Program-made: the position numbers and the translations under genes
Assembly: GCF_900101985.1 (NCBI RefSeq)
Contig: NZ_FNAR01000006.1
Coordinates: 1-64,000, forward strand
Direction of reading: 5' to 3'
Length of the DNA stretch: 64,000 nucleotides
From: Bhargavaea beijingensis
GTDB taxonomy: Bacteria; Bacillota; Bacilli; Bacillales_A; Planococcaceae
Notes under the pieces: model-generated
The model's database searches: none
Told to the model about the DNA's origin: nothing
What the model saw: only the letters and a program-made list of their open reading frames with translations
Part shown: positions 1 to 64,000 of the stretch, piece by piece
How positions within the stretch are numbered: position 1 is the first letter of the stretch
How the letters are laid out: every line of letters starts with the position of its first letter

Positions 1-590
1 TCTCCCTGACGCCCTTGCCTTACTCTTGTTGGCTATCCTTATTTTCGGGTTGCGATTTGGAGTGAAGCTGAAGCCGAGAAACTTTCGTTTCCACGGCCGG
101 TCCACTACTGCCGACTTCTTTCGGTTCACCTTGAGTTTCAGTTTCCCTTCGATGAATTTTGTCACTGATTCCATCACTCGTTCGCCTGCCCGTCTGGACT
201 TCACGTAGATATTGCAGTCATCGGCGTAGCGGACAAAGCGGTGACCTCGCTTCTCCAATTCTTTGTCCAGTTCATCGAGGATAATATTGGATAGGAGCGG
301 ACTTAAGGGTCCGCCTAGAGGTGCTCCCTCCGTGACTGGCCTGACAAGGCCGTCCTCGAGGACACCTGAATTCAGAAAGCTTCTAATCAGTTTTAAAAGC
401 CGCTTATCCTGAACGCGCTTTGCGAGAGTCGACATCAGTCGGTTTAACCCGGTCGAAGAACTTCTCCGAGTCGATGTCCACCACCCAACGCTAGCCTTCC
501 CGGATATAGTTTTGGGCTTTCCGGACCGAGTCGTGTGCGCTTCTGCCCTGGCGGAACCCATAACTGTGTTCTGAGAAGTTACCGGGTATG
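1..590 (-). pseudogene. Group II intron reverse transcriptase/maturase, broken
   Basis: Conceptual translation of the minus strand gives the maturase-RT landmark FSEHSYGFR-GRSAHDSV (about 575-525), then VVDIDSEKFFDRV, then GGPLSPLLSNIILDEL, and the catalytic YADD box at 217-228. The frame is not intact. There is an in-frame TAG at 491-493, just before the VVDID segment. A frameshift near 441-450 separates FFDRV from the following NRLMSTLAKRV segment. The N-terminal part is missing as well. The protein would normally splice and mobilise its intron by target-primed reverse transcription. Here it must be inactive unless a functional copy acts in trans. The C-terminal X and endonuclease regions are outside the window. 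Confidence 0.85.
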
Positions 591-825
591 CCCGGCGTAT
601 CCGTAGGCCTCCCCGGGTAAGAGCGCAGTCTTTCCCTCCACGTTGGCAAGCTCACCCAACCATACATAGCCTTATATGGAGTTCTTGTTCCTCAGACCGG
701 AGGTTTGCCGCCCGCTTCCTTCAGATTCCTCCTCGCGGCGGACACCCTTGCGTTAGGCTAACTGCTACTTCTGCCTTCACAGTTCGGGACTTGCACCCTA
801 TAGACTGCGCCCATACCAGGCGCAC
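1..825 (-). mobile_element. Degenerate group II intron, 5' portion (3' part lies off the window)
   Basis: On the minus strand the element opens at 825 with GTGCG, the group II intron 5' consensus, and runs leftwards through a ribozyme-like stretch (roughly 825-600) into reverse transcriptase coding sequence that leaves the window at base 1. Only about 250 bases separate the 5' boundary from the first recognisable RT motif, so part of ribozyme domains I-III and the N-terminal part of the intron protein appear to be deleted. The 5' boundary lies seven bases behind the stem of a terminator (833-862). Insertion behind terminators is typical of bacterial class C introns, but I cannot assign the class from this fragment. 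Confidence 0.85.
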
Positions 826-832
826 CAAACAT

Positions 833-862
833 AAGGAGCGGCGGCTTATCGCCCCGCTCCTT
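833..862 (-). terminator. Terminator of the UPF0223/nitronate monooxygenase unit; intron insertion site
   Basis: Nine-base-pair perfect stem (AAGGAGCGG with CCGCTCCTT), 12-base loop. It overlaps the last codons and the stop of the UPF0223 gene. On the minus strand the usual U-run is short and is interrupted by the intron 5' end. Confidence 0.65.
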
Positions 863-1133
863 TTATGATAGCTTCATCCGGAAAGTCCTTCAGCTTCTTG
901 ATGACCGGATAAGCCGCATAGCCGCTTGCTTCTTCGAACTCGGCAAGCAGTTTCTTTTCCCCGGACTTGGATGGTTCGATGTCCTTGAATCTGCGGTAGG
1001 CATTCATGAGCTCCCCCCGCCTGATTCCGTTTTCGTAAGCTTTTTCCACCGCTTCGAAAAACTTTATTGCATCAATGATTTCATTGGTGGTCCAATCCGT
1101 TCGTAGCGGATAAGAGTAACCTTCAGTTGCCAT
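846..1133 (-). CDS. UPF0223 family protein (YktA-like)
   Basis: A 95-residue soluble protein that I recognise as the UPF0223 family (B. subtilis YktA), of unknown function. It starts [16 protein letters not shown] and contains the family-typical helical segment with W, EII, IKFFE and VEKAYE, ending in a basic tail. The start at 1133 follows GGGAGG. A longer open frame upstream overlaps the preceding gene and has no better ribosome site. The gene overlaps the end of the nitronate monooxygenase-like gene by 11 bases, so the two are probably cotranslated. In B. subtilis yktA also lies next to speA, so the neighbourhood is conserved. Confidence 0.85.
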
Positions 1134-2112
1134 TATTGATTCCTCCCGTTTTGCCGTTCCCCCACCTTGCGCGGATCTGACCGGCTTCTTCCACCATGCG
1201 GCCGAACAGTTCCGATACCGTCGGCACATCTTCGATAAGGCCTGCGACCTGGCCGGCCCAGCCGAACCCTTCATCCGCCCGCCCCTCATGGATAAAGCGC
1301 CGGTTCGCTTCCCCGCTAATATAACTTTTCAAGGCTTCATACGTGGGACTCTCCTGCTCGATCTCAAGAATCTTCTCGGACCAGCCGCCCTTCAGCACAC
1401 GTGCCGGGGCACCGATCGACCGCTTGATGACGCTCGTTCCTGTTTCGGTTGCGGCCAGGAGCGCTTTCCGATAGGCATCCGATGCATCCACGCATTCCTT
1501 TGTGGCGATGAACCGGGTTCCCATCTCGATTCCTTCCGCGCCCAGTGCATGCGCGGCCATCCAGCCTCTGCCATCGCCGATCCCTCCCGAAGCGACCACC
1601 GGAATCGAGACACTGTCGACAACACGGGGCACAAGGACCATCGTGCCGATGTCGTCCCGGCCGAGATGCCCGCCGCCTTCCTGTCCGACGACCATGACGG
1701 CATCCGCCCCTAGGCTTTCCGCTTTCTGTGCCTGCCGCACCGCAGCAACAAGCACCAGTTTCCGGATGCCGGTCCCTTCCAGCCGTTCCAGAAGCGGTGC
1801 CGGATTTCCCCCTGTCATCGTGACCGCAGGAACTCCCTCTTCAATGGCCACATCCAGCATGTGTTCATAGGGACGTCCGTGCTGGCCGATGGCATAGTTG
1901 ACACCGAACGGCTTGTCCGTCATCTCTTTCACTCTGCGGATTTCCCGTCGAAGCTCCTCCGGCCCGGGCAGGCTCATTGCGGTAATTTGCCCGAGCCCTC
2001 CCGCGTCCGATACCGCAGCCGCGAGGTCCGCATAAGCGAGATAAGCCAGCCCCCCTTGGATGATCGGATACTGGATGCCAAGCAGTTCAGTGATCCTCGT
2101 GTTCCATTCCAT
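1123..2112 (-). CDS. Nitronate monooxygenase / FabK-like flavoprotein
   Basis: A 329-residue TIM-barrel FMN enzyme of the 2-nitropropane dioxygenase (nitronate monooxygenase) family. Visible motifs are an N-terminal [20 protein letters not shown] segment, [14 protein letters not shown] in the middle, and the phosphate-binding [10 protein letters not shown] followed by [11 protein letters not shown]. The family oxidises alkyl nitronates to carbonyl compounds plus nitrite. Close relatives (FabK) reduce enoyl-ACP, and the sequence alone does not separate the two. The ATG at 2112 is preceded by AAGGGGGG. It is divergent from speA and overlaps the UPF0223 gene. No membrane segment or signal peptide is present. 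Confidence 0.8.
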
Positions 2113-2174
2113 GTCAATCCCCCCTTGCTTCCATCTTATCTTATGGGAAGGAGAAGTTGAACCCATGTATTTCT

Positions 2175-2204
2175 GTGACAACCGGTGGCTGACGATGCTA
2201 TAAT
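2175..2204 (+). promoter_or_regulatory. Probable SigA promoter of speA
   Basis: GTGACA (2175-2180), 18-base spacer, perfect TATAAT (2199-2204), about 44 bases before the TTG start of speA. Confidence 0.55.
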
Positions 2205-2247
2205 ATGCCCTTGAAATCCTGCATCATGAGAACAAGGGGGCTCCAGA

Positions 2248-3720
2248 TTGTCACAGCTCGAAACACCATTATTCGACGCGCTCCTGAAACACAGGAACCG
2301 CCATCCGATACAATTCCACATCCCCGGACATAAAAAGGGCCATGGAATGGATCCCGCATTCCGGGAATTTGCAGGAGACAATATCTTGTCGATCGACCTG
2401 ATCAACATCGCCCCGCTGGATGACCTCCATTCGCCAAAGGGGGCCATCCACAAAGCGCAGGAACTGGCCGCCAAAGCGTTCGGGGCCGATTACACCTTTT
2501 TCTCCGTACAGGGGACGAGCGGCGCCATTATGACGATGATTCTCAGCGTCTGTGAGCCGGGAGATAAAATCATTGTTCCGCGCAATGTCCATAAATCGGT
2601 CATGTCCGCAATTGTCTTTGCCGGGGCCGTGCCGGTGTTTATCCATCCCGAAGTCGATCCGGAACTCGGCATCTCGCACGGAATCTCCGCGGAAGCCGCG
2701 GAAACAGCACTTGCAGCCCATCCCGATGCGAAAGGGCTGCTCGTCATCAATCCGACCTATTACGGTGTCTGTGCCGATCTGGAACGCATTGTCGGCATCA
2801 GCCATGCCCGTGGCATACCGGTGCTGGTCGATGAGGCGCATGGGGTCCATACCCACTTTAGTGACAGCCTGCCCGTATCCGCCATGCAGGCAGGTGCCGA
2901 TATGGCCGCGACATCCGTCCACAAGCTGGGTGGCGCGATGACCCAGGGGTCAGTTCTGAATGTCCGGGAAGGGCTTGTGTCAACCAAACGTGTCCAGTCC
3001 ATCCTGTCGATGCTGACGACCACCTCCACCTCTTACCCGATCCTGGCATCGATCGACTGCGCACGCAGGCAGCTTGCCATGCACGGGAACGACCTGTTGT
3101 ACGAAACAATCCGATTGGCGAAAGACGCTAGAAAGCGGATTAATAAAATCCCCGGCCTCTGGTGCCCGGGCCGGGAACTGATCAGGAGTTCGGCGACTTA
3201 CGACTTTGATCCGACAAAACTACTGATCAGCGTCAAAGACCTGTCGATCACCGGCAGCCAAGCTGAAGTGTGGCTCAGGGAAAATGCCAATATAGAGGTT
3301 GAACTGTCCGACCTGTACAATATCCTGTGCATTCTGACGATCGGCGATACCGGAAAAGAAGTCAGCCTCCTGGTCAATGCACTCAAAAGAATGGCCGACA
3401 CGTTTGCTCCTGATGGCTCGGAGCGCCCGCCATTCGTCGCACTTCCCGAAATCCCTGCACTCGCGCTCACCCCGAGAGATGCTTTTTACGCTCAGACAGA
3501 AGCCATTCCTCTTGATGAGGCGGAAGGGCGAATCTCAGCCGAATTCATCATGGTGTATCCACCGGGAATCCCGATTGTCATTCCGGGTGAAATCGTCACA
3601 CAGGATAACATCGACTATATCCGGATGAACATAGAAGCAGGTCTTCCTGTACAAGGACCCGAAGACAATACGTTGCAGAACCTCCTTGTCATCAAAGAGA
3701 GGATGCCAATCGTTTCATAA
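2248..3720 (+). CDS. speA: Arginine decarboxylase (class III Orn/Lys/Arg decarboxylase)
   Basis: A 490-residue PLP enzyme, the same length as B. subtilis SpeA and very similar to it from memory. It converts arginine to agmatine in the cytoplasm, the first step of polyamine synthesis by the agmatine route. The N-terminus reads FHIPGHKKG, followed by a PLP-binding FFSVQGTSGAIM segment, DEAHGVH (aspartate of the cofactor pocket), and TSVHKLGGAMTQ with the Schiff-base lysine near residue 226. The C-terminal domain contains VELSDLYNIL and MVYPPGIPIVIPGE. The start is TTG at 2248, preceded by AAGGGGG. A longer upstream reading has no ribosome site. It is monocistronic and ends in a hairpin. Genes for a polyamine importer lie in the same window. 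Confidence 0.93.
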   Translation: MSQLETPLFDALLKHRNRHPIQFHIPGHKKGHGMDPAFREFAGDNILSIDLINIAPLDDLHSPKGAIHKAQELAAKAFGADYTFFSVQGTSGAIMTMILSVCEPGDKIIVPRNVHKSVMSAIVFAGAVPVFIHPEVDPELGISHGISAEAAETALAAHPDAKGLLVINPTYYGVCADLERIVGISHARGIPVLVDEAHGVHTHFSDSLPVSAMQAGADMAATSVHKLGGAMTQGSVLNVREGLVSTKRVQSILSMLTTTSTSYPILASIDCARRQLAMHGNDLLYETIRLAKDARKRINKIPGLWCPGRELIRSSATYDFDPTKLLISVKDLSITGSQAEVWLRENANIEVELSDLYNILCILTIGDTGKEVSLLVNALKRMADTFAPDGSERPPFVALPEIPALALTPRDAFYAQTEAIPLDEAEGRISAEFIMVYPPGIPIVIPGEIVTQDNIDYIRMNIEAGLPVQGPEDNTLQNLLVIKERMPIVS

Positions 3721-3726
3721 ACAGAA

Positions 3727-3761
3727 AATGGAGAGCCCGAAAAACTTCGGTGCTCTCCATT
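3727..3761. terminator. Terminator between speA and the deacetylase gene
   Basis: Ten-base-pair stem AATGGAGAGC/GCTCTCCATT followed by ATTTTT on the plus strand. The genes are convergent, and the A-rich left flank could make it bidirectional. Confidence 0.8.
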
Positions 3762-3766
3762 ATTTT

Positions 3767-4651
3767 TCATTCAGCCGTTTCCGGCAATTTAATCGATGCG
3801 GGATCAATCAGTTTGAATCCTTTGTCACGCAACCCCTGAACAATCTTCGGAAGGGCGGCTGCCGTCCATTCACGGTCGTGCATAAGCAGGTTCGCACCGT
3901 TGTTCAAATACTCCGTATTGAGCATGATATCGGCAAGGGCTTCGCCGTTCTGATACTTTGGTTCCCAGTCATAGCCGTATGTCCAGTTCATAAGGAGCAT
4001 TCCCTCGTCGGCTGCCAATCGCCTGCTGAAATCCGTGTTCTGGCCGAAAGGCGCCCGGAAGTATCTGGGCTTCTCACCCGTCACTTGCTCCACGATTTCA
4101 TTTACGCCGAGAATCTCTTCACGCTGGGCTTCCTCGGAAATCTGCTGAAGATCTGCGTGTGTCATTGTATGATTACCGATCGGGAATCCCATTTCATGGA
4201 TCTCCTTCAGCACAGCCTTTTCTTCATCGGTGTCAATAAAGTGGCCATTGACAAAAAAGATCGCCGGCGCCTCCAATTCTTTCAGCGTCTTCGCCATCTC
4301 AAGCGCATGCTTGTCCGGCGCATCATCGATCGTCAGCAGGGCCGCTTTCGGATCGGCATCGCCGATCGGCTGGAAAGACCAGGTGGCTTCATTCAGTTCA
4401 TAAAGCGGTTCCGCCGGTTCTGCTGCAGCCGGTACCTGCTTGTCTTTGTCGCTTTCTCCATTTTCCCCGGCGGATTCTTCCGACATGTCCTCATTGGCTC
4501 CGCCGTTGTCCGCTTTTTCTTCAACTTGTTCATCCTGACGGTCAGGCACGTCATCCTTTCCGCTGTTCTCTTCATTTTCCTGGCCTGAACAGCCTCCAAG
4601 CAACAGGGCCGTTAATGCAGCACCAGCTATCCAATTTAATCTAAGTTTCAT
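3767..4651 (-). CDS. Polysaccharide deacetylase-family lipoprotein
   Basis: A 294-residue exported protein. It has a lipoprotein signal peptide ending LLLGGC (Cys about 20), then an acidic Glu/Asp/Gly-rich linker to about residue 75, then a NodB-type deacetylase domain. The metal-binding motifs are ALLTIDDAPDKH (variant of the usual TFDDGP, with Ile and Ala replacing Phe and Gly) and GNHTMTH. Further motifs are RAPFGQN and LLMHD. Families of this kind remove acetyl or other acyl groups from peptidoglycan or other cell-surface glycans at the membrane surface. The start at 4651 follows GGAGAGAGGAAG. It is convergent with speA and separated from pdhD by the pdh terminator. Confidence 0.85.
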   Translation of the reverse strand: MKLRLNWIAGAALTALLLGGCSGQENEENSGKDDVPDRQDEQVEEKADNGGANEDMSEESAGENGESDKDKQVPAAAEPAEPLYELNEATWSFQPIGDADPKAALLTIDDAPDKHALEMAKTLKELEAPAIFFVNGHFIDTDEEKAVLKEIHEMGFPIGNHTMTHADLQQISEEAQREEILGVNEIVEQVTGEKPRYFRAPFGQNTDFSRRLAADEGMLLMNWTYGYDWEPKYQNGEALADIMLNTEYLNNGANLLMHDREWTAAALPKIVQGLRDKGFKLIDPASIKLPETAE

Positions 4652-4732
4652 CTCCGAGTCACTTCCTCTCTCCTCTACCAGTCTATCATCGCCGCAACCC
4701 TCGGCACAATCCGACAAAGGGAGATTCAGGAA

Positions 4733-4764
4733 ATAAAAAAAGAGAGCGGAAAATCCGCTCTCTT
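4733..4764 (-). terminator. Terminator of the pdh operon
   Basis: Eleven-base-pair perfect stem (AAGAGAGCGGA with TCCGCTCTCTT), three-base loop, followed on the minus strand by TTTTTTTATT. Confidence 0.92.
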
Positions 4765-4774
4765 CCATGCTTGA

Positions 4775-6184
4775 TTACTTCAGGATGTGGATCGGGTTGC
4801 CGAGAACGACTTCCGCTGCTTCCATCGAAATTTCACCGAGCGTAGGATGTGCGTGGATGGTCATCGAGATGTCCTCCACCGTCATTCCCGCTTCGATTGC
4901 CAAACCGAGTTCCGCGATCATATCGGAAGCGCCGGCACCGACAATCTGAGCTCCGAGGAGGAGACCGTCTTCTTTGCGCGCCACAAGTTTGACGAACCCA
5001 TCTGTCGCTTCAAGCGCCAGTGCGCGGCCGTTTGCGCCAAACGGGAATTTGCCCGCAGTCACTTCGTAGCCTTCCGCTTTCGCCTGTTCTTCATTCAGGC
5101 CTACAGTCGCCAACTCAGGATCCGTGAAGCACACAGCCGGGATTGCCATGTAGTCCACTTCGGACTTTTCGCCGGCAATCGCTTCTGCAGCCACTTTCCC
5201 TTCATACGAAGCTTTGTGAGCAAGTTGCGGACCAGGAACAATGTCGCCGATCGCAAAGATGTTGGAGACGCTTGTGCGGCCCTGGCGGTCCACTTCAATG
5301 AGACCGCGCTCGCCGATTTTAACGCCGGCTTCCTCGAGGCCCATTTCATCTGTGTTCGGGCGACGTCCGACTGTGACGAGCACGTAGTCCGCTTCGACTG
5401 TCTTTTCTTCGCCTTTTGCCTCGTAAGTGACCTTCACACCGTTTTCGGTTTCTTCAGCGCCTTTCGCCATTGCTTCCGTGACGATTTCGACGCCTTTCTT
5501 TTTAAGGCCTTTCTTGACGATCTGTGTCATCTGTTTTTCGAAGCCTGCGAGAATGTCCTTCGCACCTTCGAGGATTGTTACTTCGGAACCGAGGTTCGCA
5601 TAGGCCGAGCCCAGCTCTGTGCCGATGTAGCCGCCACCGATGACGACGAGCTTGCCAGGGATTTCTTCCAGCGCAAGGGCGCCAGTCGAATCAATGATCC
5701 GCTCTGAGTACTTGAAGGATGGAATCTCGACTGGACGGGATCCTGTTGCGAGAATCGCATTCTTGAATTTGTAGGTCTGTGCGGACTTGTCATCCATGAC
5801 ACGGACTGTATTGGCGTCGACAAAATAAGCCTCGCCTCTTACAATTTCAACCTTGTTGCCCTTCAGGAGGCCTTCAACACCGCCGGTCAATTTTTTGACG
5901 ACACTGTCTTTGAATTCCTGGGCTTTGGAGAAGTCGATTTTCACATCGGAAGTGCTGATGCCCATGCTGTCAGCGCCTTTAGCTTCAACAAAGCGGTGGC
6001 CGACATTAATAAGGGCTTTGGACGGAATGCACCCTACGTTCAGGCAAACGCCTCCAAGGTTTTCACGTTCTACAATCGTCACTTTCTGGCCGGTTTGTGC
6101 TGCGCGGATCGCTGCAACATATCCTCCCGGGCCGGACCCGATGACGAGTGTGTCCGTTTCAATTGGAAAATCACCTACTACCAT
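4775..6184 (-). CDS. pdhD: Dihydrolipoyl dehydrogenase (E3 of pyruvate dehydrogenase)
   Basis: A 469-residue FAD/NAD disulfide oxidoreductase that reoxidises dihydrolipoyl groups of the E2 core, passing electrons to NAD+. Motifs: FAD-binding [17 protein letters not shown] at residues 14-30, the redox-active [13 protein letters not shown] with paired cysteines near 45-50, a second Rossmann motif [14 protein letters not shown] near 180, and the C-terminal dimer interface His-Glu pair in HAHPTLGEI. The start at 6184 follows GGAGGCG. It is the last gene of the operon, three bases behind pdhC, and is followed by the operon terminator. Order E1alpha-E1beta-E2-E3 is as in B. subtilis. Confidence 0.96.
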
Positions 6185-6187
6185 GAT

Positions 6188-7540
6188 TTACGCCTCCATT
6201 AGTAAAAGTTCCGGATTCGACAACAGTTTCTTGATATGGTTCAGCGCCTGCTGGGCAGTGACGCCGTCGATCATCCGGTGATCATAGCTCAATGACAATG
6301 CTAACATAGGAGCCGCCACGATTTCACCATTTTTGACAACCGGTTTTTCGGCGATCCTGCCGATTCCGAGAATCGCGACTTCCGGGTGGTTAATGATCGG
6401 GGTGAACCATTGGCCGCTTGCGGAACCAAGATTCGAGATGGACATCGAGCCGCCTTTCATCTCATTTGGCGCCAGTTTTCCATCGCGTGCTTTCACTGCA
6501 AGCTGGTTGATTTCATCGGAGACGGCAAAAACAGATTTGCGGTCCGCATTTTTGATGACCGGTACGAGAAGCCCGCGGTCAGTGTCCGCTGCGATGCCGA
6601 CATTGAAGTAGTGTTTCTGGATGACTTCTTCGGTCGTCTCGTCATAAGACACATTAAGTTGAGGGTATTCCCGAAGTGTGCTGACAAGCGCCTTTACGAC
6701 ATATGGCAAGTACGTCAGCTTAATGCCTTTCTCCGCTGCAATCTCCTTGAATTTCCGGCGATGTTCGACAAGTGCCGTGACATCGACTTCATCAAGATGC
6801 GTAACGTGAGGAGCAGTGTGCTTCGAGTTGACCATCGCTTTGGCGATCGCCTTCCGGATCGGCGAGATCTTCTCCCGGGTTTCCGGGAATTCCCCTTCCG
6901 GCAATTGCGCCGCAGCAGCCGGACGTGCCGCCTCTTCGCCAGCAGAAGCAGTTTCTCCTGCAGTTGCAGCTGGTACTTCTTCACCAGCCGGTTTTTGACC
7001 GCCGCTCATGAATGCATCCACATCCTCTTTAAGGATCCGGCCATTTTTGCCGCTTCCTTCAACGTCATGGATATCCACATCATTGTCCCGTGCGTACTTC
7101 CGGACCGATGGCATGGCAATCACTCGGCCGCCCTTTGGCTTACCCGATTTCCGGGCAGCAGCCGGCGCCGTCCCCTGGTCTTTCTCTGTTTTCGGTGTTT
7201 CTTCTTTTTTAATGTCCTGGCCGGATTCAAGAGAAGCCTGAACCTGCTCTTCAGTTTTTTCCGCGCCGGCATCTTCCGCTTCCTCTTCACCGTCTGCATG
7301 GTCAGGGGAATCAATTTTGATGAGGACATCGCCGACGACTGCAACTTCACCTTCGCCGACCAGGATGTCTTCTACCGTTCCGCCTACAGGGGAAGGGATT
7401 TCAACGACCGCTTTGTCGTTCTGCACTTCACATAGGACGTCATCTTCCTGGATGGTATCGCCCTTGTTTACGAACCATTTTACGATTTCGCCTTCATGGA
7501 TTCCTTCACCGATATCCGGCATACGAAATTCAAATGCCAC
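6188..7540 (-). CDS. pdhC: Dihydrolipoyl acetyltransferase (E2 of pyruvate dehydrogenase)
   Basis: A 450-residue multidomain core subunit. It has one lipoyl domain (residues 1-80, lipoylated Lys in [11 protein letters not shown]), an acidic Glu/Ala-rich linker, an E1/E3-binding domain around 125-160 ([28 protein letters not shown]), an Ala/Pro/Glu linker, and the catalytic chloramphenicol-acetyltransferase-like domain with the active-site DHRMIDG near the C-terminus. I chose the GTG at 7540 (M-A-F-E-F...). It aligns with the B. subtilis start and has AGGG at proper spacing, whereas the upstream GTG at 7549 lies on top of that site. Acetyl is transferred from E1 to CoA here. Confidence 0.94.
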
Positions 7541-7573
7541 GCCTCTCACCCTTTCTTCTATGGAAATCGTCTA

Positions 7574-8551
7574 TCAGAATTCGAGTACTTTCTTTGAAGT
7601 TTCTACAATATCCTTAGCGCCTGGCAGCCAAGTGTTCTCACCCTGTGCAAATGGATAGATGGTATCAGGGGCCGCCACACGCAGTACAGGTGCCTCCAGG
7701 CTCAAAATTGCACGTTCCGTGATTTCTGCAACCACGTTCGCTGCGATGCCGGCCTGGCGCTGTGCTTCCTGGACAACGATTGCGCGGTTGGTTTTCTCGA
7801 CCGACGAGATGATTGTGTCAATGTCAAGCGGCTGCACCGTGCGAAGGTCAATCACTTCAACGGAGTGTCCTTCCTTTTCAAGTTCCTCGGCCGCTTTGAG
7901 GCTTTCGCGCACCATCGCGCCGTAAGAGATAATCGTCAGGTCCGTGCCTTCCTTTTTCACAGCCGCCTTGCCGAGCGGAATCGTGTATTCCTCTTCAGGA
8001 ACTTCTTCACGGAACGAACGATAAAGCTTCATATGCTCAAGGTAGATGACCGGATCATCGTCACGGATTGCGGAAATCAGAAGTCCCTTAGCATCATACG
8101 GCCCGGACGGGATGACAACTTTGAGACCCGGCTGCTGTGCCATAAGCCCTTCAAGGCTGTCGGCGTGCATCTCAGGTGTAGCGACTCCGCCGCCAAATGG
8201 TGAACGGATCGTCACCGGTGCGTGGAAATGCCCCGCGCTGCGGAAGCTCATGCGAGCGAGCTGGCCGCTGATCGAGTCCATCACTTCATAAACGAACCCG
8301 AAAAATTGGATTTCCGGAACAGGACGGAACCCCTGCAGTGAAAGTCCCACTGCCAATCCGCCGATGCCGGACTCTGCCAGCGGCGTATCGAACACCCGGT
8401 CTTCACCGAATTCTTTCTGGAGTCCTTCCGTAGCACGGAAGACGCCTCCGTTATTGCCGACGTCCTCCCCGAAGACGAGGACGTTTTCATCGTTTTTCAG
8501 CTCAGTACGGAGTGCATCCGTAATCGCCTGGATCATCGTCATTTGTGCCAT
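7574..8551 (-). CDS. pdhB: Pyruvate dehydrogenase E1 component, beta subunit
   Basis: A 325-residue transketolase-fold subunit that forms the thiamine pyrophosphate site with PdhA. Recognisable segments are [48 protein letters not shown], and [11 protein letters not shown] followed by [15 protein letters not shown] in the C-terminal domain. Length and motifs match E1-beta of Bacillales PDH rather than the branched-chain oxoacid enzyme, and the gene context (full pdhABCD next to ykyA/def) agrees. It starts three bases after pdhA ends. Confidence 0.95.
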
Positions 8552-8554
8552 CGG

Positions 8555-9685
<1,131 letters not shown>

Positions 9686-9738
9686 TTAGCTGTATTATCG
9701 TTTTTCTTTTTAAAATTAGTACACTTGATTCGTTTTGA

Positions 9739-9791
9739 ATTATACAAGACAGAAAAATGCTAGTCAATATAAGGGTTTGAAAGCGCTTTTA
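9739..9791 (-). promoter_or_regulatory. pdh promoter with upstream cre-like site
   Basis: Read on the minus strand: -35 TTGACT (9767-9762), 17-base spacer, -10 TATAAT (9744-9739), about 70 bases before pdhA. Immediately upstream lies TAAAAGCGCTTTCA (9791-9778), close to the catabolite-responsive element consensus. Its centre is about 52 bases before the expected start site, a position seen for CcpA-activated rather than repressed genes such as ackA. CcpA control is inferred from sequence only. Confidence 0.75.
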
Positions 9792-9895
9792 GTATTAGTA
9801 CACAAGTGAACGAACAGCTATCTGTATTAACACATGACGAGATTTTGTTTTAGAGATGCGCCCTCCAACATTTCCAGTATTCCCTTTATGAAACC

Positions 9896-9927
9896 GAAAA
9901 AACGCCCGGAAAGCCATGCTTCCGGGC
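9896..9927 (-). terminator. Terminator of ykyA
   Basis: Stem GCCCGGAA/TTCCGGGC (9904-9927) followed on the minus strand by GTTTTTTCGG. Confidence 0.88.
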
Positions 9928-9937
9928 TGAAAGGCAT

Positions 9938-10585
9938 TCAATTTTCTTCAGAATCGCTGATAGCTGCATAAGCTTCTTTTTTCTGTTTATTGACGGTCTC
10001 CGTTGTTTCATTAAATGCATCCGCCGCCGCCGCCACTTTCGCATTTCCGTTATTGACGGCTTCCACTTTCTCCTGGATCTTCTGGAAATCAGATTCCTCA
10101 TCCGTTGCCAGACTGTACAACTCTTTTTGAAGGCCGGCAGTCTTTTCATAGACCTCGGAGAATTCCTCATGAACGGCATACCGGTCCGACATGGATTGTT
10201 TCAGTTTTCGGACAGCCTCTTGGACAGCCTCTTTTTCATCTTTTTCGATTTCATCGAGCCTGTTCAATTCCTTCTCCGCTTCACCGAGTGCCTTTTTCCC
10301 TTCTTCAAGAAGCCCGAGACGTTCGTCTGCTGACTTGTCCGCCTCTCCCGCCAGCTTCGACAGTTCCTCGCGGTCTTCCTGGGTAAGTTCCATCATTTCG
10401 CCGAACTTCCCGAACTCTTCTTTTTCAAGCGATGCCATTTTCTCCTGTGCTTCAAGGAATGGCTGCTCCTTTTCCTGGATCTTTCCGATTGCATCGGAAA
10501 GCCGTCCTTCGGCAGAACTGCCGAACGAGCAGGCGGAAAGGAGCATCGCCAGAGCAAGCGCTGTGCCTGCCAATCGTTTTTTCAT
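9938..10585 (-). CDS. ykyA: YkyA-like cell-wall-binding lipoprotein
   Basis: A 215-residue lipoprotein with a signal peptide and lipobox LLSAC (Cys about 19), followed by an almost wholly alpha-helical, charged Glu/Lys/Gln-rich body that looks like coiled coil (residues 30-200). It matches the YkyA family in length and in place. In B. subtilis ykyA lies between def and pdhA exactly as here. The family is described as putative cell-wall binding lipoprotein; its role is unknown. The start at 10585 has GGGGAGACCGAG upstream. It has its own terminator before the pdh promoter, so it is not part of the pdh transcript. Confidence 0.85.
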   Translation of the reverse strand: MKKRLAGTALALAMLLSACSFGSSAEGRLSDAIGKIQEKEQPFLEAQEKMASLEKEEFGKFGEMMELTQEDREELSKLAGEADKSADERLGLLEEGKKALGEAEKELNRLDEIEKDEKEAVQEAVRKLKQSMSDRYAVHEEFSEVYEKTAGLQKELYSLATDEESDFQKIQEKVEAVNNGNAKVAAAADAFNETTETVNKQKKEAYAAISDSEEN

Positions 10586-10728
10586 CTCGGTCTCCCCTTC
10601 CCTTTCCTATTTCTACTATATTGAATGGGCGCACCGATTTCAATCAGACGGGACATTTTGTTTCATCAACTTAACGGAGCGTATATAATAAAAGACAAGG
10701 TATACCGTATGAAAGGAAGTCAACCACC

Positions 10729-11292
10729 ATGATTACGATGGATCAGATTATCCGTGAAGGTCATCCGACGCTGCGGAAAAAAGCGGAGGAAATGAAGTTT
10801 CCGCTCGCGGAAGAAGAAAAGAAAATTGCCGACGAGATGCTCGAGTTCCTGAAAAACAGCCAAGATCCCGAAATCGCCGAGAAATATGGACTTCGGGCAG
10901 GAATCGGGATTGCGGCCAACCAGATTGATGTGCCGAAACGGATGTTCGCCCTGCATATCGTCGATGAGGACACGGACCCGCTCAGCATGACGATTATCAA
11001 TCCGAAAATCGTGAGTCATTCCGCCAAAAGATCCTATCTCCCGGGAGGAGAAGGCTGCCTGTCCGTCGACAGGGATGTACCGGGCTTCGTGCCGCGCTAT
11101 TCCAAGATTACCGTTAAAGGTTTCACGCCCGATGGCGAGCCAATCAAAAAGCGTCTGAAAGGATTGCAGTCAATCGCTTTCCAGCATGAACTTGACCACC
11201 TGAATGGGGTTATGTTCTACGACCACATCGACCCGGACGAACCATTCCGCGAATACCCGGATGCAGAACCGCTGAAGGCTGAAGAAGAGTAA
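10729..11292 (+). CDS. def: Peptide deformylase
   Basis: A 187-residue metalloenzyme that removes the N-formyl group from nascent proteins. All three signature motifs are present: GIGIAANQI (about 61-69), EGCLS with the metal Cys (about 110), and QHELDHLNG with the metal-binding histidines and catalytic Glu (about 153-161). The length and the insertion between motifs 1 and 2 fit the type 2 deformylases of Gram-positive bacteria (B. subtilis DefB/YkrB, same locus). The start at 10729 follows GGAAG. Transcribed divergently from ykyA, it ends in a bidirectional hairpin shared with the convergent phosphatase gene. Confidence 0.96.
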   Translation: MITMDQIIREGHPTLRKKAEEMKFPLAEEEKKIADEMLEFLKNSQDPEIAEKYGLRAGIGIAANQIDVPKRMFALHIVDEDTDPLSMTIINPKIVSHSAKRSYLPGGEGCLSVDRDVPGFVPRYSKITVKGFTPDGEPIKKRLKGLQSIAFQHELDHLNGVMFYDHIDPDEPFREYPDAEPLKAEEE

Positions 11293-11351
11293 TTGCAGAT
11301 CTCTCTCAGGGTGTAGACGAAATGGAGCCCCAAAGGCTCAGAGAAAAAGCA

Positions 11352-11405
11352 AAAAGCAAGGACTCCGGTTGCTTTCCGAAGCCGCCCGGTGTCCTTGCTT
11401 TTTTC
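11352..11405. terminator. Shared terminator of def and the HAD phosphatase gene
   Basis: Thirteen-base-pair stem AAAAAGCAAGGAC/GTCCTTGCTTTTT with a 27-base loop, TTTTTT on the plus strand and an A-run before the stem. It can act in both directions. Confidence 0.85.
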
Positions 11406-11446
11406 AGTCTTGCGGAGTGTTCCATACTTTTGGACACCCCCAATTA

Positions 11447-12217
11447 TCAGATAAGTTCCAGCCGATCAAGGATGCGGGCGATGCCGTCATCGGATACATC
11501 ACCCGCGATGTAATCTGCCCGTTTTTTGGCTTCTTCGTGGGCATTCCCCATCGCCACACCGACGCCAGCCGCCTCGAGCATCTCAATGTCATTGAGACCG
11601 TCTCCGAATGCCACGGCATCTCCCATCGTCAGGCCTTCCCGGTCGAGGATCCGCTGCATCCCTTCGGCTTTGGACGTTCCCGCCGGAAGGATATCAGTGG
11701 ATGTGCGATGCCAGCGGACAAACTTCATTTCCGGAAATGTTTCGGCATAGGACTTTTCTTGCTTTTCGGTGCAGAATAGGAGTGCCTGATGGATCGGCCT
11801 CTCCATATGAAACGTTTCCGATTCTCTCGGATAAGGCATTTTCAGTGAATCCAGGCTGTCACCGACATGCGGGTGACCGGTCTCGGTCGCCACCATTTCA
11901 CGGTCATCCATGAAAATGAGCGGGAAGCGGTCCCTGTCCGCCTTTTCTTTAATACGAGCAAGGATTTCAGGTTCGATGACACCGCCATGGATCAGTTCGC
12001 CCTCATGGACGACATATTGCCCGTTAAAGCAAATGTATGTATCGATGTCCAGATCTTCAAGAACCGGGCCGATCATGAAAGGCGCCCTGCCCGTTGCAAT
12101 GGCAACGAGGTGACCCTTTTCCCGCGCGGCCGTCACCGCTTTTTTGGCTGACTCGGGCAATTTTTTGTCATGGTCGTACAGGGTGCCGTCGATATCGAAA
12201 AAGAGGATTTTCTTCAT
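11447..12217 (-). CDS. ykrA: Cof-type HAD-superfamily sugar phosphatase (YkrA-like)
   Basis: A 256-residue haloacid dehalogenase-like hydrolase of the Cof/class IIB type. Motif I is FFDIDGTLYD at residues 5-14 (nucleophile Asp8), motif II is the Thr in AIATGRA near 42, and motif III/IV are Lys in GTSKAEGM and GDGLNDIEML near 205. These cytosolic phosphatases act on sugar phosphates or flavin/pyridoxal phosphates; the true substrate cannot be read from the sequence. I chose the ATG at 12217, with GGCGGAG upstream. The longer open frame begins with non-homologous residues. The order def-ykrA-rpoY is as in B. subtilis. Confidence 0.88.
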   Translation of the reverse strand: MKKILFFDIDGTLYDHDKKLPESAKKAVTAAREKGHLVAIATGRAPFMIGPVLEDLDIDTYICFNGQYVVHEGELIHGGVIEPEILARIKEKADRDRFPLIFMDDREMVATETGHPHVGDSLDSLKMPYPRESETFHMERPIHQALLFCTEKQEKSYAETFPEMKFVRWHRTSTDILPAGTSKAEGMQRILDREGLTMGDAVAFGDGLNDIEMLEAAGVGVAMGNAHEEAKKRADYIAGDVSDDGIARILDRLELI

Positions 12218-12262
12218 CGTTTGAATCTCCGCCTTCCTATATAATTTCCTGAAAAACCACCC

Positions 12263-12296
12263 TTGACAGAACATTCAAAAAGACCTATAATAGGTC
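12263..12296 (+). promoter_or_regulatory. Strong SigA promoter with palindromic operator over the -10
   Basis: Perfect TTGACA (12263-12268), 17-base spacer, perfect TATAAT (12286-12291). The -10 is embedded in a 15-base perfect palindrome GACCTATAATAGGTC (12282-12296, seven-base arms around one A). The palindrome could be an operator; no regulator is known. It drives the 23-residue peptide gene. Confidence 0.85.
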
Positions 12297-12312
12297 ACAA
12301 GGAGTGATAGCC

Positions 12313-12384
12313 ATGCTGAAACGCCTGAAACGCAAATGGTTGAAGCGGCTCAATGGCATCCTCGGCAAGAAGTCCATTGCATAG
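12313..12384 (+). CDS. Small basic amphipathic peptide, 23 residues
   Basis: A complete miniature gene. AAGGAG (12299-12304) is followed by ATG at 12313 and 23 codons ending in TAG. It sits between a consensus promoter and a strong terminator, with nothing else in the transcript. The product is MLKRLKRKWLKRLNGILGKK followed by Ser-Ile-Ala. There are ten Lys/Arg, no acidic residue, a single Trp at 9 and Leu/Ile spaced three to four apart. This predicts a cationic amphipathic helix that would associate with membranes or nucleic acids. I do not recognise a characterised family. Possibilities are a membrane-active peptide, a small toxin, a small RNA-binding or ribosome-associated protein, or a leader peptide whose RNA is the functional product. 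Existence of the gene is well supported; function is not. Confidence 0.75.
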   Translation: MLKRLKRKWLKRLNGILGKKSIA

Positions 12385-12393
12385 TGAACTTAT

Positions 12394-12420
12394 GCCCCCG
12401 CGTTTACGGGGGCTTTTCTT
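12394..12420 (+). terminator. Terminator of the small peptide gene
   Basis: Seven-base-pair GC stem GCCCCCG/CGGGGGC (12394-12413), six-base loop, followed by TTTTCTTT. It lies ten bases after the stop codon. Confidence 0.92.
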
Positions 12421-12501
12421 TGCTTTTCTTTATTTCAATGGACCTGCATGCTATTATAAACGATATGGCAAGTATTTGAACGTGATAAAGGAGAGTAGAC
12501 C

Positions 12502-12711
12502 ATGATCTACAAAGTGTACTATCAAGAAAACATGCATGAAGTGCCAGTCCGCGAAAACACAAAAGCCATGTATGTCGAAGCAGAATCTGTCCGTGCCGTC
12601 CGCGCTGCGCTGAAAGAGCGCGAACTGTACATCGAACACATCCAAGCCTTGGAAGACGGCCATCTGGAGTATGAGAAAAAATCGCCTGACTTCCACGTCG
12701 AACAGGTGTGA
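12502..12711 (+). CDS. rpoY: RNA polymerase epsilon subunit
   Basis: A 69-residue protein matching the DUF1447 family (B. subtilis YkzG/RpoY), a small auxiliary subunit of Firmicutes RNA polymerase that binds near the downstream DNA cleft. It starts MIYKVYYQ and contains the family-typical [16 protein letters not shown] and an ALDGxHLxYE-like segment ([11 protein letters not shown]). The start at 12502 follows AAAGGAGAG. The stop lies four bases before rnjA, so the two are translationally coupled, as in other Bacillales where rpoY precedes rnjA. Confidence 0.94.
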
Positions 12712-12715
12712 CCCG

Positions 12716-14386
12716 ATGAAATCGGTCAAGAATGATCAGACAGCCGTATTTGCGCTCGGCGGACTGGGCGAAATCGGCAAAAACACGTATGGGGTCCAAT
12801 TCCAGGATGAAATCATCCTGATCGATGCAGGGATCATGTTCCCTGAAGATGATCTTCTCGGCATCGACTATGTGATTCCGGATTACACGTACATCGAGCG
12901 GAATGTTGACAAGATAAAAGGCCTCTTCGTCACACATGGCCATGAAGACCATATCGGCGGCATTCCCTACCTGCTCAAAAAAGTGAACATCCCGGTCTAC
13001 GGCGGCAAGCTGGCACTGGGCCTTCTGCGCAACAAGCTTGAAGAACATGGCCTCCTTCGCCGCACAAAGCTGATCGAAGTAGAAGAAGATGATGTGATCA
13101 AGTTCAGAAAGACATCCGTCAGCTTTTTCAGGACGACCCACAGTATACCGGATGCATTCGGGATTGTCGTCAAAACACCGCCGGGCAATATTGTCCATAC
13201 AGGGGATTTCAAGTTTGACTTCACTCCTGTCGGCGAACCTGCGAACCTCGCGAAGATGGCCCAGATCGGAGAAGAAGGCGTTCTCTGCCTTCTCTCCGAC
13301 AGTACGAATGCGGAAGTGCCGGACTTCACGATGTCCGAGAGAACCGTGGGTGAAAGCATCGATGAGATTTTCCGCAAAGTAAACGGCCGCATCATTTTTG
13401 CGACATTCGCCTCCAACATCTACCGGCTCCAGCAAGCGGTTGAAGCCGCCGTACGGCACGGCAGGAAAATCGCCGTTTTCGGACGGAGCATGGACAACGC
13501 CATTACCATCGGCACGGAACTCGGTTATATCGATGCGCCAAAGGAAATGTTCGTGGATACGCAGACGCTGAACCGTCTGCCTGCCAATGAAGTCATGATC
13601 CTCTGCACGGGAAGCCAGGGCGAACCGATGGCGGCACTTTCACGGATTGCCAACGGGACGCACCGCCAGATCCAGATCCAACCAGGGGATACGGTCATTT
13701 TCTCTTCCTCCCCCATCCCGGGCAATATCGCCAGTGTCAACCGGACGATCAACTTGCTGTTCCGTGCAGGCGCTGAAGTCATCCATGGATCGCTCAATAA
13801 CATTCACACATCCGGCCACGGTTCCCAGCAGGAGCAAAAACTCATGCTGCGCCTGATCAAGCCGAAGTTCTTCATGCCGATCCACGGCGAATACCGGATG
13901 CTGAAGACACACGCCAGTCTGGCCGTCCAGTGCGATGTGCCGGAAGAAAACATTTTTATCATGGAAAACGGTGACGTTCTGGCCCTCAGTTCGGATGAAG
14001 CCCATCTGGCGGGCCGGATCCCGTCCGGCGATGTCTACATCGATGGCAGCGGAATCGGCGATATCGGCAACGTTGTCCTGCGTGACCGCCGCGTCCTGTC
14101 GGAGGATGGACTCGTCATCGTAGTCGTGACGCTTAATGCCGCAAAAGGCAAAATCGTTGCAGGTCCCGATCTCATCTCCCGCGGATTCGTTTATATGCGT
14201 GAATCCGGGCAGATGATTAATGAGGCCCAATCGATGCTGAACCGGCGGCTCCGACAGTCGGTGGCCAACTCTGACACACCGGATACTGAAGCGCTGAAAA
14301 ACCAGATTACGGACATTCTCGGCCCGTACCTGTATGAACAGACAAAACGCAAGCCGATGATTCTTCCGGTCGTTATGGAAGTGTGA
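12716..14386 (+). CDS. rnjA: Ribonuclease J1
   Basis: A 556-residue metallo-beta-lactamase/beta-CASP nuclease with endonuclease and 5'-3' exonuclease activity, central to mRNA decay and 16S rRNA maturation. The zinc site HGHEDHIGG lies near residues 74-82, followed by [15 protein letters not shown], the beta-[17 protein letters not shown], a TGSQGEPM segment, HTSGHG and MPIHGEYR, and the RNase J C-terminal domain. It aligns with B. subtilis RnjA almost throughout from memory. ATG 12716 ([16 protein letters not shown]) is the homologous start, with AGGTG inside the end of rpoY as ribosome site. A longer in-frame reading from 12671 would overlap rpoY and is rejected. Confidence 0.96.
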
Positions 14387-14408
14387 TCACCCAAGTTGCA
14401 TATTTCGT

Positions 14409-14512
14409 GAGCTCCGGATGGCCATGGTGCAATCCGGAGCTCCTCGTTTCAAACCGGACAATCATGGTCAATCCTTAGACAAGCTGCACGGAATTCAGAT
14501 TCCGTGCAGCTT
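14409..14512 (+). terminator. Two tandem hairpins downstream of rnjA
   Basis: Hairpin one (14409-14442): eleven-base-pair stem GAGCTCCGGAT/ATCCGGAGCTC, then CTCGTTTC. Hairpin two (14481-14512): twelve-base-pair perfect stem AAGCTGCACGGA/TCCGTGCAGCTT, then GTTCGTTT. Both have imperfect U-runs and precede the better terminator at 14533. Confidence 0.6.
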
Positions 14513-14532
14513 GTTCGTTTCCGCAACAGCCG

Positions 14533-14569
14533 AAAAGCCCCGGCAGAATAAATTTCTGCCGGGGCTTTT
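14533..14569. terminator. Bidirectional terminator between rnjA and ktrC
   Basis: Fifteen-base-pair perfect stem with AAAA on the left arm and TTTT on the right (GCCCCGGCAGA core), seven-base loop. Convergent genes on both sides. Confidence 0.92.
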
Positions 14570-14577
14570 CTCGCCGT

Positions 14578-15237
14578 TTAGTGCAACGCTTTTTTCTCAA
14601 ATCGTAAAATGTCCGCATCGGAACCGATAATGATCAGGATATCCCCTTCATGAATCGGTTCTTCCGCCATCGGGGAAACCACTACATCCTCTCCACGCTT
14701 GATGGCCACGATGTTGATGCCGTATCTGGCCCGGATATCAAGGTCCAGGATGGTATGGCCCGCAAGCATTTCATTCGCCTTGATCTCCATGATGGAATGC
14801 TCATCCGATAACTCCAAATAATCAAGGATATTGTTGGAAATCATATTGTTTGCAATCCGGATGCCCATGTCCCGCTCCGGGTGGACTACTTGGTCGGCCC
14901 CGATTTTCTGGAGCACTTTCGCGTGATAATCGTTTTGTGCTTTTACCGTGATTTTTTCGACACCCAGTTCTTTCATGATCAGCGTGGTCAAAATGCTTGA
15001 CTGGATATCTTCGCCGATTGCGACAATCACATGTTCGAAGTTGCGGATTCCGAGCGATACGAGCGTCTGCTCATCGGTCGTATCCGCCACGACGGCCTGT
15101 GTAGCGATCGCAGCGAACTCGTCCACCCGTTCGGGATCTTGGTCGATTGCCAGGACGTCCGCGCCCTGCTCAACCAGTTCCCGGCAGATGCTGCCGCCGA
15201 ATCGTCCCAGCCCGACTACAACAAATTCCTTTTTCAT
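14578..15237 (-). CDS. ktrC: K+ uptake gating subunit KtrC (RCK protein)
   Basis: A 219-residue cytosolic regulator of a Ktr potassium transporter. The N-terminal RCK_N Rossmann domain carries VVGLGRFGGSIC (residues 7-18) and the acidic end of the second strand (AIDQD near 35), which bind ATP/ADP or NAD(H). The RCK_C domain (about 135-219) ends with GDILIIIGSDADILRFE; RCK_C domains of this type bind cyclic di-AMP in other Firmicutes. The gene lies next to rnjA as in B. subtilis. The probable membrane partner KtrD is encoded at 42236-43615, far from it, also as in B. subtilis. Confidence 0.93.
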   Translation of the reverse strand: MKKEFVVVGLGRFGGSICRELVEQGADVLAIDQDPERVDEFAAIATQAVVADTTDEQTLVSLGIRNFEHVIVAIGEDIQSSILTTLIMKELGVEKITVKAQNDYHAKVLQKIGADQVVHPERDMGIRIANNMISNNILDYLELSDEHSIMEIKANEMLAGHTILDLDIRARYGINIVAIKRGEDVVVSPMAEEPIHEGDILIIIGSDADILRFEKKALH

Positions 15238-15344
15238 CTTCCATGCCTCCAGCAGTCGGCCCGCCCATGCGGACCTCTAGCAAATTACAGGTCAAATCCC
15301 GTTTACGACTCCCCTGTAAAAGGGAAGGATGAGAGGGAGGCCGA

Positions 15345-15629
15345 TCAGCCCCGGTCATACGGACGCTTGGGCCGGTCCGTACAAAATTGGCATTTCGGAT
15401 CGGTGCATGTTTCTTCGCGCCACTCATTGCATCCGGCGCAATACGCGGAATCGTAGGTGGCGTCATAGGACAGCGGTTCCAGACAGCATTCACAGTAATC
15501 ATCCAGTTCTTCGTAAGGGATGATGCGATCTTTAGTCATCAGGAAAACCCCTTCGATGACGGGCGTCACGCCATTCCGGCTGCGCCCCCGGCCATGGTCC
15601 GGACCCGGGAAGAAATTGTTCTTGCCCAT
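15345..15629 (-). CDS. Cys-rich small protein, probable zinc ribbon
   Basis: A 94-residue protein of unrecognised family. The N-terminal 35 residues are basic and Gly/Asn-rich with PGPDHGRGRSRNG. The C-terminal half holds eight cysteines as CECC, CAGC and CTDPKCQFC, in a pattern expected for one or two metal-binding knuckles, amid acidic residues. The chosen start at 15629 has AAGGAG eight bases upstream. A shorter start at Met38 (15539) would keep all cysteines but lacks a good ribosome site. It lies alone between ktrC and a divergent CorA-like gene, and I see no functional clue beyond metal or nucleic-acid binding. Confidence 0.7.
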   Translation of the reverse strand: MGKNNFFPGPDHGRGRSRNGVTPVIEGVFLMTKDRIIPYEELDDYCECCLEPLSYDATYDSAYCAGCNEWREETCTDPKCQFCTDRPKRPYDRG

Positions 15630-15696
15630 TGCCACCACTCCTTTTTCCAATAGTGTACCACATCATCCCAAAACTACAATGAATGGCGGTGAAAAC

Positions 15697-17154
15697 ATGA
15701 CAGAGGTTCCGGATACGAAAGACTTCACCGTTGAAGACGGCTATCTCTCTTTTATCCTGCCGTTTGCCTACAGAAAAAAACAGATACGGAAAGCCGCAGA
15801 TGCTCTTGAGAAAGACGGCTTCCACTTTTTCACACTGGAAGATCCCGGCGGTCGGATCAACGATCTTTATGAGGGATCGACCGAGATTTCCCAAGAAGAG
15901 TTGGACCAGTATTTCCTCCCATATGTGGAACGCAAAATCTTCCCGCCGACCATCGAAGAATACGGCTTTCATCGCTTTTACAAAATCATCGGAGAAGAGT
16001 TCACACTGACGGCCGACGGTGAGCGGTACCCATTCCGCTTCATGAGCCTGGATGTGACACTGGGCCCTTTCGGCATCGGCTTTCTCACGTCCAGGGTACG
16101 CCTGCTGGATAAAAACCTTCCGCTGTCCTCCGTCCTGAACTTTATGCAACATTTCCGTGCGATAGAAAACAAACTCAAAGAGGAACAGGGATCGGTCATC
16201 TATTGCGGGGACGGCAAGAGGTTTTCAAGCATTCACGAATTTCTCGTTGACCGCCTCGCCTCGGCTATCCGGCCGTTTATCTTCCACGATGAGCGGCTCA
16301 CTGGCTACTTTGGAAGTCTCCCCTATTTCGAGGATGAACGGATGTTTGTCACTTCCTTTCTGTTCGCTGAACCGGGGACGGAATTCAGTGAAGAGCAGTT
16401 GTTCAGGATCGGCAGGGTCGACGGCCTGAGCCCTGATGGCAAACCGTTCATCTCAGCCTCGAACATGGCGTACATAAGGGACTATCTGGACAACTATCTT
16501 CATGACCGCTGGGCGCCGGATCTGTATACGCTTGCCACCGATTTCTCTTATACCAATGTGACTACGAAGAGTCCTGAGGAGATGCAACGTCCGCTCGCCC
16601 ACTTTATGGGAACGCACTACTATAACTTCCTGCTGCATTATTTTTACCGGATCATGCTCCTCCGGGTTTCCTTCGAATATAGCCGGCTCAAATGGGACAA
16701 GGACGAAGAGTATTTAAAGCGGCTGATCGAACTGATCACAATTTTCTCATCCTGGTACTACTTCAAACATGTCAGTGTCCGCCAGGAAGGACGGGAATTG
16801 GGGCTGCTTTTCAGGAAGGCATTCAACTTGGATGATTTGTTCCAGGAAGTGCGAACCACACTGGATGAGCTATACCGGACACAGGAAAACGCAGCGGCGA
16901 ACCGGATGAATCTGCTGCTCTTCTTCCTCACCGTCTTTACTGTGATCTCAGGCATTTATGGGATGAACCTCGTCATCGAGGACTGGAAAAACGATACCAG
17001 CCTAAACGAGATTTCCAAGTATGGATTGTTTGAATGGACTGCCCTCCTGACTGCCGTTCTCGGAATCGGCATGTCGATCTATCTGTTCTTCACCTATCTC
17101 GGCCGCATCGTATGGCGAAAACTCAAGAGAAGGCTTGACGATTTGAACTTCTGA
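15697..17154 (+). CDS. Divergent CorA-family membrane protein
   Basis: A 485-residue protein with a long soluble N-terminal region (about 1-400, charged, no signal peptide) and two C-terminal transmembrane helices (about 412-430 and 447-470). The loop after the first helix begins GIYGMNLVIED, which contains the Tyr-Gly-Met-Asn signature of CorA magnesium channels. The short basic tail is also CorA-like. The soluble part is longer than in standard CorA (about 240-290 residues), and I do not recognise its sequence. Transport of Mg2+ or another divalent cation is inferred. The start at 15697 has GGCGGTG upstream. An open frame runs further upstream but overlaps the divergent gene. It ends in a strong terminator. 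Confidence 0.75.
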   Translation: MTEVPDTKDFTVEDGYLSFILPFAYRKKQIRKAADALEKDGFHFFTLEDPGGRINDLYEGSTEISQEELDQYFLPYVERKIFPPTIEEYGFHRFYKIIGEEFTLTADGERYPFRFMSLDVTLGPFGIGFLTSRVRLLDKNLPLSSVLNFMQHFRAIENKLKEEQGSVIYCGDGKRFSSIHEFLVDRLASAIRPFIFHDERLTGYFGSLPYFEDERMFVTSFLFAEPGTEFSEEQLFRIGRVDGLSPDGKPFISASNMAYIRDYLDNYLHDRWAPDLYTLATDFSYTNVTTKSPEEMQRPLAHFMGTHYYNFLLHYFYRIMLLRVSFEYSRLKWDKDEEYLKRLIELITIFSSWYYFKHVSVRQEGRELGLLFRKAFNLDDLFQEVRTTLDELYRTQENAAANRMNLLLFFLTVFTVISGIYGMNLVIEDWKNDTSLNEISKYGLFEWTALLTAVLGIGMSIYLFFTYLGRIVWRKLKRRLDDLNF

Positions 17155-17160
17155 CTCATC

Positions 17161-17195
17161 AGCCCGGCATGCTAAAGCAGCATGCCGGGCTTTTC
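17161..17195 (+). terminator. Terminator of the CorA-like gene
   Basis: Thirteen-base-pair perfect stem AGCCCGGCATGCT/AGCATGCCGGGCT, then TTTT. Confidence 0.92.
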
Positions 17196-17239
17196 ATGTG
17201 CCTTTCAGAAAAAAACAATTCACTGCTGCGAATTTTCTC

Positions 17240-17297
17240 TTGCAATCACAGACGAATTTTGTATAATAAAATCCGCTATTGCTAAACTTAAAGTTTA
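17240..17297 (+). promoter_or_regulatory. Promoter and probable auto-operator of the pot operon
   Basis: TTGCAA (17240-17245), 16-base spacer, TATAAT (17262-17267). Directly downstream is a 15-base perfect palindrome TAAACTTAAAGTTTA (17283-17297), overlapping the expected start of transcription. A related half-site AAGTAAACT follows at 17302-17310. The first gene encodes an HTH protein, so autoregulation is likely. Confidence 0.7.
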
Positions 17298-17327
17298 TTA
17301 TAAGTAAACTCCACAGGAGGCTGTCCC

Positions 17328-17870
17328 ATGCAAATCGGGAAAAAAATCAAGCAGCTCCGTCTGAAAAAAGGACTTACACAGGAAGAGCTCGGAGAACGGA
17401 CGGATTTGAGCAAGGGCTACATCTCCCAACTTGAACGCGATCTTACCTCGCCGTCGATTGAAACCCTGTTCTCCCTTTTGGAGGTGCTCGGTTCATCCCC
17501 GAAGGAATTCTTCGATGACGGAAGCCCGGCCGCCAAGGTTGTCTTCGGCAAGGACGAACATATCATGAACACCGATGAGGACAGAGGTTATTCTGTCCGA
17601 TGGCTCGTATCCGAATCAAATGAAAAAGAAATGGAGCCCGTCCTGCTGTCTCTTGCACCGAATGGAGAATTCAAGGAGTTCGAACCCTCCCTCTCCCAGA
17701 CATTCATTTACGTACTGGAAGGGCGAATCGTACTCCAATTGGGTACAGAGAGATATGAGGCCGATGAAGGAGACGCCCTCTATTACGAGGCATCGCACCA
17801 TCATCGGCTGTCAAATGCCGGTCCCGGGGAGGCCAGATGCCTGCTCGTGGCCACAGAATCTTATTTGTGA
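17328..17870 (+). CDS. XRE-cupin transcriptional regulator of polyamine transport
   Basis: A 180-residue regulator. The N-terminal Cro/CI-type helix-turn-helix (about 5-60) reads IKQLRLKKGLTQEELGERTDLSKGYISQLERD in overlapping parts. The C-terminal cupin (about 105-175) has a beta-barrel pattern with FIYVLEGRIVLQLG, and ASHHHRL at the ligand site. This HTH-cupin layout is that of PuuR-type and similar regulators, and it is the first gene of a potABCD operon, 22 bases upstream of potA. I infer that the cupin senses a polyamine or related metabolite and that the protein represses its own operon at the palindrome downstream of the promoter. Start 17328 has AGGAGG. Confidence 0.88.
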   Translation: MQIGKKIKQLRLKKGLTQEELGERTDLSKGYISQLERDLTSPSIETLFSLLEVLGSSPKEFFDDGSPAAKVVFGKDEHIMNTDEDRGYSVRWLVSESNEKEMEPVLLSLAPNGEFKEFEPSLSQTFIYVLEGRIVLQLGTERYEADEGDALYYEASHHHRLSNAGPGEARCLLVATESYL

Positions 17871-17892
17871 TTATTGATACTGGAGGTAAGAC

Positions 17893-18999
17893 ATGACCCA
17901 ACAGCCTATTATCCGCTTCGACAACGTCTCCAAGCGGTACAATGAACAGACGTCCGTCCTCAACAACATCAGCTTCGAAATGGAACGCGGCAAGTTTTAT
18001 ACTCTTCTCGGGCCGTCCGGTTGCGGCAAGACGACCATCCTCCGCCTGATCGCCGGATTCATCGAGCCGAGCAGCGGCGAAATCCAGTTTAACGGCAAGA
18101 AAATCAATGACACTCCTCCGAACGAGCGGCAGGTCAATACCGTTTTTCAGGACTATGCCCTCTTTCCTCACCTGAATGTCTTCGAGAACGTTGCTTTTGG
18201 GCTCCGTATCAAGAAAATCAAGCAGGCGGATGTCAAGCGCCGTGTAGAAGAAGCGCTGCGGTTCGTCAATCTGCAGGGATATGAAAACCGGGAGATCTCG
18301 GAAATGTCAGGCGGCCAGCGCCAGCGTGTCGCCATCGCCCGCGCCATCGTCAATGACCCGGAAATCATCCTCCTTGATGAGCCACTGTCCGCACTTGACC
18401 TGAAACTACGGACTGAGATGCAGTATGAGCTCCGAGAATTGCAGCAGCGCCTCGGAAAGACATTTATCTTCGTCACCCATGACCAGGAGGAGGCGCTCGC
18501 GATGTCGGATGAAATCTTCGTCATGAACGCCGGCGAAATCGTCCAGTCCGGCACGCCGATCGATATTTATGATGAGCCGATCAACCGGTTTGTCGCTGAT
18601 TTCATCGGTGAGTCCAATATTGTGGACGGTGTCATGATCCGTGATCACCTGGTCCGGTTTGCGGGAAGGGAATTTGAATGCGTCGATGCCGGACTTGACC
18701 CGAACGAAAAAATCGAGGTCGTCATCCGGCCGGAAGATCTGGAGATCACTTCCCCGGACCGCGGGAAGCTTGTCGTCACTGTGGATACTCAGCTTTTCCG
18801 AGGTGTCCACTATGAACTGTCGACCTATGACAAAGACGGCAACGAGTGGCTCGTACATTCCACCAAAAAAGCACAGGTCGGCGATGAGATCGGCCTCGAC
18901 TTCGACCCTGAAGCCATCCATGTCATGAGGCTGAATGAATCGGAAGAAGATTTCGACCGGAGGCTCGAGTCGTACGAGGTGCCGGACCATGCAGAATAA
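17893..18999 (+). CDS. potA: Spermidine/putrescine ABC transporter ATPase
   Basis: A 368-residue importer ATPase: Walker [10 protein letters not shown] (about 39-47), Q-loop [10 protein letters not shown], signature [14 protein letters not shown] (about 138), Walker [13 protein letters not shown], switch His in VTHDQEEA, and a C-terminal TOBE-type regulatory domain from about residue 240. It couples ATP hydrolysis to polyamine uptake through PotB and PotC at the membrane. Start 17893 follows TGGAGG. Its stop overlaps the potB start by eleven bases. Confidence 0.93.
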
Positions 19000-19813
19000 A
19001 TCGACACGCGCACTTTACCTGATTCCTTACAGCGCCTGGATTATCCTGTTTGTCATCGCGCCGATTGCGCTTGTCGTCTATTATTCCCTGTTCGATATTC
19101 ACGGCGATTTCACCTTTGCCAATTACAGGGCGTTCTTTTCTTCGGTATACCTGGAACTGACGCTCAGTTCTTTCTGGTACGCCTTCCTGATTACTCTGTT
19201 TTCACTGCTGATCGCGTATCCGACCGCCTACTTCCTGACGAAAACAAAGCACAAGCAGCTTTGGCTGCTGCTGATCATCATCCCGTCCTGGATCAACCTG
19301 CTCCTGAAGACGTATGCCTTCATCGGGATTTTCGGCCAATACGGGCCGATCAACGCCTTTTTCACGGCGATCGGAATCGGTTCCACACAGCTTCTGTTCA
19401 CGGACTTCAGTTTTATTTTTGTGTCGGTCTATATTTTCATCCCGTTCATGATCCTTCCGATCTTCAATGCGATCGACCGGCTCAATCCGGCACTGATCGA
19501 TGCATCGCGCGATCTCGGGGCAAGCCCGTGGACGACATTCCGCAGGGTCATCCTTCCGCTTACGATGAACGGTGTGAAATCGGGCATCCAGGTCACCTTC
19601 ATCCCGGCCCTTTCGCTGTTCATGATTACCCGGCTCATCGCCGGAAATAAGGTCATCACGCTCGGGACAGCCATTGAGCAGCAGTTCCTCGTGACCCAAA
19701 ACTGGGGAATGGGCTCGACGATCGCGGTCTTCCTGATCCTATTCATGTTCGTCATCATGCTGTTCACCGGCCAGAAGGAGAAAGGAGGCGCATCTGATGG
19801 CAAAACCAAGTAA
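18989..19813 (+). CDS. potB: Spermidine/putrescine ABC transporter permease PotB
   Basis: A 274-residue integral membrane protein with about six transmembrane helices. The EAA loop that contacts PotA reads [20 protein letters not shown] (about 170-190). I chose ATG 18989 ([15 protein letters not shown]), since the longer open frame begins inside potA and lacks a ribosome site of its own. It overlaps potA by eleven bases and potC by seventeen, indicating translational coupling. Confidence 0.92.
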
Positions 19814-20597
19814 TGTGCAAAAGATCTTTCTCACGCTTGTATTCATCATCTTGTATGCACCGATCTTCTTTCTGATTTTCTACTCGTTCAATTCGAATGG
19901 GACAATGTCGTCGTTTGATTCGTTTACTTTGGAGCATTACGCCGCCGTCTTTGAAGACACCCGTCTGATCATGATCGTCTTCAACACGGTCATAGTCGCC
20001 CTTTTGTCGGCCCTGATCTCGACGGTCATCGGTGTCCTCGGCGGGCTTGCGATCGTCTACCTGAAAAACCGGAAACTCCGCAGCACACTGCTGTCTTTGA
20101 ACAACGTGCTGATCGTAAGCCCGGACGTCATCATCGGAGCATCGTTCCTGATTTTGTTCACCGCGGTCGGTGTGCGGCTCGGATTTGCATCGGTTCTGAT
20201 TTCACACATTGCCTTTAGCGTGCCGATTGTCGTCCTTATGGTGCTGCCGAAACTGTTGGAGATGAGCGACTCGCTCATTGATGCCGCACGCGACCTCGGC
20301 GCATCCGGAAAGGACGTCCTCACGCGCGTTATCATCCCTTACATCAAACCGGGCATCTTTGCCGGGTTCTTCCTGGCACTCACCTACTCGCTTGATGATT
20401 TTGCCGTGACATTCTTCGTCACAGGAAATGGCTTCAGTACCCTCTCCGTCGAAATCTACTCGATGGCCCGCGCCGGGATTACGCTGACGATCAATGCACT
20501 TTCCGGCCTGATCTTCATCGTCACCGTCGGGCTCGTTATCGTTTACTATGCGCTTAATTCGCGCAACCGCACACCTGTCACGGGGGTGAAGAAATGA
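19797..20597 (+). CDS. potC: Spermidine/putrescine ABC transporter permease PotC
   Basis: A 266-residue membrane protein, six predicted helices, with the EAA loop DAARDLGASGKDVLTRVIIP (about 160-180). It pairs with PotB to form the channel. The N-terminal helix and the SLDDFAVTFFV segment near the end are typical of PotC. Start 19797 is preceded by AAAGGAGG inside potB. The stop overlaps the potD start (ATGA). Confidence 0.93.
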   Translation: MAKPSNVQKIFLTLVFIILYAPIFFLIFYSFNSNGTMSSFDSFTLEHYAAVFEDTRLIMIVFNTVIVALLSALISTVIGVLGGLAIVYLKNRKLRSTLLSLNNVLIVSPDVIIGASFLILFTAVGVRLGFASVLISHIAFSVPIVVLMVLPKLLEMSDSLIDAARDLGASGKDVLTRVIIPYIKPGIFAGFFLALTYSLDDFAVTFFVTGNGFSTLSVEIYSMARAGITLTINALSGLIFIVTVGLVIVYYALNSRNRTPVTGVKK

Positions 20598-21670
20598 AGG
20601 AAATCATCCGGGCAGCAGTTGCCGTGATCGCCGTATCCGCACTGCTCCTTTACATCAACAGCCAGCTCGGCAAAACGTCGGGCAGCACGGGGAGCGACAC
20701 CATCACCGTTTATAACTGGGGAGAATACCTGGATCCGGAACTGCTCAAACAATTCACGGAAAAAACCGGCATCCGCGTCGTCTACGAGACATTCGATTCG
20801 AATGAAGCGATGATGACGAAAATCCAGCAAGGTGGGACATCTTATGATGTTGCCATGCCATCTGAATACATGATTGAAAAGATGAAGGAAGAGAACCTCC
20901 TCGTCCCGCTTGATCATTCCAAGATCCCGAACCTGGAAAACATCGATCCGTATTTCCTGGATCTGCCGTTCGACCCGGGCAATGAATATTCCGTCCCCTA
21001 CTTTTGGGGAACGGTTGGAATCGCCTTTAACCCCGACCTGCTCAAGAAGGATTTCGACTTCACAAGCTGGGAAGATTTGTGGAGCCCTGAGCTGCGACAG
21101 CAGGTCATCCTCGTCGACAGTGCCCGTGAGGTGATGGGAATGGGACTAAACAGTCTCGGATACTCCCTCAACTCGACCGACGGGGCTGAACTGGATGCTG
21201 CATCCGCCAAGCTGGATGAGCTTACGCCGAATGTCAAAGCGATTATTGGCGATGAGATCGTCGAAATGATGCGTCGGAATGAAGCCGCGATTGCCCTCAC
21301 CTGGTCGGGCCAGGCCCTTGACATGATGTACGTCAACGAATCGATCGACTTTTCCGTGCCGGAGGAAGGGTCCAATCTCTGGTTCGACAATATGATCATT
21401 CCCAAGACGGCGGCCAATGTTGATGGGGCTCATCAGTTCATCAACTTCATGCTGGAGGCGGAAGTTGCGGCGCAAAATGCTGACTGGGTCGGCTACTCCA
21501 CGCCAAACGCCGCTGCGCTTGAATTGATGGATCCGGAAGTGACCGGTGATAAGCGCTTTTATCCAGATGAGAAAATCCGTGAGAATCTGGAAGTGTACAG
21601 GAACCTCGGACCGGAAATGACCGGTGAATACAACGAACGCTTCCTAAGATTCAAGATGGGAATGAACTAA
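20594..21670 (+). CDS. potD: Polyamine-binding protein PotD, membrane-anchored form
   Basis: A 358-residue type 1 periplasmic-binding-fold receptor: VYNWGEYLDPELLKQF at the start of the mature part, SYDVAMPSEYMIEKM, PYFWGTVGIAFNP and ALTWSGQALDMM are PotD hallmarks. It would capture spermidine or putrescine outside the cell. The N-terminus (about 5-24) is a hydrophobic helix followed by INSQLGK. I see no lipobox cysteine, so it is probably held by an uncleaved N-terminal anchor rather than lipid-modified. It overlaps potC by four bases and ends in a terminator. Confidence 0.9.
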   Translation: MKEIIRAAVAVIAVSALLLYINSQLGKTSGSTGSDTITVYNWGEYLDPELLKQFTEKTGIRVVYETFDSNEAMMTKIQQGGTSYDVAMPSEYMIEKMKEENLLVPLDHSKIPNLENIDPYFLDLPFDPGNEYSVPYFWGTVGIAFNPDLLKKDFDFTSWEDLWSPELRQQVILVDSAREVMGMGLNSLGYSLNSTDGAELDAASAKLDELTPNVKAIIGDEIVEMMRRNEAAIALTWSGQALDMMYVNESIDFSVPEEGSNLWFDNMIIPKTAANVDGAHQFINFMLEAEVAAQNADWVGYSTPNAAALELMDPEVTGDKRFYPDEKIRENLEVYRNLGPEMTGEYNERFLRFKMGMN

Positions 21671-21675
21671 AACAG

Positions 21676-21711
21676 GCAGTCCGGAATGTGCATATTTCCG
21701 GGCTGCTTTTT
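21676..21711 (+). terminator. Terminator of the pot operon
   Basis: Stem GCAGTCCGGAA/TTCCGGGCTGC (one G-T pair) followed by TTTTT. Confidence 0.9.
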
Positions 21712-21816
21712 AAAGTCCTGAAATTTTGATTTGCCGCTTCAGTAAGTAGTGATACAGGTCATACGGGTGTGGTAAGATAATTTGACACACGAAACTTTCT
21801 GAAAGGGGGTCCGGGC

Positions 21817-23037
21817 ATGGCGGAGGGGACCAATCGTTTTGCATTGTATATCCTCATGTTCAACATGTTTATCGCGATGTCCGGCATCGGGCTGATCATC
21901 CCGATCATGCCGGCTTACCTGGAGACATTCGGGGCGGCAGGGCAGGTGCTTGGCTTTCTCATCTCTGCCTTTGCGCTGGCGCAATTTCTATTTTCCCCGA
22001 TTTCCGGAAATCTGTCCGACAGATTTGGGAGGAAGAAGCTGATTGTCTTCGGCCTGGTCGTCTTCGGCCTGTCACAACTTGCTTTCGGACTTGCAACGGA
22101 GCTGTGGATGCTGTTTGTCGCCCGGTTCATTTCTGGGTTCGGGGGGGCTTTTCTGATCCCGCCGATGATGGCCTTCGTGGCTGACATTACATCTTTTGAT
22201 GACCGTGGAAAAGGAATGGGATGGCTCGGTGCTTCCATGTCCCTGGGCTTCATGATCGGCCCGTCCATCGGAGGATTCCTCTCAAATGTCAGTCTTCAGT
22301 TCCCCTTTTATATCGCGTGCAGCGTTGCCCTGATTGCCGCCTTGTCCTCTGCATGGATTCTTCCGGACCCGCGTCCGGAAAAAGAGCCGGAAAATGAGGG
22401 GCCCAAAGAACAGGAGAACATTCTTGGCCAGCTAAAACGCTCCATTGCGGTGAACTATTTTATCCTGCTCATCATTATGCTTGTCTTCTCATTCGGACTT
22501 GCCAATTTCCAGGCGACCATTTCCATGTATATGGATAAGAAATATGCGTACTCGCCGTCCGAGATTGCGATTCTGATGACGATTGGCGGGTTTGTCGGGG
22601 TGGTCGTCCAGACATTTGTTGTTGATCCGCTGTTCCGCAAATACGGTGAGATGCGGGTCATCCTCGTGAACCTGTTGATCGCGGCGGTTTCAATGTCGGG
22701 GATTCTCTTTGTTGAGCGGTTCTGGTCACTCATGCTCATCTCCACCTTCTTTTTCACGGCCACTTCGCTGCTCCGGCCGGCCCTGAATACACTGATTTCG
22801 AAGATGGCCGGCAATGAGCAGGGATTTGCCGCTGGCCTGATCAATGCCTACATGAGTCTCGGTAACATGTTCGGCCCCGCGCTGGCAGGCACGCTGTTCG
22901 ATCTCAATATGGCCATTCCCTATATATTCGGGACCGCCGTCCTGCTCGTCTGCTTCGGTATCACTGTCGCCTGGGCAAGCATTCACCGAAAACAGCTCCA
23001 GGCGCTTCGCTCCGGGAAAGTTGCGGCAGCGCGTTAA
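21817..23037 (+). CDS. MFS multidrug efflux transporter (DHA1 family)
   Basis: A 406-residue, twelve-helix major facilitator protein. Motif A after helix 2 reads GNLSDRFGRKKLI (about 65-77), and the antiporter motif C in helix 5 reads GFMIGPSIGGF (about 146). A charged loop (PEKEPENEGPKEQE) separates the two halves. Drug/H+ antiporters such as NorA and Bmr share this layout; the substrate cannot be deduced. ATG 21817 has AAAGGGGG upstream. It is monocistronic, with a terminator just behind the stop. Confidence 0.87.
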   Translation: MAEGTNRFALYILMFNMFIAMSGIGLIIPIMPAYLETFGAAGQVLGFLISAFALAQFLFSPISGNLSDRFGRKKLIVFGLVVFGLSQLAFGLATELWMLFVARFISGFGGAFLIPPMMAFVADITSFDDRGKGMGWLGASMSLGFMIGPSIGGFLSNVSLQFPFYIACSVALIAALSSAWILPDPRPEKEPENEGPKEQENILGQLKRSIAVNYFILLIIMLVFSFGLANFQATISMYMDKKYAYSPSEIAILMTIGGFVGVVVQTFVVDPLFRKYGEMRVILVNLLIAAVSMSGILFVERFWSLMLISTFFFTATSLLRPALNTLISKMAGNEQGFAAGLINAYMSLGNMFGPALAGTLFDLNMAIPYIFGTAVLLVCFGITVAWASIHRKQLQALRSGKVAAAR

Positions 23038-23045
23038 GCCAACCA

Positions 23046-23073
23046 AACCCGCCATGCAAATGCATGGCGGGTT
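23046..23073. terminator. Terminator between the MFS gene and the VWA operon
   Basis: Thirteen-base-pair perfect stem AACCCGCCATGCA/TGCATGGCGGGTT with a two-base loop. Genes are convergent. The U-run is poor on the plus strand (ATCTTGTCT), while the minus strand continues with TGGTTTGG. Confidence 0.65.
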
Positions 23074-23088
23074 ATCTTGTCTCCTATA

Positions 23089-25659
23089 TTATCTTTCCAG
23101 CTTTTTAGCTTTCAGCAGTTTTCCCACGGTTGTCTCTTCCCGGTTCCCTGTTGCGTTTTTCTGCCCTATTACTGTCCATCCGGGTTTGAGGATACGCGGC
23201 ATTCCGAATCGCCTCAGGGTGATATCCGCGAAAAAGATCATCATTGACAACAGTACAAACCAGCTCCAGGCCGGCAAGATGTCTTTCTTTGAGGATTCGG
23301 GCGATCTCAGGGATTCTTCAGGGGATTCCAGCAAGCGGCCGCCTGACGCTTCTGCAAGAGCCAAAAGGCGCTCTTTAACAGGCGGGCCCGGCCGATATTC
23401 CTCTCCGTAGGGAATCGTGATGCCGGCCTTTGAAACCGTCTCCCCGTCCCCGGATATCCTGAAGTAGACGAGCCCCGGACCGGACTGGATCCGTACACGT
23501 GCGGTGCCCGGCCGTACCGGTTCCACTGTTGCCTGGAGTTGGCGGCCCTTTTCATCGACAACGGCAATGTCCAGAAACGGCACGGACTTTGGTCCGGCCA
23601 CCGTATAGGAACCGTCCGTGTTCCTGCGGACATCGAACGGTTCGTTCCGGAATGTTGGAAGGATTCTTGAAATCGCGGTTATCCACATCTCGCCCCAGCG
23701 GTCCCAAGATGCGAACGCGCCGCTCCAGGCTCCGGAATCCGACGTATAGGCAAGTGTCCTGCCGAGACCATATCGGCCTTCCGCAAGAATCGGGTCACCT
23801 TTCGGACTTTCGAGAATGACATCCGATGAAGGCTTTGCAGTCGTCGCAATATAAGCGTTGATCTGAGGAAGGCCGTTGCCGAACAATGCATCCCATCCAG
23901 TTGCCTCGCGTACAGCGGGCGTGGACGGCTCGTCGACAATGTACGTCCTGGACAGCATCGCCGTCTCCCTTGAAAGAATTGACGGCACCGAATCGGCATC
24001 CGTCACTTCATAGTAGCGGCCTGCCGCCTGTTCAGAGAGCTGTCGGAGCAGCTGCCGGTCCGCATCCGCGCCGATTGCAACCGTCGACATCGTCACTCCA
24101 TCGGCTTCGCCATCCTTTGCAAGCGCCGCGTAATCTCCGCCCGAAGCGGACATTCCGTCCGTCAGAAGAATGATATGCTTGCGCTCCAATTGCAGGCCGC
24201 GGAGCCGCTCGTAGGCCAGTGCGGCCGCAGGGTAGATGTTGGTGCCGCCGCCCGGTGTGACCGACATGATTTCCCCCGAGACTTCTTCCGGATCACCGAT
24301 CGGCGACGCTTCAATCACTTCCCACGGGCTGTCATCAAAGGCGATGAAGCCGAGTGTATCGTCTTCCCTGAGGAGAGCGGCGGACCGCGCAGCCGCCTCC
24401 TTTGCAAGCTCCAGCTTGCGGCCGCTCATGCTGCTCGAGCGATCGAGGATGATGACTACGCCCAGTGACGGGATAAGCTGTTTACCGGTCACGTCCATGT
24501 CGACGGGAAGCATCTCCTCCATCGGAGTGCGGAAATAACCGCCGAGACCGAAGCTCCCTTCACCGCCGACCATCATGAAGCCGAGGCCGAATGTCCTGAC
24601 GGCCTGATGGATGACAGTCATCCGATCTTCACCGACCAGATGGCCGGGCACATTGTCGAAGATGACAGCATCATACTGCAGATAAGACGAGAGGTCATGC
24701 GGAAGGTTTTCAGCATGAATGGTTTGGACAATGACCCCGCTTTTTCCGATCAGGTTTCCAAGCGGACTCGGATTTCCTGCGGTATCCGCAATCAGTATAC
24801 GGGGCGGCCCTTCGATTTCCGTAACGGCGGCCATCCGGTTGTTTTCCTGAATGCCGTCCCCTTCCATCATGACCTGGGCTTCATATTTCACAAGTCCCTC
24901 TGCCGATTGCACATCAATGAATGAAAATTTGTTTTCCCCTACGGCAAGATCAATATTCCGCTCCGCAATCGGCCGGTCATTACGGAAAAGAACCAGTCGG
25001 GCAGTTGCGGAATCGGTCGCCCGCACGGTTACTTCCAGCTGTTGGGATTCCCCTTTTCTTCCTGTGGCCGGAACGGTAAACGAAGAGACGGAAACGTCTT
25101 CTGACTCCGGGGCGGCGAACAATGCTGTATCGACCGTGACGCCGGCCGGAAATTGGCTGCGGATATACTCGAGAGCATCTCCCATCGTCTCCCTGCCGTC
25201 GGACAAAACCACAATCCTGGCAGGGTGTCCTGCCGAGGCGGCAGACGCATACCGGAGTGCGCCTTCTATATCCGTTTCTCCCTCACTGCGGCTAATAGCC
25301 GCCCCCGAGGATTCCTGCGTATCATTCGTCACTTCACCGGCAAATGAAAGCACCGCGATATCGCGGCCTTGCCCTTTGCTGACGGCATCAGCGACGAAGG
25401 CTGCGGTCTCTTCCTCTGTCCCTTCCATCGAGGCGGAGCGGTCCACAAGAAAAATCAATTTCTCCTCCTTTGCCCGCATCTGAAAATAGGGGGAAGTTGC
25501 GGCGACTATGAGCAGAGTGGCGGCCGCTATTCTCAAAATCAGCAGCACCAGGGCTGTGCGTCCAGTTCTTCCGCGTTCCCGGTTCCATGACCAGATCAGA
25601 TAGCCGAGGGCCGGAAGGAGGAACAGAAGATAAGCCGGATGTTCAATACGAAAGTCCAT
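23089..25659 (-). CDS. Membrane protein with two VWA domains and a GATase1-like domain
   Basis: An 856-residue protein, last gene of the eight-gene operon. Two N-terminal membrane helices (about 8-25 and 37-55) lead into a first VWA domain with the metal-site motif LVDRSASM (about 70-77). A beta-rich segment follows. Next comes an amidotransferase-like region (ILIADTAGNPSPLG; later FGLGFMMVGGEGSFGLGGY near 360). A second VWA domain has IILDRSSSMSG (about 403), and a final C-terminal membrane helix lies near 800 (AWSWFVLLSMMIFF). Both VWA copies keep the DxSxS metal site. I chose ATG 25659. A TTG further upstream lacks spacing for a ribosome site. The start overlaps the preceding gene by 17 bases. 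Proteins of this layout are widespread but uncharacterised. Confidence 0.85.
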   Translation of the reverse strand: MDFRIEHPAYLLFLLPALGYLIWSWNRERGRTGRTALVLLILRIAAATLLIVAATSPYFQMRAKEEKLIFLVDRSASMEGTEEETAAFVADAVSKGQGRDIAVLSFAGEVTNDTQESSGAAISRSEGETDIEGALRYASAASAGHPARIVVLSDGRETMGDALEYIRSQFPAGVTVDTALFAAPESEDVSVSSFTVPATGRKGESQQLEVTVRATDSATARLVLFRNDRPIAERNIDLAVGENKFSFIDVQSAEGLVKYEAQVMMEGDGIQENNRMAAVTEIEGPPRILIADTAGNPSPLGNLIGKSGVIVQTIHAENLPHDLSSYLQYDAVIFDNVPGHLVGEDRMTVIHQAVRTFGLGFMMVGGEGSFGLGGYFRTPMEEMLPVDMDVTGKQLIPSLGVVIILDRSSSMSGRKLELAKEAAARSAALLREDDTLGFIAFDDSPWEVIEASPIGDPEEVSGEIMSVTPGGGTNIYPAAALAYERLRGLQLERKHIILLTDGMSASGGDYAALAKDGEADGVTMSTVAIGADADRQLLRQLSEQAAGRYYEVTDADSVPSILSRETAMLSRTYIVDEPSTPAVREATGWDALFGNGLPQINAYIATTAKPSSDVILESPKGDPILAEGRYGLGRTLAYTSDSGAWSGAFASWDRWGEMWITAISRILPTFRNEPFDVRRNTDGSYTVAGPKSVPFLDIAVVDEKGRQLQATVEPVRPGTARVRIQSGPGLVYFRISGDGETVSKAGITIPYGEEYRPGPPVKERLLALAEASGGRLLESPEESLRSPESSKKDILPAWSWFVLLSMMIFFADITLRRFGMPRILKPGWTVIGQKNATGNREETTVGKLLKAKKLER

Positions 25660-27406
25660 GATGGCGCTGCACCTCCCATTCCGCAAGAATCAGAAACAAG
25701 AGCAGGAGAATAAGCGGCACGGCAACCGGTAGAGTTCCTGCAGATTCTGATTTCCCGTGCTCCCCCTTCTCTCCCATCGTAAACGAAGGCCCGGCGCTCA
25801 CCGCGCGCTCCTCCTCCGGAAGGATGACGGCCAGGTAGCGCTCTTCTTTGCCGGACCGCAGAACGTACAATCCGGGTTCGTCCGGCGCGGTCAGCGCCTC
25901 GCTGGAACCGAATTCAGACAGGTACTCTCCTTCTGCGGTGTACAGTTGCCAGCCCCCTACAAGGGAAGGCGTGATGGCTCGACTTTCCCCGGGGAGGAAC
26001 GTGCCGGCTCCTGCCTGTTCCCGGGAATATCCATCAATGACACTCCAAAGAAATAGGGGGAATGACGGACGGAGCGGCCAGTCCGTCATGGACGGGTCAG
26101 CCAAAATAGCGATCCTGCCGTCCCCAGCCCTCTGGATCAGCGGGCTTTGCTCCGGACCGGCAACCGTCTCCATGTCAGCGAAAGGCGGATACAGGCCCGA
26201 TGCATAGATGTCTTCATCCTGCGCAAAAGTGAACAGCGGATCCTCGGAAAGTTTAATGAACACCGGATTTTCATTAACCTGCCCCTCACGCCCAAACAGA
26301 ACGGTGCGTCCCCGGCGTTCAAGGAACGTTTTTTCCGAACCGGTCACGACGATCGCCTCTTCCGGCAGTTGCCCCGCCTCGTCCCTTCCGTAAGCGGTCA
26401 CATCAGCACCGGTTGCCAAGAGTGCCTGATGGACCAGTTCATGCAGTCCGGCCTCTGCAAAAACCGGCAATTCTTCCCCTCCCCCGGAAACAGCATGAAT
26501 CGTGTTATCCGCAGGATAACCGTCATCTGTCTTCATGTTAAGTTCCAGGGCCCGGACCGCCGGCAGGTCCTCGAAAACAACCCTTTCCGCCTCTCCCAAG
26601 CCTATAGTCAACTCATGCGGTTGCCCGACCGCACTGCCCTTCCCGTCTTGAAGAGAAAACATCACTTTCTTGTCTGTCGGGGAATCATTGGTCACAACAG
26701 CAATCGCCGACAGGCTATTTTCCTCCAAAGCAATCCCGAACTGCACGACCGATACGTTTTCCGGTAGTGCCGAAGCGGTATGGATGCTGTAAACCACTCC
26801 AGGCCCGGCTGCCGGAAGTTCCTCCGGGTCAGCGGAGTCAGTGAAAACATGGACATCGGCCTGTTCCCCGCCGGCAACTGTTCCAGCCAGGGCCATTGCA
26901 GCGGCCAGATCCTGATGGGCATAAGTCAGTTTCAAATCATGGATCGTCCTGATCGCCTCATCCGACTGTCCGGAACCTTGAAGCAGGACATCAGGTGCGG
27001 CCCCTGCACGGATGATGGTGAACCGTGCACCCTTACTGTCACGGATCAATGATTCCATCCGGGCTTTGTGCCGTTCCATCAGCGGCTCGCCGTCTTCTTC
27101 GGCCAGCATCGTGGCGGAAACATCCGCGACAATGATCAGATGTTCCGAACGATTGCCGGAACCCGTCAGTACTGGCTTCATGAGCAGAAGCACGAACAGC
27201 AAAAGGGTCCCCATCTGCAGGTAAAACAGGGCATTCCGGTACAGAGGATTGACAAAGGGCGAGCTTTCCGTGTGCTTCCTTGACTGTTCCCAGAACAGGA
27301 CAGAAGGCACCGTACGCTCCTCATGCTTCTTCCTGAAAAAGTAATAAAGGAAGACGATGGCGGGAATGGCCAGCGTCCAGATCATACTGATTGAACCGAA
27401 TCCCAC
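25643..27406 (-). CDS. BatA-like VWA membrane protein
   Basis: A 587-residue protein with two N-terminal membrane helices (about 7-23 and 60-82) flanking the SVLFWEQSRKH-type segment seen in BatA-family N-termini, then a VWA domain whose metal-site motif is degenerate (IVADVSATM; the second Ser is Thr), then extracytoplasmic beta-rich sequence, and a last helix near 565-580 (VPLILLLLFLILAEW). The GTG start at 27406 follows GGGAGGAG. It lies between the DUF58 gene (16 bases upstream) and the double-VWA gene, with which it overlaps. In other bacteria MoxR, DUF58 and BatA-like proteins act together; the substrate of this set is unknown. Confidence 0.83.
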   Translation of the reverse strand: MGFGSISMIWTLAIPAIVFLYYFFRKKHEERTVPSVLFWEQSRKHTESSPFVNPLYRNALFYLQMGTLLLFVLLLMKPVLTGSGNRSEHLIIVADVSATMLAEEDGEPLMERHKARMESLIRDSKGARFTIIRAGAAPDVLLQGSGQSDEAIRTIHDLKLTYAHQDLAAAMALAGTVAGGEQADVHVFTDSADPEELPAAGPGVVYSIHTASALPENVSVVQFGIALEENSLSAIAVVTNDSPTDKKVMFSLQDGKGSAVGQPHELTIGLGEAERVVFEDLPAVRALELNMKTDDGYPADNTIHAVSGGGEELPVFAEAGLHELVHQALLATGADVTAYGRDEAGQLPEEAIVVTGSEKTFLERRGRTVLFGREGQVNENPVFIKLSEDPLFTFAQDEDIYASGLYPPFADMETVAGPEQSPLIQRAGDGRIAILADPSMTDWPLRPSFPLFLWSVIDGYSREQAGAGTFLPGESRAITPSLVGGWQLYTAEGEYLSEFGSSEALTAPDEPGLYVLRSGKEERYLAVILPEEERAVSAGPSFTMGEKGEHGKSESAGTLPVAVPLILLLLFLILAEWEVQRHHGLSY

Positions 27407-27422
27407 CCGATCTCCTCCCTGC

Positions 27423-28289
27423 TCAGCGGACCCATCCCGCTTTTCTCATTTTCCTCAACACAAACGCTGCGGCACCTTCCTGTTCCTCCGCCTCAAGCAC
27501 GGCAATGCCATACTCCCGGCTGATGGCTGCGAGCTCTGAAAAATGCTGTTCCCGTAGTTCCCGCTGTCTGCTGATGGTATTTGCCGTAAGTGCAACATCC
27601 ACCGCCTTGCCGGTCTCTGAATCGATAAATCGGACATCTCCGGCCCGGTCCGGAATGTCCGGACGTTCTTGTCGAAGCAAGATCATCCGCACCTCTCCCG
27701 CGCTTTTCCCGAGTTTACGGAATAGAGGTCGGAACGATGCCGGCGGCTCGAGCCCGTCGGTCACGATATACCGGACCGATGCGCCAGGCAGGCTTTTTGG
27801 AACCGCCGCCTCTGCAAAGCCTGCCCCCGCGGGAGACGGCAGCTGTTCCAGATGATCCAGGAAACGATGTCTGTTCCGGATGCCCTTCACCGAAAAGACG
27901 GACGGCACCGATCCCCCTGCAGTAAAGAAATGGAAATGGTCATCGCCGGAAAGAGCCATCAGCCCGAGCATTCCGCACAGCCTCCGGGCAAACAGCCACC
28001 GGGCACCGTTCATTGACCTGCTGGCATCCAGGATCACCGACACACGGAGCTCGCGCTCGTCCATGAACTGCTTGATGAACAACTGGTCTGTTCTGGCGTA
28101 GATATTCCAGTCTACTTTGCGGATATCGTCGCCCGGAGCATAGGGCTGGAAGTCGGAGAAATCAGGAGACGTCCCGCTCCTCCCCGATGCATTCCCGCCA
28201 TGATGCATCCCTCTCGGAGCAGTGCGGACAAGGTGCCGGAGCCTGCCGGCAGAAACAATATCAGATGACGAAAAAAATACTTCTGTCAT
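27423..28289 (-). CDS. DUF58 domain protein
   Basis: A 288-residue cytosolic protein of the DUF58 family, with the signature DFQPYAPGDDIRKVDWNIYA (about 45-64) followed by ERELRVSVILDASRSM. The latter supplies a VWA-like DxSxS metal site. No signal peptide or membrane helix is evident, unlike many DUF58 proteins that carry two N-terminal helices. The ATG at 28289 overlaps the moxR stop in the sequence ATGA. DUF58 genes almost always follow a MoxR ATPase, and the pair is thought to assemble or activate a partner; this role is inferred from family knowledge. Confidence 0.9.
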   Translation of the reverse strand: MTEVFFSSSDIVSAGRLRHLVRTAPRGMHHGGNASGRSGTSPDFSDFQPYAPGDDIRKVDWNIYARTDQLFIKQFMDERELRVSVILDASRSMNGARWLFARRLCGMLGLMALSGDDHFHFFTAGGSVPSVFSVKGIRNRHRFLDHLEQLPSPAGAGFAEAAVPKSLPGASVRYIVTDGLEPPASFRPLFRKLGKSAGEVRMILLRQERPDIPDRAGDVRFIDSETGKAVDVALTANTISRQRELREQHFSELAAISREYGIAVLEAEEQEGAAAFVLRKMRKAGWVR

Positions 28290-29278
28290 GACATACGGCC
28301 ACCAGCGGCCATGTCCGCAAGCCGGGTGATCAGTTCATCCGCGGGAATGCCCGCCGCTTCGCCTTCGTAATTGAACAGCAGACGGTGCCGCAGCGCCGGT
28401 ACCGCACACTTTTTCAAATCGCCGATTGACACATGAAAACGGCCTTCGGCGAGCGCCCGTGCTTTCGCCGCCAGGACCAGGCTTTGCAGCCCTCGGGGTC
28501 CGCTTCCGAAACGGATCCAGCGCCGCACCTCGTCCAACGGCGAATCGTCCGGATGTGTACCGGTCACGATCCGGGCGGCCACATCCAGCATTTCTTCCGG
28601 CAAAATCACTTCCCGCACCATTTTTCGGGCCCGACGGATTTCTTCCGGTCCCATCAATTTCCGAAGGCCGACAGATCGGCTGCCGGTCGTTCGCCGGATG
28701 ATTTCCTTAAGTTCTTCCGTTTCCGGATTCGGGATGATCACTTTGCAGAGAAAGCGGTCAAGCTGTGCTTCGGGAAGCGGATAGGTTCCCTCCAGTTCAA
28801 TCGGGTTTTGAGTGGCGAGCACAAAAAACGGTTCCTTCATCGGGCGCGTCGTACCGAGTACGGTCACTGTCCGCTCTCCCATCGCTTCGAGAAGCGCACT
28901 TTGTGTTTTCGGCGTGGCGCGATTGATTTCATCGGCGAGCACCATTTCGCTGAACAGCGGACCTTCCCGGAAAACAAAGTCCTTGCGTCCGTCCGGGGTT
29001 TCTTCAATCACCGTCGTTCCCGTGATGTCAGAAGGCATCAGGTCCGGCGTGAACTGGATGCGGGAAAAGCCCAAGTCCAGCACTTCGGAAAACGTCCGGA
29101 TCAGCATCGTTTTCCCAAGTCCCGGCAGTCCCTCGAGAAGGGTATGTCCTCCGGCAAGGATGGAATAGAGGATAAAGTCCACCGCTTCCTCCTGCCCGAC
29201 AATGAACGTTCCCACCTCTTCTTTCACCTTGCCGATGATCAGGCTCATCTCCCTGTAATCTTCCTTCGTGATCCCCAT
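28286..29278 (-). CDS. MoxR-family AAA+ ATPase
   Basis: A 330-residue ATPase with Walker A EGLPGLGKTML (about 50-60), Walker B MVLADEINRA, sensor 1 VLATQNPIELEGTYPLPEAQ, and a C-terminal AAA lid. MoxR proteins act as chaperone-like machines for inserting cofactors or maturing complexes with VWA-domain partners, and three VWA-type proteins follow in this operon. ATG 29278 has GGGAG upstream; an in-frame GTG three codons earlier is less likely. It begins five bases behind the low-complexity membrane protein gene. Confidence 0.93.
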   Translation of the reverse strand: MGITKEDYREMSLIIGKVKEEVGTFIVGQEEAVDFILYSILAGGHTLLEGLPGLGKTMLIRTFSEVLDLGFSRIQFTPDLMPSDITGTTVIEETPDGRKDFVFREGPLFSEMVLADEINRATPKTQSALLEAMGERTVTVLGTTRPMKEPFFVLATQNPIELEGTYPLPEAQLDRFLCKVIIPNPETEELKEIIRRTTGSRSVGLRKLMGPEEIRRARKMVREVILPEEMLDVAARIVTGTHPDDSPLDEVRRWIRFGSGPRGLQSLVLAAKARALAEGRFHVSIGDLKKCAVPALRHRLLFNYEGEAAGIPADELITRLADMAAGGRMS

Positions 29279-29283
29279 ATTCC

Positions 29284-30648
29284 TCACTCCCTCTTGTCGA
29301 TTGACGAAAAGTAATCGGACAGGACCTGCTGGAGGTCTTCCGGAAGGTTAAGGCGGCCGGCTTGTTCCACATAGGCATCCAAGTATTCGCCCTGAACTTC
29401 CTCATAGGGACGGACATCCCCTTTTTCAGCGGGAACGACGCTGTCCGCTGCCGATGTGCCATCTTTTTGCGGACCCGGATCCAGCACGGATTCTTCCGGA
29501 TCCGGAATGGACCGCGGTGTACTGACGAGATTCCGGTCATTATTACCCGAATCTTGTCCGGAACGCCCACTCCCGGAGCCGGCACCTTTTCCGCCATTGC
29601 TTCCTGACCCGGATCCCGTGTCACCGGCTTCATTGTTTCCGTCCCCGCTTCCGCTCTCCGTTCCACGTCCGTCATTGTTCTGCGCTTTGTCTCCATTCCC
29701 CTCGGTTTCACCGTCACCGCCATTGCCGGACGAACTCCCTGATTGCGGCTCCCCCCTTTCATGTCGGTCAGCATTTCCGGGGGAGCCTGTCCGCTGCTCT
29801 CCGTCAGAAGCATGTTTTTCCGCTTCTGACGTGCGTCCCATTCGGGCCAGCCGTTCTTCAGCATCTCCGGAAAATGCGGCAAGTGCCTCAGCCGCCTCTC
29901 CAGGCGTCAGGATCCGTTCTCCTGCTGTCTGGCCCGCATTTTTTCCTGGATGGTCCGCCAGACGTTCTTCAAGGGACAGTTCACGCTGCAGCTTCACTGT
30001 TTCACGGACGGCAGCTTCCGGAGTATCGGCTGATCTGATTTTTTCCGACAGATCGACAAGGCGTTTTTCTGTTTCCCGATCTTCCGTCCGGTCTGCCAGT
30101 TCGTTTACATGATCAGCAAGGTTTTCGATGATCCCCCGCTCTTCCTCGGCTTCCTGCGCTTCCTGCTGTGCGGAGGAGGGGAACAGGGCAAGCGCCGCCG
30201 CGACGGCGAAGGCGCTGCAGGCAACCAGAAGCGGCTTGTGCTCTGTCCACTTCCCTTTCCTGTTTCTGAATCGCGCCAGTGCCAAGCCAGCCGCTTCGGC
30301 AGCCTCATCCGCAAGGGCGGCAGAGAGAGGGCCCTCCCGGATTCCGTCTGTCTCTGCTGCCAGGATGACATTGTCACGGCTAAACGAATCCAGCACCCGG
30401 ACCGACTGGGACCTTGATGGCGCCCTGCGGCATCCGTACGCAAACACCCCAACTGCAGCAAGTGCTGCAGCCATCACCGCATCATCTGCGTAACCGGGCC
30501 AGACGAACCATCGGGAGGCAGCAAGCAGCAAAACGGCCGTCACTGCGCCTGCAGATACTCCCCGCACAGCTGTCCTCACGAACCACTCCATCAAGAGCCT
30601 GCGACGAACCTGCGTGACGGCTCCGCCGAGCTTGCGCCTGCTATCCAT
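29284..30648 (-). CDS. Membrane protein with low-complexity Gly/Ser/Asn linker, unknown
   Basis: A 454-residue protein I do not recognise. The first 165 residues contain three hydrophobic helices (about 28-47, 58-76 and 142-158) and basic loops. Residues 165-260 are acidic and helical (EEAEEERGIIENLADHVNEL). Residues 275-395 are extreme low complexity (Gly, Ser, Asn, Asp, Glu), with repeats such as GSGSGSNGGKGAG. The last 60 residues (EEVQGEYLDAYVEQAGRL) look folded. The N-terminal layout resembles the DUF4175-type proteins that accompany MoxR/DUF58 clusters, but that is a weak guess. It lies between the ABC permease (12 bases) and moxR. The antisense strand is open over the linker because of composition only. 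Confidence 0.75.
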   Translation of the reverse strand: MDSRRKLGGAVTQVRRRLLMEWFVRTAVRGVSAGAVTAVLLLAASRWFVWPGYADDAVMAAALAAVGVFAYGCRRAPSRSQSVRVLDSFSRDNVILAAETDGIREGPLSAALADEAAEAAGLALARFRNRKGKWTEHKPLLVACSAFAVAAALALFPSSAQQEAQEAEEERGIIENLADHVNELADRTEDRETEKRLVDLSEKIRSADTPEAAVRETVKLQRELSLEERLADHPGKNAGQTAGERILTPGEAAEALAAFSGDAEERLARMGRTSEAEKHASDGEQRTGSPGNADRHERGEPQSGSSSGNGGDGETEGNGDKAQNNDGRGTESGSGDGNNEAGDTGSGSGSNGGKGAGSGSGRSGQDSGNNDRNLVSTPRSIPDPEESVLDPGPQKDGTSAADSVVPAEKGDVRPYEEVQGEYLDAYVEQAGRLNLPEDLQQVLSDYFSSIDKRE

Positions 30649-30660
30649 GCCACTCCTCCT

Positions 30661-31491
30661 TCACTTTCCCCGTGCCATATTGACACGTAAAGATTTCACC
30701 GACACGAAAACAGAAGTGGCCGTCACAACCAGATAAAACAACAAATAAATCAGCCAGATCGGCCACCGTAAATTGGTCACCTCATGCAGGAAACCGCCGG
30801 AATCCGGCGCAAGTAGCGAGGCGGTCAGCACTGCCGGGTTGATCGCCGCGAACAGATGGGCGGCCGGTGATGCACCACCCTGGCTGAGTACGGCAAAGAA
30901 GACACTGAGAAACCCGGTGACCGCAAGCAGGGCAAGAACCGAACCATATGTTGCAATCATCGAGATAATCGTCTTACGGATCAATGTGGAGAACATGACT
31001 CCGAGACTGCCGATTGCAACCGTCGTCAGCAAAAAGTAGAACAAGAGCTGGAGCAGCTGTTTCGGAGACACACCGCCGTACAGGAAAACGATGCTATACA
31101 GGGGCAAGCTTGAGACCAACATCAATACCAGGAAGGCGATCGATGACAACAGTTTGCCGATGATGATCTGGAAAGAGGTCTGAGAAGTCGTCAGCAGCAT
31201 GTTGAGCGTCTGCTTTTCCCGCTCCGAACTGATGGCACCCGCCGTCAGTCCGGGGGTGATGAAAAGGACGAGCACAAGCTGGATATAAGTCAGCATCGTG
31301 AACAGGAGGTAGCTTTGCCCCGGATCCAAATATCCGCCGGACGAACCGTCCTGCGTCATGAGGTATATGAAGCCGATGACGAACAGGCTCATCGCCGCCA
31401 GGTAAAACAGGATGCCGACAAAGCTTTTCGGCGAGCGGAACCGGAGCTTGATTTCTTTCATCAGCACCGGATTGGAGAGGTTTGCCTTCAT
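30661..31491 (-). CDS. ABC-2 type transporter permease
   Basis: A 276-residue membrane protein with about six helices. An N-terminal amphipathic KEIKLRFRSPKSF segment is followed by helix 1, and the classical ISSEREKQTLNMLLTTSQTS sequence lies near residue 88 after helix 2, typical of ABC-2 permeases that partner a CcmA-type ATPase (exporters, often of the NatAB or gliding/Nos type). It starts in an ATGA overlap with the ATPase gene. Substrate unknown. Confidence 0.88.
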   Translation of the reverse strand: MKANLSNPVLMKEIKLRFRSPKSFVGILFYLAAMSLFVIGFIYLMTQDGSSGGYLDPGQSYLLFTMLTYIQLVLVLFITPGLTAGAISSEREKQTLNMLLTTSQTSFQIIIGKLLSSIAFLVLMLVSSLPLYSIVFLYGGVSPKQLLQLLFYFLLTTVAIGSLGVMFSTLIRKTIISMIATYGSVLALLAVTGFLSVFFAVLSQGGASPAAHLFAAINPAVLTASLLAPDSGGFLHEVTNLRWPIWLIYLLFYLVVTATSVFVSVKSLRVNMARGK

Positions 31492-32423
31492 ATCGCCCCA
31501 TCCCCTTTCGTCAGTGCGAGGAAAACATCTTCGAGGTCTGTTTCCTCTTCGGCGAAAGACCGGATTCCGAGAGGGCTTGCTGCGGCCGCTGCAAGCAGTT
31601 CCTCCTGGTCCGTCTGAGAACCGCTAAAAGAAAATGTGACCTCGCCCGCCGCATCGTCTCTGCGTATAGCCGAGACGAATGGTCTTTCTTCCAGGAATCC
31701 GGCCGCAGCACGAGCAAGGCCGTTCAGCTTGACGGTGATGGTCCTGTCCCCTTTCATCATGGATTGGATTTCCCGCACGGATTGCCTGGCAATCAGCCGC
31801 CCACGGTCGATGACGCCGATTTCGTCGCACATCTCCGCAAGCTCCGGCAGGATGTGGGATGAAATCAGAATCGTTTTATCCATATCCTTCAGACGCTTCA
31901 TGATTTCCCTCATTTCAACCCTTGCCCTCGGGTCCAGCCCGGATGCCGGTTCATCGAGAATCAGCACTTTCGGGTCATGGATCAGGCTGCGGGCCAGGCA
32001 AAGGCGCTGCTTCATTCCGCGCGACAGGGAGTCGACGTAAGCATCCCGCTTTTCAGACAGGTTCACCAAGTCAAGAAGCTGGCCGATCAGAACCGTGCGC
32101 TCTCCCGCCGGAATCCCATAGCTGGCTGCGTAAAAATCAAGATACTCCTCCGTTTTCAGCTGGTCATACACACCGAAAAAGTCAGGCATATAGCCGATCA
32201 GCCTGCGCACTTCCGCAGGGGATGTGCGCACACTATGACCACCGACAAAAGCATCGCCGGACGAAGGCGGCAACAGGGTTGCCAGGATCGAGAACGTCGT
32301 CGATTTTCCCGCGCCGTTCGCGCCGACAAACCCGAATACCCTTCCTTCCCCCACTTCCAGGTTCAGATCATGGAGAGCACGGAAAGTCCCGTATGATTTG
32401 GTCAGATTCCTGGTTTCAATCAT
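31488..32423 (-). CDS. ABC transporter ATPase (CcmA/NatA type)
   Basis: A 311-residue ATPase: Walker A GANGAGKSTTF (about 35-45), Q-loop YMPDFFGVYD, signature LSRGMKQRLCLARSL (about 135), Walker B VLILDEPASGLDPRAR, and switch His in ISSHILPEL. The C-terminal 90 residues form the DUF4162-like extension usual in this exporter class. It powers the permease encoded just downstream (ATGA overlap) and overlaps the upstream 777-residue protein gene in the same manner. Confidence 0.92.
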   Translation of the reverse strand: MIETRNLTKSYGTFRALHDLNLEVGEGRVFGFVGANGAGKSTTFSILATLLPPSSGDAFVGGHSVRTSPAEVRRLIGYMPDFFGVYDQLKTEEYLDFYAASYGIPAGERTVLIGQLLDLVNLSEKRDAYVDSLSRGMKQRLCLARSLIHDPKVLILDEPASGLDPRARVEMREIMKRLKDMDKTILISSHILPELAEMCDEIGVIDRGRLIARQSVREIQSMMKGDRTITVKLNGLARAAAGFLEERPFVSAIRRDDAAGEVTFSFSGSQTDQEELLAAAAASPLGIRSFAEEETDLEDVFLALTKGDGAI

Positions 32424-34753
32424 GGCGATGCCACTCCTTCCAATTCAATTTCCGGCAGCATGGTATGACCGCCGTCCGGCGGGCTTTCGATACGGAACCG
32501 CAAAGCCCCATCCCGGCCGATATAGTCTGTTGCAGGATCCAATCCATTTGCTCCGGCTGCCAGTTCTTCAAATTCGCCGGATGACCGGTTCAGGATGGAG
32601 ACGCCGGCGCCTTCGATGACACGGACACCCAACGAGGTCCAGTTGACTTGCGGAATGGCATAGGTTTCCGGAACGGACGGCTCGTAAACAAATGTCCCCG
32701 GCGAAAGAAAGAGGTCGCCATCCGGATACTGCTCCACATACCCGTCCGGATCTTCAGGAGAAATGGATCCGCTGATTGCGGAAGGCGGCAGACGGAATGA
32801 CCCGGACAATCGGATTTCCGGATCGAACGGTTGCACGATGACCGAAATTGAATTGTATTCCGGTTTTCCTTCCAGATTCACTTTGGCAAGCGGAGAAGCG
32901 GTATGCCCGATAAGTGCCGGGCGGCTTCTATCCAGCAAGTAACCGGCCGCCTGAATCATATTCCCGGCCCGCTGGTCTTCCCGGTTGCCGTAGCCGTTTC
33001 CTGATGAACCGGGCGCGGCTGATGAGGCCGCCGGAAACAGCATACCTCCCGGCACTTCCTCATCGATTTCCGCAGTTTCTCCAGCTTCAAAATCACCGAC
33101 CGGAATGAAACCGGTGCCGCTCCAAACCGAGACATCCCGGAGGCGGAATGAAAAGCGGTTGGTGAGGGTGCCGGTCAGTCTGCCTCCCGAAACAGCAAGG
33201 TCGGCCTCAAGGCTTCCCGCATCCGCAATACGGGTTTCGCCATGAACCGTGCGGACCGACCAGAACGGCATATCCCTGAGTGTCAGCAATGTCCCTTGCG
33301 GGGTCTGTTCTGCAACTGCGTAACCGAAGTTGCCCGAACTTCCTGAAAAAGCGGTACTCCCCCCCGCTGCAGAGAGGGTCACCGGAGACAATGCGGTCAC
33401 CTCCAGATCTCCTCCCCGATTGGTCAGAACGGACCCTCCGTACATGCCGGACAGCATTCCGTTGCCGTCGGAAAAGAACAGGGCGGCCTGCCTGAACTGG
33501 GGGTTGAACAGACGGTCTTTTGCACCGTAGGCGAAAATCCCGGCAGAAATCAGAACAGCAACAGACGGGATGATCCACCAAGCCTGCTCACGCCGGTCAC
33601 TTTTTTTAAGGATGAAGTAAAGCACCGGACCGACCAGGATGATGTAAAGCATCACAATGAGAAGGATGGCCGCTGCCGGAATCCTGAAAGTTTCAAAACG
33701 CTCTGTGGCACTTTGAGCCAGCTGGACAAAATCACTTGTGGGGTCTCCATGCATGCCGGAATAGACAGCACTGCTTCCCGGCAATCCCGAAAGGACCCCG
33801 CTGATAAACCGGGCGGTATCCGGGGCGGAAGCCAGAGGTTCGTTACCGAATGAAAATGCTGTCTGGACAATAGTGCCTGCCCCGTATTCAGAGAAGGCAG
33901 CAAGGACACGGCCGTCCGATTCAGCCAAAGCCTGCGCGCCGCCTCTTAATGAAGCCTCGAATGCCGGCACGGCCGTTTTGATCCCCGTTTCCCGGAGCGC
34001 CTCAGGCTGCACTTCGATCCGGCCCTCCTGTTCAAGAGGCAACACATCGCGGAACAGCCCGGCATCAGCCGGATCTTCGGTCATTCCGATCAGAAGTGTC
34101 GCCCCCGCCCGGACACGGCCGGCAATCGCCTCCTGGTCGGCCTGCCGGAGTCCGGCCAGCACCCCGTCATCCGCAATGATCAGATCGGCCGCCTCCCACC
34201 CGGCCGCGTCAGCGGGAAAAGTGGAATTCCGGCCAAACGGTCCGGCCACTTCGGAATCAGGCGTGTTTCCGAAGTTCAGATCCCGGAGTCCCGAGAGACG
34301 GTCCGCACTTTCCGAAAGAATCACTGCAAGTGAAGTTTCGCCATAGTAAAAATTCACATTCGGACGACGGTCGCCCTGATAGCCGATTTCCCTCCCGTTC
34401 CGCCAGCCTCCTTCGAAAAAGCGGAATTGCCGCTCCGAAAACGCATAGGAATCTGCTGAATTGACGGTCGCGTGCACGGTCTCCGTCTTTCCCGCACCGA
34501 TTTTCAGTGAAATTGCTACGGCAGATCCTGATTCATAGACATTGCCGAAATCGATGACGAGGTCTCCCTGGAACGGATCTCCGTCGTTCCTGATTTCGAG
34601 CGCGACCGGCATCGACGTTCCTTCCTTCGCTTTGCCGTCTATGCCGCCCGTTGCTTTGACGGTCAGTTCGGGTTCCGCCGCAGCGGGACCCGCCCCCATC
34701 AGCACTGCCACTGTAAACATCAACAAAGCTGTTCCCCATCTTACCGTTTTCAC
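32420..34753 (-). CDS. Large exported/membrane beta-rich protein, first gene of the MoxR/VWA operon
   Basis: A 777-residue protein of unknown function. It has a cleavable-looking signal peptide (about 1-26, ending AAA). An extracytoplasmic region (27-365) starts with a CARDB-like beta-sandwich (VALEIRNDGDPFQGDLVIDF) and continues with a Rossmann-like segment (AADLIIADDGVLAGLRQAD). Two membrane helices follow (about 370-392 and 404-422, flanking a KKSDRREQAWW loop), then about 350 more beta-rich residues with no further helix. The GTG at 34753 follows GGGGATGGGGG. It lies 65 bases behind ccpC with no clear terminator between them, so read-through from ccpC is possible. The four-base coupling to the ABC ATPase ties it to the transporter. 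Confidence 0.8.
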   Translation of the reverse strand: MKTVRWGTALLMFTVAVLMGAGPAAAEPELTVKATGGIDGKAKEGTSMPVALEIRNDGDPFQGDLVIDFGNVYESGSAVAISLKIGAGKTETVHATVNSADSYAFSERQFRFFEGGWRNGREIGYQGDRRPNVNFYYGETSLAVILSESADRLSGLRDLNFGNTPDSEVAGPFGRNSTFPADAAGWEAADLIIADDGVLAGLRQADQEAIAGRVRAGATLLIGMTEDPADAGLFRDVLPLEQEGRIEVQPEALRETGIKTAVPAFEASLRGGAQALAESDGRVLAAFSEYGAGTIVQTAFSFGNEPLASAPDTARFISGVLSGLPGSSAVYSGMHGDPTSDFVQLAQSATERFETFRIPAAAILLIVMLYIILVGPVLYFILKKSDRREQAWWIIPSVAVLISAGIFAYGAKDRLFNPQFRQAALFFSDGNGMLSGMYGGSVLTNRGGDLEVTALSPVTLSAAGGSTAFSGSSGNFGYAVAEQTPQGTLLTLRDMPFWSVRTVHGETRIADAGSLEADLAVSGGRLTGTLTNRFSFRLRDVSVWSGTGFIPVGDFEAGETAEIDEEVPGGMLFPAASSAAPGSSGNGYGNREDQRAGNMIQAAGYLLDRSRPALIGHTASPLAKVNLEGKPEYNSISVIVQPFDPEIRLSGSFRLPPSAISGSISPEDPDGYVEQYPDGDLFLSPGTFVYEPSVPETYAIPQVNWTSLGVRVIEGAGVSILNRSSGEFEELAAGANGLDPATDYIGRDGALRFRIESPPDGGHTMLPEIELEGVASP

Positions 34754-34818
34754 CTGCCCCCATCCCCCTTTAACTCAGCTGTTCACTTTGACGTTGCTGC
34801 TTCCGGCCCGGTTCCGGT

Positions 34819-35697
34819 TTACTTGACGCGTTCCGCGTGCCGAAGCGCGATTTCCTTGAATGCTTCGACCTGCGGAAGGGCAAGGGCCTGTTCATAGCCG
34901 ATCAGCCAGGTGTCCCTCGTCAGCTCAAACCGGTTATCCCCGTCGGTAAGCGGAATCTTGTTGACCGGGTCGTCTTCACGGAGCGTAATGGAGGGAAGAA
35001 CGGCATAGCCGATGCCGTTCACGGCAAGCTGACGGCATGTCTCAATCTGATCGACGATGATCTGCCGTCCCGGACTGGACTGAAAATGACGACGCCACCA
35101 CTCCCTGATTTCCTCGTAATAGTCCGAGTCGCTCTTGAACTGGACAAACGGCCGTTCGGTTTCCGGAATTTCATCGACAGAACGGATCATCGTATCCACC
35201 AGATAAAGGTGATCCCTGAACAAATGGACCTTGGCCCCCTTCCAATCGGAATGGCCGCGGACGATGCCGACATGGGCTTCACCGTCATTGAGGGCCCTGA
35301 CGATTTCCGAGCTCCAGCCGGTCATGAGAGAAATTTTCGCATCCGGATAATCAGTGACAAACTCCTTTAGCACAGCAGGCAGCCAAGTTTGCCCGACAAT
35401 CGATGCGCAGGCGATCTTCAGTGTTCCGTGTACCTTATGGACCATTGCCTGGAGGGTTTCCGTTACTTCCTCATACCGTACAAGGGTCTCCCGCGCAAAT
35501 TGGATGACATGCTCACCGGCGGGAGTCGGGATCAGTCCCTTTGATGACCGGATGAACAGCGGTGCGCCCCATTCTTTTTCGATGGACCGAAGCCGCTGGG
35601 AAAGCGCCGGCTGTGAGATAAAAAGCCGGTCCGATGCTTTCCGCATATTTCCTTCCTCTGCCAATGTTTTGATGATAGTAAATTCATTCACGTTCAT
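34819..35697 (-). CDS. ccpC: LysR-type regulator CcpC
   Basis: A 292-residue LysR family regulator with the winged HTH at residues 3-60 (EEGNMRKASDRLFISQPALSQRL) and a substrate-binding domain from about 90. It agrees along its length with my memory of B. subtilis CcpC (YkuM), including KIACASIVGQTWLP, ISLMTGWSSEIV, ETERPFVQFKSDSDY and DQIETCRQLAVNGIGYAVLPS. CcpC represses or activates citB and citZ in response to citrate, linking carbon flow to the TCA cycle. It follows the CBS-domain gene darB as in B. subtilis. Start 35697 is preceded by AGGAAGGATTGAAGCAAG. Confidence 0.9.
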   Translation of the reverse strand: MNVNEFTIIKTLAEEGNMRKASDRLFISQPALSQRLRSIEKEWGAPLFIRSSKGLIPTPAGEHVIQFARETLVRYEEVTETLQAMVHKVHGTLKIACASIVGQTWLPAVLKEFVTDYPDAKISLMTGWSSEIVRALNDGEAHVGIVRGHSDWKGAKVHLFRDHLYLVDTMIRSVDEIPETERPFVQFKSDSDYYEEIREWWRRHFQSSPGRQIIVDQIETCRQLAVNGIGYAVLPSITLREDDPVNKIPLTDGDNRFELTRDTWLIGYEQALALPQVEAFKEIALRHAERVK

Positions 35698-35831
35698 CTT
35701 GCTTCAATCCTTCCTGTAAGCCGCACAAAAAATGGACTTCCCTTTCTTTATTCCCCTTTTCCGCCCCCGCACCTCCGACTTTCTCCGAAAAGGTCAGTTT
35801 ATTGTTCGGTGTCGGGAATGAAAGGGACGAT

Positions 35832-35862
35832 AAAAAAACGGTTCCGGACAGTTCCGGAACCG
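35832..35862 (-). terminator. Terminator of darB
   Basis: Ten-base-pair stem CGGTTCCGGA/TCCGGAACCG (35839-35862) followed on the minus strand by TTTTTTTA. Confidence 0.92.
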
Positions 35863-35867
35863 ACTGA

Positions 35868-36311
35868 TCAGCGCGGCATCGTATAGACCGCTTTTTTCAG
35901 TTTCTTCATCAGGACCCGGCGTGTCATGATTCCGGCAAACATGCCTTCCTCATCTTCCACGCACAGGAATGGATGGTTGATCAGCAGATCGAACACTTTT
36001 CTGAACTCAGTGTCGATCCTCACAATCGGAAGATCAGTCTGCATCAATTCATCGACTTTCATATCGGACAGCCGCTCGTATTCAATCCGTTCCATGCCGA
36101 GGATGGACTCGGTGATCATTCCCATGCTGAGCAGGCCCCTCAGCCGGTATTCATGATCCAAAACCGGGATTGCCGAATATCCGGTCTTCGTCAGTACGAG
36201 CAAGGCATGTTCGCAATTATTGCCGACTTGGACATGGGCGACTTTTTCGGATGAAATGACATGGTCACGGATAGGCTCATGAAGAAATTCTGTGTTGTTA
36301 ACGGAAATCAT
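35868..36311 (-). CDS. darB: CBS-pair protein DarB/CbpB (YkuL)
   Basis: A 147-residue cytosolic protein made of two CBS motifs (about 13-68 and 80-140), including GYSAIPVLDHEYRLRGLLSMG and a second copy HPFLCVEDEEGMFAGIMTRR. It corresponds to B. subtilis DarB (YkuL), which binds cyclic di-AMP and in its free form stimulates the (p)ppGpp synthetase Rel and pyruvate carboxylase. Length and position beside ccpC match. The two Ktr components in this window are also cyclic di-AMP targets in relatives, so the second messenger is a theme here. A terminator separates it from ccpC. Confidence 0.9.
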   Translation of the reverse strand: MISVNNTEFLHEPIRDHVISSEKVAHVQVGNNCEHALLVLTKTGYSAIPVLDHEYRLRGLLSMGMITESILGMERIEYERLSDMKVDELMQTDLPIVRIDTEFRKVFDLLINHPFLCVEDEEGMFAGIMTRRVLMKKLKKAVYTMPR

Positions 36312-36396
36312 TTAGGACCCGACCCCTTTGTCAACCTTCAATTTTTGGTTTCCCCATTTCCATCATATCATAACCTTTATTCGGCTGACGACCTTA

Positions 36397-36440
36397 CAAA
36401 AACAGGATACCCGGGAAGCAGTTCTTCCCGGGCATCCTGT
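36397..36440 (-). terminator. Terminator of the small membrane protein gene
   Basis: Long stem ACAGGAT-CCCGGGAA/TTCCCGGG-ATCCTGT with one mismatch (36402-36440), followed on the minus strand by TTTTTG. Confidence 0.88.
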
Positions 36441-36447
36441 ATGAGAA

Positions 36448-36678
36448 TCAATATGCCACTGCATAATAAAAGATGACAAATCCGAGAAACACCATAGCCA
36501 CCGCGATGATGATCAATATCGGATTCAGCGTGAACGGATGGTCCCCGACTTCCTCCGAAATCTGGTCTTCCCCGTTTTCCGCCTTCGCCACAGTCCGGTC
36601 CATTTTCCTGATCGAAGCCAATCCGATGGCGATAGTCAGCAGTGATACCAAAATTGTAGGCCACAACCACATTTCCAT
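36448..36678 (-). CDS. Small membrane protein with two helices
   Basis: A 76-residue protein of unrecognised family. Helix one (about 4-21, WLWPTILVSLLTIAIGLA) and helix two (about 52-73, PILIIIAVAMVFLGFVIFYY) flank a charged loop (RKMDRTVAKAENGEDQISEE). Start 36678 follows AAGGAG nine bases upstream. It is monocistronic with its own terminator, divergent from ykyB. Confidence 0.75.
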   Translation of the reverse strand: MEMWLWPTILVSLLTIAIGLASIRKMDRTVAKAENGEDQISEEVGDHPFTLNPILIIIAVAMVFLGFVIFYYAVAY

Positions 36679-36808
36679 CCCCGTTGTCTCCTTCCCGTTT
36701 TCCGTTAACTTGTCCGAAATGATGCTGATTCATTCCACTTCAATGAAATCCGCGTGCAGACATGTTAGGATGGATGCAAATCCATGCAAAAAGGACGGAG
36801 GAAACGGG

Positions 36809-37333
36809 ATGGCCAACAGTCTGTATAACCGGGAACAGCTGGCCGGGGCAATCTATATCATCAACAAACATGCCAAGACTGCACCCGACAACGAATTTTT
36901 GTACAAACTGAAAAAGGCGGCACTCATGAAAATGGTGGAAAACGGTTTTGCAGAGAAGATCGGCCTCCAGTCTGTCCCGAATCCGAAACTTAGCCGGCGA
37001 CAGTCTGCTGTCCTCATCACCTGCGGGGAATTCCATTTTCACCTGCCGCCGACCAGGGAAGAGATGAAAGAACTCCCCCATCTCGGCGAGCCTGACCCTG
37101 ACTACCGGAATCCGAAAGTACGTCTTGGGTTAAAAGCAGCCAAACACATTCTTCAAGACTATACCGGCGTCAAGCAAGGCGAATCCGGACGGACATCGCC
37201 CGAAAACCTTTTACGGAATATGACGTCAAGGAACACTCCCCTTAGGCAAGAACCCCAAAAACATCCTTCTGCTTCTGGCAGGCGAAACCAGCAACCAGCA
37301 CCTTCCCGGCACCGCTCCTGGTTCGACCAGTGA
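36809..37333 (+). CDS. ykyB: YkyB family protein
   Basis: A 174-residue protein matching the YkyB family: IYIINKHAKTAPDNEFLYKLKK, then the core FHFHLPPTREEMKELPHLG and YRNPKVRLGLKAAKHILQDY. The last 40 residues are basic, Pro/Gln-rich and apparently disordered. The family has no known function. I chose ATG 36809, with GGAGG upstream. A longer open frame begins inside the region of the divergent gene. It is convergent with the ykwC-like gene and only ten bases apart, without a clear terminator between them. Confidence 0.87.
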   Translation: MANSLYNREQLAGAIYIINKHAKTAPDNEFLYKLKKAALMKMVENGFAEKIGLQSVPNPKLSRRQSAVLITCGEFHFHLPPTREEMKELPHLGEPDPDYRNPKVRLGLKAAKHILQDYTGVKQGESGRTSPENLLRNMTSRNTPLRQEPQKHPSASGRRNQQPAPSRHRSWFDQ

Positions 37334-37343
37334 CCGCTTTCTG

Positions 37344-38204
37344 TTACCGGTACACCTTATACAATGCCTGAGTCCCCTCATTTTCCGAACCTGTCTCGGC
37401 CAATGCCGAGTACATCCGCTCTGCAAGCGCCACGCCCGGCAGTTCAAGCCCCATCGATTTTGATTCATCCAGGGCAATGCGGAGATCCTTAAGAAAATGT
37501 TTGATATAGAATCCCGGTTCGAAGTCCCCTTTCAGCATGCGCGGCGCCAGGTTGCTAAGCGTCCATGAACCTGCCGCGCCGGCTGAAATCGATTTGAGTA
37601 CACGTTCCGGGTCAAGCCCCGCCCTTACGGCATAGCCAAGTGACTCGCAGACACCAATCATGCTTGTGGCAATAACGATCTGATTGGACATTTTCACATG
37701 CTGCCCGGAGCCCGCCGGTCCGTGATGGACAATATTTTGTCCGACAGCTTCCAGCAAAGGCAGAATCTCGCGGAACGCGTCCTCTGGTCCCCCGCACATG
37801 ATGGAAAGCGTCGCATTCCGGGCTCCGATATCCCCGCCAGATACAGGTGCGTCTATGGACGCGCAACCTTTGGATGCCGCTTCTTCTGCAATCCGAACTG
37901 CGAGCTTCGGCGATGAAGTCGTGAAATCGATGAGAATTGCCCCGACCCTCACCGTCCGGAAAATACCCTGCTCCCCGAAATAAACGTCTTCCACGTCCTG
38001 CGGATAGCCGACCATCGTCATGACGACATCCGCCCCGTCAGCAGCTTCTGAAGGACTGCCAGCCCATTTGGCTCCTTTTTCTATTAACCCTTTTGCTTTT
38101 TCCTGCGTTCGTGTATAGACAGTCAGGTTGTGTCCGGCTTCCATCAGATGTGCGGCCATCGGGCCGCCCATCACACCGGCTCCGATCATTGCGATTTTTT
38201 TCAC
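37344..38204 (-). CDS. ykwC: 3-hydroxyisobutyrate dehydrogenase-like oxidoreductase (YkwC)
   Basis: A 286-residue beta-hydroxyacid dehydrogenase, very close from memory to B. subtilis YkwC (288 residues). The NAD(P)-binding motif is IAMIGAGVMGGPMAAHL (about 4-20). The substrate-binding DAPVSGGDIGARN lies near 118, and the catalytic lysine region GSGQHVKMSNQ near 165. A typical substrate would be a short 3-hydroxy acid such as 3-hydroxyisobutyrate or tartronate semialdehyde. The natural one is unknown. I chose GTG 38204, which aligns with the homologue. An upstream ATG at 38234 in the same frame is possible and would add ten residues. Confidence 0.87.
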   Translation of the reverse strand: MKKIAMIGAGVMGGPMAAHLMEAGHNLTVYTRTQEKAKGLIEKGAKWAGSPSEAADGADVVMTMVGYPQDVEDVYFGEQGIFRTVRVGAILIDFTTSSPKLAVRIAEEAASKGCASIDAPVSGGDIGARNATLSIMCGGPEDAFREILPLLEAVGQNIVHHGPAGSGQHVKMSNQIVIATSMIGVCESLGYAVRAGLDPERVLKSISAGAAGSWTLSNLAPRMLKGDFEPGFYIKHFLKDLRIALDESKSMGLELPGVALAERMYSALAETGSENEGTQALYKVYR

Positions 38205-38245
38205 TTCCGCCTTACCCCCATTCGTTTCCTCCATTGTAGCAAACG

Positions 38246-38282
38246 AAACAAAAAAAGGGACGGCCCGCATAGCGGTCCGTCC
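38246..38282 (-). terminator. Terminator of the Spo0E-like gene
   Basis: Stem GGACGG/CCGTCC extended by paired GC bases around GCATAGC (about 38256-38282), followed on the minus strand by CTTTTTTTG. Confidence 0.75.
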
Positions 38283-38391
38283 AAGTAAAGGGGGAAATGA
38301 GAATGTTGCTGTGTTCAAAAGTAATATATCCTGATTTTGGTCAGTCTAAACATCAGAAAATCATTTTTTTCATTTTCTCCGAAAGATTCCT

Positions 38392-38559
38392 TTATTCCGC
38401 TTCCCGTTGCCGATTATGACAAGAGGAATAACAGTTCAATAATTCATCCAGTTGCCGGCTCAACCCTATGGTTTCCGGATGCCTCCGTCCTTTTTCCATT
38501 GCACTGACGGTCATCCTCTCCCTCAGCTTTTCAATCTGTTCATCTCTGGACTGCTTCAT
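38392..38559 (-). CDS. Spo0E-like aspartyl-phosphate phosphatase
   Basis: A 55-residue two-helix protein of the Spo0E family. The signature is GLSRQLDELLNCY (about 34-46; family motif SxxLDxxLNxY), preceded by a charged helix (QIEKLRERMTVSAMEKG). Such proteins dephosphorylate Spo0A-P and delay sporulation. Start 38559 has GGAGGG four bases upstream; an in-frame start five codons earlier also exists. It is monocistronic. Together with the PAS kinase at 40576 it suggests a Spo0A phosphorelay in this organism. Confidence 0.85.
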   Translation of the reverse strand: MKQSRDEQIEKLRERMTVSAMEKGRRHPETIGLSRQLDELLNCYSSCHNRQREAE

Positions 38560-38669
38560 AGAACCCTCCCTCACCTTGCCAGTGTCGTCACAAAAGCCGC
38601 TAAAAATTCTTTACTCAAAAGAGAATATAAGGCAAACTGTTAGGTAATCAACCGGAAGGAGCGATATGG

Positions 38670-38858
38670 ATGAAAATTGCCGAAGTTGGAAACATCATCG
38701 AGTTTAAAGACGGGCTCCAAGGCGTCGTGGAAAAGGTCAATGAAAACTCGGTCATCGTTGATTTGACATTCATGGAAAACTTCAAGCAACTGGAAATGGA
38801 AGAAAAAACCGTAGTCAACCATAAGCGCTATAAAATATTGTACGGCAACAACGACTGA
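38670..38858 (+). CDS. ykvS: YkvS family protein (DUF2187)
   Basis: A 62-residue KOW-like small protein that matches B. subtilis YkvS closely: AEVGNIIEFKDGLQGVVEKV, ENSVIVDLTFMENF, VVNHKRYKIL. The fold suggests nucleic-acid or ribosome binding, but no function is known. AAGGAG precedes ATG 38670 at normal spacing. Confidence 0.9.
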   Translation: MKIAEVGNIIEFKDGLQGVVEKVNENSVIVDLTFMENFKQLEMEEKTVVNHKRYKILYGNND

Positions 38859-38936
38859 TCCAATACATAACGATCAATCAGCCAAACAGATTTTCCGGAC
38901 AGCCGGATTTTCATAAAAGACAAGGAGGATCTGATA

Positions 38937-39644
38937 ATGAAACACAAATTGAAATACGCATCCATCTCGGCAGCCGCCGTCCTGATGCTGGCGGCATGCG
39001 GCACAGCCGGAGAAGAGGCAGACAACAACGACACGCAAATGGAACAGGAAGAGTCAGCGGACCAGAACCAGGGGGCCGAGAATGCTGATACCGAAACTGG
39101 CAAAGAAGAAACCACTGACGAAAATGTCGATGAAGAAGACGCGCAGGATGTCACCGACCAGGAGGAAGAGCGTGGTCCGGAGCGGGAACTGGCTTATCAG
39201 TCGGACAGCAGCCAACAGACCGGCCAGGCCACTTTGACGGAAAGTGACGAAATGGACTATTCCATTTATGTGCTTGACGGCTACCAGCTCACTTCGGAAG
39301 AACCGAACAAGGATGTGCTCTACTGGAACGAAGATGAGCAGGTTTTCATGAGGATTGAAACATTCGGTTCCGATACAGACTTGAAGACGCTCACCGAGCA
39401 GATGATCAGCTCTCTTGAGTATGACGGCGGAAAAGCGGCAGATGTTTCCGGGGAGTACAGCCTTGAAAAGTCTTCAGGAATTGAAGATCTCGTCATCAGG
39501 CAACTTAAAACAGAAGAGGGCCTCTCGACAGGAGCGGTCTTCACCAAAGATGGGATGACCGTGCGCCTGACGGTCTTTGACAAGCCTGAAACCGATCAGA
39601 CCGACGCCCTCCTCTCCATGGGCGCGACAATCGGCAAAAAATAA
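38937..39644 (+). CDS. Lipoprotein of unknown function
   Basis: A 235-residue exported protein. The signal peptide ends LMLAAC (Cys about 20). Residues 21-85 are an acidic, Glu/Asp/Asn/Gln-rich linker. The rest (90-235) is a folded domain with a beta-rich pattern such as YSIYVLDGYQLTSEEPNKDV and VFMRIETFGSDTDLKTL. I do not recognise the family. Start 38937 follows AAGGAGG. It is monocistronic with a terminator. Confidence 0.82.
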   Translation: MKHKLKYASISAAAVLMLAACGTAGEEADNNDTQMEQEESADQNQGAENADTETGKEETTDENVDEEDAQDVTDQEEERGPERELAYQSDSSQQTGQATLTESDEMDYSIYVLDGYQLTSEEPNKDVLYWNEDEQVFMRIETFGSDTDLKTLTEQMISSLEYDGGKAADVSGEYSLEKSSGIEDLVIRQLKTEEGLSTGAVFTKDGMTVRLTVFDKPETDQTDALLSMGATIGKK

Positions 39645-39678
39645 AAAGGTCCGGGAGACCGGGAGACCGGTCGAAGAT

Positions 39679-39724
39679 TGCAGACAAAGTGGGTGTATGC
39701 TCCTTTGTCTGCAGTTTTTTATTT
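39679..39724 (+). terminator. Terminator of the lipoprotein gene
   Basis: Eleven-base-pair stem TGCAGACAAAG/CTTTGTCTGCA, then GTTTTTTATTTT. Confidence 0.93.
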
Positions 39725-39742
39725 TCCCTGAATCCCCTGTCC

Positions 39743-39855
39743 GATTGTGCAAAATGGCATATCGTGGAGCAAAACGGACCGACATCGTGAAGAACGGTGT
39801 CCTATAATGCATATCAGCCTCGCATAGTGCAAATCAGCACCCCATCGTGCACGTG
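39743..39855. repeat. Degenerate tandem repeat, about 20-base period, in a 400-base gene-free gap
   Basis: The gap 39645-40046 has no convincing gene. Besides its two terminators it holds six diverged copies of a unit built around (A/C)(A/T)NRTGNA. The TG anchors fall at 39748, 39765, 39788, 39808, 39828 and 39848, the last four exactly 20 bases apart, with related flanks (CATATCAGC, CAAATCAGC, CATCGTGCA). The string AAAACGGACCG in the array recurs in the stem of the terminator at 39991. The rest of the gap (39860-39990) shows nothing else I can name. Confidence 0.5.
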
Positions 39856-39990
39856 GTCCGAACCCTCGGACCTTTGGATCACGCTTTTGCCGCAGGGCAG
39901 AGTCGTTTCCTCGAATCCGCCCGTTCGGCTTTTGGGGCTGGAACCGTCCACTATTTCAAAACACAAACCGCTTGTTATAGATTAGAATGA

Positions 39991-40027
39991 CAAAACGGAC
40001 CGGAAAATTTCTTCCGGGTCCGTTTTG
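39991..40027. terminator. Terminator of the MarR-family gene
   Basis: Stem CAAAACGGAC-CGGAA/TTCCGGGTCCGTTTTG (one bulge), usable in both directions; lies 20 bases behind the marR stop on the minus strand. Confidence 0.8.
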
Positions 40028-40046
40028 TCTATGGTCTGGACTATAT

Positions 40047-40493
40047 TCACTTGGATAGGTCCTTGATTGACAGACCCAGTTTCTTGAGCAGCTCGATTGA
40101 GGTCGCTTTTTCTTCCGGGCTGAGTACACCCATCAGTTCATGGAGATGTTGCTCATGAACCGGGAATATCTCATCCAGAAGTTTCCTTCCACCCTCTGAA
40201 ATGTCAACAAATGTGACACGGCGGTCGGATTCACAGATGGTACGCTTAAGATAGCCCCTCTTTTGGAGCTTATCAATGACATAGGTCATCGACCCGCTCG
40301 CAAGAAGAATTTTGCTGCCGATTTTTTGAATGGGCTGTCTGCCCCTATGGTATAGGAGCTCAAGCACTGCAAATTCCGTCGGATTCAAGCCGTAGTCCGC
40401 AAAAAGTTTGTTTGCCTTTTCAGAGATCACTTTGTGTGCCCTTGAAAGAACCACGAATAATTTCAATGATTGTTCACTGCCGTTCTCCTGCAT
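40047..40493 (-). CDS. MarR-family transcriptional regulator
   Basis: A 148-residue winged-helix regulator: LKLFVVLSRAHKVI in the dimer helix, LNPTEFAVLELLYH, the recognition region ASGSMTYVIDKLQKRGYLKR (about 65-85) and the wing DRRVTFVDISEGG. The locus (next to a PAS histidine kinase) corresponds to B. subtilis ykvE/mhqR-ykvD/kinD, so this may be an MhqR-type quinone- or electrophile-responsive repressor. I cannot confirm that from residues. I chose ATG 40493 (MQENGSEQ) with AGGGG eight bases upstream; the frame stays open for 12 more codons without a ribosome site. Confidence 0.85.
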   Translation of the reverse strand: MQENGSEQSLKLFVVLSRAHKVISEKANKLFADYGLNPTEFAVLELLYHRGRQPIQKIGSKILLASGSMTYVIDKLQKRGYLKRTICESDRRVTFVDISEGGRKLLDEIFPVHEQHLHELMGVLSPEEKATSIELLKKLGLSIKDLSK

Positions 40494-40575
40494 GCTTTCA
40501 ACCCCTGCCGACAATACTGATGAACTCATTATAGGCCGCTTTTCCGGAAAGTGTCAAAACTGCATCGGCGCGGGT

Positions 40576-42018
40576 CTATGGCGTGAGGACGGCCGCCCCT
40601 TCGGCACCAGCCTGAGCTTGGGAGCGTTCATGGACAGGAAGAAGCATTTCAATCCGCGTTCCTTTTCCCAGCTCGGATTTCACGAACAGATGGCCTCCCA
40701 TCGATTCGGCAGTCTCAAGGACAAACGGCAATCCCAGGCCAGTCCCTTCCTGCTTGGTCGTGAAGAATGGAAGGAACACCTGCTTGATCTGCAGATCGGT
40801 CATTCCGCTCCCTTCGTCACTGAACGCGACGACGACATGGTCGTCGTCATAGTGTTCGAGGGAGACGAACAGCGTCGTGCCTTCTCCTGAAGCTTCGAGC
40901 GCATTTTTGATCAGGTTGATGAAGGCCTGCTTCATCCGATGCTTTTTCCCTTTAACAGGTGCCGCTTCCCCTATCTGGTTGTCCATAAAGATGGCAACCT
41001 TCCTCATGGTCGCTTGCGGTTCCATGACTGTCACCACGTCACCGAGACATTTGTGCAGATCGAAAACTTCGTCTTCCTGGTCTGTCGGTTTCGACAACGT
41101 CAAAAACTCGGCCATGAGCGATTCCATTCTGTCCATTTCACTGTCAATCACCTGTACGTAGCGGACTGAATCTCCTTCCGCAGACAGTTTCAGCAGCTCG
41201 GTAAATCCTCTGACCGAAGTCATGGCATTTTTCAGTTCGTGCGCGATGCTTGCCGCCAGCTGGCCGATTGCGGAAAGAGATCCATTATGCTCCATCTGAC
41301 GCTTCAGCAATACTTTTTCCGTATCGTCACGGACAGAAGCGAAGATAAACTCCCCATTTTGTTCATAGTAGATAAAGATGTGATAGAATCGCTCTTCTCC
41401 TTGAGCGGTGACAAAACAGTGCTTGAATTCCGCCTGTCCGTTTTTCTTAAGCCCTTGCTTGACAAGTTCGATGTCTTTATCGGACAGTCCAATTTTAAGA
41501 AGCTCTGTATGCGGGCGCCCGATCAGATGATCAGGGTCCATTTCATAAAAGTGACGGATTCGGTCATTGACGTCACGGACCGTTCCATCTTTTCCGAACA
41601 CCAGGTAGCAGTTGACCTCATGGCGGAAGATACTGTGATAGGCTTGGGCCCCTTCTCGATCAACACCCGACTGTTCTCCCAGCTTAAACCGGAGAATGAC
41701 ATCATTGGAATGCCTGAATACCGTGCCGATGACTTCGATATCCTGAAAGGCTGCTCCGGAGGGATTTTCCAATCCAAAACGAGAAGTCACCTTGCGGCCG
41801 GGGTTCACTTGACTGATAAATGTCGTCCAGCCGGCTTCCTGTCCATTCTGGAGCACCTTGTCCATCATGCTTCCAGGGAAAATACCAAGTGTTTTGACTG
41901 CCCTAGGATTAGAACGCAGACATTCGTTATTCCGATTGACCATGACAATTGCGTCATCTGCTTCATCAAACAGGAAGTCGAGGGTTTCCATTATCGATTT
42001 CGTTGGCACGTCCCACAC
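40576..42018 (-). CDS. Cytosolic PAS-domain sporulation-type histidine kinase
   Basis: A 480-residue kinase with no membrane helix. PAS domain one spans about 10-115 and PAS domain two about 125-235 (YLVFGKDGTVRDVNDRIRHFYEMDPDHLIG). The HisKA helix has phospho-acceptor His260 in IAHELKNAMTSVRGF, and the ATPase domain has NLIKNALEAS, DEGSGM and GTGLGLPF. The HELKN H-box is that of the KinA-E/Spo0A phosphorelay kinases. The neighbouring MarR gene makes it positionally equivalent to B. subtilis kinD, though that one is membrane-bound. No response regulator is adjacent. I chose GTG 42018 because GGAG lies eight bases upstream; the longer ATG at 42045 has no ribosome site. Confidence 0.85.
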   Translation of the reverse strand: MWDVPTKSIMETLDFLFDEADDAIVMVNRNNECLRSNPRAVKTLGIFPGSMMDKVLQNGQEAGWTTFISQVNPGRKVTSRFGLENPSGAAFQDIEVIGTVFRHSNDVILRFKLGEQSGVDREGAQAYHSIFRHEVNCYLVFGKDGTVRDVNDRIRHFYEMDPDHLIGRPHTELLKIGLSDKDIELVKQGLKKNGQAEFKHCFVTAQGEERFYHIFIYYEQNGEFIFASVRDDTEKVLLKRQMEHNGSLSAIGQLAASIAHELKNAMTSVRGFTELLKLSAEGDSVRYVQVIDSEMDRMESLMAEFLTLSKPTDQEDEVFDLHKCLGDVVTVMEPQATMRKVAIFMDNQIGEAAPVKGKKHRMKQAFINLIKNALEASGEGTTLFVSLEHYDDDHVVVAFSDEGSGMTDLQIKQVFLPFFTTKQEGTGLGLPFVLETAESMGGHLFVKSELGKGTRIEMLLPVHERSQAQAGAEGAAVLTP

Positions 42019-42061
42019 CGGCCTTTCTCCGTTTTGGACTAGCATATGAAAGTGATTAACC

Positions 42062-42086
42062 GATCATGACTTCGGCAAGCATGATC
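42062..42086 (-). other. Hairpin in the leader of the PAS kinase gene
   Basis: Inverted repeat GATCATG-(A)-CTT / AAG-CATGATC with a four-base loop, about 45 bases before the GTG start. No U-run follows, so it is not a plain terminator. Farther upstream, 42184-42201 is an AT-rich perfect palindrome (TATTCATT-AA-AATGAATA). A possible -35 TTGACC for this gene lies near 42155-42160. Confidence 0.4.
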
Positions 42087-42235
42087 CGAGAGATTTAATT
42101 CTGATTATTCCATATTTTACAGCCTTCTAATATAAGACTATTTACTCATATTAAGCGGTTGAGGTCAAGGTCCTGATCTAAATATTCATTAAAATGAATA
42201 AATATCCGCCCGGGACAACGCCCTGACGGATAGGT

Positions 42236-43615
42236 TCAGCCGATGATTACACGCTCTTTCGGATATCGGTAATTCAGTTTTTGTGGCTTGCCCCCCAAAG
42301 TGAACAGGAACGAGATCAGCCCGACTCTGCCTACAAACATCAGGAACATCAGGACCGCTTTTCCGACTATGCTCAAATCCCCCGTGATGCCGAGTGACAT
42401 GCCGCAGGTTCCGAATGCTGATGTAATTTCAAATACCAATGCGGTAAGCGGAATGCCTTCTTCCGTGATTGACATGATCATCACAGAGACAAGCACGAGC
42501 AATCCGGCAATGAGAATGACCGCGTAGGACCGGTACACATCAACCAGTTTGATTTCCCTTCCGAAAATCTGAATGATATCCTTGCCCCTTGCAAAATTGA
42601 TGAGAAACAGAACGGCAATGGCAAATGTGGTCGTCCGGATTCCTCCGCCGACGGAGCTCGGGGAAGCACCGATGAACATGAGAAAACTAATGAACACATC
42701 CGTTGCTTCGCTAAATTGTGTAATGTCCATCGTCGTAAGCCCTGCAGAGCGAGCGGAAACTGAATGGAACATTGCCGCAAATAGCGCTTCATGCCACTGC
42801 ATGTCCTTGAAGGAATGGAAAGATTCTATTAGAAGGATCACAATGGTTCCGGCTACCAGGAGAATAGCAAATGTCGCGGTTGTGATTTTGGCGAACAATG
42901 AGAACCGGAAAGAAGGCTCCTTGCTCGACAAAAACCGCTTCACTTCAATGAGGACCGGGAATCCGATCGCACCGAGTATGATCAGCGCCATGGTCACAAG
43001 CTGGACGAAATAATCATTGAAATAAGGAGACAACGAGTCGCTGTTAATCGTAAAACCGGCGTTTGTCGTTGAGGTGACCGCATGGAACATTCCATTAAGG
43101 AGCGCATCCCGGAACGACTCATAGTACTTGGTAAAGTAAAGAGTCAGAATGCTCCCACCGACCAATTCAATCAGAATCATGATTTTCATGATTTCCCGGA
43201 TTAGCTTGACCGCTCCGGCCATGCTGTACTGGTTATGATCGACCATGATCAGTTGTCTTTCCCGAAGACCGATCCTTCTTCTGATCACCAACCAGAAAAA
43301 GGTTCCGATCGACATGACACCGATCCCTCCGAAGTGAAGGACGATCATAAACATGACAACGCCAAATGTTGTATAGGTGGCGCTCAAGTCGATTACGGAC
43401 AGGCCGGTCACGCTCACTGCGCTTACTGCCGTGAATAAGCTGTCGATAAAGCTGATGTCCACCCCGGGACGATGCACACCAGGCAGATTGAGAAGAATCG
43501 CGGATATGGTGATTGCAAAGAAATAATAAATGACAAGAACACGTGCTGGCGTCAGCTTTTGCTTCCTGATGCTGGACAGAAACTTCTGCCTCCGTGTCAA
43601 TTCTTTAAATGGCAT
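42236..43615 (-). CDS. ktrD: K+ transporter membrane subunit KtrD
   Basis: A 459-residue TrkH/KtrB-family protein with four M1-P-M2 repeats. Selectivity-filter glycines are visible in SAVSVTGLSV, TSTTNAGFT, SARSAGLTT and SAFGTCGMSLG. It takes up K+ (Na+-dependent in relatives) and is gated by an octameric KtrC-type ring, whose gene lies at 14578-15237 in this window. The position beside sigI/rsgI and the kinase matches B. subtilis ykrM. Start 43615; no strong terminator follows. Confidence 0.93.
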   Translation of the reverse strand: MPFKELTRRQKFLSSIRKQKLTPARVLVIYYFFAITISAILLNLPGVHRPGVDISFIDSLFTAVSAVSVTGLSVIDLSATYTTFGVVMFMIVLHFGGIGVMSIGTFFWLVIRRRIGLRERQLIMVDHNQYSMAGAVKLIREIMKIMILIELVGGSILTLYFTKYYESFRDALLNGMFHAVTSTTNAGFTINSDSLSPYFNDYFVQLVTMALIILGAIGFPVLIEVKRFLSSKEPSFRFSLFAKITTATFAILLVAGTIVILLIESFHSFKDMQWHEALFAAMFHSVSARSAGLTTMDITQFSEATDVFISFLMFIGASPSSVGGGIRTTTFAIAVLFLINFARGKDIIQIFGREIKLVDVYRSYAVILIAGLLVLVSVMIMSITEEGIPLTALVFEITSAFGTCGMSLGITGDLSIVGKAVLMFLMFVGRVGLISFLFTLGGKPQKLNYRYPKERVIIG

Positions 43616-43684
43616 ATGGATCCCGTGTCCTTTCCGTCGTGCCTTACATGATGTCTCATTTTATAGAAATCCTCCGAAAAAAGA

Positions 43685-43729
43685 AAGGTGTATGGTAACG
43701 GCTCCGGCTTATTTGCCGGAGCCGTTACC
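43685..43729 (-). terminator. Terminator of the sigI-rsgI operon
   Basis: Fifteen-base-pair perfect stem GGTAACGGCTCCGGC/GCCGGAGCCGTTACC (43694-43729), six-base loop, then ATACACCTTTCTTTTTTC on the minus strand. The right arm is inside the last seven codons of rsgI. Confidence 0.87.
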
Positions 43730-44977
43730 ATTACCACCTTTCCCGTTGCCACCGTTCTTATTCTCTTGGCCATTGTCCGAAGATTGCCCAGCTCCAGGAG
43801 GATGCTGCTTTTGAGACGGAGAAACCCGATTTCCTCCCATTTTTTCATCCGGCCGATCTTTTGAATGCGGCCTGGCGTGGTCTGGAGGCCCTGACTGCTT
43901 TTCCTGCCGGGAATGTCCTGGAGGCTGGGCTTTCTTGGCCGGCCCGTCATTGATTGGAGGGCTTTCATTATTACCCGGCTTTGAAGGTTGTTTTTTCACT
44001 CCTTCTTTCGTTTTCTCTTTTTGTTCCCCTTTTACGGGAGGGTGACCCTGCCCTTTCTCGTTTGGATGAACAGGCGGTTTCTGTTCTTCTGCCGGTTTCC
44101 CTTGGGTCCCGTTACCCGGAGGTGCCTCTTTTTTGCGGATGCCGGGGGCCTGTCCCGAGTTGCCCGGCGGCCGGACCTCTTCATTTCCTGAAGGTATTTG
44201 CCGGGCGTCCTGATCCTGTCCGTCCCCGGTCTCAGGATTTTGTTTTTTTTCAACAATCGATTCTGACTGAATCTCGTGTTCTTCATTTTGGGTCTTATCG
44301 CTTTTCTGCTGACTGTGCTCGGATGCGGGCGGATGAGGAGCTTGACTGTCTCGGTTAATGATTCGGCTGATCGGAACACCTTCAGCCATCGCCCGGTCCC
44401 GCAGTTCACTATCAGTTTCCAACAGTCTCAGTTCCATTCCTTTTTCGCGCGCTGCGTCTTTAATAAAGCGAACGGTCTGATTCACTTTGGCTGCAAGCTT
44501 TTCATCTCCTGCTTTCACCGATATGACGGAAAGCTCCTGATTGACTGCGCTGTACTCGGCAATGATCCCGCCAATCAGCACGGTGACATCCTTGCCGTTC
44601 CAGTTCCCGAGATCTTGGATCAGTGCCGAACCGTCCTCATTGAGCGGTGTCAGCTCCCGGATTTTCCCATCTCTGTCGATTCCGAATTCGACGGCGGGAT
44701 TCACTTCCAGCTGGATAAATGCCAGAGCAGGCTCCCTGAGCGGCAGGAAAAGCGAGGTAAGCAGAATTAGCAGGAACGTTGCGAACAGCGCCGCAACGGC
44801 AAAAGGTCTGCGTACTGTGGCAAGTTGCAACCGGCTTTTTAGCCCCGCAGGCGAAACCCGGCTTTCTGACCCGATTTCCTGTTGGTCCGCCTCCCCTTTA
44901 ATAAATCTGCCGTCAGGAGTGAGAATGACCACATTTTCTTTCGTTTGTTCCACTACGATCCCCTTGATCTTGTTCAT
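43709..44977 (-). CDS. rsgI: RsgI-family anti-sigma factor
   Basis: A 422-residue transmembrane anti-sigma factor. The N-terminal cytosolic RsgI domain (about 1-50, GIVVEQTKENVVILTPDGRFIKG) binds SigI. One membrane helix lies at about 57-75. The extracellular part starts with the RsgI beta domain FIQLEVNPAVEFGIDRDGKI. It ends in about 210 residues of Pro/Gly/Lys/Gln/Asn-rich disordered sequence (PPGN, PPVK, GNGKGGNG repeats) that probably spans the cell wall. I chose ATG 44977: its ATGA overlaps the sigI stop, the homologue starts here, and the ATG four codons upstream has its ribosome site directly adjacent. In clostridia related proteins carry carbohydrate-binding sensors; none is seen here. 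Confidence 0.9.
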   Translation of the reverse strand: MNKIKGIVVEQTKENVVILTPDGRFIKGEADQQEIGSESRVSPAGLKSRLQLATVRRPFAVAALFATFLLILLTSLFLPLREPALAFIQLEVNPAVEFGIDRDGKIRELTPLNEDGSALIQDLGNWNGKDVTVLIGGIIAEYSAVNQELSVISVKAGDEKLAAKVNQTVRFIKDAAREKGMELRLLETDSELRDRAMAEGVPISRIINRDSQAPHPPASEHSQQKSDKTQNEEHEIQSESIVEKKQNPETGDGQDQDARQIPSGNEEVRPPGNSGQAPGIRKKEAPPGNGTQGKPAEEQKPPVHPNEKGQGHPPVKGEQKEKTKEGVKKQPSKPGNNESPPINDGPAKKAQPPGHSRQEKQSGPPDHARPHSKDRPDEKMGGNRVSPSQKQHPPGAGQSSDNGQENKNGGNGKGGNGNGSGK

Positions 44978-45717
44978 TCGGGCATCCATCCTTTTAAATA
45001 CTCCTGGAGCATCGGCAGATCACTGTTATGTAGAATCACCATTGCAAGAATATATTTGCGGTGACGCTCAATCGTTTTCCTTGAAACCCCCACCATCTGT
45101 TCGATTCTTTTAATCGGTAACCGCTTTTTGCGCAGTGTCTCACTTTTCATCTCTTCGGAACTGCAGATAATCACGGCAATGTCCATCGCCGTCTTCCTGG
45201 CGTCCGCATGCTTAGGAGAAACGTCGGCGAGTTCGCTGAATGACAGCCCGCAGTCCGCAAGCAAATCAGAATAGAGCTGGATCTCCTCGCGTCGCTTGTC
45301 CGCTTCCTGCTGTTCGGAAAAACGGATATAAGAGGCTGCGTCAGCTGCAACTGCGGCTTCTTCCTCTCCTTTCGCAAGGAGTGCGGCCAAGCCTGCCCTC
45401 GATTCTTTCCGCAGATGGTCAATCAGCTTCCGGCGGATCACGAGATGGGCAAATGTCATAAACGAGGCATCCCGGGAGCGGTCGTATTTCATGACTGCTT
45501 CGTGGAAACCGCCTAAGGCGATACTATATTCATCATCATGTTCATCGATATACCGGTTACATGCCAGATAGGCCGCTTTTTTCAGAAACGGAGAATATGA
45601 GCGGAGCAGTCCATCCAGCTCTTCTTCAGAACCATTCTGGGCAAGGCGGACACGCTCTTCTACACTCGCGGTCCCGCGGGTTTTCCTTATGAAACCGTTG
45701 AACGTCGTTATCAGCAC
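44974..45717 (-). CDS. sigI: RNA polymerase sigma factor SigI
   Basis: A 247-residue sigma-70-family protein of the SigI group. Region 2 contains HDDEYSIALGGFHEAVMKYD, ASFMTFAHLVIRRKLIDHLRKE (about 65-105). The C-terminal helix-turn-helix reads IKRIEQMVGVSRKTIERHRKY (about 205-225). SigI responds to heat and envelope stress and is held by RsgI. I chose GTG 45717 (VLITTFNGF), with GAGAGG seven bases upstream; the frame is open for 16 more codons but without a ribosome site. It overlaps rsgI by four bases. Confidence 0.9.
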   Translation of the reverse strand: MLITTFNGFIRKTRGTASVEERVRLAQNGSEEELDGLLRSYSPFLKKAAYLACNRYIDEHDDEYSIALGGFHEAVMKYDRSRDASFMTFAHLVIRRKLIDHLRKESRAGLAALLAKGEEEAAVAADAASYIRFSEQQEADKRREEIQLYSDLLADCGLSFSELADVSPKHADARKTAMDIAVIICSSEEMKSETLRKKRLPIKRIEQMVGVSRKTIERHRKYILAMVILHNSDLPMLQEYLKGWMPE

Positions 45718-45851
45718 GATTAGACCTCTCCCGCCATGATTTCGATAAATTGATTGTATCGGCAATTCCTAGATTAGGAAAGCGGTCAAGTCGCACTTAC
45801 ACATATCATTCGTTCCGCCCCCCCGATATCAGGGGGTCTGAAATCCGGGCC

Positions 45852-45887
45852 GAAAGAAAAAAGACTGCCGCAGGAGCAGTCTTTTTG
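45852..45887 (-). terminator. Terminator of terC
   Basis: Stem AAAAAGACTGC/GCAGTCTTTTT, followed on the minus strand by CTTTTTTCTTTCGG; starts directly behind the terC stop. Confidence 0.88.
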
Positions 45888-45888
45888 T

Positions 45889-46653
45889 TCAGGCTTGCTT
45901 TTTTCTGTCGTTTTTCAGTCCGATAAGGACACCGACAACAGCGATCAGCAACAGTACGGACCAGAAGATAACTTTCCAGACTGTGGAGTGAGGGAAATGC
46001 GGATCGATAATCTGGAGTTCCTCGTGGCCGAGTGTCAGGACAACAAGTTTCACCCCGACCCAGCCGACGATCATGAACGCTGCACCCTCCAGTGCAGGAT
46101 AGCGGTCCAGCAGCCGGACAAACCAAGTTGCTGCAAACCGCATGATGATCAATCCGATTACACCGCCAAAGAACATCACGGCAAACTGCCCACCGTTGAT
46201 TCCACCGATATGGAAGTCACCCAGTTCCGGCAAAGTGACGGCAATCGCTACGGCTGCCAACATCGAGTCAATGGCGAATGCAATATCCGCCAGCTCAACT
46301 TTCAGGACGGTCATCCAGAAGCCGGACTGTTTTTTCGGTTCTTTTAGATCGTCCTCTTCTTCTCCATGTTTTTTCCTCATGTCATACAGGTTCTTGGCAG
46401 AAATAAAGAGCAAATAGGCTGCACCCAGCGCCTGGATCTGCCAGATGTCCACAAGGATCGTAATCATGAACAATGCCGCAAAGCGGAAGACAAAGGCTCC
46501 AAGGAGCCCGTAGAACAGAGCCTTTTTCCTTTGCAGGTGTGGCAGATGCTTCACCATCACCGCCATGACGACCGCATTATCCGCTGCAAGCAGGCCTTCA
46601 AGGACGACAAGGACGATAAGCACCCATGCGTATTCGAGTAAGATGGCTTCCAA
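45889..46653 (-). CDS. TerC-family manganese exporter (YkoY/MeeF-like)
   Basis: A 254-residue protein with seven predicted helices and conserved acidic residues within the membrane: LEGLLAADNAVVMAVMV (about 19-35) and KVELADIAFAIDSMLAAVAI (about 118-137). These are TerC hallmarks. A charged cytosolic loop (KKHGEEEDDLKEPKK) separates the halves. It is preceded by a yybP-ykoY riboswitch, which in B. subtilis controls the homologous ykoY and responds to Mn2+. Export of Mn2+, possibly to supply secreted metalloproteins, is therefore the best inference. Start 46653 follows AAGGAGGG. Confidence 0.92.
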   Translation of the reverse strand: MEAILLEYAWVLIVLVVLEGLLAADNAVVMAVMVKHLPHLQRKKALFYGLLGAFVFRFAALFMITILVDIWQIQALGAAYLLFISAKNLYDMRKKHGEEEDDLKEPKKQSGFWMTVLKVELADIAFAIDSMLAAVAIAVTLPELGDFHIGGINGGQFAVMFFGGVIGLIIMRFAATWFVRLLDRYPALEGAAFMIVGWVGVKLVVLTLGHEELQIIDPHFPHSTVWKVIFWSVLLLIAVVGVLIGLKNDRKKQA

Positions 46654-46675
46654 GTTGTTCCCTCCTTTTTTTGGA

Positions 46676-46836
46676 AAACAAAAAGACCTTTACCCCGAAA
46701 AAAGGGCAAAGGTCTTGCTAAGCCGACATCCGGTCATTCCCGGATTCTGGCTATCATAACCGATGGCAATGCCATGTAATGACGATTATGAAATAGGTTT
46801 CCCTATAGCTACTCCCCTTTGACACTAAGTCAAAGA
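46676..46836 (-). ncRNA. yybP-ykoY (Mn2+) riboswitch with terminator
   Basis: On the minus strand the leader carries the class-defining aptamer ends AAAGGGGAGUAGCU (46820-46807) and GCAAGACCUUUGCC (46719-46706), which form P1, with GGGAAACC and a GGAAUGACCGG segment between. The 3' part can instead pair as GACCTTTGCCC with GGGGTAAAGGTC to form a terminator (46683-46716) followed by TTTTTG. Mn2+ binding should stabilise P1 and permit read-through into terC, as established for this class. Upstream, 46817-46835 is a perfect seven-base-pair hairpin (CTTTGAC/GTCAAAG) that competes for the 5' strand of P1. Confidence 0.92.
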
Positions 46837-46864
46837 TCATTTAGTTTTCCCGGAAGTTATTGTA

Positions 46865-49800
46865 TCACAGTATTCGTTCATTTGTCTCCGATTTTCTCTG
46901 CTTCCTCGTCTCCCGGTCAAACAAACTGTAAACGACCGGAACAATGTAGAGTGTCAGCGCAGTCGAACTGATCAGTCCTCCGATGACCGCGATTCCCATC
47001 GGCCGGTTGATCTCTGTGCCCTCACCGATTCCAAGAGCAAGAGGCAGGAGGCCGAGAATGGTCGTGAGTGCTGTCATCAGAATCGGTCGCATACGGTCCT
47101 TGACTGAAACGGTGATGGCTTCAAGGGACGGCATCCCTTCTTGTTTGCGCTGGTTGATATAGTCGACGAGAACAATCCCGTTATTCACCACGATCCCGAC
47201 CAGGATCAGAATCCCGATGACCGAGGAAACGCTGATCGGCGTATTCGTTGCGAACAGGCCGAGGGCCACTCCGATGATCATAAGCGGCACCGTGAACATA
47301 ATGACCAATGGGTACTTGAACGATTCAAACTGGGCAGCCATGACGATATAAACGAGGACGACCGCGAGAATGACCGCCATGAGCATGTCATCAATCGCAT
47401 CTTCGAACAGTTCGCGATCACCGCTATAGGAAATGTCGGTTTCTTGTGGAAGATCCGCTTTTTTCAGTGTATGTTCCACGTCCCCTGTGACTTCACCAAG
47501 TGTGCGCGAAGACTCGTAGTGGACAGTGAAGCGCACCGCGTTTGCCTGGTCGACCCGGCGGATGGCAGCCGGGCCCTCTGCAATCTCAATTTCCGCCAGG
47601 CTCGCGAGCGTGACGAAAGAACCGGACGGCGCACGGAGTTTTAACTGCTCCAATGCTTCAACACTGTCGAGATTGCCGCCGGTCCTGATCCGGACGGCGT
47701 GTACGTCGCCTTCCTCACCGACAATCTGTGTCGCGTCCACACCCCGGGTCATATCGTTGACTGTGGAAGCAATCTGAGCCGGCGCAAAACCGTTTGCAGA
47801 TGCCGCATTGCGGTCAACCTCGATCAGAATTTCCTCCACACCTTCTGTCAGGTCATTGGTGACATCGGTCACACCTTCGATCTTTGACAGATGGTCCACT
47901 GCTTGTGCCGCAACAGCTTCAAGACGGGATTTATCCGTATCCGACATCGTAAAGGTCAGCGTGTTTGGCGAGGAACCGGCCGCCGTCTGCAAGTTGAAGG
48001 TGATTTCAGTGTCTTCATCCGCAAGCTTCCGGATATCCGGCTGGACGTCATCGACAAACTCGAATACCGAACGGTTGCGGTCGGCAAGCGGTTTGAGCTT
48101 GATATAGAGCTCACCTTTATCCGCCTCTCCCGTTCCCTGTGCGAGTCCCTGCTGAGTACCGCCTGTGAGACTGACATAAACGTCCACGTCCGATTCTTTC
48201 TTCAGTCGTTCTTCAATTTGCCGGATTACGTCTCCGGTGGCTTCCGAAGAAGCGCCATCCGGAAGATTGACCGAGATGCTGACGAACCCCTCATCCGTTG
48301 CGGGGAGGAATTCGGTTCCGACCCTGTACAATCCGAAAGCACCTGCCACCAGCAGTAGTGCCGTCAATCCGAGGACCATTTTCCGGTGTTGGAGGGACCA
48401 GGTCACCGAGCGCTCGAAATTCCGATAGGACTTTGAACGCCTGCGCCTCGTTTCCAAGTCCCGTTTCGGTTTTTTCAGCATTCGGGAAGCCATCATCGGA
48501 ATGACGGTCAGCGCAACAAACAACGAAGCAAGCAAGCTGAAGGAAATCGTCAATGCAAATTCCGTAAAGATCCGGCCGATCAGGCCGGAGATGAAGATGA
48601 CCGGCAGAAACACGGCGATGGTCGTCAGAGTGGATGCGGTAATGGCCCCGCCCACTTCTTTCGTGCCGTCAAGAGCGGCCTGTTTCCGTTTTTTCCCCAT
48701 CGCCAGATGCCGTTCGATGTTTTCGATCACGACAATCGAGTTATCCACAAGCATCCCGATTCCCAGCGCCAATGCACCAAGTGTCAGGATATTCAGTGCG
48801 AAGTCCGCAAAATACATGAGGACAAACGTGACGATGACCGAATAGGGAATAGCCACACCGATGATGATCGGGCTCCTCACCGACTTCAGGAACATGAATA
48901 GGACGAGCATGGCGAAAATCCCGCCGAGGATCAGGGATTGGCCGATATTGCCGATGGCCAGCTGAATGTAATCTCCCTGGTCAAAGAGGATGTCGGCAGT
49001 GACTCCCCCGAATTCCGGCTGGCCGAGCAGATGGACCAGAGACTCCTTGAATGATGTGGAGACATCCGCTGTGTTCGCACCGGATTCCTGCAATACGGAC
49101 ATGATGACTGATGGCTCATCATTGGTTCTGGTTTCCATCTCTCCGTCATCTGCGGCCAGGTTCACTTCTCCGATATCCGAGACCTTGATTTCCTTGCCGT
49201 CCAGCGGATTGACAGTCAGGACAAGTTCTCTGATGTCTTCCGGCGAGGCAAGCGTGCTGATAATCCGCGTCGTCAGTCGTTTGCCGTCTTCCGTTTCAAC
49301 CGCCTCTCCCGGCAGGGAAATATTATTGGCCTGGATAGCCTGTACGACATCCTGCTGTTCGAGACCGTATTCCTCAAGCTTTCCGGGATCAAGGACAATC
49401 TGTACGTCCTCGACAAGCGAGGAAGAGACGGTGACGCTTGCGACCCCTTCCGTCCTTCTCAGTTCTGTCTCGAGCTTTTCCGCAATTTCCCGAATATCTC
49501 CTGTTTCCCCGTCCGAGCGGAGAGACAGCTGGATCACCGGAAATTGTGACGGATCAAACTTCATGAACTGCGGTTTTCCGGAATCGTCCGGAACAGGGGT
49601 CTGGTCGATTCGCTGAAGAACATCCATCTGGACGTCATCGATCTCAGTTGACCAATCAAACTGGAGGAAGATGAGGTTCGCGCCTTCCTGCGAGGTTGAT
49701 TGGATGGAATCCAGACCCGGCAGCGTGGACAAACTGTTCTCGAGCGGCTTGGTGACTTTTTCGCTCACTTCTTCCGGACCCGCCCCCGGATAACTCGTCA

Positions 49801-49942
49801 CCACGACCGCAACTGGCGGATTCAGTTCGGGTATGAGCGTCAGCGGAATCTTTATGAATGAAACAATCCCCAAAATGAGCACCAGTAGCATGGTCACGGT
49901 CGTAAAGACCGGCCGCCTGATGGAAAAACCGCTAATCTTCAT
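46865..49942 (-). CDS. RND-family efflux transporter (SwrC/AcrB-like)
   Basis: A 1025-residue proton-driven exporter with the RND duplication: helix 1 near 12-30, a large extracellular domain, six helices (about 330-500) with the proton-relay GIGMLVDNSIVVIENIER (the paired acidic segment of helix 4), a second extracellular domain, and C-terminal helices (about 850-1010) ending in VVPVVYSLFDR. It resembles B. subtilis SwrC (YerP), which protects against surfactin and supports swarming. In Gram-positive bacteria these pumps lack a TolC duct and no membrane-fusion gene is nearby. Substrate unknown. Confidence 0.9.
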   Translation of the reverse strand: MKISGFSIRRPVFTTVTMLLVLILGIVSFIKIPLTLIPELNPPVAVVVTSYPGAGPEEVSEKVTKPLENSLSTLPGLDSIQSTSQEGANLIFLQFDWSTEIDDVQMDVLQRIDQTPVPDDSGKPQFMKFDPSQFPVIQLSLRSDGETGDIREIAEKLETELRRTEGVASVTVSSSLVEDVQIVLDPGKLEEYGLEQQDVVQAIQANNISLPGEAVETEDGKRLTTRIISTLASPEDIRELVLTVNPLDGKEIKVSDIGEVNLAADDGEMETRTNDEPSVIMSVLQESGANTADVSTSFKESLVHLLGQPEFGGVTADILFDQGDYIQLAIGNIGQSLILGGIFAMLVLFMFLKSVRSPIIIGVAIPYSVIVTFVLMYFADFALNILTLGALALGIGMLVDNSIVVIENIERHLAMGKKRKQAALDGTKEVGGAITASTLTTIAVFLPVIFISGLIGRIFTEFALTISFSLLASLFVALTVIPMMASRMLKKPKRDLETRRRRSKSYRNFERSVTWSLQHRKMVLGLTALLLVAGAFGLYRVGTEFLPATDEGFVSISVNLPDGASSEATGDVIRQIEERLKKESDVDVYVSLTGGTQQGLAQGTGEADKGELYIKLKPLADRNRSVFEFVDDVQPDIRKLADEDTEITFNLQTAAGSSPNTLTFTMSDTDKSRLEAVAAQAVDHLSKIEGVTDVTNDLTEGVEEILIEVDRNAASANGFAPAQIASTVNDMTRGVDATQIVGEEGDVHAVRIRTGGNLDSVEALEQLKLRAPSGSFVTLASLAEIEIAEGPAAIRRVDQANAVRFTVHYESSRTLGEVTGDVEHTLKKADLPQETDISYSGDRELFEDAIDDMLMAVILAVVLVYIVMAAQFESFKYPLVIMFTVPLMIIGVALGLFATNTPISVSSVIGILILVGIVVNNGIVLVDYINQRKQEGMPSLEAITVSVKDRMRPILMTALTTILGLLPLALGIGEGTEINRPMGIAVIGGLISSTALTLYIVPVVYSLFDRETRKQRKSETNERIL

Positions 49943-50053
49943 CCTTTTTTCCCCTTTTCAAAAAGCTATATCCATCATACCGGAACTGAAGCCCTCCCTT
50001 CAATGTCCGGCTATTCCTTCTGTCCCCGGCCATCCAAAACAAACGGCAGCCGT

Positions 50054-50075
50054 GCCGGCTCCTTTCAGGGCCGGC
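50054..50075 (-). terminator. Possible terminator of prfC
   Basis: Six-base-pair GC stem GCCGGC/GCCGGC around TCCTTTCAGG; on the minus strand TTTGTTTTGG follows only after a further GC-rich dozen bases, so termination efficiency is doubtful. Confidence 0.4.
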
Positions 50076-50107
50076 CAGCTACCGTGTGTGGATATCCTGC
50101 GGAAGGG

Positions 50108-51682
50108 TCAGAGAAGGCTGAATAGCCTGATGTCCTGATGCTTATCCTGGAACCAGCGGAGGGCAAAGTCGTTTTCGAAGAGGAAGACGAGCTTGTCGTA
50201 GCGGTCCTTGACGAGCATGGCACGCGGCCCGGTCATGGATTCCTTCACATCTCCTTCATTTTCGATCCAGCGGGCGACTTTCTGGCCGATATGCTGGATG
50301 ACCACTTCGGAATTGTATTCATTCTTCATGCGGTGTTCGAAAACTTCGAACTGGAGCTGCCCGACCGCTCCGAGGATGACTTCTTCGGTATAAAGCGTCT
50401 TGTAATACTGAATGGCACCTTCCTGTACAAGCTGCAAGATCCCTTTGTGGAAGTGCTTGGATTTCATGACGTTCTTCGGGGACACTTTGACGAATAGTTC
50501 CGGTGTAAACTGCGGGAGCGGTTCGAAGGCGAAGTTCCCCTTGCCGCCCGTGATCGTGTCGCCGATCTGATAGTTGCCCGTGTCATAAAGCCCGATAATA
50601 TCGCCCGCAACCGCGATATTGACTGTCTCCCGGTCATCCGCCAAGAACTGTGTGGACTGGCTGACTTTAAAGGTCTTTGGAATCCTGGGGACGGTCACCT
50701 GCATCCCCCGGTCGAATTCTCCGGAAACGATCCGGACAAATGCAATCCGGTCGCGGTGCGCAGGATTCATGTTGGCCTGGATCTTAAAGATGAAGCCGGT
50801 AAATTCTTCATCATACGGACTGACACTGCCGCCGTCCGCCGTGTTCCGCGGTTGCGGTGCCGGCGCAAACTGCAGATAGGTTTCAAGGAATGTCTGCACG
50901 CCGAAGTTCGTCAATGCAGAACCAAAGAACACAGGCGTGAGCTCGCCACGCCGCACACGCTCTTCATCAAAATCGTTCCCCGCCTCGTCCAACAGCATGA
51001 CGTCCTCCAAGGCCTGCTGGAAATAAGATGAATCCTGGATCGGGTGAGGAGTGGCCAAATCGCCCTCTTCACCGACTTCAAGATATCGGCCTTCTCCTTC
51101 TGTCCGCGCGAGTTCAACCCGGCGGTTGTGACGGTCATAGATTCCCATGAATTCCTTGCCCATCCCGATCGGCCAGTTCATCGCATAGGACTCGATGCCG
51201 AGCACTTCCTCAAGCTCTTCCATGAGCTCGAGCGGTTCTCTGCCCTGGCGGTCGAGCTTGTTGATGAAGGTGAAGATCGGAATGCCTCTCATCCGGCAGA
51301 CTTTAAACAGCTTGATGGTCTGAGGCTCGATGCCCTTTGCCGAGTCGACCATCATGACAGCCGAATCGACGGCCATGAGGGTGCGGTAGGTATCTTCACT
51401 AAAGTCTTCATGGCCCGGCGTATCCAAAATATTGACCCGTTTTCCGTCGAAGTCGAACTGGAGTACCGAAGAAGTGACGGAAATGCCCCGCTGCTTCTCA
51501 ATTTCCATCCAGTCGGATGTGGCGAATTTGCCGGACTTTTTTCCCTTTACCGTACCCGCGTCCCGTATAGCACCCCCAAAAAACAGGAGCTTCTCGGTCA
51601 TCGTGGTCTTCCCGGCATCCGGGTGGGAGATGATCGCGAATGTCCTGCGCGATGCGATCTCTTGTTTTAATTGGTCTTCCAT
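50108..51682 (-). CDS. prfC: Peptide chain release factor 3
   Basis: A 524-residue translational GTPase that recycles RF1/RF2 after peptide release. GTP motifs are G1 [12 protein letters not shown] (about 19-30), G2 [10 protein letters not shown]3 [14 protein letters not shown], and G4 NKLDR. The RF3-type C-terminal domain contains [17 protein letters not shown] and [15 protein letters not shown] chose ATG 51682 (MEDQLKQEI), with GAGGAG upstream; an upstream in-frame ATG at 51700 lies on that ribosome site. B. subtilis lacks prfC. I recall it beside murE in staphylococci, as here. Confidence 0.94.
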
Positions 51683-51811
51683 TTTTTCATTTCTCCTCAT
51701 CTGTTTCAGCTTTTTCCCATCATAGGGACCGAAAAGCGCATTTCAAGCGATATTCAGAAAACAGCCGGAAAGGCGAACCTTTCCGGCCGAGTTTACCCGT
51801 CAATTTCCGGG

Positions 51812-53299
51812 TTAGTCCCGGGCGCCTGCCTTTCGCCCGAATTTCTTCTCCGCCTCATCCAACGCGATTTGCGCGTCGCTGTGCGGGTATTTGGTATTCC
51901 CGATAATCTGGAAGTCTTCATGGCCCTTTCCTGCGAACAGGATGATGTCGCCTTCGCCCGCGACCTCCACAGCATGGCGGACCGCTTGTTCCCGGTCGCC
52001 GATGCAGGCATAGTTTTCATGTGTCATGCCTGCGGCAAGCTCGGTGGTGATGGATTCATAATCCTCGTGCCTAGGGTCATCCGTCGTGAGAATGACGTAA
52101 TCCGCAACCGATGCCTTTTCCGCCATGGCCGGCCGCTTTGACCTGTCCCGGTTGCCGCCCGTGCCGACAAGGAAGATGAGTTTGTTTTTCTTGTATGGAA
52201 GGACCGAAGCAATCGCTTTTTCGATGGCATCCGGCGTATGCGCATAGTCAATATATATGGTAAGCGGCAAGTCCGTCTCCACCCGCTCCATGCGCCCTTT
52301 CACGGCAGGCAGCCCGCCGAGTCCGGCAATAATTTCATCGAGCCCGAGGCCGTATGCATAAAGTGCGGCAACGGAAGCCAATGCGTTGTAGACATTGAAC
52401 CCGCCGATCAGGTTCATCGCGACCTGCCGCTCCCCTTCGGGCGTATCCATCAGGAAAACGGTGCGGCCGGCCTCCAGCCGGATGTTGCGTGCCCGGAACA
52501 TGGCCTCAGAGTCCACAGCGTAAGTAAGTACAGGGTGCGGCGTCATCTGCCGGTACCGGTCCGACCACGGATCATCCGCATTCAGGACTGTGAACTTCGG
52601 CTTGGATGTATCCTGGCCGAGTTGCGCGAACAACAGCCCCTTTGCATATCCGTAATGCTCCATCGTCCCATGGTAGTCCAGGTGGTCGTGAGTCAGGTTC
52701 GTGAAAACGGCTATGTCAAATTCGGTGCCGGACAGTCGCCCTTCGACAAGGCCATGGGAAGAGACTTCCATCGTCATCGCCTCGCACCCTTCCGCAGAGG
52801 CCTGACGGATCATCCGCTGTGTAGTGAGGGCATCGGTCGTTGTGTTGGCCGACTCATAAAGCACACCATTCAGGTTGAAACCGATCGTGCCTGAAGAAGC
52901 GGACTTCCGGCCGCTGCTCCGGAGAATGCCATCAATGATATTGGCGACACTGGTCTTGCCGTTCGTGCCGGTGACGCCGATCATGCGGACCGACTTGGAC
53001 GGGTGTCCGAAGAAGGCGGAGGCGAGCAGCCCTTCCGCACGTGCCGTATCATCCGTGATGACTACGGCTGCCCTGTCCGGATCGGCCTCGACCCGCTTTT
53101 CCGCAATGATGAGTCTTGCGCCGGCGGCAAGTGCCTGGGGCACATAGTCATGCCCGTTCACGGTGTATCCGTTTATGCAGATAAAAGCACCGCCCGGCTG
53201 GACCGCTCTGGAATCGGTCGTGATGTCAGTGATCTCCGCGGGGAGCGTCCCGATCACTTTGCTGAACGGTAGATATGCCAGCAGTTCTGTTGTTTCCAT
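51812..53299 (-). CDS. murE: UDP-MurNAc-tripeptide synthetase MurE
   Basis: A 495-residue Mur ligase that adds the third stem-peptide residue to UDP-MurNAc-L-Ala-D-Glu in the cytoplasm. Domain 2 has the ATP loop GVTGTNGKTSVANI (about 109-122), SSHGL, and the NADDPW segment. The C-terminal domain has YIDYAHTPDAIEKA and GTGGNRDRSKRP. The specificity motif reads TTDDPRHED (about 400-408). Diaminopimelate ligases have DNPR and the staphylococcal lysine ligase DDPN, so DDPR is intermediate. The gene is outside a dcw cluster and next to prfC, which favours a lysine-adding enzyme but does not prove it. Start 53299 follows GAGGAAACGAC. Confidence 0.92.
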   Translation of the reverse strand: METTELLAYLPFSKVIGTLPAEITDITTDSRAVQPGGAFICINGYTVNGHDYVPQALAAGARLIIAEKRVEADPDRAAVVITDDTARAEGLLASAFFGHPSKSVRMIGVTGTNGKTSVANIIDGILRSSGRKSASSGTIGFNLNGVLYESANTTTDALTTQRMIRQASAEGCEAMTMEVSSHGLVEGRLSGTEFDIAVFTNLTHDHLDYHGTMEHYGYAKGLLFAQLGQDTSKPKFTVLNADDPWSDRYRQMTPHPVLTYAVDSEAMFRARNIRLEAGRTVFLMDTPEGERQVAMNLIGGFNVYNALASVAALYAYGLGLDEIIAGLGGLPAVKGRMERVETDLPLTIYIDYAHTPDAIEKAIASVLPYKKNKLIFLVGTGGNRDRSKRPAMAEKASVADYVILTTDDPRHEDYESITTELAAGMTHENYACIGDREQAVRHAVEVAGEGDIILFAGKGHEDFQIIGNTKYPHSDAQIALDEAEKKFGRKAGARD

Positions 53300-53311
53300 G
53301 TCGTTTCCTCC

Positions 53312-54364
53312 TCAGTCTTCCGCAAGCGGCGAAAGAATGTAAGCCCTCAGCAGGCCGGCCGCCGCTACGAGGGAATCCGTATGCGTCCTCTCCAGTGCAT
53401 GGGACGATTCGATTCCCGGGCCGAAAAGCGCGTGCCTGACGTCAAAGCCTGCGCGAATGGCCGCCGAGGCATCCGAGCCGTAATAAGGGTAGATATCTAG
53501 CTTGTGCGGAATGCCTTCCTTTTTGCAAAGATCGGCCAGATGACGGGTCAGGCCGTAATGGTAGGGCCCGCTCGAATCCTTCACGCAGATCGACACGGTA
53601 TACTCGTCGGAAGCCTGCCCGTCTCCGATGGCGCCCATATCGAATGCAATGTACTCAGTCGTGTTTTGCGGAACCGAAGCATTGCCTCCGAAGCCGATCT
53701 CTTCATTATTAGAGATGTAAAGGTGCAGGGTATGCGGAAGTTTTATGCCGCTCTCCTTCAGCCTTGACGCAAGCTCCAGCAAAAGTGCCGTGCTCGCTTT
53801 GTCGTCGAGGTGGCGGGACTTGATGTAGCCGCCGATCCTTTCAAAACGCGGGTTAAACGAAACAAAGTCTCCCACCTCGATGCCGAGCGCCCGTGTGTCT
53901 TCTGCGCTGACGCTCCGCTCATCCAGCCGCACCTCGATGTTGTCGCTGCTCCGCTCCGCTTTGGCGGAATCCCGATACACATGAACGGTCGTCTGGTGCA
54001 TCAAGATGGTTCCGCGAATTTTTCTGCCGTCCGCCGTATGGACAGTGCAGTACTCCCCTTCGGCGGCATTCCAGTTGAATCCGCCGATCTTATCCAGTTT
54101 CAGCCGACCGGAAGACTTTACTTCCTTGACGATTGCGCCGAGCGTATCGATGTGTGCCGTGATCAGCCGGCTTCTGGTATCATCTTCTCCGCGGAATGTG
54201 GCGATGACGGCCCCCTTGTTTGTGCGGGTCAGTTCCGCCCCGCTTTCAGCAAGATAGGTTTCCGCCAGCTTCATGGCATCTTTCGTATAGCCCGAAGGAC
54301 TCGGTGTATTGACGAGTTCTTCCAGAATCTTGATTGAATCTTCAATGTCAAAAGGTATGTTCAT
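53312..54364 (-). CDS. M42-family glutamyl/leucyl aminopeptidase-type metallopeptidase
   Basis: A 350-residue cytosolic M42 peptidase (tetrahedral aminopeptidase family). Metal and catalytic residues are in TAHIDTLG (His/Asp near 69-71), SRHLDDKAS (near 182), NNEEIGFGGN (catalytic Glu pair near 213), FDMGAIGD and SSHALERTHTDS near the C-terminus. It removes N-terminal residues from small peptides. GTP: not involved. Start 54364 has GGGGGG upstream. It lies 12 bases ahead of murE and is probably cotranscribed with murE and perhaps prfC. Confidence 0.9.
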   Translation of the reverse strand: MNIPFDIEDSIKILEELVNTPSPSGYTKDAMKLAETYLAESGAELTRTNKGAVIATFRGEDDTRSRLITAHIDTLGAIVKEVKSSGRLKLDKIGGFNWNAAEGEYCTVHTADGRKIRGTILMHQTTVHVYRDSAKAERSSDNIEVRLDERSVSAEDTRALGIEVGDFVSFNPRFERIGGYIKSRHLDDKASTALLLELASRLKESGIKLPHTLHLYISNNEEIGFGGNASVPQNTTEYIAFDMGAIGDGQASDEYTVSICVKDSSGPYHYGLTRHLADLCKKEGIPHKLDIYPYYGSDASAAIRAGFDVRHALFGPGIESSHALERTHTDSLVAAAGLLRAYILSPLAED

Positions 54365-54440
54365 GTGTGTATCCCCCCGACTGGAAAAGTCCAGCTTTCA
54401 TTATACGCCTACATGGGGTGTGCGTCACGAATCGCCGGCA

Positions 54441-55829
54441 TCATTTCAGGAATCGTTTGATCAGTTTGAGCCGGTTGCCGTATGGCGGGAATGCTACCCT
54501 GACCGGGAAGGCCGTTGCCCGCTTCAGGATCCCTTTTTCATGAGTGAATGCGTCGAACCCGTATTTGCCGTGATAGCTGCCGATTCCTGACGGGCCGGCA
54601 CCGCCGAACGGAAGCGCCGTATTGCCGACATGGGAAAGGGCATCATTGATGCAGCCGCCGCCGAACGGCAACTCGGAAAGAAAATGATCCATCGCAGCCC
54701 GGTTCTCCGAAAACAGGTAGGCAGCCAGCGGTTTTGGACGCTCGCGGATCGAACGGATCACCGCAGTCAGGCTTGAATAGCCATAGACCGGCAGAATCGG
54801 GCCGAAAATCTCTTCTTCCATCACCCGGCTTCCGGCAGGCGGACTGTCGACCACGGTCGGCTCCATGTAACGGGTATCGCGGTTCATCCGGCCGCCCGAA
54901 ACAATTCGGCTGCGCTCTTCATCGAGCATCTCCCTCAGCCTGTCAAACTGACGCTCGTCAACGATCCTCGCATAATCGGGTGATTTCTCAGGGTCCCCGC
55001 CATAAAAGCTTCTGATCGCCTCTGTGAATTCTTCTAAAAAGGCATCCTTGACGGTGTGGTGCACGAGACAATAATCGGGTGCAACGCACGTTTGCCCGGC
55101 ATTTGTGAATTTTGCCCAAGCAATCCGCTCCGCAGCTGTCCGCAGGTCTGCAGTCTGGTCGACGATGGCCGGACTTTTCCCGCCCAACTCAAGGACGACA
55201 GGCACAAGCCGCTCGGCTGCAGCCTTCATGACGATCGACCCGACTTTTGCACTGCCCGTGAAAAACATGAAGTCAAACGGCGCGTGGATCAGCGCTGATG
55301 TCTCTTCCTTGCCGCCTTCCACGACTGCCACGAATTCTGCGGGAAAAGTCTCTGCAATCATTTCACGGATGACAGCAGACACGTTCGGTGTCGTCTCGGA
55401 AGGTTTCAGGATGGCCGTGTTTCCTCCTGCTATCGCTGCAGCGAGCGGTTCGATGACAAGCTGGAACGGATAGTTGAACGGACCGATGATCAGCACGGTT
55501 CCCCATGGTTCCCGGATGACGAAGCTTTTACCGGGCTGGAAATGAATCGGCGTCTTTTTCGGTTCCGGCTTCATCCATTCTTCAAGGCTGGATGCCATTT
55601 CCCGGATACTGGATAAGACAAACCCGATCTCCGTCATATAAGATTCAAATTCACTTTTGCCAAGATCCTTCACCAGAGCATCCGAGATGTCTTTTTCCCA
55701 TTTTCGGATCGCACGGTGCAGATCCATCAGCCGGTCTTTTCTGAATGCGGCCGATTTCGTCGTGCCGGTCCAATAAAAACTCCGTTGCCGGGCAACCATG
55801 CTTCCGGCCTGCGCCTCCGTAAATGCCAT
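54441..55829 (-). CDS. NAD(P)-dependent aldehyde dehydrogenase (YwdH-like)
   Basis: A 462-residue class-3-type aldehyde dehydrogenase. Motifs: GPFNYPFQLVIEPL (about 109-122), AILKPSETTP, FFTGSAKVG (cofactor loop), catalytic Glu in LELGGKSPAIV (about 211), and catalytic Cys in NAGQTCVAPDYCL (about 245). The short C-terminal oligomerisation tail and the FGGAGPSGIGSYHGKYGFD segment are typical of fatty-aldehyde/benzaldehyde dehydrogenases such as B. subtilis YwdH. I chose ATG 55829 with AAGGAG nine bases upstream, over an in-frame TTG two codons earlier. Physiological aldehyde unknown. Confidence 0.9.
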   Translation of the reverse strand: MAFTEAQAGSMVARQRSFYWTGTTKSAAFRKDRLMDLHRAIRKWEKDISDALVKDLGKSEFESYMTEIGFVLSSIREMASSLEEWMKPEPKKTPIHFQPGKSFVIREPWGTVLIIGPFNYPFQLVIEPLAAAIAGGNTAILKPSETTPNVSAVIREMIAETFPAEFVAVVEGGKEETSALIHAPFDFMFFTGSAKVGSIVMKAAAERLVPVVLELGGKSPAIVDQTADLRTAAERIAWAKFTNAGQTCVAPDYCLVHHTVKDAFLEEFTEAIRSFYGGDPEKSPDYARIVDERQFDRLREMLDEERSRIVSGGRMNRDTRYMEPTVVDSPPAGSRVMEEEIFGPILPVYGYSSLTAVIRSIRERPKPLAAYLFSENRAAMDHFLSELPFGGGCINDALSHVGNTALPFGGAGPSGIGSYHGKYGFDAFTHEKGILKRATAFPVRVAFPPYGNRLKLIKRFLK

Positions 55830-55939
55830 CGCCAACCACTCCTTTCATTCTTTCTTCATCTTATCGCCGGCAAGCACGGATATCAAAACATAAACCGGGA
55901 CAACCTATACCTCTCCAATGGTCTCATCTGTTTGTTAAA

Positions 55940-56041
55940 TTTTTTTGAAGCTCATAAACGGCCGCCGACTCGGGCAACCTTTGGATATGGGCAGGAAAAT
56001 GGTTACCTGTCCAACATGCAACCCGGTCGACAGACGGTGAA
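55940..56041. other. Candidate structured RNA or regulatory region in a 359-base gap
   Basis: Between the divergent aldehyde dehydrogenase gene and the 47-residue gene lies 55830-56188 without an ORF of note. Within it, 55966-56020 can fold: CGAC-(T)-CGGG pairs with CCCG-GTCG as an outer stem, enclosing a seven-base-pair hairpin GGGCAGG/CCTGTCC with a ten-base loop, and the word GCAACC occurs on both sides (GGGCAACC, TGCAACCC). Further outward CCG/CGG could close it. I cannot match it to a known riboswitch class on either strand. Confidence 0.35.
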
Positions 56042-56188
56042 TATCGCACCTTACAGTTTCATAGCTCCTCTTTCCCGGTTAGATAGAAAAATAGGTCTTC
56101 CGGCTTGTTTTGTTCCTCACTCTGTTTCGGAATCCGATCATGCGGGGTATAGAAGGTCAAACAACGAAAAGATCAAGGAGGAAATGAC

Positions 56189-56332
56189 ATGATGAAACAA
56201 GAACAATGGTGGGATCACATGTTTACAGGAAATCTTGAGATGGGACTGAATCGGGAGCGGATCACGGAGCTTGAAGAAGAAAACTTCCTTTACTTCTCCG
56301 AAGCAGAAGAATCCGTCCCTCAGGAGCAATAA
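56189..56332 (+). CDS. Small acidic protein, 47 residues, unknown
   Basis: A short gene preceded by AAGGAGG at seven bases from ATG 56189 (a second ATG follows at once at 56192) and closed by TAA and a strong hairpin 50 bases later. The product begins MMKQEQWWDHMFTGNLEMG, is rich in Glu (11 of 47) and ends SVPQEQ. The middle (NRERITELEEENFLYFSEAEE) should be helical. I do not recognise it. The ribosome site, terminator and compact design support it as a real gene. Confidence 0.7.
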   Translation: MMKQEQWWDHMFTGNLEMGLNRERITELEEENFLYFSEAEESVPQEQ

Positions 56333-56383
56333 CTTCGTGACCATGCGATATTTGCCGTCAGCCGGTGAACATGCAGAGCATAC

Positions 56384-56428
56384 ATAAGGACCGTCCACCG
56401 TACATCAAGACGCGGGGACGGTCCTTAT
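56384..56428 (+). terminator. Terminator of the 47-residue gene
   Basis: Thirteen-base-pair perfect stem ATAAGGACCGTCC/GGACGGTCCTTAT with a 19-base loop; U-run poor (CCGTTTACC). Confidence 0.7.
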
Positions 56429-56470
56429 CCGTTTACCTGAATTCTGAAAAGTTTTATTTTGCGGATTGCG

Positions 56471-56499
56471 TTGACTTTCCTCTTCTCCCCTTGTATTAT
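56471..56499 (+). promoter_or_regulatory. tRNA-Val promoter
   Basis: TTGACT (56471-56476), 17-base spacer, TATTAT (56494-56499), about 44 bases before the tRNA. Confidence 0.82.
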
Positions 56500-56542
56500 T
56501 GTAAATGTGCTTGAGAGAACAACAAGCCAACATCCCAGATTT

Positions 56543-56615
56543 GATTCCGTAGCTCAGCTGGGAGAGCGCTACCTTGACAGGGTAGAGGTCGCTGGTTCGA
56601 GCCCAGTCGGAATCA
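56543..56615 (+). tRNA. tRNA-Val (GAC anticodon)
   Basis: A 73-base cloverleaf: acceptor GATTCCG/CGGAATC with discriminator A, D-arm GCTCAGCTGGGAGAGC, anticodon stem CTACC/GGTAG around TTGACAG (anticodon GAC), and T-arm CTGGTTCGAGCCCAG. The 3' CCA is not encoded (TCA follows), so it must be added. It is a single gene with its own promoter and terminator, not part of a tRNA cluster. Confidence 0.96.
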
Positions 56616-56620
56616 TCACA

Positions 56621-56658
56621 AACCGTCCGGCCCTTATCGGGGACCGGACGGTTTTTCT
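56621..56658 (+). terminator. Terminator of tRNA-Val
   Basis: Ten-base-pair stem AACCGTCCGG/CCGGACGGTT, then TTTCTTTG. Confidence 0.92.
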
Positions 56659-56804
56659 TTGTTTCATTCTCTCCCGCAGGCTATGATGGTGGGAGAACAT
56701 CAACACATGCCCTTCCCTCTCTAATGATGGCGAACTTCCGGATTTCCCGTATAATAGTCATAGATAACCAGCCGGAAAAAATATAGACCAGTGAGGAATC
56801 CAGA

Positions 56805-57293
56805 ATGAATGACCAACTGACCCGCGAAGAAATGCAGCAGACCATCGACCATCTCAGGAAACAGGTCGAGGAACTGGAAAACCTGATCGGCCAGATCATG
56901 GTTCCGATCATCCCTTCCATTATGCCGGATACCATCCTAGTCCCGTTTGCCGGGGAACTGACTCCCGAATTTTCACAGGACGTTGTATCCAAAGTACTGA
57001 ATCATGTCGCTGCCACCGGCACACAAATCGCGATTCTTGACTTTACCGCTCTGTCCATCGAAAAGTCGGAAAGCCTCTCGGTTTTCGGAAGAGCGATCGA
57101 AGAACTGTCGGCTTCGCTCAGCCTGATGGGTATTGAAGTGATCACTGTCGGCTTCACTCCGCATTTCGCGCGCGAAGTGGCCTTGTCCGGACTGCCATTC
57201 GTCAATAAGCTCAAGTCGTTTACGACGTTCCGCTCCGCGTTGCAGCATTTAATGAAGGAACGGGGCATGGAACTGACGGGTGCAACCAAATAA
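56805..57293 (+). CDS. STAS-domain protein (RsbR-type paralogue)
   Basis: A 162-residue cytosolic protein. The first 40 residues form a coiled-coil helix (MQQTIDHLRKQVEELENLI). The STAS domain (about 45-155) contains FAGELTPEFSQDVVSKVLNHV, ILDFTALSIE and MGIEVITVGFTP. This is the C-terminal half of RsbR-family stressosome proteins without their globin-like sensor. It could take part in a stressosome controlling SigB or another output, or act alone. Start 56805 follows GAGGAATCCAG. Monocistronic, convergent with the TRAP operon across a hairpin. Confidence 0.85.
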   Translation: MNDQLTREEMQQTIDHLRKQVEELENLIGQIMVPIIPSIMPDTILVPFAGELTPEFSQDVVSKVLNHVAATGTQIAILDFTALSIEKSESLSVFGRAIEELSASLSLMGIEVITVGFTPHFAREVALSGLPFVNKLKSFTTFRSALQHLMKERGMELTGATK

Positions 57294-57303
57294 GCCTAAA
57301 AAG

Positions 57304-57332
57304 AACCCCTGCAGATTTTTTCTGCAGGGGTT
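57304..57332. terminator. Shared terminator of the STAS gene and the TRAP operon
   Basis: Twelve-base-pair perfect stem AACCCCTGCAGA/TCTGCAGGGGTT with a five-T loop. On the minus strand TTCTTTTTAGG follows; on the plus strand the U-run is weak. Confidence 0.82.
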
Positions 57333-57338
57333 CCTGGC

Positions 57339-59348
57339 TTATGCGACGACTGCCTCTTTTTTTCCTTTGTTACGTGTCATGACCTGGACAGCCAGAAGGA
57401 TGGAGAACAGAACAAGCCCAAACACATCCGTCATGCCTTCCGGGAAGATCAGCATCCCTCCCGCCAGGAGAGCGAGCAGGCGTTCCAGCCAATTCAGCTT
57501 ACGATACCAGAATCCGACGAATCCGGCACCGACTGCGAGCATGCCGGCAAACGCGGTTGCAGTTACCCAGATGATTTCAATAACACTTGCGTCAATCATC
57601 AACATCGCAGGGTTATAAACAAACATATACGGGATGATAAATGCCGCGATGGCAAGCTTCGCCGCATTGACACCGGTCCGGATCGGATCCCCTCCGGAAA
57701 TGCCGGAAGCCGCAAATGCTGCAAGAGCGACCGGTGGTGTAATGTCCGCGATAATGCCGAAGTAAAACACAAACAGGTGCGCAGATAGTGCCACGACAAC
57801 CGGTACGGCGGCGCCGGTCGGCTCATCGATCATCAGCAGGGCAATTACTGCCGGAGCAGCGATCGTCGAAGTGATGACATAGTTTGCGGTTGTCGGTGAA
57901 CCCATCCCCAGAACGATGGCCGCAAGCATCGTGAAGAAGAGGGTCAGGAAAAGGTGGCCGCCGGAAGCGGAAATCAGCCCGTTGGCCAGGCTGAGGCCGA
58001 GACCGGTCTTGACGACGACCCCAACAATGATACCGGCACATGCCGTCGCAGCCGCGACGGCAAGCGCTGTTCGAGCTCCGTCGACAAGCGCATTGATCAT
58101 GTCCTTGAAGTTCAGTCGGGTCTCTTTGTCAAACGCACTGACAATAATCGTCAGGACAATCCCCCACAGCGCTGCTTGCATCGTCGGAATGCCGACCAGC
58201 AGGAAGATGATGATGCCGAGTATTGGTGTCAGCAAATAAATTTTCTTCAGGACTTCTTTCCGGTTCGGAAGCTGATCATCCGAAAGACCCGAAAGTCCCA
58301 CACGCTTGGCCTCGAAGTGTGTCATGATCCAAATCCCGGAAAAGTAAAGCAACGCCGGAATGGCGGCTGCTTTCGCAATTTCCCAATAAGTGATCCCGCC
58401 GATAAACTCAACCATAAGGAAAGCTGCCGCCCCCATGATTGGAGGCATCAGTTGCCCGCCTGTGGAGGCCGAGGCTTCCACGGCTCCCGCGAACTCTTTT
58501 CGGTAGCCGAGCTTTTTCATCATCGGAATTGTATAGGACCCTGAAGTGACGACGTTGGCAACGGAGCTTCCGGAAATCGTTCCCTGCAGCGCGCTTGAGA
58601 AGATTGCGACTTTTGCCGGGCCGCCTGTAAGCTTTCCTGCCAGAGCGACAGCCAAGTCATTAAAATACTGGCCAACGCCCGTCTTGACTAGAAAAGCGCC
58701 AAATAGGAGGAAGACAAAGATGAACGTTGCCGATACCCCGATCGGCGTGCCAAGCACCCCGTCTGTCGTATAGAACATCAGCTGTGAGAGTGCCGTCAGG
58801 TCTTGTCCCCGGTGAGCAAGGAATCCCGGCCAATACGGACCGGTGAATGCATAAAACAGGAATGCCGAGGCGATAATCGTGATTGGCAGGCCGACCGCAC
58901 GGCGCGAGGCTTCCAGCGTCAAAATAACAGCCAGGATGGCGACCGCCATGTCAAGGTCGGTCACTCTTCCCACTCGCAAGACCAATTGATCGTATTGCAG
59001 CGGCCAGTACAAACCGACACCGACAGATAAAAGCGCCAGGATGACATCATAGAACGGGACCCTGTCTTTTTTGGCTGATTTCCTGCGAAACGGGAACAAA
59101 AGAAAAATAAGTGACAGGGCGAAGCCAAGGTGGACCGAACGCTGGATATACGCTGTATATTGGCCGAAAATTGCCGTGTACAGTTGGAAGATCGAGAAAG
59201 CCAGAAGACCGAAGAAAACGATTTTCTTCATGACCCCCCGTACGTCCCGCGTGTTCGACTCGGGATCATATTTTTTCAGCAGCTCCTGCTGTTCCTCTTC
59301 GGACAACTGATGATGCCCACTGTCTTGCATTGTTTTGTCATCCGCCAT
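57339..59348 (-). CDS. TRAP transporter fused permease (DctQM type, TAXI system)
   Basis: A 669-residue membrane protein fusing the small 4-helix DctQ-like part (about 40-170) with the large DctM-like part (about 180-600). Family landmarks are LQGTISGSSVANVVTSGSYTIP (about 255-276), EASASTGGQLMPPIMGAAAFLM, GMGSPTTANYVITS and IIADITPPVALAAFAASGI. It uses an ion gradient to import an organic acid delivered by the TAXI receptor encoded upstream in the operon. The two parts are fused as usual for the TAXI group. It overlaps the DUF1850 gene by eleven bases. The substrate may be a carboxylate such as glutamate or 2-oxoglutarate in relatives; here unknown. Confidence 0.93.
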   Translation of the reverse strand: MADDKTMQDSGHHQLSEEEQQELLKKYDPESNTRDVRGVMKKIVFFGLLAFSIFQLYTAIFGQYTAYIQRSVHLGFALSLIFLLFPFRRKSAKKDRVPFYDVILALLSVGVGLYWPLQYDQLVLRVGRVTDLDMAVAILAVILTLEASRRAVGLPITIIASAFLFYAFTGPYWPGFLAHRGQDLTALSQLMFYTTDGVLGTPIGVSATFIFVFLLFGAFLVKTGVGQYFNDLAVALAGKLTGGPAKVAIFSSALQGTISGSSVANVVTSGSYTIPMMKKLGYRKEFAGAVEASASTGGQLMPPIMGAAAFLMVEFIGGITYWEIAKAAAIPALLYFSGIWIMTHFEAKRVGLSGLSDDQLPNRKEVLKKIYLLTPILGIIIFLLVGIPTMQAALWGIVLTIIVSAFDKETRLNFKDMINALVDGARTALAVAAATACAGIIVGVVVKTGLGLSLANGLISASGGHLFLTLFFTMLAAIVLGMGSPTTANYVITSTIAAPAVIALLMIDEPTGAAVPVVVALSAHLFVFYFGIIADITPPVALAAFAASGISGGDPIRTGVNAAKLAIAAFIIPYMFVYNPAMLMIDASVIEIIWVTATAFAGMLAVGAGFVGFWYRKLNWLERLLALLAGGMLIFPEGMTDVFGLVLFSILLAVQVMTRNKGKKEAVVA

Positions 59349-59850
59349 TCGTATTCACTCCTTTCAAGAACTCCAGTAGTGACAACTTTCTTACCTCGAA
59401 CTGGTAAGAGGACCCACGGTCGAGAAGCTTCTTTAGGTCGTAGACGCGACCATCATACCGGAATTCCAAATCCGTATCGATGTCCGCCACATAGAGGACA
59501 AATGAGTCCAACATGCGGTTTTCGTATTCCAGTGTATATCGGCCGTCTTCAGCGGTGAACGTCTCCCCTTCTTCCGCATGGCCGGGCAAGCCGATGGCCA
59601 GATCCTCATATTCCATCTTAAGAAGACGGATTTTGCGGTCTTTGGTGACTTCATAGGTTTCAATCACATCCGACAGATGGATTGAATGGGTGTACCGGAT
59701 GACGAACCGGTCACTGTCCGACTGCCGTATGTAATGAATGGCCGGCGTTTCTGAGCGGGTCTCCGTAAAGACGAATGAATCAGCAATCGGCACATTCATG
59801 ACGGCAGCCAAAACAGCTGCAATCATTGCAGCGCCAATCGCTTTGCGCAT
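59338..59850 (-). CDS. DUF1850 protein of TAXI-TRAP operon
   Basis: A 170-residue membrane-anchored protein: one N-terminal helix (about 5-24), then a small beta-rich extracellular domain containing RYTHSIHLSDVIETYEV (the family signature HS-H-S-V-E) and EYEDLAIGLPGHAEEG. DUF1850 genes regularly sit between TAXI receptor and fused TRAP permease genes, and the protein is thought to be an accessory of that transporter. I chose ATG 59850, with AAAGGAGG upstream; the frame is open for 11 more codons. Confidence 0.87.
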   Translation of the reverse strand: MRKAIGAAMIAAVLAAVMNVPIADSFVFTETRSETPAIHYIRQSDSDRFVIRYTHSIHLSDVIETYEVTKDRKIRLLKMEYEDLAIGLPGHAEEGETFTAEDGRYTLEYENRMLDSFVLYVADIDTDLEFRYDGRVYDLKKLLDRGSSYQFEVRKLSLLEFLKGVNTNGG

Positions 59851-59891
59851 CACAGTCCCTCCTTTGAAGACGCCCACCGCCAAAAGAACAA

Positions 59892-59926
59892 AGTGAAGCG
59901 ATGAAGCCCGGCTTCATCGCTTCACT
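59892..59926 (-). terminator. Perfect 16-bp hairpin between receptor and DUF1850 genes
   Basis: AGTGAAGCGATGAAGC and GCTTCATCGCTTCACT around a three-base loop, followed on the minus strand by TTGTTCTTTT. It lies inside the operon, so it is probably a partial terminator or mRNA-stabilising hairpin that keeps receptor levels above permease levels. Confidence 0.75.
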
Positions 59927-59942
59927 GCATGTCACGGCGAAA

Positions 59943-60941
59943 TCATTTGCCGTTCACTTCATCAAAGTATTTCTGTGCACCGGCGTGTACTGGAATACCG
60001 ATGCCTTCAAGGCCTTTTTCAGCTTTGATCAGCTCACCTTTGGCATGTGTGATCTTATCTGTGTTTTCATAGATAGCCTTCGTGATGTCATAAACGACAT
60101 CATCGGGAATATCATTCTGGATGACGAGCATCGCGCCAACGGATACTGTCGGTACATCTTCAGTCAGGCCGTATGTACCGGACGCAATGGTATCTTTCGC
60201 ATAGTACGGATATTTCTCGATCAGTTCATCCGCTTTGGCATCCTCCACCGGCACGATATAGACCTGCGTCGTGGCGTTTAGTCCTTCAACTGCTCCAGTC
60301 GGTGTACCGGAAGTGATGAATGCCGCGTCAATCTGGCCGGACTGAAGGCTTTCTGTAGATTCGCCGAAATCAAGGTTCTGCTCATCGATGTCATCCATTG
60401 TGAGTCCATGGATCTCAAGGAGCTGCTCCGCGTTAGCATACGTACCGGAACCCGGTGCGCCGACAGAAATCTTCTTGCCCTTCAGATCGTCATAGGACTT
60501 GATGCCGGACTTTTCAGTCGTCACAAGCTGGATGGTTTCCGGATAAAGCGCACCGAGCGCGGAAACGTTGTCGATTGCCTGTCCGTCAAACATCAGTTCA
60601 CCTTTGTTTGCATAGTAGGCGATATCCGTCTGGACAAATGCGATTTCAGCTGTGTCGTCGGCCAGGGCTGTCATGTTGGCTGCAGATGCCTGGGAGCTTT
60701 CCGCGGTTGTCTTGATGCCCGTCTCATCCGAGATGAACTCTGCGAACGAGCCGCCGAGCGGATAGTAGGTGCCCTGCGTGCCTCCAGTCAGGATGCTGAG
60801 GAACTTGATATCGCTGTTGCTTTTATCTTTTCCGCCCTCACCGCTGTCGCCGCCATCGGCATTATCGCCGCCCCCGCAAGCCGCCAGCATGAATAGCGAA
60901 ATGATTCCGATGAATGCCAAGAATCGGAATTTCTTTTTCAT
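59943..60941 (-). CDS. TAXI-family TRAP solute-binding lipoprotein
   Basis: A 332-residue receptor. It has a lipoprotein signal peptide (MLAAC, Cys about 22), a Gly/Asp/Ser linker, and then the TAXI fold: FLSILTGGTQGTYYPLGGSFAEF (about 47-69; the GTxxGxYYP motif of the family), TTAESSQASAANM, and GKKISVGAPGSGT (about 155). It binds the solute outside the membrane and passes it to the permease. Start 60941 follows GGGGAGG. It is the first gene of the operon, with a consensus promoter. Confidence 0.93.
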   Translation of the reverse strand: MKKKFRFLAFIGIISLFMLAACGGGDNADGGDSGEGGKDKSNSDIKFLSILTGGTQGTYYPLGGSFAEFISDETGIKTTAESSQASAANMTALADDTAEIAFVQTDIAYYANKGELMFDGQAIDNVSALGALYPETIQLVTTEKSGIKSYDDLKGKKISVGAPGSGTYANAEQLLEIHGLTMDDIDEQNLDFGESTESLQSGQIDAAFITSGTPTGAVEGLNATTQVYIVPVEDAKADELIEKYPYYAKDTIASGTYGLTEDVPTVSVGAMLVIQNDIPDDVVYDITKAIYENTDKITHAKGELIKAEKGLEGIGIPVHAGAQKYFDEVNGK

Positions 60942-60984
60942 GGTGATCCTCCCCTTCTCTATTTAGTTGGCCATACTAGTTTTC

Positions 60985-61013
60985 ATTCTACTGAGACTAT
61001 TTTCGCATGTCAA
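60985..61013 (-). promoter_or_regulatory. Promoter of the TAXI-TRAP operon
   Basis: Minus strand TTGACA (61013-61008), 17-base spacer, TAGAAT (60990-60985). Eight bases upstream of the -35 lies GTGAAGCGGTTACA, which resembles a cre box except for the first two conserved bases; that part is weak. Confidence 0.75.
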
Positions 61014-61038
61014 CGCTTTCTTGTAACCGCTTCACCGA

Positions 61039-61620
61039 TTATTTCGCACCATCCACATTGCTTTCCGGCGCTGTTTCTTCCGGAGGCAGGGCCTTGAACG
61101 TTTTTCCTTTCTCCTCAAGATCACGGGTTCTGTGGGCGATCCGGGAAGAGGCACACGCAGCCACGCTTGCGACAAGGTCGTCAAGGAATGTATGAACACC
61201 GATTCCTTTTTTGGTATCCAGATGGTTAATGACACCGATCTTGTTTTTGTCCAGATGACCGAATGTGGTCACCGCGATGCTGCCGTACGTATAAACTGCT
61301 CCAAGTGCGATCGTTTCATCGACCCCGAAAAGGCCTTCATCCGAATCGACGATTGACTGGAGCGGCTCTGACAACTGCTTTTTTTCCGCCAGGACATCCA
61401 ATTCGATGCCGACCAAAAGCGCATGCTGCACTTCCCGCTTTTGAAGAACGCTTTCCACCGATTCGATGCAGTGGGCAAGCTGCAGGCCATCATTGTATGG
61501 CGCCTGCATCTCATAGACGATTTTGGCAATGGACTCGATACTCACGCCGCGGCGGGTCAGTGCATCTTTAGCAGCCTTTGTTACTGTGGCGGACGGGACT
61601 TTCCTGTTATGGTCAAACAT
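61039..61620 (-). CDS. PgpA-like phosphatidylglycerophosphatase (YutG type)
   Basis: A 193-residue protein of the PgpA family as found in Bacillales (B. subtilis YutG). Signature residues are LLVGIELDVLAEKKQL, DSDEGLFGVDETIALG and HTFLDDLVASVAACASSRI (about 140-158), where conserved acidic residues bind metal. Canonical PgpA dephosphorylates phosphatidylglycerol phosphate. These Gram-positive homologues lack most of the membrane helices of E. coli PgpA, so the function is only inferred. I chose ATG 61620 with AAAGGGGAG upstream. Monocistronic, divergent from yjcH. Confidence 0.87.
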   Translation of the reverse strand: MFDHNRKVPSATVTKAAKDALTRRGVSIESIAKIVYEMQAPYNDGLQLAHCIESVESVLQKREVQHALLVGIELDVLAEKKQLSEPLQSIVDSDEGLFGVDETIALGAVYTYGSIAVTTFGHLDKNKIGVINHLDTKKGIGVHTFLDDLVASVAACASSRIAHRTRDLEEKGKTFKALPPEETAPESNVDGAK

Positions 61621-61719
61621 GACAATCTCCCCTTTCTTTGTTGGACGCATGCACACATTATACCTGTAATATTCAGTATGCTACAATTTAATCTATACGT
61701 TCCATAAGGAGGACACGGC

Positions 61720-62442
61720 TTGAAAAAAGGACGCATCAACGAATTGACATTACATAGCGAAGCTCTCGGCGAAGAGATGGAACTGCTTGTCTATCTTCCG
61801 GAGAACTACTCCGACCTTTACAAACACTCGGTGCTGATTGCATCGGACGGAAAAGACTATTTCCAATATGGCAGGATGACGAGGCTTCTGGAAAAACTCT
61901 ACTTAGAGGATGCAATCGAGCGGCTCATCGTCGTCGGCGTTCCCTATAAGAGTGTCAGCGAACGGAGACGGATGTATCATCCGGATGGCGACCGGAACCG
62001 CGATTACATCCGGTTTATCGCCCACGAACTCGTGCCATACATCGACTCGGTGTTCCCGACTTACCAGATGGGGGCCGGCAGGGGCCTGATCGGCGACTCC
62101 CTTGCGGCAACAGTTTCACTGATGACCGCCTGCAAATATCCAAACAGTTTCGGCAAAGTTGTCTGCCACTCCCCGTATGCGGACAATCAGGTCATGGCGG
62201 CTGTCGAATCCGTATCGGATCCCGCGGCCTTCGACATCTATCAGGTCATCGGAACCGGCGAGACGGAAGTCCCGACTACCACCGGTGAAATTGACGATTT
62301 TCTGAATCCCAACCGAAAATTAAGGAACTTGATCGAGAAAAAAGGGTTTTCGTCATTCTATGAAGAATTTGATGGTAAGCACACCTGGAAGTATTGGCAG
62401 CGCGATCTCGAACGCGCCATCAGGTTTGCTTTCGGAAAGTGA
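61720..62442 (+). CDS. yjcH: Esterase-like alpha/beta hydrolase (YjcH)
   Basis: A 240-residue protein of the esterase D / enterochelin-esterase-like family: ELLVYLPENYSD, VLIASDGKDYFQYG, then GRGLIGDSLAATVSLMTACKYP with the nucleophile serine in GDSLAA (about 128), and the catalytic His near FDGKHTWKYWQ (about 226). It is the usual length of B. subtilis YjcH and precedes yjcG and yjcF in the same order. The start is TTG at 61720, with a strong AAGGAGG upstream. Substrate unknown. Confidence 0.88.
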   Translation: MKKGRINELTLHSEALGEEMELLVYLPENYSDLYKHSVLIASDGKDYFQYGRMTRLLEKLYLEDAIERLIVVGVPYKSVSERRRMYHPDGDRNRDYIRFIAHELVPYIDSVFPTYQMGAGRGLIGDSLAATVSLMTACKYPNSFGKVVCHSPYADNQVMAAVESVSDPAAFDIYQVIGTGETEVPTTTGEIDDFLNPNRKLRNLIEKKGFSSFYEEFDGKHTWKYWQRDLERAIRFAFGK

Positions 62443-62505
62443 AGATTAACCAATCGGCGAACTTTCTGATATCCTTAAGGGAGAACATACAAAGGAGGTC
62501 TTCGC

Positions 62506-63021
62506 ATGAAGTACGGAATTGTCGCATTCCCTTCCAAAGAATTACAGGACAGGGCCAACACATACCGCAAGCGCTATGATGCACACTACGCACTGATCCC
62601 GCCCCATATGACTATCTTGGGCCCATTCACGCTTGAAGGGAAAGACATGAAGGAGGCTGCCGACGAATTACTGCGGGTTGCAGCCAAACAAAAACCGTTC
62701 GAGCTGAAAGTGATGAAAGCCAGCACATTCGCACCGATCACAAACGCAATCTACCTCAAGATCGATCCGAATGATGAAATCCTTGCACTGCGTGAGGCCC
62801 TCAGTCTCGATTTCATCAAGAGCACTGAAAACCATCAGTACGTCCCCCACATCACGATTGCCCAAAAGATGTCGGATGGCGAACATGACGACATCATTGG
62901 CCAAGTGAAAATGGATAACTTCCAGCATAGCGAAATGATTGATCGTGTCCACCTCCTTTACCAGCTTGAGGACGGTTCTTGGACTGTCTACGAAACCTTT
63001 ACACTGTCTGGAGATGAGTGA
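62506..63021 (+). CDS. yjcG: 2H phosphoesterase / RNA ligase-like protein (YjcG)
   Basis: A 171-residue protein with two HxT motifs, PPHMTILGPF (about 33) and VPHITIAQ (about 115), the paired catalytic His-x-Thr signature of 2H phosphoesterases (2'-5' RNA ligase-like / cyclic phosphodiesterases). It is named YjcG in B. subtilis; its RNA or cyclic nucleotide substrate is not known. Start 62506 follows AAAGGAGG. The stop is three bases before yjcF, so the two are coupled. Confidence 0.92.
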   Translation: MKYGIVAFPSKELQDRANTYRKRYDAHYALIPPHMTILGPFTLEGKDMKEAADELLRVAAKQKPFELKVMKASTFAPITNAIYLKIDPNDEILALREALSLDFIKSTENHQYVPHITIAQKMSDGEHDDIIGQVKMDNFQHSEMIDRVHLLYQLEDGSWTVYETFTLSGDE

Positions 63022-63024
63022 GCG

Positions 63025-63453
63025 ATGGTCAGCCTGAAGCTCGCTACGACGGAAACAGAGCGTGAGGATGCCTTTGCCGTCCGCAAGGCGGTTTTTGTAG
63101 AGGAACAGGGCGTGCCGATCCATATCGAGCTGGATGATTTGGATGAAGAGGCCGTTCACTTTATCGCCTACGACGAAGAGCGTCCGATTGCTGCCGGCAG
63201 AATCCGGGACATCGGTGACGATGTCGGCAAAGTCGAGCGGGTCTGTGTCCTCCCCGAATACCGGGGCCGACACCTTGGCCAGCAAATGATGGTTTTGCTG
63301 GAGGAGCATGCACGAAAAGCCGGTCTCTGCAAAATCCGGCTGAACGCACAAAACCATGCCGTTCCGTTCTACGAGAAAATCGGCTATGCCGTCACATCTC
63401 CGGAATTTATGGACGCCGGCATTCCCCATCGCGTGATGGAAAAAACGATATGA
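63025..63453 (+). CDS. yjcF: GNAT-family N-acetyltransferase (YjcF)
   Basis: A 142-residue acetyltransferase. The acetyl-CoA-binding motif is VERVCVLPEYRGRHLGQQMM (about 71-90), with AVRKAVFVEEQGVP at the N-terminus and RLNAQNHAVPFYEKIGY near the C-terminus. YjcF-type enzymes accept small amines or arylamines in vitro; the natural substrate is unknown. It begins directly behind yjcG, and a strong hairpin follows. Confidence 0.92.
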   Translation: MVSLKLATTETEREDAFAVRKAVFVEEQGVPIHIELDDLDEEAVHFIAYDEERPIAAGRIRDIGDDVGKVERVCVLPEYRGRHLGQQMMVLLEEHARKAGLCKIRLNAQNHAVPFYEKIGYAVTSPEFMDAGIPHRVMEKTI

Positions 63454-63458
63454 ATGTG

Positions 63459-63500
63459 AAAATCCGCGTCAGATATCTGGTCTGACGCGGATTTTATTAT
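63459..63500. terminator. Shared terminator of yjcHGF and spoVIF
   Basis: Fifteen-base-pair stem AAAATCCGCGTCAGA/TCTGACGCGGATTTT, seven-base loop, then ATTATA; convergent genes on both sides. Confidence 0.92.
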
Positions 63501-63505
63501 ACAGT

Positions 63506-63763
63506 TCAGCCGTTTTTATCGATCATCCGCTGGATATCCCCTACATTCAGGGAATTGCCGTTTTTCAGGATGGATTCTGCAATCTGGTCTTCCAATTGTT
63601 TGGATACGTCTTTTTTCGCCAGTTTTCCGACTTTGCGGATGATTTTCCTGACTTGCCGCTCATCCTGGAAGTTGGCATGCTGGATTGCATTTGCCAGTGC
63701 AAACAGTTCATCCATCGAGACACCGGTCTTATTCTCGATTTTCTTGAAAAGCGACTCGTTCAT
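63506..63763 (-). CDS. spoVIF: Stage VI sporulation protein F (SpoVIF)
   Basis: An 85-residue helical protein resembling B. subtilis SpoVIF (YjcC): LFKKIENKTGVSMDELFALA, ANFQDERQVRKIIRKVGKLA, and a C-terminal NVGDIQRMID. In B. subtilis it is made in the mother cell late in sporulation and is needed for coat assembly; the similarity here is from memory. It lies in the same place beside the yjcHGF genes. Start 63763 follows GGAGGAGACGGG, which overlaps the end of the yjcZ-like gene, so the two form one operon. Confidence 0.8.
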   Translation of the reverse strand: MNESLFKKIENKTGVSMDELFALANAIQHANFQDERQVRKIIRKVGKLAKKDVSKQLEDQIAESILKNGNSLNVGDIQRMIDKNG

Positions 63764-63775
63764 CCCGTCTCCTCC

Positions 63776-63943
63776 TTAGCAGTTATAGCTTTTGCCGACG
63801 ATGATCAGCAGGATGAACAGGATGACGATTAGCACGAACATTGAACCGCCATAGGACTTTCCGCCGTAGCCACCGCCACCGTGGCCGCCGCAGCCCCAGC
63901 CACCGCCAAAGCCGCCTCCGCCGCCGTAACTGTAACCGAACAT
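63776..63943 (-). CDS. yjcZ: YjcZ-family sporulation protein
   Basis: A 55-residue protein: residues 1-33 are Gly-rich with Tyr and Trp (FGYSYGGGGGFGGGWGCGGH), followed by one hydrophobic helix (about 35-50, FVLIVILFILLIIVG) and a short tail KSYNC. This layout is that of the YjcZ/sporulation-protein family of tiny membrane proteins in Bacillales. Start 63943 has AAAGGGGGG upstream. It precedes spoVIF by 12 bases. The remaining bases 63944-64000 show nothing further. Confidence 0.85.
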   Translation of the reverse strand: MFGYSYGGGGGFGGGWGCGGHGGGGYGGKSYGGSMFVLIVILFILLIIVGKSYNC

Positions 63944-64000
63944 TGCACTCCCCCCTTTCCTGTTCCTTGTAGAATATGGCCCCGGATCGATTGGCGGCAG

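Follow-up and report, generated by a model that had tools for sequence, protein, structure and literature searches.

Two MurE ligases in Bhargavaea beijingensis and other Planococcaceae: a DDPR-type enzyme beside prfC and a candidate spore-cortex enzyme outside the dcw cluster

The window analyzed in this study is a stretch of 64,000 nucleotides from Bhargavaea beijingensis. On its minus strand, at positions 51812 to 53299, lies an open reading frame of 495 amino acids, designated MurE1, which was identified as an intact, full-length MurE by its score against TIGR01085 (482 bits, with a cut-off of 257.3) and by its placement in a tree of MurE-like proteins. When the same positions were read on the plus strand, stops were encountered. 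The specificity motif DDPR (residues 407-410) is encoded by the codons at 52070 to 52081 of the minus strand, as located by alignment with E. coli MurE (DNPR, residues 413-416) and by codon pattern; the original prediction of a MurE with a DDPR loop at this place was thus confirmed, with the minus strand as its coding strand. Directly upstream, on the same strand, is what we take to be an M42-type peptidase-like gene (53312 to 54364), and the next gene downstream in the window (50108 to 51700, minus strand) is presumably prfC, encoding peptide chain release factor 3. Both neighbors were conserved in these places in all 10 named family loci examined; the distance from MurE1 to prfC was within ~0.6 kb in nine of them and ~2.9 kb in the tenth (L017). 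prfC also adjoined MurE in 2/2 DNPA-type loci checked, and was not found beside MurE in the 5/5 other Bacilli loci checked. The original prediction was right in placing prfC next to murE, as in staphylococci. The four named loci that best matched MurE1 were all from Bhargavaea, at 95-96% identity.

The GTNGKT segment was present in MurE1, as it was in a second MurE of the Bhargavaea genome (MurE2, described below). When eight positions of E. coli MurE (K224, R389, D413, N414, P415, R416, G464, and E468) were compared, seven were identical in MurE1, and the sole departure was Asp408 in place of N414. Equivalents of K224, R389, and E468 were found in 42/42 aligned MurE1 rows. MurE1 thus has Asp408 and Arg410 where a diaminopimelate (Dap) motif has both Asn414 and Arg416 and, because Asp408 replaces Asn414, it was not classed as a Dap-type MurE.

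The DDPR motif had been viewed as standing between the Dap and lysine types. Its distribution was examined across the family. The LTTDDPR codon pattern was matched in 176 of 200 family genomes, a tally that counts pattern matches per genome and does not place each one inside murE. Each positive genome had one match, except G191 with two, and a reversed control pattern was matched in 1 of the 200. The 24 genomes without LTTDDPR comprised 19/19 from g4, 4/4 from g2, and G183, a 640-contig assembly. Moreover, DDPR was read in 40/40 family MurE1 loci (the 10 named and the 30 best-scoring others). DDPR is the ordinary motif of Planococcaceae MurE1, and an oddity peculiar to the Bhargavaea genome was ruled out by its presence in 176 of the 200 family genomes. 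The original prediction had stated that finding DDPR in all Lys-type Planococcaceae enzymes would make it simply the family norm; because 40/40 loci and 176/200 genomes carry it, this is essentially what was found for the family taken as a whole. DDPR also occurred in the MurE of another Bacilli family (f16) within the same larger clade. As to the accompanying exchange at N383/D408, Asn was found at the first place in 46/47 DDPR rows; because 15/76 DNPR rows also have Asn there, the exchange is a tendency and not a rule.

Several other MurE-like paralogues were encountered. In g4 and g2 genomes, which were without MurE1, a MurE-like protein (L141, L142, L143, L157, L111, and L112) carried KDVV or KDIV at the motif place, and the place of GKGHE read GCQGMD; this protein is possibly a vegetative ornithine ligase. 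Ten further loci (L144, L146, L149, L152, L153, L154, L155, L156, L160, and L198) encoded accessory MurE-like ligases whose motif place read DDLN or DDRN; a common two-component pair was present at 8/10 of these loci and a DUF1541-type gene cluster at 7/10, as judged by gene clustering with both annotated from L160. Another group (L145, L147, L150, L151, and L199) carried DHPG; in L150, genes for a flotillin, a lyase-family protein, and a diphthamide-synthase-like protein lay nearby. Also, f16 genomes, whose main MurE has DDPR, contained MurE-like paralogues with HDVR, HDAR, or HDPR (L192-L195).

It had been proposed that a second murE be sought in the dcw cluster. Such a gene exists, but outside that cluster: MurE2, with a DNPR motif, was found at C21:23365-24732 of the Bhargavaea genome (G000), scoring 398 bits against TIGR01085 (cut-off of 257.3) and ending 16.2 kb upstream of mraZ. 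A second murE within the cluster itself was rejected, as the cluster runs from mraZ to murD without a murE. In Bhargavaea, MurE2 lies between a ylbC-like gene and ylbF, the ylb names and order being those of B. subtilis. The ylbC-like gene was upstream of MurE2 in 17/17 loci compared; a ylbF-like gene was downstream in 16/17 by gene clustering and was seen directly in the seventeenth (L009), with one additional gene intervening in L137. Like E. coli MurE, a meso-diaminopimelate ligase, MurE2 has all eight of the compared positions; unlike it, MurE2 belongs to a separate deep clade and is encoded outside the dcw cluster. Across 57 distinct MurE2 rows (which exclude L118 and L119, of other paralogue types), equivalents of K224, R389, and E468 were present in 57/57, as was a D-N-x-R motif (50 DNPR, 3 DNSR, 3 DNAR, and 1 DNCR). 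The murE genes are under purifying selection, with dN/dS values of 0.033-0.047 for MurE1 (six Bhargavaea copies) and, for MurE2, 0.075-0.178 where defined (26/28 pairs from eight g1 copies), or 0.075-0.122 when only the six most similar of these copies are compared. When 250 genomes of the class were searched at 1e-80, 19 matches were obtained, 13 within the family and 6 elsewhere; at 35-37% identity, these six appear to be ordinary MurE, and we take them as such. Highly similar MurE2 proteins were thus confined, among the 250 genomes, to this family.

Beside MurE2, and divergent from it, is a gene for a 242-aa aspartokinase-like protein (L009:8454-9182, minus strand, on C21 of G000). Its best model was NF006068 (216 bits, below the cut-off of 474), and it covered only the first 246-248 positions of models 405-407 long, which correspond to the catalytic part. 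This gene was found at 9 of the 17 MurE2 loci compared, plus G020. An aspartokinase without regulatory domains may supply Dap free of feedback control.

A tree of 80 such MurE-like sequences, built by a quick method, was used to examine how these proteins are related; for motif counts, 198 MurE rows were collapsed to 176 distinct ones. MurE1 and the DNPA type formed one clade (support 99), which also included the Gemella MurE L022 (DSPR) and the G163 paralogue L113 (NNPG). This clade was nested in one containing the f16 proteins (support 97), which in turn fell inside a larger clade shared with DNPR enzymes from the rest of the Bacilli sampled (support 97). The placement of MurE1 between Dap and lysine types fits the tree in a sense, as the MurE1/DNPA clade nests among DNPR enzymes of Bacilli, with DDPR in two of its branches, but DDPR is the family norm. 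Plausibly, DDPR preceded DNPA, a direction that the tree leaves unproven. The DNPA loci of family f9, which we infer to be staphylococci, share with MurE1 a common clade and the prfC linkage; because its motif is DDPR, with the Arg that the DNPA type lacks, MurE1 is a sister type and not the staphylococcal type proper. MurE2 formed a separate deep clade of 18 rows (support 99) and had 33% identity to MurE1; it is therefore no recent copy of MurE1.

We then compared the occurrence of MurE2 with that of sporulation genes in the 200 family genomes. MurE2 was called at E ≤ 1e-80, a threshold chosen after the table had been seen. SpoIVA was found in 153 genomes (150 of them above the model cut-off) and SpoIIE in 151, all below the curated cut-off of its model and all among the 153 with SpoIVA. 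MurE2 was present in 150/151 genomes with spoIIE versus 0/49 without it, and in 150/153 genomes with SpoIVA versus 0/47 without it. Because the gap in E-values was narrow (weakest positive 7.5e-81, in g4; best remainder 2.3e-77, in g7) and the threshold was post hoc, the loci themselves were inspected in 20 genomes that lacked a strong MurE2 match. In 16 of the 20, all from genomes without SpoIVA or SpoIIE, no MurE2 was present between YlbC (YugN in one locus) and YlbF. G020, the lone SpoIIE-positive exception, had at the syntenic place an uninterrupted MurE2 frame of 439 codons, short at its N-terminal end, with GTNGKT and DNPR, whereas its spoIIE-lacking congeners G001, G038, and G054 had only MurE2 fragments there. 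For g4, which holds the weakest positives, three rows fell in the MurE2 clade, two of these at the syntenic locus, and the other g4 genomes were called by E-value alone. In an rpoB tree of 30 genomes, 6/6 independent pairs on well-supported branches agreed (sign test, p 0.031) with G020 counted as MurE2-positive; before that correction, the result was 5/6 (p 0.0625). MurE2 thus accompanies the sporulation genes and disappears where they do, as would be expected of a spore-cortex gene. Bhargavaea has been described as non-spore-forming, a point against the sporulation reading; its genome keeps murE2, a SpoIVA gene (G000:C18), and a SpoIIE gene (G000:C36).

Upstream regions were next searched for promoter-like elements. 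For sigma-K, the pattern AC-N14-18-CATANNNTA was used, based on the B. subtilis consensus. The full pattern was found upstream of 22/57 MurE2 genes (shuffled mean 1.0, largest 3) and, in a wider window, of 37/58; for MurE1, the corresponding values were 2/42 and 3/42. With one representative per genus, it was found in 7/13 genera, a number reached in 0/1000 shuffles. The element CATANNNTA alone preceded murE2 in 12/13 genera (shuffled mean 0.84, largest 4) and in 51/57 rows, versus 2/42 MurE1 windows; the six rows without the exact element were three g11 loci and three others. Across the whole of L009, CATANNNTA was not enriched (4 found versus 2.67 expected), and only its position was notable. 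When all genes at 12 loci were checked, the full pattern preceded MurE2 in 5/12, and 12 of the other 14 gene groups had none; the exceptions were GDPD (1/12) and aspartokinase (2/6). Patterns for sigma-E, -F, -G, and -A were found before murE2 in 2, 0, 3, and 6 of 57 rows, respectively, with no clear excess over the shuffled means of 2.1, 0.6, 1.4, and 5.9. For MurE1, the sigma-E pattern was found in 4 of 42 windows (shuffled mean 1.7) and the sigma-G pattern in 5 (shuffled mean 1.9), small excesses that we take to be noise. As five patterns were tried, the sigma-K result carries that multiplicity; dpaA, intended as a positive control, proved unusable, with 30 genomes yielding just 3 loci and none of these reaching the cut-off. 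Because related genomes are not independent and the -10 elements of sigma-E and sigma-K are similar, we claim only a predicted mother-cell-type promoter before murE2, most likely one recognized by sigma-K. In C. difficile, murE is listed with sigma-K/sigma-A promoters (PMC3789822).

These combined data suggest two dedicated MurE enzymes. During growth, MurE1 would add lysine to the peptidoglycan precursor; in the mother cell, sigma-K would switch on murE2, and MurE2 would add meso-diaminopimelate to cortex precursors. We consider this scheme likely; which amino acid each enzyme uses, what Asp408 contributes, and when the genes are expressed are its inferred parts. For MurE2, a spore-cortex diaminopimelate ligase is the most likely assignment, its specificity being predicted from the motif and contact positions. 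For MurE1, the best reading is a vegetative lysine ligase, on the basis of the tree. Its best match among solved structures was S. aureus MurE (PDB 4C12, an L-lysine ligase; 443 bits), and DNPA-type loci share its clade and its prfC neighbor; unlike that enzyme, MurE1 has DDPR where DNPA lacks the Arg, and its N383 is replaced by Glu in the S. aureus-like rows. The S. aureus motif had been given as DDPN, which was incorrect: both the structure match and the S. aureus study identify it as DNPA (PMC3829189). Nor is the retained Arg a puzzle by itself. Wild-type S. aureus MurE is reported to have no detectable mDAP activity, and introducing an Arg (A409R) did not confer any (PMC3829189); the Arg alone is therefore not decisive for Dap. 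Also, the DDPR enzyme of T. maritima (PDB 4BUB, an L/D-lysine ligase) inserts L- and D-lysine and can use mDAP in vitro (PMC9434261).

The T. maritima enzyme also raises the alternative that MurE1 is bispecific for L-lysine and meso-diaminopimelate, that growing cells use lysine only because its pool is larger, and that the task of MurE2 is simply to ensure that the mother cell makes Dap-containing precursors. MurE1 shares with T. maritima MurE the ILTTDDPR segment, together with GGN in the preceding conserved segment, and that enzyme's use of mDAP in vitro fits this alternative; pool size, moreover, accounts for part of the lysine selectivity of S. aureus MurE (PMC3829189). The two sequences are far apart (293 bits), and the mixed specificity reported is that of the T. 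maritima enzyme. Against this alternative, spoIIE-positive genomes retain a distinct Dap-type gene, an indication that MurE1 by itself is insufficient for Dap. We regard bispecificity as rather unlikely.

A different explanation concerns MurE2, which could be a stress or repair ligase, or have a product outside the wall, with its link to sporulation arising from genome reduction after sporulation was lost. Several SpoIVA-less genera do have small genomes (g6 and g8, 2.4-3.2 Mb), but MurE2 is also missing from other SpoIVA- and SpoIIE-negative genomes that match the positive ones in size (g7, up to 3.9 Mb; G031, 4.1 Mb). The decayed MurE2 copies in g2 accompany a missing spoIIE, a sigma-K-like element lies upstream of the gene, and the Dap motif positions are retained in all 57 rows; we thus judge such a role improbable. 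Finally, automatic naming would make MurE1 itself the diaminopimelate ligase and Dap a component of the vegetative wall. This appears very improbable. Although Arg410, the counterpart of the residue that contacts the carboxylate of Dap, is retained and the Dap ligase model NF001126 accepts MurE1 (515 bits, cut-off of 373), the tree groups MurE1 with the DNPA type, Asp stands in place of N414, and the wall of the relative Lysinibacillus is of the lysine type (PMC6971209). The L-lysine ligase equivalog NF010628 did not accept MurE1 (396 bits, cut-off of 536), and its acceptance by NF001126 probably attaches the wrong substrate name. NCBIfam models would label MurE1 and MurE2 alike as Dap ligase, and the Arg of a DDPR motif is not to be taken as a sign of Dap specificity.

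It has been known since the 1970s that spore formers whose vegetative wall contains lysine place diaminopimelate in the cortex. Linnett and Tipper reportedly found lysine in the vegetative wall and Dap in the cortex of B. sphaericus, with Dap ligase activity said to arise during sporulation. The assignment of lysine to growth and Dap to cortex is the same here; that work described activities without genes, whereas genes are proposed in this study, and the pair of activities seen in B. sphaericus would be encoded by murE1 and murE2. Our literature search, mostly of papers outside subscription, found none that names the lysine and Dap ligase genes of such spore formers. The DDPR observation is ordinary, and it is conceivable that the MurE2 assignment has been published before.

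For the family as a whole, we envisage a developmental switch at residue 3 of the peptidoglycan stem, in which a DDPR lysine ligase would alternate with a sigma-K-driven DNPR ligase, paired in several genera with the divergent aspartokinase, which may raise Dap supply in the mother cell; in g4 and g2, which have no MurE1, the partner would be a third MurE that does not carry this motif and perhaps adds ornithine, with the spore gene kept alongside spoIIE. Our confidence in this broader picture is evenly divided. MurE2 provides a concrete, deletable candidate across the whole family, and the question of why the cortex needs Dap thereby becomes directly testable.
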